A DNA stretch of 29,851 nt from IMG/VR virus record IMGVR_UViG_3300050133_000010, positions 1 through 29,851 of that record; one strand, 5' to 3'. Shown here piece by piece: positions 1-29,851 of the stretch (within the stretch, counting starts at the first letter, position 1; each line of letters begins with the position of its first letter). A program made the translations under genes and the position numbers. The notes under the pieces are model-generated. The model had not been told where the DNA came from. It did not search any database and saw nothing but the letters and a program-made list of their open reading frames with translations. This DNA is from a virus.

Positions 1-312
1 GTTCCGTGGTTGTGTTTCGTTATAGGCGGGTGCAATTCGTGCGATTAGGGAGGGCGTTAATGGTAGGTTGTTTTCGGTGTGTTCTCCGGGCCTCGTTACC
101 CGGTCTGTTAAAGCGGAGAGTGTTGATAATTCATTATGTTAGGGGTGTTACCCTGTAAGAGCACAGAGATTTGAGGAGATACCGTGCGCGCTCTCTCCGT
201 GGTTCCTGTTCGCATACGGTGGTCATAAATTGCTCCCACTTTGCGGAAAACAGCTTGCTTTGCGTCTTTTTCGTTGTTTTAATGCAAACACGCAAAGCGA
301 CAGGAGAAACAA
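1..312. other. non-coding control region before sopA
   Basis: I see no convincing gene here. The third + frame is open from the edge to a stop near 164, but it has no start in the window and a very basic, family-less translation. The minus-strand frame overlapping the start of sopA looks like a shadow. The segment holds a short GC-rich inverted repeat (CCGGG/CCCGG, about 94-112) and the sopAB promoter/operator in its last 110 bases. Its left edge may continue into a gene outside the window. Confidence 0.5.
203..297 (+). promoter_or_regulatory. probable sopAB promoter and SopA operator (CTTTGC motifs)
   Basis: Seen: CTTTGC at 239-244 and 258-263, its inverted copy GCAAAG at 292-297, and a near copy GCAAAC at 284-289, all within 75 bases of the sopA start. 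Known, from memory: SopA of plasmid F represses its own operon by binding several CTTTGC motifs in the promoter region. Inferred: the same autoregulation here. A weak promoter, TTCCTG (about 203-208) and TAAATT (about 226-231) with 17-base spacing, would start transcription just before the first motif. The promoter boxes are much less certain than the motifs. Confidence 0.6.
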
Positions 313-1488
313 ATGAGTCTTTTAACACGGTTAGATGAGTGCATAAACCGCGCAGCAGCAATGACAAAGCTGATCGCGGAGTATCAATTCGGGGACGACT
401 CCCCTGCGTCACGTACCATTACGCGTCGGTGGGGAATTCAGGAAGCGGCAAAGTTAGTGGGCGTCAGTCCGGTGGCCATTCGCAACGCTGAAGATGATGG
501 CCGCCTGCCGGTACCGGATATGGTGAAGCGCGGCTTTTCTGAAATGCGCGAGGGTTACACCTTTGACCAGATCCATTATATGCGCCAGGTGTTCGGTACG
601 GCCCCACGCCGCCCGACTGACCAGCCGGCCATAACGGTAGGTGTCGCGGCCCATAAGGGCGGTGCTTACAAAACCTCGACAGCGGTCCACCTGGCTCAGT
701 GGCTGGCGTTGATGGGCTACCGCGTGCTGCTGGTGGATGCAACCGATCCGCAAGCGACCGCCTCGCTTTATCATGGTTATGTGCCGGACCTGCATATTCA
801 CGCCGACGACACGCTGCTGCCTTTCTATTTAGGCGAACGCACCGACGCATACTACGCCATCAAGCCAACCTGCTGGCCAAGCCTCGACATTATCCCGGCA
901 TGCCTGGCTATTCACCGCATTGAAAGCGAAGTTATGCCACTGGCAGAAGCGGGCCAACTGCCAACCGCACCGCATGAGTTACTCCGCGCCGCGATCGCTA
1001 CGGTTTCCGACGATTACGACGTGGTGGTGATTGATAGCGCGCCAAACCTGGGCGTCGGCACCATGAATGTGGTGTGCGCGTCCGATGTAATCATCACGCC
1101 AACACCGGCAGAAATGTACGATTACAGCTCAGCGCAGCAGTTCTTCGTTTCCATGCGTGACCTTCTGGCGAACGTTGACCTGCACGGCTTTGAGCCTGAA
1201 GTTCGGGTACTTATCACCAAATACAGCAAAGCGCCGGGCAGCCAGTCTGCATACATGGAAGAGTGTATGCGTGAAGCGTTCGGCAATATGGTGCTTCAGG
1301 AAGTGGTGCGCGTGACCGACGAGGTAGGTAAAGGGCAGGTTCGTATGCGCACGGTATTTGAGCAAGCCGCGAACCAGCGCTCAACCAACAAAGCCTGGAA
1401 CAACGCGGTGGAGATTTGGAACCCGGTCTGCGAAGAAATCTATGAGCGCTTAATCAAACCACGCTGGAATACAGAGGAGGCCGCATAA
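313..1488 (+). CDS. sopA: SopA/ParA-type plasmid partition ATPase
   Basis: Type Ia partition ATPase that moves and positions plasmid copies along the nucleoid with SopB and the centromere, and represses its own operon. The 391 residues have about the length of F SopA (388). A helix-turn-helix of MerR-like type lies at about 39-66 (ITRRWGIQEAAKLVGVSP region). The deviant Walker A motif KGGAYKTST is at 115-123, the A' region VLLVDATDPQATAS at 138-151, and Walker B DVVVIDSAPN at 236-245. The family-typical tail VGKGQVRMRTVFEQA is present. The start is chosen for AGGAG at 302-306, 6 bases before the ATG. It overlaps sopB by one base (TAATG), so the two are translationally coupled. The whole sequence closely resembles F SopA and N15-type homologues as I remember them. 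Confidence 0.97.
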   Translation: MSLLTRLDECINRAAAMTKLIAEYQFGDDSPASRTITRRWGIQEAAKLVGVSPVAIRNAEDDGRLPVPDMVKRGFSEMREGYTFDQIHYMRQVFGTAPRRPTDQPAITVGVAAHKGGAYKTSTAVHLAQWLALMGYRVLLVDATDPQATASLYHGYVPDLHIHADDTLLPFYLGERTDAYYAIKPTCWPSLDIIPACLAIHRIESEVMPLAEAGQLPTAPHELLRAAIATVSDDYDVVVIDSAPNLGVGTMNVVCASDVIITPTPAEMYDYSSAQQFFVSMRDLLANVDLHGFEPEVRVLITKYSKAPGSQSAYMEECMREAFGNMVLQEVVRVTDEVGKGQVRMRTVFEQAANQRSTNKAWNNAVEIWNPVCEEIYERLIKPRWNTEEAA

Positions 1489-2516
1489 TGGCTAAGGGAA
1501 TGCGTAACGCACCACAATTTGATCTAAGCAAGGTGAGAACAAGCCAGCCTGCCGACAACGCAGCGCCAGCCACCGCGCCGGTAGTGAACGAAATTATAAA
1601 GCACGCGGGCGGCATGAAAAATGGCAGCACCGTTGCAATCCCGGTATGCGGGCGTGAGGTGCAGTTTACCCTCCGCACCGTTCCGGCGGGTCAGGTAGAA
1701 CGCAAAACGCTTGTATGGGGTGAGAACGAGCGCCTCCAGGAATTGTTAACCGAAGCGGCACTTGATGATCTGATCCCCTCGTTCGTCTCAGGCGGACAGC
1801 TTATCCCGGCGTTCGGGCGTGAGGTTAACGGGCTGGTTGAGGTTGCAGATGGCAGCCGCCGACGGAAGACCGCTATTTTTACGGGCTGCGACTACCGCGT
1901 GCTGGTGGGCGACCTGGACGACGAACAAATGGCAGCGCTGTCGCAGTTAGGCAATGACTACCGCCAGACCAGCGCCTACGAACGCGGTCGCCGCTATGCC
2001 CGCCTGCTGGATAACCAGTTCGCCGGGAACGTAAGCGCACTAGCCACGGCTGAAAAGAAGGACCGCAAAATCATCATGCGATGCATGAATACCGCGAAGC
2101 TGCCGATGGAAGTGATCCGCCTGTTCGATAACCCGACCGAGCTGTCGGCGCGGTCCGGTGACGAACTGTACGGCATTTACAGGGAACACGGCGACGCCAT
2201 GCTGGCGCGGGCCGCCGACTTCCAGATTTACCGCACCGCTGGTGAAAAGCTGGAAACGGACCACATTATCAGCGTGCTGAAAGCATCCGCATCGGTGCCG
2301 GAAAAGCTGGAAAAAGCAAAGCCAACGGTGCGCAAATTTGGTGACGGGGTGACGGCGAAGTACAACGGTGACAACGTAGACATCTCCCTGCGCGGTGTTG
2401 CGCCGGAATTGTTACGCCGGATCGAGGCGGTTCTGGAAGCAGCCGGTAAGCCAGGCAGCAGCGCAGAATTGGATGGGATAATTTCTGAACTTGAGAATAA
2501 ATTAAGGGATAAGTAA
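1488..2516 (+). CDS. sopB: SopB/ParB-type centromere-binding partition protein
   Basis: Binds the sopC inverted repeats, spreads on flanking DNA and stimulates the SopA ATPase. The 342 residues are slightly longer than F SopB (323). The N-terminal quarter is a low-complexity Ala/Pro linker after MAKGMRNAPQFDLSKV, the segment expected to contact SopA. The ParB core follows, with HTH and DNA-binding region at about 160-235, including FAGNVSALATAE, NTAKLP and ELSARSGDEL, all signature stretches of F-type SopB. The C-terminal 60 residues match the dimerisation region (ISLRGV...LLRRIEAVLEAAGKP). It is the second gene of the operon. Candidate binding sites are not next to the gene as in F but scattered 5 to 24 kb away in the late region. 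Confidence 0.96.
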   Translation: MAKGMRNAPQFDLSKVRTSQPADNAAPATAPVVNEIIKHAGGMKNGSTVAIPVCGREVQFTLRTVPAGQVERKTLVWGENERLQELLTEAALDDLIPSFVSGGQLIPAFGREVNGLVEVADGSRRRKTAIFTGCDYRVLVGDLDDEQMAALSQLGNDYRQTSAYERGRRYARLLDNQFAGNVSALATAEKKDRKIIMRCMNTAKLPMEVIRLFDNPTELSARSGDELYGIYREHGDAMLARAADFQIYRTAGEKLETDHIISVLKASASVPEKLEKAKPTVRKFGDGVTAKYNGDNVDISLRGVAPELLRRIEAVLEAAGKPGSSAELDGIISELENKLRDK

Positions 2517-2524
2517 GAGAGGTT

Positions 2525-2552
2525 GCCCTTGCAGCACGCCAGCCGCAAGGGC
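2525..2552 (+). repeat. inverted repeat just after sopB
   Basis: GCCCTTGC (2525-2532) and GCAAGGGC (2545-2552) form an 8-bp perfect stem with a 12-base loop, starting 8 bases after the sopB stop. It has no T-run, so it is not a classical terminator. It could stabilise the 3' end of the sopAB message or be a protein site. Confidence 0.5.
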
Positions 2553-2630
2553 GTACAACGAGCCTTCTACGACAGGAGAACACGTTGATACGCGTAATTT
2601 ACCATTACGCCGCAATAGAGCAAAGTTATG

Positions 2631-2653
2631 AAAGCCGCTTATGCGGCTTTTTT
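2631..2653 (+). terminator. intrinsic terminator of the sopAB operon
   Basis: AAAGCCGC (2631-2638), loop TTAT, GCGGCTTT (2643-2650), continuing as a run of six T. This is a textbook rho-independent terminator about 115 bases after the sopB stop. It isolates sopAB from the XRE gene downstream. Confidence 0.9.
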
Positions 2654-2899
2654 GTTTGGCGGGGGAAATATGGTGGGATTTTTTTTGATTGGATAACCAA
2701 CTTTCCGACTAATAATCAACCGATAGGAGTTGGTGTTTTAACTAAATATTCCATTTCAGGTTATTAGTTCGTCGGTAAATTTAAGTACCGGAAATATTTC
2801 AAAAGCTCACCCTGATTGTGTGTTAACAAAATAGTATGTTTTGGGTTATTTTTTGCTTTGTGGGAAATAGTCCGTTTTAGAATATTCAGGGTCGGATGA

Positions 2900-3157
2900 A
2901 TGCCATCAATTTTCCCTAACGATTATCGCACGGTAATCGCGGCGCTTGTGCGCGCGCGAAAATCTCAGCGAATTACACAAGTGCAGCTGGCCACCGCTAT
3001 GAGTGTTCCACAATCATTTATTTCCAAGGTTGAACGGTGTGAGAGAAGGCTGGATATTGTCGAATTACTGCACATTTGCGAAGTGCTAGACGTCCCTGTC
3101 ACCATGCTGGTTAGCATTATCCCGATGCGTTTCTCGCCCATTGCGAACGCTACTTGA
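2900..3157 (+). CDS. small XRE/Cro-CI family transcriptional regulator
   Basis: An 85-residue protein that is almost entirely one XRE-type helix-turn-helix domain. The five-helix fold runs over about residues 8-70, with the HTH near 25-47 (TQVQLATAMSVPQSFISKVE), followed by the typical CERRLDIVELLHICEVLDV stretch. There is no oligomerisation or cleavage domain, so it is not a LexA-like CI repressor. AGGG at about 2888-2891 precedes the ATG by 8 bases, and a -10-like TAGAAT at 2878-2883 suggests a very short leader. An overlapping ATG at 2896 in another frame stops after seven codons. The gene runs convergent to the tail operon, with 11 bases between stop codons. Targets are unknown; candidates are its own promoter or the sop region. 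Confidence 0.85.
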   Translation: MPSIFPNDYRTVIAALVRARKSQRITQVQLATAMSVPQSFISKVERCERRLDIVELLHICEVLDVPVTMLVSIIPMRFSPIANAT

Positions 3158-3168
3158 ATCGTTAGCGG

Positions 3169-3429
3169 TTAGCTGGTCGCGGTCGCGGCCGCATCCACGT
3201 TAGCCAGTCCTTCCGATGTCAGTGTTCCGACCATGTTTTCGAAAGTGCTATCCAGATAATACTTCCCATCACTTTCGTTATAAAACGCGCCAGGCTGGCA
3301 CGCATCACTGCTGGCCAGCACCTGAAAGGTATAGCCATCAATCGTAAAATCCGCATCCATCAGGATTACGTTTTCCACCAGATTAGATCCGGTAGCAATC
3401 TGCGCATAGCGCCCAACTGTTTGACTCAT
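3169..3429 (-). CDS. small tail-fibre-associated phage protein, function unknown
   Basis: This 86-residue protein is the last gene of the late operon, directly after the tail fibre (11-base gap). It has a pattern common in small proteins encoded after phage fibres: a short N-terminal strand (RYAQIATGSNLVENVILMD), then an acidic-aromatic middle (FYNESDGKYYLD) and an Ala/Thr-rich end. No signal peptide, membrane segment or known catalytic motif is visible. By position it could be a fibre chaperone or a small structural protein, but it does not show the features of the usual Tfa family that I would recognise. Function is not assigned. Confidence 0.7.
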   Translation of the reverse strand: MSQTVGRYAQIATGSNLVENVILMDADFTIDGYTFQVLASSDACQPGAFYNESDGKYYLDSTFENMVGTLTSEGLANVDAAATATS

Positions 3430-3440
3430 TTTATCAACCC

Positions 3441-4298
3441 TTATGCGTATTCATAAATAATGACGATACCGGGGCCGCCTGCGCCACCGTAGTACTGCGT
3501 GGTGGTTGCCGATGCGTTCGCGCCAGCGCCGCCGCCACCTAATGATCCTGCTGTCCCTGTCCCGGAACTGCCGCCGATACCACGCCTGGCGCCAGCATAA
3601 AACGATGCCCCGCCGCCGCCGCTCACGCAGTTACCACCGGTGGTATAAAGAGCGCTCGCCCCATCCCCACCGGGGGCGTTAAGAATATTACCGCCGCTGG
3701 CTGTACCGCCGCTGGCACTCAGGTTCTGGCCGACAGAGTTCCCAGCAACCCAGCCGCCCGAAAGCGTACTGCCGCCAAAGTTTCCACCATAAGCCAGCAT
3801 GGTTCCGTTGAAACTGGACTGCCCGCCGACGGAAGCGGAAGAACCTCCCGCCCCTACAACGACGGCGGCACTCGCGGGAACGACTGTCAGATACGATTTG
3901 CAATAACCGCCACCGCCACCGCCTGCGCCAAGTGCGTAGGCACTGGAAGATGCACCGGATGCATTCCCGCCGCCGCCGCCAGCACCTAATACTTCGACCA
4001 TGATCGCATTCGTACCGGCGCTGGGCTTGTAGGTTCCCGATGCGGTGAATACTTTTACCCCGATTAATCGCCCGGCATTTTGTGCCAGCAAAAGCGACTT
4101 AAGCGCGGCGAATACCTGCGCATCATTCGCGTCATCCAGCGACATGCCTGCGCCTTGCACAATCGCAACAAGCTCGTTCTGCACGGTGTTGAACCATCCC
4201 GCATCGAGGAGCGTTGGTGAAACACCGGTCGCAACAGATCCGTTTGTAAAGAGGCCATCACTGGTGGCCGTGGAAGTAACGCTGCTGATTTTTTTCAT
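3441..4298 (-). CDS. short glycine-rich tail fibre / receptor-binding protein
   Basis: The first 75 residues look like the baseplate-attachment part of Mu/P2-type fibres, with GVSPTLLDAGWFNTVQNEL and a helical segment ending near SLLLAQNAG. Residues about 85-285 are a strand (VKVFTASGTYKP) followed by a glycine-rich domain with runs such as GAGGGGG and GGGGAGANA, ending in GGAGGPGIVIIYEYA. Glycine-rich domains of this kind are known in phage adhesins, where they form packed polyglycine helices with hypervariable loops. At 285 residues it is much shorter than Mu gpS, so the tip may be the whole receptor-binding part. It probably decides host range. No invertase or second fibre allele is seen nearby. 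Confidence 0.85.
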   Translation of the reverse strand: MKKISSVTSTATSDGLFTNGSVATGVSPTLLDAGWFNTVQNELVAIVQGAGMSLDDANDAQVFAALKSLLLAQNAGRLIGVKVFTASGTYKPSAGTNAIMVEVLGAGGGGGNASGASSSAYALGAGGGGGGYCKSYLTVVPASAAVVVGAGGSSASVGGQSSFNGTMLAYGGNFGGSTLSGGWVAGNSVGQNLSASGGTASGGNILNAPGGDGASALYTTGGNCVSGGGGASFYAGARRGIGGSSGTGTAGSLGGGGAGANASATTTQYYGGAGGPGIVIIYEYA

Positions 4299-4356
4299 GC
4301 AAAAGGAGTTCCTCGCCAGTTAAGGCGCTAAGAAAATTTATTGGTTTAAAGGGGTG

Positions 4357-4959
4357 TTAGTTCGCGGTGGTGTAGGCGAATTTGACGATGATGTGCGACG
4401 GGGCCAGGCTGGTCAGGCGGCATTCGAGTAGCTTGTTGCCCCACGAACGCAATGGATCGCCCGCGTAGCTGGAGCCAGCCTGCGCATATGTAATCGTCGT
4501 TTCCGGGGCTGTAACCAGCATCACGAAAGGCCAGTCCTCGCCGTTCAAGGCTGCGCCTGCGCCGGACATTCCCGCGCGCGCCTGCCGGAACTGCGTGATC
4601 GTTACGGCATACCCGAGTGCTTTTGCCTGGGCGATGAAGTACGCGACAGACTGACCGCCGGTCGCGGTAAGCTTTGTAGTGACCGCTTTCTGACGCAGCG
4701 AGATACTGTCCGTTTCGCCAATGGCGCAATCGTCAGGCAGCCCAAGCGCTGATTCCCATTCCGACAGCATGAGGGTCGCCGTTGAAGGGAAAGCGCCTTT
4801 CAGTAGTGCCAGCGCGTCGGTGTCATTCTTCACCAGTTCGGCGGCCATCGCGGATAACACTGCGGTCTGAACGCCATTAGCATTTCGGGGCCAGACCTTA
4901 CCGACCGGCATAAGCGCCTGCAGCGCGCCGGTGTATTCCTCAAGGCTGTATTTACTCAT
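4357..4959 (-). CDS. Mu gp48-like baseplate protein (DUF2313/YmfQ family)
   Basis: The 200 residues are close to Mu gp48 (about 193). The N-terminus SLEEYTGALQALMPVGKVWP and the central WESALGLPD and LRQKAVTTKLTATGGQ blocks are typical of this family, found just before the fibre genes in Mu-like phages. The protein is thought to sit in the baseplate near the fibre attachment. Its ATG overlaps the stop of the upstream baseplate J gene (ATGA). About 58 bases separate it from the fibre gene. Confidence 0.92.
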   Translation of the reverse strand: MSKYSLEEYTGALQALMPVGKVWPRNANGVQTAVLSAMAAELVKNDTDALALLKGAFPSTATLMLSEWESALGLPDDCAIGETDSISLRQKAVTTKLTATGGQSVAYFIAQAKALGYAVTITQFRQARAGMSGAGAALNGEDWPFVMLVTAPETTITYAQAGSSYAGDPLRSWGNKLLECRLTSLAPSHIIVKFAYTTAN

Positions 4960-6104
4960 GTGTAAGTAACCGTCCCCAGCACCGGCATTCCGCCGGTGTC
5001 CATCGTGATATTCGTGGCCGGGCTGGTGATCAGGAATCCACCGGTCCCACTAATTCCCCCAATCGCCATCTGAATATCGGACAGGTCAACCGTTCCGCCT
5101 GGCTCACCGTTGTTGAAAAACACGGTATCAATCGCCGTCTCGATACTGGTTTTGGTCGCAGTGTCAGCGGTGGAAAGGCCGGAGATAGTGAAAGGAACAA
5201 GGGTTTTAACCGGCGAACAAAGGTAAGCAAGCGCGGTCGCGGGTTGTGAGGCGTACATAGCATCCGCCACGGACAGCTGATCGCCCGTCGCTATTGAGCC
5301 GCTGAAATCAGTTTCAAACGAAGACACGCCATCTGTGCCGGTTGGAAAGCCGTTAGCGTTAGATTCGTCATCGCTATCGAACATGACATAAACCCCAACG
5401 GTCCCAGCCCCCATCAGTCGCCGCTTAACCCACGCGCGCGTCACGCCCGGAACGGCGAGAGCCCATTTTTTATAATCGGCATCGCTGCCGCCCTGCGGGG
5501 TTTGCTGATAAGCCGATAACATGCGGGACCGGAAAACTTCCTCGTCCTCAATGTCGGTGCCGCCGGTGATCGCGTTGGTAATAGAAATCGTGCCGGTAAC
5601 GCCTGCAATCGCGGCATCAAGTGTTAGCGACGTTCCGGCGTCAGCATTGCCATCGGCCCCGCCGCCGGTGGCGTCTGTGCTGGCATCAGGCAGTACAGCG
5701 GTCAGGCTGCCGGTGCCGGTGCCGGTGGTTCCGATCGTTACCTCTGCGTCCACCGTGTACTGATAACCATCAGCGCGATTAAGCACGCTTCCGGCGGGGA
5801 TTGTGCTGCCGCTGGTGCCATTAAAAATCACGTTCGATACCGCTGCGGCCGCTGCGGATTTTCGGTAGACGCTGACCAGTGCTGCCCATGCAGCAAGGAA
5901 TTCATCGGTGGCGGTATAGGGATTTGATTGCTTCGCGATCCAGTCCAGATAGCCATAATGCAGGTAGCCCATCCCGGCATTCATATCGCCAAGAACGCCA
6001 ACGTTTGAGAACCGTAAAAGGCTGCCAATGGTTTTTAATTCGGATTGGATAAAACTCTTATTTCGGGCGCGCAGCTCGGTCAGCGTGGGCCTGTTGTATG
6101 GCAT
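4956..6104 (-). CDS. baseplate J-like wedge protein (Mu gp47 family)
   Basis: Major wedge component of contractile-tail baseplates. The 382 residues compare with about 360 in Mu gp47. Family features are the N-terminal MPYNRPTLTELRARN, a beta-rich domain with IPAGSVLNRADGYQYTVDAEVTI, the segment GGTDIEDEEVFRSRMLSAYQ, and the conserved GGSDADYKKWALAVPGVTRAWV at about 200-222. The 3' end overlaps the gp48-like gene by 4 bases, and only 3 bases separate it from the gp46-like gene upstream. Confidence 0.95.
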   Translation of the reverse strand: MPYNRPTLTELRARNKSFIQSELKTIGSLLRFSNVGVLGDMNAGMGYLHYGYLDWIAKQSNPYTATDEFLAAWAALVSVYRKSAAAAAVSNVIFNGTSGSTIPAGSVLNRADGYQYTVDAEVTIGTTGTGTGSLTAVLPDASTDATGGGADGNADAGTSLTLDAAIAGVTGTISITNAITGGTDIEDEEVFRSRMLSAYQQTPQGGSDADYKKWALAVPGVTRAWVKRRLMGAGTVGVYVMFDSDDESNANGFPTGTDGVSSFETDFSGSIATGDQLSVADAMYASQPATALAYLCSPVKTLVPFTISGLSTADTATKTSIETAIDTVFFNNGEPGGTVDLSDIQMAIGGISGTGGFLITSPATNITMDTGGMPVLGTVTYT

Positions 6105-6107
6105 CGG

Positions 6108-6542
6108 TTAATTCTCCCATACCCAATAATATTGAACGGTGGTGGCGCTGCGTGCGGGCTGCGCATAAGTGATGTCCATATACAGCCGGCTGGGGTAAAC
6201 GATCTGCGTGGTGATGGTCACGCTCTCGACAACCCCGTCATCAATAAGCCACTGCAGCGCCTCTTTGGCATAGCTGGCGGCTTTGGTGGCGACCTTCGTG
6301 GAAAGTCGCTGGCGGCGTAGCAACCAGATCCGCGAACCAATCGGATAGTCTGCGTCGGTGTCGCCCCACCAACCCTTGCGGTCTTGCCCGTCATAGTCAT
6401 CATCCGAACGGGCCAGCCGGTCGGTGAAAAGGCTGATATAAATCGCCGTTTGAAGGTCATCGCCACTTTGCAGGTCGCCGTTGGCCTCCTGCCAGTCGCC
6501 AGTCCCGGTTGCCGTATCCCATACGGTTTTGATATCTGTCAT
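6108..6542 (-). CDS. Mu gp46-like baseplate protein (GpW/gp25-type)
   Basis: The 144 residues are about equal to Mu gp46 (143). It carries the expected blocks LQTAIYISLFTDRLA, the Trp-rich GWWGD near the middle, and SRIWLLRRQRL followed by an AKEALQWLIDDGVV helix. In contractile tails this protein links the sheath to the wedge, the role of T4 gp25. It starts in an ATGA overlap with the gp45-like gene. Confidence 0.93.
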   Translation of the reverse strand: MTDIKTVWDTATGTGDWQEANGDLQSGDDLQTAIYISLFTDRLARSDDDYDGQDRKGWWGDTDADYPIGSRIWLLRRQRLSTKVATKAASYAKEALQWLIDDGVVESVTITTQIVYPSRLYMDITYAQPARSATTVQYYWVWEN

Positions 6543-7123
6543 CCGACCTGTGCTCCTGGCTTAACCGACGTGACCTGCCCGCTACCGGTTTGCACGCCGC
6601 TTACAACATGCGTGTGGGCATTGTGGCCATCGCGCAGCTGCTTCAGCGTGGCGTCGTTGCTGCCGCTGTTGTCGATGATGTCGCCGCTGACCTTGAGCGT
6701 TGGGGTGTTCATGACCACGCCTTCGCTGGCGTTGATTGTTACCGTGGTCGCATTCGATACCGTGACCGGCTGCCCGTTGGCTTCCACCTCAACCCCACTG
6801 GCCGTTAACTTCACGTAAAGGCCGGTCTGGTCATAAATCACCGTTTCACCGGCGCTAAGTCCGGTGTGCCGGGAGCCTTTATGATTGGTGGCGATAATCA
6901 CCGCGCTGGAACGGTCGCCGCCGAGGTAAGCAATCACCGCATCGCTTCCTACAGGGGGCGAGGATGAAAAACCGAATTCAGTCATGCGGGGGGTTTTGTC
7001 GCGCACCTCAAGCGGCGTGCGGTATTGCAGCGTCTGGATAAGCCCGTCATCGCTCAGCGAAGTAATGCGCCCAATACCCAGCATCATTTTGATATTCCGG
7101 TAAAGCCGGGATAAATCGCTCAT
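6539..7123 (-). CDS. baseplate assembly / membrane-piercing spike (Mu gp45 family)
   Basis: Central spike of the contractile tail. The 194 residues compare with 197 in Mu gp45. An N-terminal OB-fold region (GRITSLSDDGLIQTLQYRTP) is followed by a beta-helical segment with valine-rich repeats at about 105-165. The C-terminal apex carries HNAHTHVVSG, an HxH-type motif known to hold an iron ion at the tip of P2 gpV and related spikes. It begins in a TGATG overlap with the gp44-like gene. Confidence 0.94.
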   Translation of the reverse strand: MSDLSRLYRNIKMMLGIGRITSLSDDGLIQTLQYRTPLEVRDKTPRMTEFGFSSSPPVGSDAVIAYLGGDRSSAVIIATNHKGSRHTGLSAGETVIYDQTGLYVKLTASGVEVEANGQPVTVSNATTVTINASEGVVMNTPTLKVSGDIIDNSGSNDATLKQLRDGHNAHTHVVSGVQTGSGQVTSVKPGAQVG

Positions 7124-8190
7124 CAGCTGATCTCCCTGATATTCTGATAAAACTGATAAGGCTCAACGCTGAACGCAGCGGGCGGCATGAGGACCATTTC
7201 GGCCACCGTTCCTTCTGCGTCCTTGCGGAACGTCACTTCGCCTAAAAGCCACAACTCGTCCTTCAGGCCAAAAACGGGCAGCGAGATGGGGATTAGCGTG
7301 TTTGGCTCCCATAGCTTTCCGGCGCTGTCACGCCAGCTATCCACCGTCACCTGCAAAACCTTCGAGCGGCCATAGCGGCGGTTCATTTCCCAATCAATGC
7401 AACTTTGTGCCTGGTTGTTTGCCGTCATGGTGCTTTCAACAATGACCACGCGGTTTCGGTAACGCATAGTGGCCGCTTCCGGGTCGGTCGCAGTAGCCAG
7501 GGCAACCGCCTCGTATGCATCAGATCCGCTTTCCTCATTAATCGGAGTGACAGACATCGAGACGCCGGTGTAAATCGAAAACCGCTCGTCCATCATTGTG
7601 TCGTAGGCCGCATCCTGAACGTTTACCCCCTGCATAACTCCGCTAGCCGCTTTCTTCGTGCCGACGCGCGTCAGATAGAGGCTGCCGTCTGGCCGGTCGT
7701 AATAGAGCAAAGCGGCCCAGCGGGTGATGCGGTCGATAACTTCCTGAGATGATTCGCCCCAGTTGAGCGTGAACTGTGGGACCGTGGTCCCAACGTCAAT
7801 ATCGCTGGCCACTGTGATCCCATAAGGCGACGCCAGCCGCTGCGCAATCTGTAACGGCGTTGCGCCGCTGATTACGTTGTTTTTCCAGTAAGCCGAGCAA
7901 TCTACCAGGTCAGCGCATTTGCTGCGCCCTACAGCGCGCACAGCGTGCGTGCTATGGGAAATCATCGGGGACCAGCGGTCGATATAGCCGGTCACAACCA
8001 GATCGTCGCCAATCTTCACCGTGCAGGGCTTACCGGGTACAACCAGCTGGGCGTCGTCGCTGCCAGGGTAGTAATCCATCAGGGATAGTTCAAAATCACT
8101 AGGCAACCGGTCGATACTCCGCGTGACGCGCACCGAGTCCCAGCCCGACAGCACCTTCCCGTTAACGGTCAGCGTCAGATCGTCTTTCAT
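7123..8190 (-). CDS. baseplate hub protein (Mu gp44 / gpD-like)
   Basis: Hub protein with a T4 gp27-like fold that caps the tail tube and holds the spike. The 355 residues compare with 379 in Mu gp44. Recognisable are the N-terminal LTVNGKVLSGWDSVRVTRSI, PGKPCTVKIGDDLVVTGYID and VRAVGRSKCADLVDCSA blocks, then the AQRLASPYGI segment typical of late-control gpD relatives. The gene contains one sopC-like palindrome, read through as the peptide GTTVP near residues 133-137, so the site is built into coding sequence. It overlaps the gp43-like gene by 4 bases. Confidence 0.94.
   Translation of the reverse strand: MKDDLTLTVNGKVLSGWDSVRVTRSIDRLPSDFELSLMDYYPGSDDAQLVVPGKPCTVKIGDDLVVTGYIDRWSPMISHSTHAVRAVGRSKCADLVDCSAYWKNNVISGATPLQIAQRLASPYGITVASDIDVGTTVPQFTLNWGESSQEVIDRITRWAALLYYDRPDGSLYLTRVGTKKAASGVMQGVNVQDAAYDTMMDERFSIYTGVSMSVTPINEESGSDAYEAVALATATDPEAATMRYRNRVVIVESTMTANNQAQSCIDWEMNRRYGRSKVLQVTVDSWRDSAGKLWEPNTLIPISLPVFGLKDELWLLGEVTFRKDAEGTVAEMVLMPPAAFSVEPYQFYQNIREIS
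7777..7792. promoter_or_regulatory. sopC-like SopB binding site 1 (inside hub gene)
   Basis: TGGGACCGTGGTCCCA: perfect 7-bp arms around a 2-bp centre. It is identical to four other copies in the window and, from memory, to the core inverted repeat of F sopC and the N15 centromere. This copy lies inside the hub coding sequence. Confidence 0.85.
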
Positions 8191-9593
8191 GAGGTAAGAG
8201 CCTTAAAGCTGGTCGGCATGAATGCCGGATGAACGGGATCGGCCATCTTCACAACGCCTTCCGTCCGCGATGCGTCCTGATAGAGCCGGTTCGCCACCGC
8301 CAGAGCCGGTAACGGCGCGTTAAACGACACATCCACGACGTGAGCCAGGCTAGCCCCGTTACTTTGCAGCGTCGCAACGGTAGCCGTGCGCAGGGTCAGC
8401 AATTCCCGGTAAACGTCGTCGTAACCCGCATCGGCGGCCTTCAGCGTCACCGCTTCCAGCGAATTGCGGACGCGGGTTAGCAGCGCCATCGCTTCGTCAT
8501 AACTGGCGGGGGTATAGGTTGATGCGGTGTAAGCCATCGCACCGGCGGCGATGATGGTCAGGTAAATACCGGCGGCGCTTGCGATTTTGGTGTCGCTGCT
8601 GTCCTGTCGGTAAGTTGTATCGCTGTAGTTGCTCAGGGTTTCCAGCATCGTAATAAGATCCGCAATGCCGGTGACGCTGGCGAGGATGCTGGTAATAACG
8701 GCCTGCACTGCAACAGGAAACTCCTCCACCGTTCCCGTTGAATCAATGCCAGAAAGCGCTGCATTAACAGCGGCGGTGTTCTGAACCGATGCAGCAATTT
8801 GCGTGGCGACGAGCGCGTCATAATCGTCCGTATCGGCGGTGTTATCCGTGGTTGCTGTCGCCCCGGAAGAATTACCGCCCACGCTGCCGGTGTTGTAACG
8901 CCCGTAACGGGTGGTCCCGAACGTGCTTTTTAATGTGCTGCTCAGGTTGCTGGCCTGCGTGATCGTGTTCGTTACAAGGTTCTTCCAGAATGCGATCGTG
9001 CTTTTCAGCGTCTTAACCGCCTGCGTGACCGTGCGCAAATCGCCCGATACTTCCGAAATCACCGTGGCGGCGGCTTTACTGATTAGAGATAGCCATGACG
9101 TTTTTACCGTGGAAGCCGCGTCTGTCGCGGTCGTAATGGCGAAAACCTTCAGCCCGGATTCAATGGTTGTCAGGGTAAAGCGGAACATCCGGCCTTCATC
9201 CACGCTTTCATGAATGCGCAGGCCGCCTTCCGGGATACTGACCGTCAGTTCGCCCAGTGTCGGATGTACCAGCGTTCCTGGCCCCGCCAGTTCGGCGGCG
9301 GCCACCAACGAATTCCGCTGGGTCAGCACATCCGAGGCGGTATAAACGAGGCTGCTCTGAAGAATGAAACCGGTTAGCGTGATCCGGCGAGTTGAGCGGC
9401 CCATATCCTCAACCCATACCGAGTCTCGATAGGGATATTCATGAACCGCCTGGCGTCGTCCGAATTCGCCTTCGCCTCTCTGAACTGCGAACGGAACGCC
9501 ACGAAATGAGGCCGCGTGCAGGTTATCCTGCCAGCTCCACGTCTCGCCGGAACCGCCCAAAAGGCTCGACAGGGCGCTGCTTAAAATCGTCAT
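8187..9593 (-). CDS. DNA circularisation / tail protein, Mu gp43 (gpN) family
   Basis: The 468 residues compare with about 491 in Mu gpN. The N-terminal domain is clear: SWQDNLHAASFRGVPFAVQR, GEFGRRQAVHEYPYRDSVWV and the following RITLTGFI. The middle is Ala/Thr/Ser-rich and probably helical. In Mu-like tails this is a baseplate-proximal component next to the hub. The family name comes from a proposed role in DNA circularisation, which I would not infer here. An intrinsic terminator sits 19 bases before the ATG. Confidence 0.92.
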   Translation of the reverse strand: MTILSSALSSLLGGSGETWSWQDNLHAASFRGVPFAVQRGEGEFGRRQAVHEYPYRDSVWVEDMGRSTRRITLTGFILQSSLVYTASDVLTQRNSLVAAAELAGPGTLVHPTLGELTVSIPEGGLRIHESVDEGRMFRFTLTTIESGLKVFAITTATDAASTVKTSWLSLISKAAATVISEVSGDLRTVTQAVKTLKSTIAFWKNLVTNTITQASNLSSTLKSTFGTTRYGRYNTGSVGGNSSGATATTDNTADTDDYDALVATQIAASVQNTAAVNAALSGIDSTGTVEEFPVAVQAVITSILASVTGIADLITMLETLSNYSDTTYRQDSSDTKIASAAGIYLTIIAAGAMAYTASTYTPASYDEAMALLTRVRNSLEAVTLKAADAGYDDVYRELLTLRTATVATLQSNGASLAHVVDVSFNAPLPALAVANRLYQDASRTEGVVKMADPVHPAFMPTSFKALTS

Positions 9594-9611
9594 TTGCCGA
9601 ACTCCAGAAAC

Positions 9612-9636
9612 AAAAAACCCGGCGCATGGCCGGGTT
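9612..9636 (-). terminator. intrinsic terminator between tape measure and gp43-like gene
   Basis: On the minus strand AACCCGGC, a 5-base loop and GCCGGGTT are followed by a six-T run (AAAAAA at 9612-9617 on the + strand). The 8-bp GC-rich stem is strong. It stands within the tail operon, after the tape measure stop and 19 bases before the next ATG, so late transcription must read through it. Confidence 0.85.
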
Positions 9637-9653
9637 AGATTTGTGTGATTTAC

Positions 9654-11549
9654 TTAGGGGAATTGCATAGCCGTTGCCACCTTTCCGCCGGTGGCCGTGT
9701 AGGACTGGCGCTCTCCGTTTTTGCCGTTAATCAGCGTGACTTCGACTTTCATCCCCTGTTCTTTAATTGCTTTCGAAACAGCGGTGGCCAGTGCCTGCGG
9801 GTCGTTAACCGGCTGCGCGGCTGCGCCAGCGCCGGGCGCGCGATACGGTGAAAGAACTGATTCCCCGCCACCTTTCTGGATGATCGATTGAATATCGTCT
9901 GAACTGTACGGGTTATTCCCCTCACGGTTAAACGCGGCGGTCAGAAAGTGGGACCGGACCGTTGGGTCGGTAAAGTCCAGCGACTGATTAGGGTCAACGT
10001 TCATTTCTTTGCTGGCCTGGCGGATCATTTCTGGCGTGTTGTTGCCGTCAGTAATCGGCGACGCCTTGCTGATAATCTCCGCAACGGTGCTAAGCGGGTG
10101 ATCCACGTTTGCCGACTTTCCGGTGGTATACAGCTGCAACTGCCGGTCCGCTGCCAGCACGCCCGCTTCAGGTGTGGGAAAGTGCGCGAAGTTGTTCGCC
10201 GCCGGTACTGCGCCGGACTGGCCCGCGTAGCGAATGTTCCAGGGGTTATTGTTTCGTACAGATGCCGCACCGGGGTTCACGCTTCCACTGTTTTCAGGAG
10301 AATTCACGCTTGCACTGTTTTCAGGGGAATTCACGCTTGCACCGGTCGCGGGTGAATTAACGCTGCCTGCCTGTGGCTGACTGGCTAAATTCAAATCGTT
10401 CTGCAGCTGGCTGGCGGCATCGCCAAGACCATAACGAACCTGATATTTCCCGCGTTCGGATTCATTCATTTGCCCGGTGAACAAATCTTCCAGCTCGCTA
10501 TTGGTTAGCGTTTTCTGGAAGTCTTTATCCTTCAGAGCACGTCGCATCATCTCTGAATCGTTACCGCGGTTAAACCCGAACAAATGCCCAAGAGCAATGG
10601 GCGACGGACCATGCTCTAAAACATCTGAAGCCCCCTGAATGCCATCCTTAACCGAGCCATCAGACAGGATCGCGCTGTAAGACTTGTTTTGTAGCTTTTG
10701 CTTAAAACCGTCCCAAGCCGCGCCCGTTTCCACAAGTTGCCGGTTCAACCCGGCCAGCTGGTTATTCAGGGCCGGATCGACTGTTAACCCTACGGCGTCG
10801 GACTTAGCCAGCAGCTCTTTAAATCTGGCCCCTTCACGCAGTAATTTAAGCCCTTCAGCATCCAGCCCCAGCGCATCAGCAACTGTTTTTTGGTTTTGCG
10901 GAGTAAGGCGGGGGAAGATTTCGGCCAGCTTTTCCATCGTCTTAAGAACGTTAGCGGTGCCGTCAGCGTTTTTACTGATTGGCGCGTGGATCTGGTTCAT
11001 TACGGCCAGCACGCCGTTGTTACGTCCCTGCAGCCCATCGTTGAACGTTTTATAAAGCCCTTCGACGCTGCTGCGCGCGGTCCCGCTGTCCGTTCCCAGC
11101 AATTGCATGGCCCCGGAAAGCTGGCTCAGGTCCTTGACCGACATCCCTGCATTCTCTGCCGCCACCTGTAGGCCATAGGCGTTTTCTGACGCTTCGCCCA
11201 TACCGGTGGCAAACGAGACGATCCCCTTTCCAGCCAGATAAGCCGCCCCACCGGCGATGCCCATCTTTGCGACCAGACCGCCCATGTTACCGGCCATGCC
11301 AACAAAGTTTTTCAGCGGGGGGACCATATCCCCGATGAACTGGACGTTATCTTTAGCGAAGCGGCTCAGGGATTCGAAAGACTGGTTGATGTCGCTTAGT
11401 CCGTCTTGCGTATCCTGCCCGCCCAGCGTCAGCCCGGCGCGGGTTTTGTCCAGCTGCGGTTGCAGACCTTGAACCTGCTCATCAATATTTTTGAGCGCCT
11501 GCGATACCTGGTCATCCGCTTTTAGTACAATGTCGAATGCATTAGCCAT
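9654..11549 (-). CDS. tail tape measure protein with peptidoglycan-active-like insert
   Basis: Sets tail length and is ejected with the DNA. The 631 residues compare with about 681 in Mu gp42. The N-terminal 100 residues are helical (LKADDQVSQALKNIDEQVQG), with a Gly/Ala-rich hydrophobic segment at about 90-120 (GNMGGLVAKMGIAGGAAYLA). At about 398-430 an SVNSP repeat linker occurs, encoded by 27-bp tandem repeats. It is followed at about 430-545 by a domain of the NNPxN type (NNNPWNIRYAGQ, FPTPEAGVLAADRQL, ISKASPITDGNNTPEMI), which I associate with virion-borne cell-wall-degrading proteins. The start overlaps the frameshifted end of the tail chaperone gene by 8 bases. Confidence 0.9.
   Translation of the reverse strand: MANAFDIVLKADDQVSQALKNIDEQVQGLQPQLDKTRAGLTLGGQDTQDGLSDINQSFESLSRFAKDNVQFIGDMVPPLKNFVGMAGNMGGLVAKMGIAGGAAYLAGKGIVSFATGMGEASENAYGLQVAAENAGMSVKDLSQLSGAMQLLGTDSGTARSSVEGLYKTFNDGLQGRNNGVLAVMNQIHAPISKNADGTANVLKTMEKLAEIFPRLTPQNQKTVADALGLDAEGLKLLREGARFKELLAKSDAVGLTVDPALNNQLAGLNRQLVETGAAWDGFKQKLQNKSYSAILSDGSVKDGIQGASDVLEHGPSPIALGHLFGFNRGNDSEMMRRALKDKDFQKTLTNSELEDLFTGQMNESERGKYQVRYGLGDAASQLQNDLNLASQPQAGSVNSPATGASVNSPENSASVNSPENSGSVNPGAASVRNNNPWNIRYAGQSGAVPAANNFAHFPTPEAGVLAADRQLQLYTTGKSANVDHPLSTVAEIISKASPITDGNNTPEMIRQASKEMNVDPNQSLDFTDPTVRSHFLTAAFNREGNNPYSSDDIQSIIQKGGGESVLSPYRAPGAGAAAQPVNDPQALATAVSKAIKEQGMKVEVTLINGKNGERQSYTATGGKVATAMQFP
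10276..10356. repeat. three 27-bp tandem repeats in the tape measure gene
   Basis: Units at 10276-10302, 10303-10329 and 10330-10356, with a fourth partial start at 10357. The first two differ at two positions; the third is more diverged. They encode the nine-residue repeat SVNSPENSA/G in a flexible linker before the NNPxN domain. Unit number can be expected to vary between relatives. Confidence 0.9.
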
Positions 11550-11975
11550 CCGCGCCCGCCTTTATTTTCCTAATCCTGAACGCCTGCTTACGCCAGAATT
11601 CCAGCTCACTCCACGACAGGGACCAGCCTTCCTGCGGCCCCCATCTGTAGAAATAAGTCAGCTCCGCGATTAGTTCCCGCCAGCGTCCTTCGTCGGGAAG
11701 TAGTTTAAAAAATCCAGCATGAATTTCTGCGCTTCGCGGAACTTGCGGATCGGCATTTTGGTGATCGCAATTTTGTCCACGCCGGACACTTTCCCAATCA
11801 GGAAAGCCATTGCATCGTGTTCACTGCTCTTTTTGGCTTCCTTGTAAAAATCGGATACCTCATGGTAAAGCGGCTCACGTAGCGGCACGCTCTCCCATGC
11901 TTCCGAGCCGTTAAAGTTGGTGATTTTGTTGTCCAGCTCAATGACCAACGTTTCCTGCATTTCTTGCCCTTCCAT
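11542..11975 (-). CDS. tail assembly chaperone, long form by -1 frameshift
   Basis: The 101-residue zero-frame product is extended when ribosomes slip back one base at TTTAAAC (11703-11709). The slip follows residue 91 (FMLDFLN), and the -1 frame then stays open for 53 codons to a TAA at 11542-11544, giving 144 residues. The added part (LLPDEGRWRELIAELTYFYR, then WSELEFWRKQA) has the Trp/Tyr-rich helical look of P2 E' and Mu gp41'. Such paired short and long chaperones bind the tape measure during tail assembly and are absent from the virion. The long form ends over the tape measure start. Confidence 0.85.
11670..11975 (-). CDS. tail assembly chaperone, short form (Mu gp41 / P2 E-like)
   Basis: The zero-frame product of 101 residues ends at a TAA at 11670-11672. 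It is acidic and helical, with TLVIELDNKITNFNG followed by the MPIRKFREAQKFMLDFLNYF helix, as in Mu gp41/P2 gpE relatives. The first ATG is preceded by GGAGAG 7 bases upstream; a second ATG (residue 6) also has an AAGG and could be used. It lies directly after the tube gene and before the tape measure, the conserved position of this pair. Confidence 0.88.
   Translation of the reverse strand: MEGQEMQETLVIELDNKITNFNGSEAWESVPLREPLYHEVSDFYKEAKKSSEHDAMAFLIGKVSGVDKIAITKMPIRKFREAQKFMLDFLNYFPTKDAGGN
11703..11709 (-). other. -1 frameshift slippery heptamer in tail chaperone gene
   Basis: The minus strand reads T TTA AAC in the zero frame, one of the most efficient -1 slippery heptamers known. It is preceded by three more T, so T TTT TTA overlaps it as a second possible slip site. 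Moving to -1 joins the 101-codon frame to the 53-codon extension. Position and outcome fit the conserved tail-chaperone frameshift of tailed phages. Confidence 0.82.
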
Positions 11976-11978
11976 TGA

Positions 11979-12347
11979 TTAACTCTCCGTTACCGATAAG
12001 CCTTCCCACGTCACCGAAAACACCGCGTCTTCGCTTTCTACTTCCTGATCGTCGATGGTCCACATCCCGCTTCCGATGATGGTTTTCCCGTTCGCCAGGA
12101 GGCAGGTTACGGTCGCGTTAGTCTGCCCGTTGAAATCGGCGACGATGGTGCCGCCGCTGTCACGTACCTGACACGAAATCATTCCGGGTACAGGCTTTTC
12201 TTTGTAGCCGTGGACGCCATCCATGCCGACCAGCGATTCACGCTTAACTTTGCTCGGTCGGTATTTGAACTGGCCCACGACCATGATCGTTACGCCATCG
12301 ACCGAAACTTCCGCCGTACCGGCGAGGCGGTTGGTTGTATCTGCCAT
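11979..12347 (-). CDS. tail tube protein (Mu gpM-like, PF10618 type)
   Basis: Forms the inner tube of the contractile tail. The 122 residues are near the size of Mu gpM (118). It is all-beta and matches the family in RLAGTAEVSVDG, the Lys/Arg stretch KYRPSKVKRESLVGMDGVHG, and PVPGMISCQVRD. It follows the sheath gene by 11 bases and precedes the chaperone by 3. Confidence 0.93.
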   Translation of the reverse strand: MADTTNRLAGTAEVSVDGVTIMVVGQFKYRPSKVKRESLVGMDGVHGYKEKPVPGMISCQVRDSGGTIVADFNGQTNATVTCLLANGKTIIGSGMWTIDDQEVESEDAVFSVTWEGLSVTES

Positions 12348-12358
12348 GATTTATATCC

Positions 12359-13849
12359 TTATGAACTCGCCTTCTGGCGGAACTGGTTAAGAAGCGCGAA
12401 AACGCGAAGCTGGTTAATCAGTACGCCATCCCACAACACGTCTACGCGGTTCGGGTTGGAACTGTTCTGCTCAACAATCAAGCCTGCAGCGAACCCGGCG
12501 GAATCCTGCACATAGCCGTTGTATTCCAGCGTGGTGTACTGCGCGATTAGCTCTGCGCGGATGGTGTTCGGCGTGACGATTGCGGAACCGGGTGCAAATT
12601 TGGTGCCGTTGGCGGCCAGCTTCATCCGGGCATATTTCGTTGTGACCACGGAACGCAGGTAGCGCGTCACGTACATCAGGAGAAACATCGTCTCGATTTC
12701 CAGATAGGAATCATCGGCGTCGCCGTAGCTGTTCGTCTGATAGGTGGTAATGAGGTTTTCAACCTGCACCGTGCCGTCGTCTGCCACCGTGACGCTGGAG
12801 ATCCCGCTGTAAAGCAGGTTGTTACGTTCCGGCTGGTCAAAGCGATACGAAAGCGGCGGGGCCAGTACGCCAGCAACATCCAGCGTCTGAACCGGGCGGC
12901 CCGGATCGTTTCGCAGGCTGTTGGCCACGGCACCATAAACAGCAGCGGACCATACCCACGGCGGGGTCGGTGAACCGTAAACGCCGACAATCGTCGCGTG
13001 CTGGTCGTTGCGTTGTTCGCCTGCAGCGGTCAGTTCGCCGTAAGTCCCGGCCAGCATCCCCAATGAATGCCCGTAAAGCTGCGAGTTGTAGCTCCAGCGA
13101 CCGGTGTCGTCGGCCAGCAGCTCTTTCACGGCGTTCAGCGAAGTGGTGTCGGTGTACGGGTTGATAATGAAGTCAAAAGACTTATCACCGAGGTTAGCCA
13201 GAGCATCATCCAGCGCGGGCGAACTGGTGCCGCCGCTCATGGCGGTGATGGTCACGCCCAGCCCGGCTGGGGTTGCTTCGCCACCGGCGGTACCGAGGTA
13301 ATTCAGGCGCATATCAATGTCATTACCCAGCGCCCCCGCATTCTTCGCGGTCACGGTGATAACGCCCGCTGAACTGGTTGCGGTAACTGGCAACGCCGTT
13401 GCGGCATTGATAGCGGTGGTCAGGGCCGTGGCAACGGCGGAAACCGTATCCGTGGTTACCACGGCGATCTGAACGCGGGTCCCGGCGATATACAGGGAAA
13501 GCGTGCCGCCGGTAGTGGCAACAGCGGTGATCTTGATTGAGCCGGTCGCCGCAATCAGGGCCGAGCCGTCATCAAGTGGCAGGAGATAAATCTCTCCGGC
13601 GGTGTCGTTTTTAAGATACGCGGTCATCATGTTATGAAGCATGGAACCGTACCCGCAAACGCCGCCCACGGTGGAAGCCGAGGACGCAAGGAACGGCTCG
13701 TTTGCCGTCTGCGTGGCGGTGCTAAGCTGCTGCCCGATAATCAGGGTGCGCTGGTCGGCGGTGGCGCTGTTCGCCTGCGAGTTGTCCATTTCCGCGTAAA
13801 AAAGCGGGGTGCGCAACTTGCTCGGAATGTTGGCAAAAGCAATCGTCAT
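12359..13849 (-). CDS. contractile tail sheath protein (Mu gpL-like)
   Basis: The 496 residues are almost equal to Mu gpL (495). The N-terminus (IPSKLRTPLFYAEMDNSQAN) and the C-terminal half (GVLAPPLSYRFDQPERNNLL, then the WDGVLINQLRVFALL end) are typical of the sheath family. An Ala/Thr-rich beta domain at about 100-215 is probably an exposed insertion. Its presence shows that the particle has a contractile, myovirus-type tail. The start codon overlaps the DUF2635 stop (TAATG). Confidence 0.95.
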   Translation of the reverse strand: MTIAFANIPSKLRTPLFYAEMDNSQANSATADQRTLIIGQQLSTATQTANEPFLASSASTVGGVCGYGSMLHNMMTAYLKNDTAGEIYLLPLDDGSALIAATGSIKITAVATTGGTLSLYIAGTRVQIAVVTTDTVSAVATALTTAINAATALPVTATSSAGVITVTAKNAGALGNDIDMRLNYLGTAGGEATPAGLGVTITAMSGGTSSPALDDALANLGDKSFDFIINPYTDTTSLNAVKELLADDTGRWSYNSQLYGHSLGMLAGTYGELTAAGEQRNDQHATIVGVYGSPTPPWVWSAAVYGAVANSLRNDPGRPVQTLDVAGVLAPPLSYRFDQPERNNLLYSGISSVTVADDGTVQVENLITTYQTNSYGDADDSYLEIETMFLLMYVTRYLRSVVTTKYARMKLAANGTKFAPGSAIVTPNTIRAELIAQYTTLEYNGYVQDSAGFAAGLIVEQNSSNPNRVDVLWDGVLINQLRVFALLNQFRQKASS

Positions 13850-14061
13850 TAGCTGGTCGCTCCGGTGGTGTCAGCGGTGGTGGTGCTGGCGGTGGTTGTG
13901 GTGCTGGCCTTTGTCACGGTTGCCGTCACTTCTTCCACGTCGCCATCACGTAGACGTTTACGCCAGAAGGCGTTGAGGGTGATTTCTGCGCCGGATTCGG
14001 GCAAAAGGGTGCCCTTAACGGGATCGCGCACGGCGCGCCCGCTGGATGGTTTTAAAAGCAT
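13849..14061 (-). CDS. small DUF2635 protein (Mu gp38-like)
   Basis: A 70-residue protein found immediately before the sheath gene in Mu-like tails. The conserved core is LLKPSSGRAVRDPVKGTLLP and the WRKRLRDGDVE segment. The last 22 residues are a Thr/Ala-rich tail. Its role is unknown; it may take part in sheath or tube assembly, given its constant position. Confidence 0.9.
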   Translation of the reverse strand: MLLKPSSGRAVRDPVKGTLLPESGAEITLNAFWRKRLRDGDVEEVTATVTKASTTTTASTTTADTTGATS

Positions 14062-14075
14062 TGATTTGTCTCGCT

Positions 14076-14618
14076 TTAGGTAAGGTCGGCGTTAAAGCCA
14101 GGCACGACGGTTCCGTCGGGTTGGCTGATGCGAAGGTCGATGCCTTCCAGCTTGTTGGTGACGATCGGGAAGAAGTCTTCCGGCCCCTGGAAATATTCGA
14201 TGTCGATTTCATACAGCAGCTGGCCAATGTGGCCCTCGCCGTTTGAGTCAACGTCGATAGTTGAGCGAACTTCCACGTATTGCTGCGTTTGCTTCGTCAG
14301 CTCAAAGCTGTTGATAACGGCCTGTTCAACCTGAAGCCGTAGCGCTTCCAGCGCCTCTTCGGCCAGCAGCGCGCCGTCGTCCGTTTCCGTGTCGAACTCT
14401 TCCACGCGACCAGTGATCCGAACCGTGGTCACGCTGGTGAACTGCGGGGCGTTTCGCCCCATCGAGCGCTTATGATCGATTGGGGTCTGCACCAGCAACG
14501 CGGGATAGTCTTCGCTGTTTGTCGGCCAGTCTCGCGGGGTAAAAACGCGGTCGCCCGCGTCCGTTGCGGCGTCCTTCAGGGCGGTCACAACGAGCGTGCG
14601 GATGATTGAGGAATTCAT
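14076..14618 (-). CDS. probable tail terminator / tail completion protein
   Basis: This 180-residue protein sits between the head-tail connector and the sheath block, where tail terminators (lambda gpU, Mu gp37/gpK region) are found. Visible features are an N-terminal helix (SSIIRTLVVTALKDAATDAG), a short beta region with FTPRDWPTNSEDYPALLVQTP, a helix rich in Glu/Ala/Leu, and a strand with LLYEIDIEYFQGP, close to the pattern of gpU-like minor tail proteins. The family assignment rests on pattern and position. It overlaps the upstream connector gene by 4 bases. Confidence 0.65.
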   Translation of the reverse strand: MNSSIIRTLVVTALKDAATDAGDRVFTPRDWPTNSEDYPALLVQTPIDHKRSMGRNAPQFTSVTTVRITGRVEEFDTETDDGALLAEEALEALRLQVEQAVINSFELTKQTQQYVEVRSTIDVDSNGEGHIGQLLYEIDIEYFQGPEDFFPIVTNKLEGIDLRISQPDGTVVPGFNADLT

Positions 14619-14947
14619 AGGATTTTTACGCGGTTGAGAATGAGTTTTGTGCCGCCGTGGCTGTCCGGCTGTACGTCTTTAACAACGAATACCTGCGCCA
14701 CGCTGGCGATATAAAGCCGGTCGCCCTGCAGCGGAGGTTTGCGGAACGCGGAGTCCTGAACGCCCAACACCGGATGCGTGGTGTTGATCGTCGGGTCGCC
14801 GTCGTCCAGTGGCTCAACTTCCTGCGTATAAGCCCGGTCGAAAATCCCGGAAATATCGTAGGCAGCCGCACCAGCGGGCCGGTAATTCACCGGCTCACCA
14901 AATACCTCCTGCAGCGGGGCCAGAAGGTTCTGGTCCCAGTCAATCAT
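14615..14947 (-). CDS. head-tail joining protein (lambda gpFII-like)
   Basis: A 110-residue protein of the size and beta-rich pattern of lambda gpFII (117), sometimes annotated as an ATP-binding sugar-transporter-like phage protein. Characteristic blocks are the start MIDWDQNLLAPLQEVFG, AAYDISGIFDRAYTQEVEP and the central PVLGVQDSAF, followed by QGDRLYIASVAQVFVVKDVQ. It should form the docking surface for the tail at the portal vertex. It interestingly joins a lambda-type head to a Mu-type tail. Confidence 0.82.
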   Translation of the reverse strand: MIDWDQNLLAPLQEVFGEPVNYRPAGAAAYDISGIFDRAYTQEVEPLDDGDPTINTTHPVLGVQDSAFRKPPLQGDRLYIASVAQVFVVKDVQPDSHGGTKLILNRVKIL

Positions 14948-14949
14948 CG

Positions 14950-15327
14950 TTACGCCTCGCGAATGCGCACGCCGTCGTTAACGGACACGGTCACGCCTTC
15001 AGCGGCCAGCGCTTCTGCGCGGGCTTTCGCGTATGACACAACAAAACCCATCTTTTCGAGGCGCTCTGCTTCCTCTGCCGGCAGATGCAATTTGGCGTGC
15101 TGGCGGTGCTTTTTGCCGTTGTGCTTCAGGCTGCGTTTTGGCAGCACAACAACTTCCACCTCGCCGTTATCCGGCCCGGTGGTGTCTGAGGTGGTTGGAT
15201 TGGCCCCGGAATCAAACGCAGCGGCGCTTTTCGCCGCTTCGCTTGTGGTTGTCAGGGTTTCGCTTTCGGACGCCTCTGAGGCGTTTACAGCGGCATTTTC
15301 TGCCGCTACATTTTTACGGGGAGCCAT
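14950..15327 (-). CDS. small head protein in lambda gpFI position
   Basis: This 125-residue protein has a disordered Ala/Ser/Thr/Glu-rich first half (to about residue 55) and a compact second half. That half contains VVLPKRSLKHNGKKHRQH followed by LPAEEAERLEKMGFV, a small fold seen in many phage head or connector proteins (DUF7210-like as I recall). It lies between the capsid and gpFII-like genes, the place of gpFI in lambda, which assists terminase and head maturation. A gpFI-like function is only positional inference. Confidence 0.6.
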   Translation of the reverse strand: MAPRKNVAAENAAVNASEASESETLTTTSEAAKSAAAFDSGANPTTSDTTGPDNGEVEVVVLPKRSLKHNGKKHRQHAKLHLPAEEAERLEKMGFVVSYAKARAEALAAEGVTVSVNDGVRIREA

Positions 15328-15330
15328 CCG

Positions 15331-16389
15331 TTACACCACGGTCGCGCAAAGTGCGGCGTTAACTCGACTCGGGATCACGATTGGCGCGGACTGCATCAGC
15401 AAAATCTGCTGCGCCGGGTCCTGTTCCAGCCACGTCTTCGGCGCGTAGGCCATCGCACCGTAGTTGAACGCCGGGTCCAGAATCATGCCGAACGCACGCG
15501 TACCCATCAGGGCCGCACTGGTCAGGATTACGCTGCCATCCGGGATCATCGGCTCTTCTTCGTCCGTGTCCGGGTCAACATACCAATCGTTGTACAGCCA
15601 CAGCGTGAAGTTGCCCCAATAGCCCTTACAGACCGCGCCGGTCTGAATCTGAGGACCTGGGTTAATCAGGTTCCCGGATGGGTTCATGTTCGGGAAGATG
15701 ATCGCGCCTTCCAGCGATGTATCTTTCTTGAACGCTTTCCAGCTGGCATTGGTGAAGATGATGTCGGTTGGCGCGGCACCAGACTTCTGAAGCAGAATTG
15801 CCTGCCATTCCTCAATGTCATCGGTCGGCTGGGTGTTGGTCGCACCGGCGGCGACAACGGTCGGCCATTTATCCGAACCGGACAGCGCGATGGTCAGCTC
15901 TGGATCACGCCCGAAATCAATCAGCGTATCCGGGAAGCCCTCGCCCTTGATGGTTACGGTGCCGCTGGTCAGTGCGCTGCAACCCATCCACTCCATGCGG
16001 CGGTTCAGAATGTCGATCTGGTCGGCCATCTCAAACGCCATGTTCAGCTGCATACGCTCCGCGCCGGTGAAGGTGCCGCCAATGCGCTCACCAATCTGGC
16101 GACGAATCGGTTTGCGCAGGTCCGGGGCGCGCTTGTCTTTGATGTACGCGGGCTTGAATACGTTGGTCTGCATACGGCGGCTTTCCACCATTTTCCCGGC
16201 AACAAGCGGCGAGACAAACGGGGCCATCCGTCGTTTACCAACGTCAACGTCAATCGCCACTTCTTCGGTCTGGCTCTCCACGATGTTCGTGAAGAAACGG
16301 TCAATCATCCAGTTTTGGGAAAGCAGCAGGTTAGGCACGACGCCGACGAGCGTCGCGGTGTCGAAAATGTTCTGGTTGTTTTCTGACAT
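15331..16389 (-). CDS. major capsid protein (lambda gpE family)
   Basis: Head shell protein of the lambda gpE type. The family blocks are NWMIDRFFTNIVESQTEEVA, VDVGKRRMAPFVSPLVAGK, APDLRKPI and the C-terminal MLMQSAPI-like QQILLMQSAPIVIPSR. Starting at the ATG at 16389 gives 352 residues (lambda gpE 341). This start is preferred because GAG lies 5 bases upstream; another in-frame ATG at 16401 lacks a ribosome site and sits against a hairpin. It is flanked by the decoration and connector genes, as in lambda. Confidence 0.93.
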   Translation of the reverse strand: MSENNQNIFDTATLVGVVPNLLLSQNWMIDRFFTNIVESQTEEVAIDVDVGKRRMAPFVSPLVAGKMVESRRMQTNVFKPAYIKDKRAPDLRKPIRRQIGERIGGTFTGAERMQLNMAFEMADQIDILNRRMEWMGCSALTSGTVTIKGEGFPDTLIDFGRDPELTIALSGSDKWPTVVAAGATNTQPTDDIEEWQAILLQKSGAAPTDIIFTNASWKAFKKDTSLEGAIIFPNMNPSGNLINPGPQIQTGAVCKGYWGNFTLWLYNDWYVDPDTDEEEPMIPDGSVILTSAALMGTRAFGMILDPAFNYGAMAYAPKTWLEQDPAQQILLMQSAPIVIPSRVNAALCATVV

Positions 16390-16402
16390 AAAATCTCGCA
16401 TA

Positions 16403-16420
16403 GCCCGGCGCTAACCGGGC
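16403..16420 (-). repeat. hairpin between decoration and capsid genes
   Basis: GCCCGG (16403-16408) and CCGGGC (16415-16420) form a 6-bp GC stem ending about 13 bases before the chosen capsid ATG. A second small inverted repeat, GCCCT/AGGGC, lies at 16439-16457. Neither has a T-run. They could be RNA processing or stability elements that adjust the ratio of decoration to capsid protein. Confidence 0.4.
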
Positions 16421-16488
16421 GAATTTTGGACGTGCGAAGCCCTGCCCGGTTAAGGGCATAGGCTCACATTCAGGGAATTACAGGGGGG

Positions 16489-17163
16489 TTAAACCGGCGT
16501 AGCGCTCAGGCTGTCTTTCAGGAAGATGCCCTTGCCGCGCAGCTCCGCTTTCAGATCGTCAACGGTCCAGCTGTCATCAAAGGTGATGCGGTTCTGGTTA
16601 ATCGACGCCTGGAAGTAACCGCCAGCTTTCACCGCGCCTGCGGTCGCGTCTGCATCGTCAACCAGTACAACGGACGGGTCCTGGCTGCCATCGGTCGCAG
16701 TGCGCACGCTCAGCACGTAGGTGCCTGCGGCGGCGGTCACGGTGATGGTGAACACGTCGCCCACAACAAACGCGGTCGCGCCTGCGGTCACGGTCAGATC
16801 CAGCTGGTTTCCGCTGAACGCGGTCCCGGCGGTTACGGTGCCAACGGCGGTGCCGTTCGGATCAACCAGGCTGAATTCGGTCGCAGAGGTGGCCGTCAGT
16901 GAATACGCTCCTACCTCTGCGGCACTGCCGAGGCTAACCACGACCTTGCCGTTGCCGGTGTTGCCACCGGCTGCCAATGCAACGACGGTTTTCAGCGACT
17001 GGCGACCGAGGATGGTGCCGCGCTTGTAGCTTTTACCGGCGGCGATAGTGATATCGTCGGTGACAATCAGCGGGGCATTGCTGGCAATCAGCTGATCGGG
17101 AATAAAAGCGTCCGAGCGCGCGCCCGGCTGCCACGGATTCTGTCCAAATGCGTTAACGGTCAT
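16489..17163 (-). CDS. head decoration protein (lambda gpD family) with inserted domain
   Basis: The N-terminal SDAFIPDQLIASNAPLIVTD, with AGKSYKRGTILGR after it, and the C-terminal WTVDDLKAELRGKGIFLKDS belong to the gpD-type capsid stabiliser. The protein has 224 residues, about twice lambda gpD (110). Between about 65 and 165 it carries an Ala/Gly/Thr/Val-rich beta insert (TGNGKVVVSLGSAAEVGAYS, then AFVVGDVFTITVTA). The insert probably projects from the capsid surface. It overlaps the scaffold stop by one base. Confidence 0.9.
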   Translation of the reverse strand: MTVNAFGQNPWQPGARSDAFIPDQLIASNAPLIVTDDITIAAGKSYKRGTILGRQSLKTVVALAAGGNTGNGKVVVSLGSAAEVGAYSLTATSATEFSLVDPNGTAVGTVTAGTAFSGNQLDLTVTAGATAFVVGDVFTITVTAAAGTYVLSVRTATDGSQDPSVVLVDDADATAGAVKAGGYFQASINQNRITFDDSWTVDDLKAELRGKGIFLKDSLSATPV

Positions 17164-17762
17164 TATTTAATGCCTTTTGCGGAGTTATAGAGGCTGACCA
17201 TCGAGGTCACTTTGGCGTTTTGGCCGGTAGGGGCGGTGGATTTCGCATCCGGGTTAAGGCGGTGACGCTCCACGCCCTGCATACGCTGGTCCAGCGACAT
17301 ACGCCCGCCCTGCGGTGCGCTGAATGCGGCGGCCTGCTCTAACTGCTGAACGGCCTGCGAAGCGCTCAGGCTGGTGCTGAATGCCAGCGAAGCGGCCATG
17401 TCCGGGCGAATGCCTGCGGCTTTACTGCCGAAAATCGCGGCGCAACGCTTACGCTCCATGCGACGGCCCTTCGCCACTTTGGCGTCGGCTTCGTCTTCGT
17501 CGTCGTCCTGCGCTTTTTTGCCTTTGGCCTTTTTGCCTTTTGGCTCGTCGTCGTCTTCAGCGTCGGCGTCGTCGTCGTTATCTTCGGCGTCGGCGTCATC
17601 GTCTTCGGCATCGGCCTCGTCGTCGTCTTCGGCGTCGGGATCGTCGCGTTCGTCCTCTTCAGCACGCTTGCCTTTGGCCTTTTTGGCTTTTTCGTCTTCG
17701 TCGTCACCTTCGGCACCTTTCGGTTTGATGCCCAGCAGGTGTGCAAAGTTTTTAAATGACAT
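17163..17762 (-). CDS. acidic capsid scaffold-like protein
   Basis: This 199-residue protein follows the head protease. Residues about 20-100 are a highly charged Asp/Glu/Ala/Lys tract. The C-terminal part (RMERKRCAAIFG, RPDMAASLAFSTSLSASQAV) matches the tail often seen after S49 protease domains in phages where protease and scaffold are one polypeptide. The likely role is a lambda Nu3-like scaffold, here a separate gene. The start is taken at ATG 17762, with GGAG 7 bases upstream, one base after the protease stop (TGATATG). An upstream TTG (17774) is less likely. Confidence 0.75.
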   Translation of the reverse strand: MSFKNFAHLLGIKPKGAEGDDEDEKAKKAKGKRAEEDERDDPDAEDDDEADAEDDDADAEDNDDDADAEDDDEPKGKKAKGKKAQDDDEDEADAKVAKGRRMERKRCAAIFGSKAAGIRPDMAASLAFSTSLSASQAVQQLEQAAAFSAPQGGRMSLDQRMQGVERHRLNPDAKSTAPTGQNAKVTSMVSLYNSAKGIK

Positions 17763-17763
17763 A

Positions 17764-18621
17764 TCAGTCTCCAATTAATGCGATAAGGTCACGGAAAGCC
17801 GCGTCAGGCGAGGCTACAGCGTCAGCCAGCCCCAGCTCGACGCCTTCGGCTGCGATGAAGGTCGCCGCCTGCGTATCCCGGATGGTTTCAAAAGAGATCC
17901 CGCGATTGCGGGCTACGGTGCTGACGAACAATTCGCCCATTGTGGTGACGTCTTTTTGAATGGCGTCGCGGGCCTGTTCGCTCAGTTTTTTATAGGGGTT
18001 GGATTCGGCCTTTCGGTCACCGAAAGTGATGATCGTGACCGCTAATCCGTCGTCCTTAATTTTGGCCGTCCAGTCAACGTGCATGACGATAACGCCCACG
18101 GAACCCACGCCGCCGGTACGCGGCACGACGATACGGTCGGCGGCACTGGCAAGGGCATAGGCCGCTGAATAGGCGCTTTCTGTCAGTACCGACCAGATGG
18201 GTTTGGTGCCGCGCGCGTTGTAGATGGTGTCCACAAGGTCAAAACAACCGGCAACCTCGCCGCCCCCGGAGTCAATATCCAGCATGATCGCCTGAACTTC
18301 GCTATCGGTCAGCGCGCTTAAAAACGCCTGGCGGATACCGTCGTAGCCGGTCATGCCGCTGTAGGGGCGAAGGCTGCCAAGTTTCTGCACCAGCGTGCCG
18401 TGGATCGGGATAATCGCTACCCCGCCCACCACGGTGTAACCGGTGTCGCGTGCTTTGCGGCTGAATGACTCTCTTTCACCGTCGGCCCAGCGGTCGTCTG
18501 AAGCGCGGATATGCGTCAGACCGAACCGCTCCGAAAGGGCTGCCATCGCCACTTCGGCTTTCAGTGGGTGAAGCGCCAGCGGCGTGTTAAACATGCGCTG
18601 AGCTAAGAGCGGCAGATTCAT
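17764..18621 (-). CDS. prohead protease, S49/ClpP-type (lambda gpC-like)
   Basis: Serine protease that matures the prohead and processes the portal and scaffold. The 285 residues contain VAIIPIHGTLV, LDIDSGGGEVAG, the SAYSAAYALASAADRIV block with the probable nucleophile serine in AYSAAY, and GGVGSVGVI. The lysine of FGDRKAESNPYK is the likely dyad base, as in SppA/gpC. Unlike lambda gpC (439), the protein stops after the protease domain, and the scaffold part is the next gene. It overlaps the portal gene by 4 bases. Confidence 0.94.
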   Translation of the reverse strand: MNLPLLAQRMFNTPLALHPLKAEVAMAALSERFGLTHIRASDDRWADGERESFSRKARDTGYTVVGGVAIIPIHGTLVQKLGSLRPYSGMTGYDGIRQAFLSALTDSEVQAIMLDIDSGGGEVAGCFDLVDTIYNARGTKPIWSVLTESAYSAAYALASAADRIVVPRTGGVGSVGVIVMHVDWTAKIKDDGLAVTIITFGDRKAESNPYKKLSEQARDAIQKDVTTMGELFVSTVARNRGISFETIRDTQAATFIAAEGVELGLADAVASPDAAFRDLIALIGD

Positions 18622-20255
18622 TTTTCCTCCGGTTTTTTAATCGTTTCTTTGGCTTCGTCCTGCTGAAGCCATTCCGGCAACGGTAGGCCAAGCCTCACAA
18701 ATTTCTTACGCTCCAGCGCGCGCTGCTCCAGGAGGATTTCGTAGTCTTCGCCCACGTTTTCGGCGGCTTCCATTTCAAGCGTCGACATCCCCGCATCCAT
18801 ACCGAGGATCGCGCCTTCTTTTTCCGCTACCGGGTCAACCCATCCGCGCCCCGGTCCAATCCACTGCGCATGGCTGTACGCCGTTCTCGCCGTCAGAAAA
18901 TCAGGCGCACCGTCTGGCAGCGGAACGCCGCCGAGGGAGTGAATTTCCTCAACAAAACAGGTGGCGATTGGCTGTGCGGTGCCGACGGCGAATTCATGGC
19001 GGCGACGCGTGAGCGTCTTCCATGCTTCCAGCATCGCGGCGCGGGCCGAACTGTAGTTAACGCTCGACCAGTCCTGCGTGATTTGCTGCGTGGAAAGGCC
19101 GGTGGCGGCGGTGATGTTTCGCAGGAACGCGTCCTGAAACACCGAAAAGTTGCTGTACGGTCGCGCGGCGTTAACCGTGGAAATGGTTTCGCCGGGGAAG
19201 AGGATCGGCATACGCGATCCGCCTTTCAGCGAAATGCGCCGGTCGTTGTGGAAATCAATACGCTCGTCCTGATACGCGCCGAGGCTGTCGTTATCGCCGA
19301 GCGCGTCGTCCACCATTGCCGGATCGTAAGGCGACTGGATAAACGCCCCGAACATGGCGTTCAGGATGGCGCTTTCCAGCTCCGTCTGGTCATACTTAAT
19401 CAGCATTTTCAGACGCTGAACCACGGGGGCAAAAATACTGATCCCGCGATGCTGGCCAGCGCGTTCATGTTCAAAGTCATGAATAACGATCGGACGGCCC
19501 CACGACGTTTCACGCGGGATACGCTGCCACGTCATCGTCTTTTCACCGCTCCACCAGTCGCCCATGTGGGCTTCGCGAATGTGGTAAGCCACCGGCGCGC
19601 CGTTGTTGTCGATTTCCACGCCGCCGCGAATGTTCAGCATGTCGTAAACCTGCTGCGGATTGCTCAGGCGGTCAGGGTCCACAACCTGCACGGCGGTGGC
19701 GTAGCTGGCATTCCCATGACCGAGGCGGTCCGTGTCGTAATGCATCAGCACAAGGCTGTCACCATCGACCAGTTTGTGGCGCATCAGGAGGCGTAGCTGT
19801 TGCGATACGGTCAGCTTGCGCTCCATATCGCACCAGCGGCCTTCGTCTTCCGCCCACGTTCGCCAGTGCGCGCCGAGGTAGCGCGCGTATTCGTCTGCCC
19901 ATTCCGCATCAAATCCTTTGTTGCCGGTCATCATGCGGAGATAACGATAGTCGGGCTTAAAAATCGGCCGGAAAACTGCGCCGACGGCGTTGTCCAGGAT
20001 GCGCGTTACCGTACCGCTGGCCCAGCCGTCGTTTCGGACCATATCACGGATGCGCGATACCATCCGGTCACGGTAAATATTGATTTCGTTATCAGGTGAC
20101 CAAAGGGCCGGCTGCCAGTCGGCCATCTGATCGCTGAACGTATCAGCGGCGTCATACGGAACGCGCCCGGAACCCTGCAGCGCGCCGTAACGAGGCCGCG
20201 ATGGTGGCAACGGTTGCCCGTTCGCGCCTAAAATTCGGACGTCGTTCGTATTCAT
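18618..20255 (-). CDS. portal protein (lambda gpB family)
   Basis: Dodecameric DNA channel of the head. The 545 residues compare with 533 in lambda gpB. Family blocks are ADTFSDQMADWQPALWSPDN, NDGWASGTVTRILDNAVG, MYHIREAHMGDW-like VAYHIREAHMGDWW, HDFEHERAGQHRGIS and ITAATGLSTQQITQDWSSVN. The C-terminal 40 residues are charged and helical. It starts by one-base overlap with gpW and ends overlapping the protease gene. Confidence 0.95.
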   Translation of the reverse strand: MNTNDVRILGANGQPLPPSRPRYGALQGSGRVPYDAADTFSDQMADWQPALWSPDNEINIYRDRMVSRIRDMVRNDGWASGTVTRILDNAVGAVFRPIFKPDYRYLRMMTGNKGFDAEWADEYARYLGAHWRTWAEDEGRWCDMERKLTVSQQLRLLMRHKLVDGDSLVLMHYDTDRLGHGNASYATAVQVVDPDRLSNPQQVYDMLNIRGGVEIDNNGAPVAYHIREAHMGDWWSGEKTMTWQRIPRETSWGRPIVIHDFEHERAGQHRGISIFAPVVQRLKMLIKYDQTELESAILNAMFGAFIQSPYDPAMVDDALGDNDSLGAYQDERIDFHNDRRISLKGGSRMPILFPGETISTVNAARPYSNFSVFQDAFLRNITAATGLSTQQITQDWSSVNYSSARAAMLEAWKTLTRRRHEFAVGTAQPIATCFVEEIHSLGGVPLPDGAPDFLTARTAYSHAQWIGPGRGWVDPVAEKEGAILGMDAGMSTLEMEAAENVGEDYEILLEQRALERKKFVRLGLPLPEWLQQDEAKETIKKPEEK

Positions 20256-20515
20256 CAGTAACGGAACCTCACGGCACGGCGGCGGCTACCGCGAACGCCT
20301 AACGCGTTCTGCAGCTGCATAATCACGGACGTAACGTCGGCCACACTGGTTGGCTGATAGGTAACGGATCGCGTGCCGTCGCCCTGGGTGTAACTGAACG
20401 AGACGCCCTTTTTGCCCAGCTGTAATTCGATGAGCGTTTTTTGCGCCTCTGCAAGCATTGCCTGCATTTGCTCACGGCTCATCCCGGCCAGCAGGCCGCT
20501 TTGGGGTGTTTGCAT
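20255..20515 (-). CDS. head completion protein (lambda gpW-like)
   Basis: A small protein that plugs the filled portal and makes the tail docking site. The 86 residues (gpW 68) include the core helices SREQMQAMLAEAQKTLIELQ and SVADVTSVIMQLQNALG around a beta hairpin (GVSFSYTQGDGTRSVTYQP). The Arg-rich end (RGSRRRAVRFRY) is typical. It sits between large terminase and portal, as in lambda. Confidence 0.92.
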   Translation of the reverse strand: MQTPQSGLLAGMSREQMQAMLAEAQKTLIELQLGKKGVSFSYTQGDGTRSVTYQPTSVADVTSVIMQLQNALGVRGSRRRAVRFRY

Positions 20516-20524
20516 GGGGTTGCC

Positions 20525-22510
20525 TTATGACGGGAGTCGTTTAGAGCGGCGCTTGCGCGGCTCGTTGTTTTCTTCGGGAAGAATGACGCCGGGTAACTGG
20601 AAGCTCGGCTTTGGCTCAACCACACGCGGTGCAGCGACCAGCTTGTCCGGGTTGGCTTCCACGCTGTCGGCCAGCGCGTTTAGTTTCAGGCCCGAATGCA
20701 TCAGGCCATGCAGCGCGGCGTAGTTGTAAACACGACAGTCCAGCGCCTCGTTAGCGCGTCCCGGTCGCAGCTCCCACACGCGGTACGGATAGCCGCCGGA
20801 ACGTTTCACAATCGAACGCTCGGCCAGCAGCTGGCTGAAGTAATTCAGGTCGCGGTCCGCCGGGTAGTGCATGTAACCAGCCTGCCGTTCGCCCGGTGCG
20901 GGCGGGTCCAGGTGCAGCCGGTTGCGGATCGCATCCTTTGCGGCGTTGACGCCGATAATGATCGGGCGGTACGCCGATTTGCTGCGTTTGGACGGCTTCT
21001 GGTTAGGCCAGACAGGAGAACGCTTCCCATTGCGGGCAGATTCGCCCTTAATCGCCCAAATGCGGCGACCAATGCGCTCTTTTGCAAAGGTGTACACCGC
21101 CTGCGTATGGTGGCCGCCCGAGTCGATACAGGCCGCCATGATCGGGAAGCCCCGACCGTCGGCCCGGCGCCATATTTGTTTCAGGTACGCATCAAGGCGC
21201 ATCCACGGTTCCGGCGTGTCCATATCGCCCTCGATCACGTCGTAGGCAATGGACCAGCTTTCCTCGTTGCGCCCCCAGCCGGTGACTTCCACCTCTAAGC
21301 GTCCGTCCTGCGTATCGATGCCAGCCGTAAGGAGGGCAACGCCATCCGGGACTTCCGCGCCGAATACTTCGGTGCGTTCGACCAGCTTTTTCTCGCTCAG
21401 CGCTTTCTCGCCAGAATCCTCATAAGGCAGGCCCAGCGTGGTGTTGATGAAGGTCTGGCGCATTACCGGGTCGTCTTTAACGCCCAGCCATTCCTCAACC
21501 AGCTTTTTCCAGGCGGCGTTCGGGAACAGGCTGTACGCGGTCCAGATGTGAAACCCGGCGTGGCCCTTAAACGGCTTTGTCGCGCGCCATTCGCCACGCT
21601 GTAGCATCAGCGGTAAATCGGTGTGCTGGATAACGCAGCCGTTATGGCGGCAGGCGTAATAAGCCGTTTCGGGCAGGCCGTTGCCGTCCTCGTCGCGTTC
21701 CCATTTGATGCCGTAAGGCGACGTGCGGTCGCCCCACTCCAGCACCTGAAATTCGTCGCAGTGCGGACACGGCATGAAGTAGTAGCGCTGGTCGCTGTCG
21801 TTGAAGGATTTCTCAATACGGCTGACGCCCTTCACCGTCGGCGTTGAACCGATGCCAATCTTGCGGTTCCAGTAGGATTCGGATCGCTTCTTACCCAGGG
21901 CAATCTGGTCGCCCTCGTTGCCTGCGCCGCTGGCGGGATAACCGTCCACCTCATCAAACAAAATGATGCGGCACGTAATACGGCGAAAGCCGCCGGGGCT
22001 GTTGGCACCAATCAGGGTCAGGCTGGAACCGTTGATGAAGGTTCGCTTCGCTATCGTCTGGCTGCTGTCTTTGGCTTTGGGACCGCCGACCAGCGCTGCC
22101 AGCTGCGGGGTATCGCGGATCATCGGGGCGATTTCAGTTTTACTGTAATCTTCCGCATCGTCCTCGCGCGGCTGCACGGCCAGAATCGGCGACGGGTCAT
22201 GCCCGATGTAATAGGCGATTACGTGGTCGAGGATTTTGGTGTAGCCGACGCGGGCCGATTTCATGACGCTTACCGTTTCCACATTCGGATCGGTGAAGGC
22301 GTCCATGATGCCGTCCTGATACGGGAAGGAACGGAAGCGGCCCGTTTGCGATGATGTCTCTTTCGACAGCACCGCGTATTTGTTCGCCCATTCACTGAGG
22401 CGAAGTGGTTCTGCAGGTTTTAATGCGCGGCGCACGGCCAGCAGCAGGCTTTTGAAATTCTGCCAGGCTGACGGCTTATCCGCTGCCTGGTCGTTCGGTT
22501 GCGTCTGCAC
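20525..22510 (-). CDS. terL: terminase large subunit (lambda gpA family)
   Basis: Packaging motor ATPase and cos endonuclease. The 661 residues compare with 641 in lambda gpA. The deviant Walker A VMKSARVGYTK is at about 82-92, Walker B RIILFDEVDGYP at about 181-192, and a zinc-ribbon-like CPHCD with a later ACRHNGC near 250-300. The nuclease region starts around LLTAGIDTQDGRLEVE and contains AACIDSGGHHTQAV. The gene begins 35 bases inside the end of the frameshifted small subunit, so the two are coupled. A GpA-type enzyme predicts cos rather than headful packaging. Confidence 0.96.
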   Translation of the reverse strand: MQTQPNDQAADKPSAWQNFKSLLLAVRRALKPAEPLRLSEWANKYAVLSKETSSQTGRFRSFPYQDGIMDAFTDPNVETVSVMKSARVGYTKILDHVIAYYIGHDPSPILAVQPREDDAEDYSKTEIAPMIRDTPQLAALVGGPKAKDSSQTIAKRTFINGSSLTLIGANSPGGFRRITCRIILFDEVDGYPASGAGNEGDQIALGKKRSESYWNRKIGIGSTPTVKGVSRIEKSFNDSDQRYYFMPCPHCDEFQVLEWGDRTSPYGIKWERDEDGNGLPETAYYACRHNGCVIQHTDLPLMLQRGEWRATKPFKGHAGFHIWTAYSLFPNAAWKKLVEEWLGVKDDPVMRQTFINTTLGLPYEDSGEKALSEKKLVERTEVFGAEVPDGVALLTAGIDTQDGRLEVEVTGWGRNEESWSIAYDVIEGDMDTPEPWMRLDAYLKQIWRRADGRGFPIMAACIDSGGHHTQAVYTFAKERIGRRIWAIKGESARNGKRSPVWPNQKPSKRSKSAYRPIIIGVNAAKDAIRNRLHLDPPAPGERQAGYMHYPADRDLNYFSQLLAERSIVKRSGGYPYRVWELRPGRANEALDCRVYNYAALHGLMHSGLKLNALADSVEANPDKLVAAPRVVEPKPSFQLPGVILPEENNEPRKRRSKRLPS

Positions 22511-23080
22511 TCAGCTCCTCCATTGCTTCGCGAATGATGTCATCAAGCGCGGCGGTAAATTCCTTGTCGTCGCTGGTCAGGGCAAGCAATCGCAGGCGGG
22601 GGCCGTGTTCAGGGGCAATAGCATTCAGACGGGTACGGATACGCCCGTACTCATCTCCGACGGCGTGGATCATGTCCTCAAAAGGCATAAGCCGCCCGGC
22701 CTTCTGTTCGTAATCCAGCTGGACCAGCTTCGCGTGAAAGTTGGCTTTCACGGTGCGCGCTTCGTCCAGCGTCAGGTTCGCGCCGTAGTCTTTGACTAGC
22801 CGTTCGGCAACGTTGGCGATGTGCTGCTCATCGTCTCCGTCGTCACCGTCACCGGCTGGTCCGCTGTTACCTCGATCCGTATCCTCAGCGTTACCTCGAT
22901 TACGGACGATTTCTTTTTTTTTTCAGGGCGGGTAACAGTTTTCCGATAGCGCTCGATGTTCGCGTTTGACGCCTCAACATCCACCTCGTCACCGACCTGA
23001 ACCAGCCAGCCGCGTGCCTTCCACGTTGTGACCGTCTTCCGACTTACGCCGTGAAGTTTTGCAAAGTCAGCCTGATTCAT
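22476..23080 (-). CDS. terS: terminase small subunit (Nu1-like), full length by -1 frameshift
   Basis: The zero frame from ATG 23080 encodes a winged-HTH (MNQADFAKLHGVSRKTVTTW, with KARGWLV) and stops after 94 codons. Slipping back one base at A AAA AAG (22913-22919, inside a run of ten A) opens the -1 frame for 145 codons to 22476. This gives 201 residues, close to Nu1 (181). The -1 part has the expected helical small-terminase C-terminus (HIANVAERLVKDYG, ANFHAKLVQLDYEQ, TRLNAIAPEH, REAMEELSA). I see a stem-loop 6 bases downstream. Alternatives are transcriptional slippage on the A-run, a real inactivating indel, or a sequencing error. Confidence 0.78.
22796..23080 (-). CDS. short zero-frame product of the small terminase gene
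   Basis: Without frameshifting, translation gives 94 residues: the DNA-binding N-terminal HTH (about 1-30), a linker with RPEKKKK at 51-57, and a 38-residue Thr/Val-rich tail ending at TAG 22796-22798. This form would keep the DNA-binding domain but lack the part that normally contacts the large subunit. It could act as a competitor at cos or simply be a by-product. Confidence 0.55.
   Translation of the reverse strand: MNQADFAKLHGVSRKTVTTWKARGWLVQVGDEVDVEASNANIERYRKTVTRPEKKKKSSVIEVTLRIRIEVTADQPVTVTTETMSSTSPTLPNG
22876..22919 (-). other. putative -1 frameshift signal in terS
   Basis: The slippery sequence A AAA AAG (22913-22919) has the dnaX-type heptamer in the correct phase. After a 6-base spacer comes a stem: TCCGTA (22906-22901) pairs with TACGGA (22881-22876), and TC/GA extends it past a one-base bulge. 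Spacing and layout match known bacterial -1 signals. No strong upstream internal Shine-Dalgarno is seen. Confidence 0.65.
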
Positions 23081-23086
23081 CTTTTT

Positions 23087-23106
23087 GTTACCTGTTACCT
23101 GTTACC
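23087..23106. repeat. GGTAAC iterons, possible cosB-like terminase sites
   Basis: Three tandem 7-bp repeats read GTTACC on the + strand (23087, 23094, 23101), just before the terS start. Further copies lie inside terS at 22866 and 22890, and an inverted one at 22931. Iterated sites beside and within the small-subunit gene are where cosB sites bound by Nu1 are found in lambda. Binding by this HTH protein is inferred. Confidence 0.5.
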
Positions 23107-23139
23107 CAAAAAACCAAAAATTTGTAGCTAGTGAAAACA

Positions 23140-23173
23140 CGCGGCGCGCAATGCCCGCGATCTATAAAGGACC
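23140..23173. other. candidate cos site (cosN and cosQ-like)
   Basis: The minus strand carries an imperfect palindrome with CGCGG/CCGCG arms (23140-23159). It is followed towards terS by GTTTTCACTA and then AAATTTTTGG, resembling the lambda sequence after cosN as I remember it (GTTTTCGCTA, AAAATTTTCCGG). Upstream at 23168-23173 is GGTCCT, like lambda cosQ GGGTCCT, with a further GGGTCCC at 23179-23185. Symmetric 12-base nicking would leave cohesive ends at 23144-23155. The position directly before the terminase genes is right. The exact nick sites are a guess. Confidence 0.6.
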
Positions 23174-23455
23174 GGGGAGGGACCCAAGAAACGATGGGGT
23201 TGCCAGCCAGTTGGCGACCAGATGCGCGGGGGCTGCCTGCGGCGTGGCCTGCGCAGTCGAAGCGCTCAACACAAGGTCAACCTCGACGCAGATTTCAGCG
23301 CACAGACGTTGTTTGATTTCTGCCGCGATAACGTCTGCCCCAAAGCGTGATCGTGACGGCAAATTCCGGGACAACTTTGCAATCACTTCGTTGGTGACGC
23401 GCTCAACGTCTGCGGCGTCAGGGTATTGGACGCGCGCGCCGTAATGGATTTTCAT
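23162..23455 (-). CDS. hypothetical phage protein next to cos
   Basis: A 97-residue protein that I do not recognise. The N-terminal half is helical and charged (DVERVTNEVIAKLSRNLPSR, AAEIKQRLCAEICVEVDLVL), and the last 30 residues are Ala/Pro-rich and probably disordered. AGGAG stands 7 bases before the ATG. The 3' end runs into the cosQ-like sequence. It belongs to a series of small genes between accessory virion genes and cos. A symmetric sopC variant lies just before its ribosome site. Confidence 0.65.
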   Translation of the reverse strand: MKIHYGARVQYPDAADVERVTNEVIAKLSRNLPSRSRFGADVIAAEIKQRLCAEICVEVDLVLSASTAQATPQAAPAHLVANWLATPSFLGSLPGPL

Positions 23456-23467
23456 TTCTGCTCCTGT

Positions 23468-23483
23468 TGGGGCCTTGGCCCCA
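23468..23483. promoter_or_regulatory. symmetric variant of the sopC palindrome
   Basis: TGGGGCCTTGGCCCCA differs from the five exact copies at three positions, but the arm changes (A to G and T to C) are compensatory, so the palindrome is kept. Its flanks (CTCCTGTTGG before, TTAA after) match those of the exact copy at 23674. It is either a diverged duplicate or a functional weaker site. Confidence 0.5.
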
Positions 23484-23484
23484 G

Positions 23485-23661
23485 TTAAACGCGGGTAGCT
23501 AATCGGATGTTCTGGTAAACCTCATGCGCCTGAATACGTGCGTCACCAATCGGAAGCGCGCAGAAATACTTATAAGCGGCGGTTACGGTGGCTTCGTGCT
23601 TTTCCAGCATGTCGCGCTTCAGTGCTTCCAGTTGTTCTGGCGTTTCCTGTTCACGGCTCAT
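23485..23661 (-). CDS. hypothetical 58-residue phage protein
   Basis: Short gene starting MSREQETPEQLEALKRDMLE and ending RIQAHEVYQNIRLATRV. It is mostly helical and charged, with a central HEATVTAAYKYFCALPIGD. AGGAG lies 6 bases before the ATG, and it fits the minus-strand series between two palindromes: the sopC variant follows its stop, and an exact sopC site precedes its ribosome site. I do not recognise the family. Confidence 0.7.
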   Translation of the reverse strand: MSREQETPEQLEALKRDMLEKHEATVTAAYKYFCALPIGDARIQAHEVYQNIRLATRV

Positions 23662-23673
23662 TTCTTCTCCTGT

Positions 23674-23689
23674 TGGGACCGTGGTCCCA
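23674..23689. promoter_or_regulatory. sopC-like SopB binding site 2
   Basis: TGGGACCGTGGTCCCA, identical to the other exact copies. It occupies the gap between the stop of the 69-residue gene (23691) and the ribosome site of the 58-residue gene. Confidence 0.85.
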
Positions 23690-23690
23690 C

Positions 23691-23900
23691 TTAAGGTTTT
23701 GGCTGCATGCCGTAATAGCTGCTGATGATGCCTTCCAGTTCGGCGGCTGCTTCGGCGGTTGCCTCAACCAGGACCGGGTAATCAAGCTGGCGCATCTCTT
23801 TGATGCTTACCTGCCGGTGAATGCCAGCCAGCGGCTTACCGGCTTCATCCGTTGCGGTCATATGGATCGTGACCGTTGCCGGGCTGTTCTGTGCTGTCAT
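23691..23900 (-). CDS. hypothetical phage protein
   Basis: A 69-residue protein with a beta-like first half (TVTIHMTATDEAGKPLAGIH) and a helical acidic second half (PVLVEATAEAAAELEGIISS). The sequence suggests a small compact fold but I recognise no family. No signal peptide or membrane segment. It lies in the small-gene block before cos, 14 bases upstream of a sopC site in the reading direction. Confidence 0.65.
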   Translation of the reverse strand: MTAQNSPATVTIHMTATDEAGKPLAGIHRQVSIKEMRQLDYPVLVEATAEAAAELEGIISSYYGMQPKP

Positions 23901-23964
23901 TTTGCGTCCGTGAATTAAAAGGCCGTAGCGTGATAACCCGCCGGGAAAGCGTGGCTAACAGAGG

Positions 23965-24285
23965 CTATGGCGCGGTAGTTGCTGTTGGGACCGTGGTCCC
24001 AATCGGAATGGGGCGGCATCCGGCGCTTATCTCCGGCTGTCGTGCAGGCCAGCTCTCAGGCATGCCGCGTTGTTTCTTTCGATAGCGCTGATTAGTTTTC
24101 ACCACTAACCCGTCGGGAAGTTCTATTCGAACCCAGGGATCACCGTGGCTGACTGTTCCGCCTGCGCGGGTAATAGCAGCTGCGCATTCATTCAGCGCGT
24201 TGTTCCGGGTGATACACCGTGAGGCGCGCCCTTCCCGTAAATCGGCTGGGGAAAACTCTTCCAGCGGCGGCAAAATAACGTGCAT
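23965..24285 (-). CDS. hypothetical phage protein with sopC site in its 3' end
   Basis: A 106-residue protein. The core VILPPLEEFSPADLREGRAS, then RNNALNECAAAITRAGGTVS and the short WVRIELPDG strand look like a small alpha/beta fold followed by a basic KTNQRYRKKQR stretch. The last 30 residues are Pro/Thr-rich and encode the palindrome as GTTVP, the same peptide that the hub gene uses to encode its copy. Family unknown. Confidence 0.6.
   Translation of the reverse strand: MHVILPPLEEFSPADLREGRASRCITRNNALNECAAAITRAGGTVSHGDPWVRIELPDGLVVKTNQRYRKKQRGMPESWPARQPEISAGCRPIPIGTTVPTATTAP
23986..24001. promoter_or_regulatory. sopC-like SopB binding site 3
   Basis: TGGGACCGTGGTCCCA, an exact copy inside the 3' coding end of the 106-residue gene and about 300 bases from site 2. 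Confidence 0.85.
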
Positions 24286-24293
24286 AAATTCAC

Positions 24294-24935
24294 CTATTTC
24301 ATGCTGGCCAGCGCTGCGCCTACAGCCCGGTCAAGTTCGACCGGCAACAGGTTGTTGACCATTGCACCGGCGCGGTCCATGTAACCGAGGACCGGCTTAA
24401 CGTCCAGCGCGTTGCCGAACCGGATAAGCAACTTCGGCCCGCTGCGCTTTATCGGCTCACGTCGTGTGCCGTTTGCGGATCGCTTACGCCGTTTCGCGCC
24501 CTTCCTGCCCTTCGCTTTCTTGCGCAGCCAGACGCCGTTCACGCCGTCAATCTCTCCGACAAACACGTCCGGCTTTGCCTTTAGTTGCGCCATTTTGCTG
24601 CGCGTCAGGTTGCCGTACTTGTTCAGCTTGATGTTCTTCGGGTTAAGCAGCGCCTGGCTGTTCAGCTTGTGCTGACCGCCAAATTCGAACGGCTCCAGAT
24701 AGCTGGCCGCAATGTCGCGGACAAATACTTTCGCCTGCAGGTTGTCGCGGCGCGCAGCCGTAGAACCAACGGCATTTACGGTGAACGGCGTGGGATTCTC
24801 CAGCTTGCGCTTCATCGCGACGCGCTCCGCTTCCTGAATCTGGCGGGCGACGCTGGTCAGCGCCTGAGCGGTGGCAAACGGGACCTGCTTTTGCAGGCTG
24901 CGAAGTTGTGCTGATAGCTCTTTAAGCCCGGCCAT
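24294..24935 (-). CDS. phage minor structural protein, tail-completion-like
   Basis: This 213-residue protein starts MAGLKELSAQLRSLQKQVPF and continues with a helix (TSVARQIQEAERVAMKRKL), then NPTPFTVNAVGSTAARRDNL. The PTPFT motif after a basic helix is seen in a family of phage morphogenesis or minor tail proteins (lambda gpZ-like in look). A very basic stretch lies at about 135-165 (RKKAKGRKGAKRRKRS). ATG 24935 is chosen because it follows the upstream stop by one base (TGATATG); an earlier start would overlap that gene. A virion gene upstream of cos, away from the head and tail modules, is unusual. Confidence 0.62.
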   Translation of the reverse strand: MAGLKELSAQLRSLQKQVPFATAQALTSVARQIQEAERVAMKRKLENPTPFTVNAVGSTAARRDNLQAKVFVRDIAASYLEPFEFGGQHKLNSQALLNPKNIKLNKYGNLTRSKMAQLKAKPDVFVGEIDGVNGVWLRKKAKGRKGAKRRKRSANGTRREPIKRSGPKLLIRFGNALDVKPVLGYMDRAGAMVNNLLPVELDRAVGAALASMK

Positions 24936-24936
24936 A

Positions 24937-25188
24937 TCACTTAATAACCACGACTTTCGCGTACCCCAAATCGCCACCTTTACCCGGCGTGATGTTCTTC
25001 ATCCAGGCGATGGTTGGCGGGGTGATCGTGACGTTTTTGTCGTAGTCATGAAATTCAGAGGCGGCGTCCGGCATCGTGTCTGAATCACAGATAGCAACGA
25101 TGCCTTTCTTAACCTGCAGCGCGGCGGTTTGGGTGCCGTCGGTGACTTGCTGCCACGTTCCGTCCGGCTCAATGCCTGTGGTTGCCAT
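24937..25188 (-). CDS. hypothetical phage protein
   Basis: An 83-residue beta-rich protein (GTWQQVTDGTQTAALQVKKG, FHDYDKNVTITPPTIAWMKN) ending GDLGYAKVVVIK. The pattern suggests a small virion or decoration-type domain, but I do not recognise a family. It is directly coupled to the next gene by TGATATG. Confidence 0.62.
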   Translation of the reverse strand: MATTGIEPDGTWQQVTDGTQTAALQVKKGIVAICDSDTMPDAASEFHDYDKNVTITPPTIAWMKNITPGKGGDLGYAKVVVIK

Positions 25189-25196
25189 TGTGTGCC

Positions 25197-25466
25197 TCAG
25201 TTCTGTTCAAAATGGGGATTGGCCGGTGTCAGTTCGTATGCCTTCGCGGCTGTCGGAACGTTGCCGGTTATCACGTCAATATGGAAACCGTCCAGCGCGG
25301 CCCCGGCGGCTATTGCCCCGGCGGCGTCCTGCGTTGAAGGTTCGTAAAGCGTGCCGCGCACAACAATCTGTGTGCGCTCTTTGGGTGCTATCCAGCCGTC
25401 GCCGCTGCGCCAGTTCGGGCAGGCCGCTATCGCGGTCGCCTCGTCAGGGAATCGCAGGTATCTCAT
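25197..25466 (-). CDS. hypothetical phage protein
   Basis: An 89-residue protein beginning RYLRFPDEATAIAACPNW, with WIAPKERTQIVVRGTLYEP in the middle. Short proteins with this beginning (aromatic strand, then a helix and a conserved Trp) commonly follow phage fibre or spike genes. Its ATGA overlap with the larger virion-like gene upstream supports a joint role. Function unknown. Confidence 0.65.
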   Translation of the reverse strand: MRYLRFPDEATAIAACPNWRSGDGWIAPKERTQIVVRGTLYEPSTQDAAGAIAAGAALDGFHIDVITGNVPTAAKAYELTPANPHFEQN

Positions 25467-26380
25467 GACTGATAGGCCACTTTAGTGATGTAACGCGCGC
25501 CCCAATGGGCGCTCGGATTCGGCAGCGGATACTGGTATTCGCCGCTGAATGTGAAACTTTCGCTGGTGCCGTCGCTGTAGGTGACGGTGATCCCTTTCGC
25601 GCCCTGCGTAAGCACGTAAGCAAACGCAGCGGCACGCGTGACGGCGGTCGTGCCGGTGATGATCGGCGACGTGGCATAGCTCCCGGCCTCAATCTGAACG
25701 AACCCGGAAATAACGCCGGTGGTTCCGTCCAGCCTGCGGAAAAATGACGCCACGCAAGCCCCTGCAGGGATGGCGTTCGGCGTCAGGCCGTACACGTAAG
25801 AGGACGAACTCGCACGCGCGTTATAGGTGCGCAGGACGCCAGCAGCGGTAAGCGTAAACGGAAGCGCAATCCGCTCCCATGCGCTACCCGGCGCAACACC
25901 TGTCGCATTAACCAGCCAGGCTCCTGCCGTGGCGTTGTATACCCCATACAGGGTAAACGTCACCGGGGCCTCCCCAATTCCGCCACCGTCAGGCCCGACC
26001 GCCGTGGTAACGCTTGTTCCGACGTCAGTAACGAAAGCCGCGCTGGGATTGACCGTGACGGACTGTGCAACGTTGCCACGACTTGAAAGCTGGTAGTTCG
26101 TTGCCTGCGGTTCGGGCAGCGTTCGCCCGACAGCCTTGCCGGTTCCGGCTGAATATTCCAGTGGCCATACATTGGCGGCGGCGGTCTTCAGCGTGCCGTC
26201 TGCGGCCCAATACAGCCGTGCGCTGTCGCACGCAAAGCGCACGCGCTCGTCCAGCGTTTCGGTGGTCAGATCAATGTCGCTAAGGTCATAACCTGATCCA
26301 ATCGTCACAAGGCCGGGCATGGCCAGAAAGGCGTTGCCGGTGACGTTTCCAACGGTGGCGGCATTGTCTGGCGTAATCAT
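25463..26380 (-). CDS. virion protein with lectin-like/receptor-binding domain pattern
   Basis: A 305-residue protein. Residues about 1-75 are a beta domain with a Tyr/Trp stretch. The segment LPEPQATNYQLSSRGNVAQS is followed by a beta sandwich with FTLYGVYNATAGAWLVNATG. The signature QIEAGSYATSPIITGTTAVT comes next, with TRAA after it. That combination is typical of phage fibre, spike or head-fibre proteins with a concanavalin-like fold. Its placing upstream of cos, after two sopC sites, separates it from the main tail module. It may be a second receptor-binding or capsid-surface protein. Confidence 0.68.
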   Translation of the reverse strand: MITPDNAATVGNVTGNAFLAMPGLVTIGSGYDLSDIDLTTETLDERVRFACDSARLYWAADGTLKTAAANVWPLEYSAGTGKAVGRTLPEPQATNYQLSSRGNVAQSVTVNPSAAFVTDVGTSVTTAVGPDGGGIGEAPVTFTLYGVYNATAGAWLVNATGVAPGSAWERIALPFTLTAAGVLRTYNARASSSSYVYGLTPNAIPAGACVASFFRRLDGTTGVISGFVQIEAGSYATSPIITGTTAVTRAAAFAYVLTQGAKGITVTYSDGTSESFTFSGEYQYPLPNPSAHWGARYITKVAYQS

Positions 26381-26391
26381 GTGGCTCCGGT

Positions 26392-26407
26392 TGGGACCGT
26401 GGTCCCA
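26392..26407. promoter_or_regulatory. sopC-like SopB binding site 4
   Basis: TGGGACCGTGGTCCCA, an exact copy between a terminator and the start of the 305-residue gene. Its start is 37 bases from that of site 5, so the pair could be bound together, similar to the spacing of F sopC repeats (43 bp). Confidence 0.87.
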
Positions 26408-26428
26408 ATTGGTTAAACGTTGTTCGGC

Positions 26429-26444
26429 TGGGACCGTGGTCCCA
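26429..26444. promoter_or_regulatory. sopC-like SopB binding site 5
   Basis: TGGGACCGTGGTCCCA, an exact copy. It is followed directly by CTTTGC (26445-26450), and TCCCACTTTGC is shared with the sopA operator at 234-244. Whether SopA also binds here is open. Confidence 0.87.
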
Positions 26445-26460
26445 CTTTGCTCGAAACACT

Positions 26461-26484
26461 AAAAAACGCCCTTCAGGGCGCTTT
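26461..26484 (-). terminator. intrinsic terminator after the 131-residue gene
   Basis: On the minus strand CGCCC, a TGAA loop and GGGCG are followed by six T (AAAAAA at 26461-26466 on the + strand), starting 10 bases after the stop of the 131-residue gene. It separates that gene from the sopC pair and the accessory virion genes. Confidence 0.88.
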
Positions 26485-26493
26485 GTGGTGTTA

Positions 26494-26889
26494 CTAGCGG
26501 CGGATAAGCTCTACCGTCTGGCCGTAACGGTTCATGATGAAAGCGGCTTCGCCGTCATACACAAACTGGTAGCTGTTGCCGGGAACGTCTGGCAAGTTCG
26601 GGTCCAGTGCATCGGAAAGGATCACAGCAACCGGCTTGCCGGGCTGGCCTTCGCGTTCCGTGGTCAGCACGTAGCTGCCGGGCTGTTTACGGAAAAGCAA
26701 ACCGAGCATTCCGCTGGTTGGTCTGGCTTCCGTTTTGAACGTCTGAATCAGGTCTGGCTTGCTCAGGCCGTATTCCTCTGCCAGCGCCAGCGCTGCCTCA
26801 TACTGCGGGCTGCCGGGCTTCGCGAGGCTTACTTCCTGCGCTTCGGTAATCAGGGCCGCTTTATCGCGAACGTATTTAATCGTGAACAT
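26494..26889 (-). CDS. hypothetical phage protein
   Basis: A 131-residue protein, soluble in appearance. It starts FTIKYVRDKAALITEAQEVS, has a helical segment (QYEAALALAEEYGLSKPDLI), and ends with beta-rich PGNSYQFVYDGEAAFIMNRY. No known family recognised. It has terminators at both ends, so it forms a single-gene unit, the layout of an accessory moron gene. I see no promoter in the 20 bases between the upstream terminator and its ATG, so it probably depends on read-through. Confidence 0.68.
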   Translation of the reverse strand: MFTIKYVRDKAALITEAQEVSLAKPGSPQYEAALALAEEYGLSKPDLIQTFKTEARPTSGMLGLLFRKQPGSYVLTTEREGQPGKPVAVILSDALDPNLPDVPGNSYQFVYDGEAAFIMNRYGQTVELIRR

Positions 26890-26910
26890 ACTGCGTCTCT
26901 TTCAGACAAG

Positions 26911-26933
26911 AAAAAGGCCCGCCGGAGCGGACC
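26911..26933 (-). terminator. intrinsic terminator after the Ser/Ala-rich gene
   Basis: The minus strand reads GGTCCGC, a 4-base loop TCCG, then GCGGGCC (one G-T pair), followed by TTTTTC. It lies 15 bases after the stop of the 149-residue gene and about 20 bases before the next ATG. Confidence 0.8.
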
Positions 26934-26947
26934 TGTTCAGCTGGCGG

Positions 26948-27397
26948 TTAAGCCAGGTGTTTGGCGAACTTAACAGCGAGGTCCCAGTCGCGCTCTAACT
27001 CATGACCGGCGAACGCCAGCACTTCCTTGAGTTTTGCCAGGACTGCATCGACAGGCGTTTCCACGGACTCATCCGCAACCACTTCATCATCGCCCGCGTC
27101 TTTGTCGGCAACGGCAACGGTCGCGGAAGAATCAGCAACAGCCGGTACGGATGCGGAAGCATTAGAAGAAGAATCAGCGGTAGCAACGGATGCGGAAGCA
27201 TCAGAAGTAGTGCCAGAATTAGCAACGGTGGCGGCAGTACCAGTTGAAGCCGCGTCGGTAGTAGATACGGAAGCATCAGATACGACAGCGGCGTCAGTGG
27301 GGGCGGTTGCAGCGTCAGCGGCTGCGGATACGGAAGTCTCAGACACATTGGTCTCCTTTGTAGAAAATTTGGCTTTCAGCCAGGTGATTAAACTCAT
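26948..27397 (-). CDS. Ala/Ser/Thr/Val/Asp-rich low-complexity protein
   Basis: 149 residues with three parts. A short N-terminal amphipathic helix (MSLITWLKAKFSTKE) comes first, then about 90 residues of near-repeats of Ala, Ser, Thr, Val and Asp (SDASVST, ATADSSSNAS), and an acidic helical C-terminus (PVDAVLAKLKEVLAFAGHEL). The middle is likely disordered or a surface-exposed linker. There is no lipobox or clear membrane segment. Two folded ends held by a flexible spacer suggest a tether or anchoring role, but I recognise no family. Confidence 0.68.
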   Translation of the reverse strand: MSLITWLKAKFSTKETNVSETSVSAAADAATAPTDAAVVSDASVSTTDAASTGTAATVANSGTTSDASASVATADSSSNASASVPAVADSSATVAVADKDAGDDEVVADESVETPVDAVLAKLKEVLAFAGHELERDWDLAVKFAKHLA

Positions 27398-27421
27398 GGT
27401 GCCTCCGGGAATGGCATTAGC

Positions 27422-27444
27422 GTGCCAGCCGGGATGGCTGGCAC
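27422..27444 (-). repeat. perfect 9-bp hairpin flanked by direct repeats
   Basis: GTGCCAGCC and GGCTGGCAC pair around a 5-base loop, and 9-base direct repeats ATGGCATTA stand on both sides (27411-27419 and 27449-27457; the latter includes the stop of the upstream gene). No T-run follows in either direction. The possibilities are an RNA stability element, an operator, or a scar left by a small insertion. Confidence 0.55.
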
Positions 27445-27454
27445 GGTGATGGCA

Positions 27455-27949
27455 TTACCAGCCCCCGCCCCCGTCGCTACTGCTGCTGCTGTCATAGCTG
27501 CTGCCGCTGTCGTAGCTGGTATGGCTGTCGTGGTTGCTGTGGTTGCTGTGGTTGCTGTGGCTATCGTGACCGCTGTGACCGCCGCCGCCGGTGTTGATAC
27601 TGGCACCGTGGCCCGTACCGCCACTGCCACCGCCGCCTAAAACCGTAATGCGGACCGGTAGCTCATGCTCTTTAGGCGGTGGGGTGTAATGCGGTTCTGC
27701 CTTAAAAGTGCGGGGAAAATGGTCCGGCTCCGTAGCGATGGCGGCCATCCGTTCGTTGCTCAGCGATGCCTGCGCAATCAGCTGCACGGCGTAGCGCTCT
27801 GCCACGCCGTCGCTGATTTCATCCGGGATCAAACTTTCCATGAACGTGCTCTCAGACGGGCGAAGCCCTGCCTTGCGCCGTAGCTGTTCCCGTGCCTTGC
27901 GTGCCTCGTTTTCGCGGCGCTTGCGCCGTTCGCGTAACCATCGAAACAT
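27455..27949 (-). CDS. His/Ser/Gly-rich protein of unknown function
   Basis: 164 residues in three zones. The N-terminus is very basic and helical (RWLRERRKRRENEARKAREQ). A middle domain (ISDGVAERYAVQLIAQASLS, then PHYTPPPKEHELPVRI) looks folded. The C-terminal 55 residues start GGGGSGGTGHG and go on with repeated His-Ser-Asn and His-Asp-Ser units, ending in Tyr-Asp-Ser runs and DGGGGW. The His-rich zone could bind metal ions. It is followed upstream by a lipoprotein with its own Ser/Arg-rich tail, and the two may work together. Not recognised. Confidence 0.68.
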   Translation of the reverse strand: MFRWLRERRKRRENEARKAREQLRRKAGLRPSESTFMESLIPDEISDGVAERYAVQLIAQASLSNERMAAIATEPDHFPRTFKAEPHYTPPPKEHELPVRITVLGGGGSGGTGHGASINTGGGGHSGHDSHSNHSNHSNHDSHTSYDSGSSYDSSSSSDGGGGW

Positions 27950-27963
27950 TGGCGTACCCCTGA

Positions 27964-28509
27964 TTAGCGGCGGCTGCGAAAGCTGCTGCGGCTGGATGAA
28001 AATGATTTTGACGGCGTGGCGCTGAACGTCGAACGCCTTACCACCGGCTTACTGGTAAAGGCCGATGTTCGGGAAGACGAAAACCAACTACGCCGCGCAG
28101 CTGCCGGTGGCGCTGTCTGGTGGTAGTTGTTCACGACGCGGGTTGTGGTGTGGCTGTTACCGCCGCCACCGTTACCGCCGGAAAGCATGTGGCCAAGCAT
28201 CATGCCGGTCACAAGGTCTCCGGTGCCGTCGCGTTCGTGGATAACCGTCGGCTGCTGCACGTAAACCGGCGCGGGGGCGCTGTTCACGACGGGCGGCCCG
28301 CTAACCTGCGCAACCGGCGCGCCAGCCTGCGCGCCCTGCTGGACCGCCGGAACGCTGCAGCCCTGTTGCAGATCGGCGTTCTGTTCTTTCAGTACGGCGA
28401 TCTGTTTAGCCTGCGCGTTGATGATGTCGCTTTTGTCCGGCTGCTGGCCGCAACCGCTCAGCGCGGCAAGGCTAAAAGCCAGCCCCGCGATAAGGAGGAT
28501 TCGTTTCAA
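27964..28509 (-). CDS. putative outer-envelope lipoprotein with Ser/Arg-rich tail
   Basis: The 181 residues begin with a lipoprotein signal: MKRILLIAGLAFSLAALSGC with lipobox LSGC at 17-20. A short heptad-like helix (QAKQIAVLKEQNADLQQG) follows, then a Pro/Val/Ala stretch (PAPVYVQQPTVIHERD) and a Gly-rich linker. The last 50 residues are Ser/Arg-rich (RRSWFSSSRTSAFTSKP). The start codon is TTG, with AGGA about 10 bases upstream. Small phage lipoproteins between lysis and head genes often alter the lysogen's surface or block superinfection, which is only a possibility here. Confidence 0.75.
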   Translation of the reverse strand: MKRILLIAGLAFSLAALSGCGQQPDKSDIINAQAKQIAVLKEQNADLQQGCSVPAVQQGAQAGAPVAQVSGPPVVNSAPAPVYVQQPTVIHERDGTGDLVTGMMLGHMLSGGNGGGGNSHTTTRVVNNYHQTAPPAAARRSWFSSSRTSAFTSKPVVRRSTFSATPSKSFSSSRSSFRSRR

Positions 28510-28527
28510 GTGAGATTGTCCTGGGTG

Positions 28528-29082
28528 TTATTTGGCGGTGGTTGCCGGGGCGGTTCGCTGTGCGTCTTCTGCACGGATGCCAGCCAGCTGGTCGTTTGCC
28601 TTGTCCAGTGAGGACAGAAGCGGGTCAATCCATAAAACCGCCTGGCAGTAAGTCAGGGTGCGGGCGGTAGCGGAACCAGTACCGGCGCGGTCAGCGTCGA
28701 CGACAGTGCCGGACACTGCGCCGGAACGTAAACGGTCCGCGTAGTCGTACAGCCCGTCAGAAACAGAAGCAGGAACAAGCTGGCTGCAAACCGGCACCGG
28801 CACACTTTTGAGGATCGTGCGGTATTCAATGGTCTTTTCCTCGCTGGTGCTGGCAACCTTCGTCGCGTACTGCTGCGACTTCGCCGCCAGCGTGTTAAAC
28901 GTCTGGAAGGTCAGCGCCTGGACTGCAATCGTCTCCGTCTGCAGCGCGTTGTCGCTGGTTAGCTGGCTGATTTCCCCGGCTGCAACCACGGCTTTTCCGT
29001 GATAGTGAAACGCCAGAAAAGCCAGTGCGCCGAACGCCAGCAAAAGCACGCCGCCAACGGCACAAAAGATCGCGTTTTTCAT
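28528..29082 (-). CDS. Rz: Rz-like inner-membrane spanin subunit
   Basis: The product joins with Rz1 to fuse inner and outer membranes in the last step of lysis. From ATG 29082 it has 184 residues. The N-terminal transmembrane segment is at about 5-25 (FCAVGGVLLLAFGALAFLAF). A helical periplasmic part follows (LTSDNALQTETIAVQALTF), with cysteines in PVPVCSQL and later TYCQAV. This start overlaps the endolysin stop (ATGA, 29079-29082) and has GGGG upstream; the earlier ATGs would overlap the endolysin end. The Rz1 gene is embedded in another frame. Confidence 0.88.
   Translation of the reverse strand: MKNAIFCAVGGVLLLAFGALAFLAFHYHGKAVVAAGEISQLTSDNALQTETIAVQALTFQTFNTLAAKSQQYATKVASTSEEKTIEYRTILKSVPVPVCSQLVPASVSDGLYDYADRLRSGAVSGTVVDADRAGTGSATARTLTYCQAVLWIDPLLSSLDKANDQLAGIRAEDAQRTAPATTAK
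28653..28829 (-). CDS. Rz1: Rz1-like outer-membrane spanin lipoprotein, nested in Rz
   Basis: The nested frame gives a signal segment with a positively charged start (SSKVCRCR), hydrophobic LFLLLFLTGC with lipobox LTGC, and a short Pro-rich mature part (PAQCPALSSTLTAP, then LVPLPPAP). This is the classical Rz1 pattern. The start is uncertain: no ATG exists in the frame. TTG at 28829 has a GAGG 9 bases upstream and gives 58 residues. A later GTG or an earlier TTG is possible. The gene lies entirely inside Rz, as in lambda. Confidence 0.85.
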   Translation of the reverse strand: MNTARSSKVCRCRFAASLFLLLFLTGCTTTRTVYVPAQCPALSSTLTAPVLVPLPPAP

Positions 29083-29579
29083 TTGGCCCCCATCATGCAA
29101 ACCGTCCGGTCGATGTAGCGCCGGTAAACCAGCCCGCGATTGCGCTTGCCGTTCACGTTTACCCAGGCCTGCATGTCGTTACACGCCTGCCCGGTGTCGC
29201 CACCGTTGAGATGCCGTAGCAGGGACGAACGCTCAAACGCGCCCGTTCCCACGTTGTAGGCAAAGGAATACAGGGAGGCGCGCGTGTATTCGTCAATCGG
29301 GACCTTTACGGCCCGGTCAACAACACGCTTTACCGGCGCGAGGTGCTTTTGCAGCAGAGCATCGCATTCCGGGTCGGTGTATTTGTGGTCCCGCTTAACG
29401 TCGGAACCGGTGATCCCGTCGCAGACGGTCCACACGCCGCCCACGTCCTGATAGGCCGTATAGCGGCGACCTTCCACGCCGTCGTGACCGCCCAACAGGG
29501 CAACCGCGATAGCCAGTGCGCCAGCGCTACTTGCTGCAATCACTTTTTTCATCAGGCCGGGTGGAAAACGGAGGCGCAT
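29079..29579 (-). CDS. SAR endolysin, GH24 lysozyme (phage 21 R / P1 Lyz type)
   Basis: Muramidase that degrades peptidoglycan. The 166 residues begin with a signal-anchor-release segment at about 10-31 (MKKVIAASSAGALAIAVALL), rich in small residues so that it can leave the membrane. The catalytic triad pattern E-X8-D-X5-T is exact: E36, D45 and T51 in VEGRRYTAYQDVGGVWT. Supporting blocks are CDGITG, SFAYNVGTGAF and RNRGLVYRR. A cysteine at 53 next to the triad could matter for activation. GAGG 7 bases upstream supports this start. It follows the pinholin, the normal partner of SAR endolysins. Confidence 0.94.
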   Translation of the reverse strand: MRLRFPPGLMKKVIAASSAGALAIAVALLGGHDGVEGRRYTAYQDVGGVWTVCDGITGSDVKRDHKYTDPECDALLQKHLAPVKRVVDRAVKVPIDEYTRASLYSFAYNVGTGAFERSSLLRHLNGGDTGQACNDMQAWVNVNGKRNRGLVYRRYIDRTVCMMGAK

Positions 29580-29582
29580 ACG

Positions 29583-29807
29583 CTATTCCTCATCGCCGGG
29601 GATTTTTACGCCGCGCTTAATGGCCCATACCTTAATGGCCATGTTGCTGACGCAGGTCAGGCCCGCAAACGCAAGGCTGCCCATTACCCCCACGGCGGCC
29701 CACTGGTCAGGCGTCATGGAGGTGGTAAGTTTGTAGAACCAGAAGCCGAAAGAGCCGGTCGACGCGCCGTAGGCGGCAACGTTGGTGGCTGTGGTGATTT
29801 TGTCCAT
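29583..29807 (-). CDS. pinholin (phage 21 S21-like holin)
   Basis: Times lysis by forming small holes that depolarise the membrane and release the SAR endolysin. The 74 residues compare with 68-71 in S21. The N-terminal MDKITTATNVAAYGASTGSF and WAAVGVMGSLAFAGLT match S21 as I remember it. Two membrane segments lie at about 8-28 (Gly/Ala/Ser-rich, SAR-like) and about 36-58, with a basic end (IKRGVKIP). GAGG is 8 bases before the ATG. The extra upstream start that gives the S21 antiholin is not present in frame in the bases visible. Confidence 0.93.
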   Translation of the reverse strand: MDKITTATNVAAYGASTGSFGFWFYKLTTSMTPDQWAAVGVMGSLAFAGLTCVSNMAIKVWAIKRGVKIPGDEE

Positions 29808-29851
29808 AAAGGGAACCTCGTCCTCACGGTGGCCGTGCGGTGGGTAGAGTT

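Follow-up and report, generated by a model that had tools for sequence, protein, structure and literature searches.

A phage small terminase gene that probably encodes two selected isoforms through slippage at a conserved A-run

The best-known cases of recoding in tailed phages are tail chaperone genes. In E. coli dnaX, −1 frameshifting yields the shorter of the two products and requires both a Shine-Dalgarno stimulator and a hairpin. Programmed transcriptional slippage on poly-A has been described for Citrobacter rodentium tssM1 and Shigella spa13 (PMC4256274, PMC5009743). In tssM1, RNA polymerase slippage on A11 yields a short and a full-length form, both of which are needed (PMC4256274). 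RNA polymerase slippage on nine A is highly efficient in vivo (reviewed in PMC5009743), and magnesium chelatase gene cassettes with A7, A9 and A11 gave 10, 40 and 63% frameshifting, respectively, in E. coli (PMC3711429). As for small terminases, the N-terminal domain of the lambda protein forms a tight dimer on cosB (PMC4669245), and contact with the large subunit is made by its C-terminal part (PMC6739421). The PICI protein Rpp, which is small and has a winged-helix domain, binds lambda TerS and redirects packaging (PMC6739421), which indicates that such a winged-helix partner can matter for packaging. The literature searched on terminase frameshifting yielded only a possible case of bypassing in the terminase of Streptomyces phage Hau3, and no report of recoding in a small terminase subunit was found in searchable papers.

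The small terminase gene (terS) analysed here lies on the minus strand, running from 23080 to 22476 of the window, i.e. the whole stretch of 29,851 nucleotides of viral DNA under study (IMG/VR record IMGVR_UViG_3300050133_000010); the strand was absent from the preliminary description of this DNA. As is typical of the gene order of small terminases, terS is directly upstream of the gene for the large subunit, of GpA type, followed by those for a gpW-type joining protein and a lambda-type portal protein. The coordinates of all features are provided in Table 1.

Table 1. Features of the terS region and of the partition genes in the window.
Feature	Position	Strand	Remarks
ParA-type ATPase, plasmid partition	313–1488	+	
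SopB-type centromere-binding protein, plasmid partition	1488–2516	+	
Large terminase subunit, GpA type	20525–22510	−	Overlaps the end of terS
−1 frame, residues 57–201 of the fused small terminase	22476–22912	−	Linker and C-terminal helical domain
terS zero-frame ORF, 94 aa	22796–23080	−	ATG at 23080, stop at 22796
24-codon overlap	22841–22912	−	Zero frame is the constrained frame
GGTAAC hexamer in overlap	22866–22871	−	
Predicted hairpin 3' of the run	22872–22909	−	Not conserved in divergent members
GGTAAC hexamer in overlap	22890–22895	−	
Heptamer A AAA AAG, in phase	22913–22919	−	
Slip run, exactly ten A	22914–22923	−	Followed by G at 22913
GTTACC, inverted hexamer inside terS	22931–22936	−	
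Tandem array of three GGTAAC hexamers immediately 5' of the terS start	23087–23106	−	Candidate terminase or operator sites

The zero frame ends after 94 codons, as had been described. Its codons 53–56 read GAA AAA AAA AAG, and the A-run within them is the sole run of ten A or T in the window. The product comprises a winged-helix DNA-binding domain (residues 1–48), a poly-lysine joint and a private C-terminal tail beginning with KSSVIEVTLRIRIEVTADQPVTVT, so that the original account of a product with the DNA-binding domain only holds for the domain and fails for "only", as a conserved tail is encoded as well. The −1 frame remains open until a TAA at 22476, and joining the two frames at the A-run results in a fusion of 201 residues. 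Residues 1–199 of this fusion match the profile phrog_57 (terminase small subunit) with an E-value of 9e-25, in agreement with the claim that the −1 frame completes a small terminase of 201 residues. An Rfam search of the terS region returned no element, and E. coli genomes contained no near match to terS, with distant matches to the N-terminal part only.

The same two frames, in the same phase, were found in eight further distinct sequences from public viral and genome collections (L002, L003, L004, L005, L006, L110, L112 and L183), i.e. in nine including the window. Among these, L004 is the same as L034 (Pantoea stewartii) and plasmid ppDSJ01 (L115), and L005 is the same as L025 (Rouxiella badensis); L113 and L114 are near-copies of L112 and were counted with it. 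A conserved homopolymer of about nine or more A occupies the joint, as in poly-A frameshift genes: eight of the nine members have A10 and L110 has A9 (GTA AAA AAA AAG), and the run ends in the same codon phase in every one. With the run, its phase and the two frames shared by eight other distinct sequences, two frames joined at a ten-A run are confirmed as a real arrangement beyond chance.

A tree was computed for 77 distinct terS sequences, i.e. the nine frameshift members and 68 relatives with one continuous frame. The nine formed a single clade with a support of 100/100, which fits one origin of the frameshift arrangement. The sister set, with a continuous terS frame, includes phages BZS1 and phiNP; thus, relatives with an in-frame gene, which the preliminary description had listed as potential counter-evidence, exist as a sister group but not as close relatives, the frameshift group being monophyletic. 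In the in-frame set, the longest A-run of the linker is mostly 5–8, reaching nine in three sequences and ten in none. Given that A8 is frequent and A9 occurs in three of these relatives, a long A-run at this place is by itself no sign of recoding. The three relatives with A9 linkers (L105, L073 and L074) might also yield some short product by slippage, and the alternative frame of L105, read by eye, looks open across its GGTAAC array, with Val-Thr repeats.

Given that run and phase are conserved, that both frames are constrained, that the arrangement has a single origin and that the C-terminal part lacks a conserved start, terS is very likely one gene that gives rise to two selected terminase isoforms via slippage at the A-run. 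Two products from one terS, as initially proposed, are the likely outcome, with the frameshift conserved across the clade and both frames constrained. Standard reading would produce a short protein, consisting of the winged-helix DNA-binding domain plus the private conserved tail. Slippage at A9–A10 with a net shift of −1 would produce the 201-residue small terminase with its C-terminal domain, either through an mRNA with one extra A or two fewer or through a ribosome stepping back on A AAA AAG.

The joint had been regarded as a dnaX-type site with a stem-loop after the heptamer. If the shift were the work of the ribosome only, tRNA-Lys would slip back by one base on A AAA AAG, as happens in E. 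coli dnaX, with the 3' hairpin as an aid. In favour of this reading, the heptamer is in the correct phase in the window and all eight relatives, as had been stated for the window, and a hairpin follows 3–4 bases after it in the window and most close relatives. The 43-nt segment 22912–22870 folds at −13.7 kcal/mol with a z-score of −2.4, which weakens in longer windows (−1.2 at 53 nt and −0.3 at 96 nt), so its standing as a predicted structure is modest. However, the hairpin pairs are broken in L110, L112 and L183, the three most divergent members, without compensating changes, although the A-run is kept; over 45 nt, the hairpin region of L110 reaches just −2.3 kcal/mol, and RNAalifold assigns a slightly unfavourable covariation term (+0.57). 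By inspection, no Shine-Dalgarno-like stimulator was found upstream of the run in GTTACCCGCCCTG or its equivalents, and in every member the run exceeds the needs of the heptamer. Hence, alignment of the relatives bore out the heptamer in all nine members, while the stem-loop, present in the window, was lost in three and does not qualify as a conserved stimulator; the dnaX-type reading with a stem-loop stimulator is not supported.

The A-run is thus the only element conserved throughout, and 9–11 A are known to suffice in enterobacteria, so we lean, if slightly, towards RNA polymerase slippage as the larger contributor. Polymerase slippage on A9–A10 would account for the conserved parts equally well as ribosomal slippage, and codon choice cannot separate the two, as the conserved A's are nearly identical under both. 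Purely ribosomal slippage keeps a real if smaller share of the probability, with the remainder falling to a mixture of both processes.

Selection on the two frames was assessed by counting substitutions in four pairs with little or no common branch (window–L110, L112–L183, L003–L006 and L004–L005). Across these pairs, changes cluster on zero-frame third positions upstream of the A-run, the pattern of a coding region, and on −1-frame third positions over the far C-terminal region. Of the 24 changes within the 24 codons that directly follow the A-run, 22 fall on zero-frame third positions, and 22/24 are silent in the zero frame versus 3/24 in the −1 frame. Random placement yielded 7.2 ± 2.2 silent changes in the zero frame, with none of 5000 simulations reaching 22, and a model in which only the −1 frame is constrained yielded 4.5 ± 1.9. 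The tail KSSVIEVTLRIRIEVTADQPVTVT of the short product is the same in the window and L110. Because the overlap substitutions are silent in the zero frame far above random expectation, the short product's own tail is, by these counts of few substitutions in four pairs only, under purifying selection. The −1 stretch opposite the tail drifts and corresponds to a linker for which disorder is predicted. Purifying selection acts on both frames, in line with what is seen in poly-A frameshift genes. In our view, the apparent constraint on the tail, which was absent from the earlier account, is the most informative result of this study.

Alternatively, the zero-frame conservation after the slip could reflect DNA sites, namely the GGTAAC array, with the short product as a by-product. 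The two GGTAAC hexamers in the overlap are invariant, and all in-frame relatives have such arrays, in another frame. Nevertheless, DNA sites would not be expected to impose a strict three-base substitution rhythm over 72 bases, as found here, and the conserved peptide reaches well beyond the hexamers, so that we consider this explanation improbable.

A further alternative is phase variation, in which the run length would change in the population DNA and genomes would switch between encoding the short product only and encoding the full-length one. Replication readily slips on long A-runs, and the four locus copies in the long-read record of Rouxiella badensis DSM 100043 (CP114059), which shows one intact gene with A8, carry 6, 7, 8 and 8 A. 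Yet in the Illumina assembly of this strain the run is A10, and given this and the disagreement among the four copies, the short counts are read as long-read homopolymer error. Reads with eight or eleven A, named beforehand as potential counter-evidence, thus occur in one long-read record only and are put down to homopolymer noise. Moreover, all nine short-read or reference sequences have the out-of-register length and none the in-frame length, and a packaging protein would be an unusual kind of phase-variable gene. Overall, phase variation is quite unlikely. The CP114059.1 entry itself (L119–L121, R. badensis pSP2), a circular plasmid record of 116.6 kb, looks like a wrongly assembled version of a hairpin-ended linear phage-plasmid of roughly 48 kb, with inverted repeated gene copies and four terS that differ in A-run length.

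In a split gene, the C-terminal protein would be made from an internal GTG, with no fusion. RefSeq/NCBI annotates ppDSJ01 in this way (L115, 3001–3602), with two ORFs for hypothetical proteins, the second from a GTG, and the small terminase is missing from the annotation. In the window, the first possible start of the −1 frame is the GTG at codon 111, but five of the nine members have GTT, GTA or GTC instead, and in L110 and L183 an NTG first occurs at fusion codon 148 or 138, well within the C-terminal domain. Furthermore, the third-position bias of the −1 frame is already present at residues 96–110, past the zero-frame stop and before the first possible NTG. As the −1 frame is constrained upstream of any conserved start codon, the fused product is needed, which makes a split gene very improbable. 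Likewise, the proposal that a frameshift at the A-run is required for the full-length protein is supported by the missing conserved independent start and by conservation across the clade.

Finally, a sequencing error or a decaying gene has a negligible probability, since, although homopolymers are the classical site of indel errors, nine independent sequences agree, with isolate assemblies among them—that of Pantoea ppDSJ01 being based on Illumina data at about 200x–3,000x coverage for plasmids (PMC5454200)—and both frames are under purifying selection.

As regards what the two products might do, an AlphaFold model of an in-frame homologue (moderate confidence, pTM 0.31) consists of a winged-helix domain (residues 1–48), a disordered linker (49–82) and a helical C-terminal domain, and the A-run maps to the boundary between DNA-binding domain and linker. 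No confident fold was predicted for the short-form tail, which had no phage homologues at an E-value of 10. Sequence searches found no solved structures and nothing convincing in NCBIfam, and the fold search returned weak winged-helix matches only (best E-value of 0.12; weak Foldseek matches to 6hn7 and 7lw0).

In the in-frame relatives, GGTAAC arrays inside the gene fall in the linker and are read as Gly-Asn repeats. The GGTAAC cluster is likely a terminase-binding array inside terS that also encodes a protein linker, i.e. a candidate site. In BZS1, cos is just upstream of terS. A perfect inverted repeat that flanks the run and is invariant in the nine members, CTGTTACC / GGTAACAG, was considered as a frameshift signal and rejected because each half belongs to the GGTAAC site family, which is also present in in-frame relatives.

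By analogy with lambda, the short form would bind DNA, presumably at the GGTAAC sites that the full-length form would also occupy, and is expected to be unable to recruit the large subunit, as it is without the domain expected to do so. Acting by itself or in mixed dimers, it could cap the GGTAAC sites, limit or gate packaging, or repress its own gene. Its private tail is encoded in the opposite frame of the candidate terminase-site array. A more speculative possibility, which we hold only tentatively, is that the two isoforms are co-selected and the short one serves hairpin-ended phage-plasmids as a built-in regulator of packaging, for example by keeping cos uncut in the plasmid state.

With respect to this lifestyle, SopA/SopB-type partition genes, as in N15-type linear phage-plasmids, are found at 313–2516 of the window. 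Within the frameshift clade, six IMG/VR records carry a protelomerase gene (PF16684), as do ppDSJ01 and pSP2; the clade records without a match are fragments of 6–30 kb, including the 29.9-kb window, and all near-complete records carry one. No protelomerase was detected in 18 long records with in-frame terS, and one was found in a distant in-frame linear plasmid, Orbaceae CP133961. This plasmid (CP133961.1, L117) is linear and carries, in addition to the protelomerase, a related, shorter in-frame terS, and thus constitutes an outgroup of the same lifestyle. In N15, which serves as the model of linear phage-plasmids, the small terminase gene is in frame and has no such A-run. Accordingly, the frameshift belongs to one clade of hairpin-ended phage-plasmids, and linear phage-plasmids do not require it; given the single origin of the clade, the association between frameshift and lifestyle counts as one event.

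If real, the arrangement would enable one gene to set the ratio of the full packaging subunit to a partner that only binds DNA, and it would offer a simple genetic handle on the control of terminase stoichiometry and cos recognition. It also carries two warnings for annotation, as such a gene may be split into two hypothetical proteins, as by RefSeq in ppDSJ01, or displayed as one intact gene through an apparent homopolymer error, as in the long-read assembly.

Among known systems, terS resembles tssM1 and spa13 in that the zero-frame product is truncated after a long A-run and the slipped product regains a C-terminal domain, in an enterobacterial host. It differs from them in gene and process, in that slippage in terS is deduced from comparison, and in that the tail of the short product has its own apparent purifying selection. 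With dnaX it shares the heptamer A AAA AAG in the same phase; however, the shifted product of terS is the long one, its hairpin is not conserved and no upstream stimulator was seen. In architecture, terS follows the lambda gpNu1-type or phrog_57 proteins of BZS1 and phiNP, with an N-terminal winged-helix domain, a linker and a C-terminal helical domain, encoded before a GpA-type large subunit, but the small terminases of BZS1, phiNP and N15 are read in a single continuous frame. Rpp is likewise a small winged-helix protein without the part that binds the large subunit (PMC6739421), and it serves as a working analogue of the short form only: Rpp belongs to a parasite element and alters cos specificity, whereas the short form is a product of a gene of the phage itself, with an identical DNA-binding domain. 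Finally, SPP1 gp1 is a small terminase with a binding site overlapping its own gene, for which the title of a paper (reference 69 in PMC6316719) gives dual packaging and repressor activity; unlike the window, SPP1 is a pac phage and gp1 involves no frameshift.
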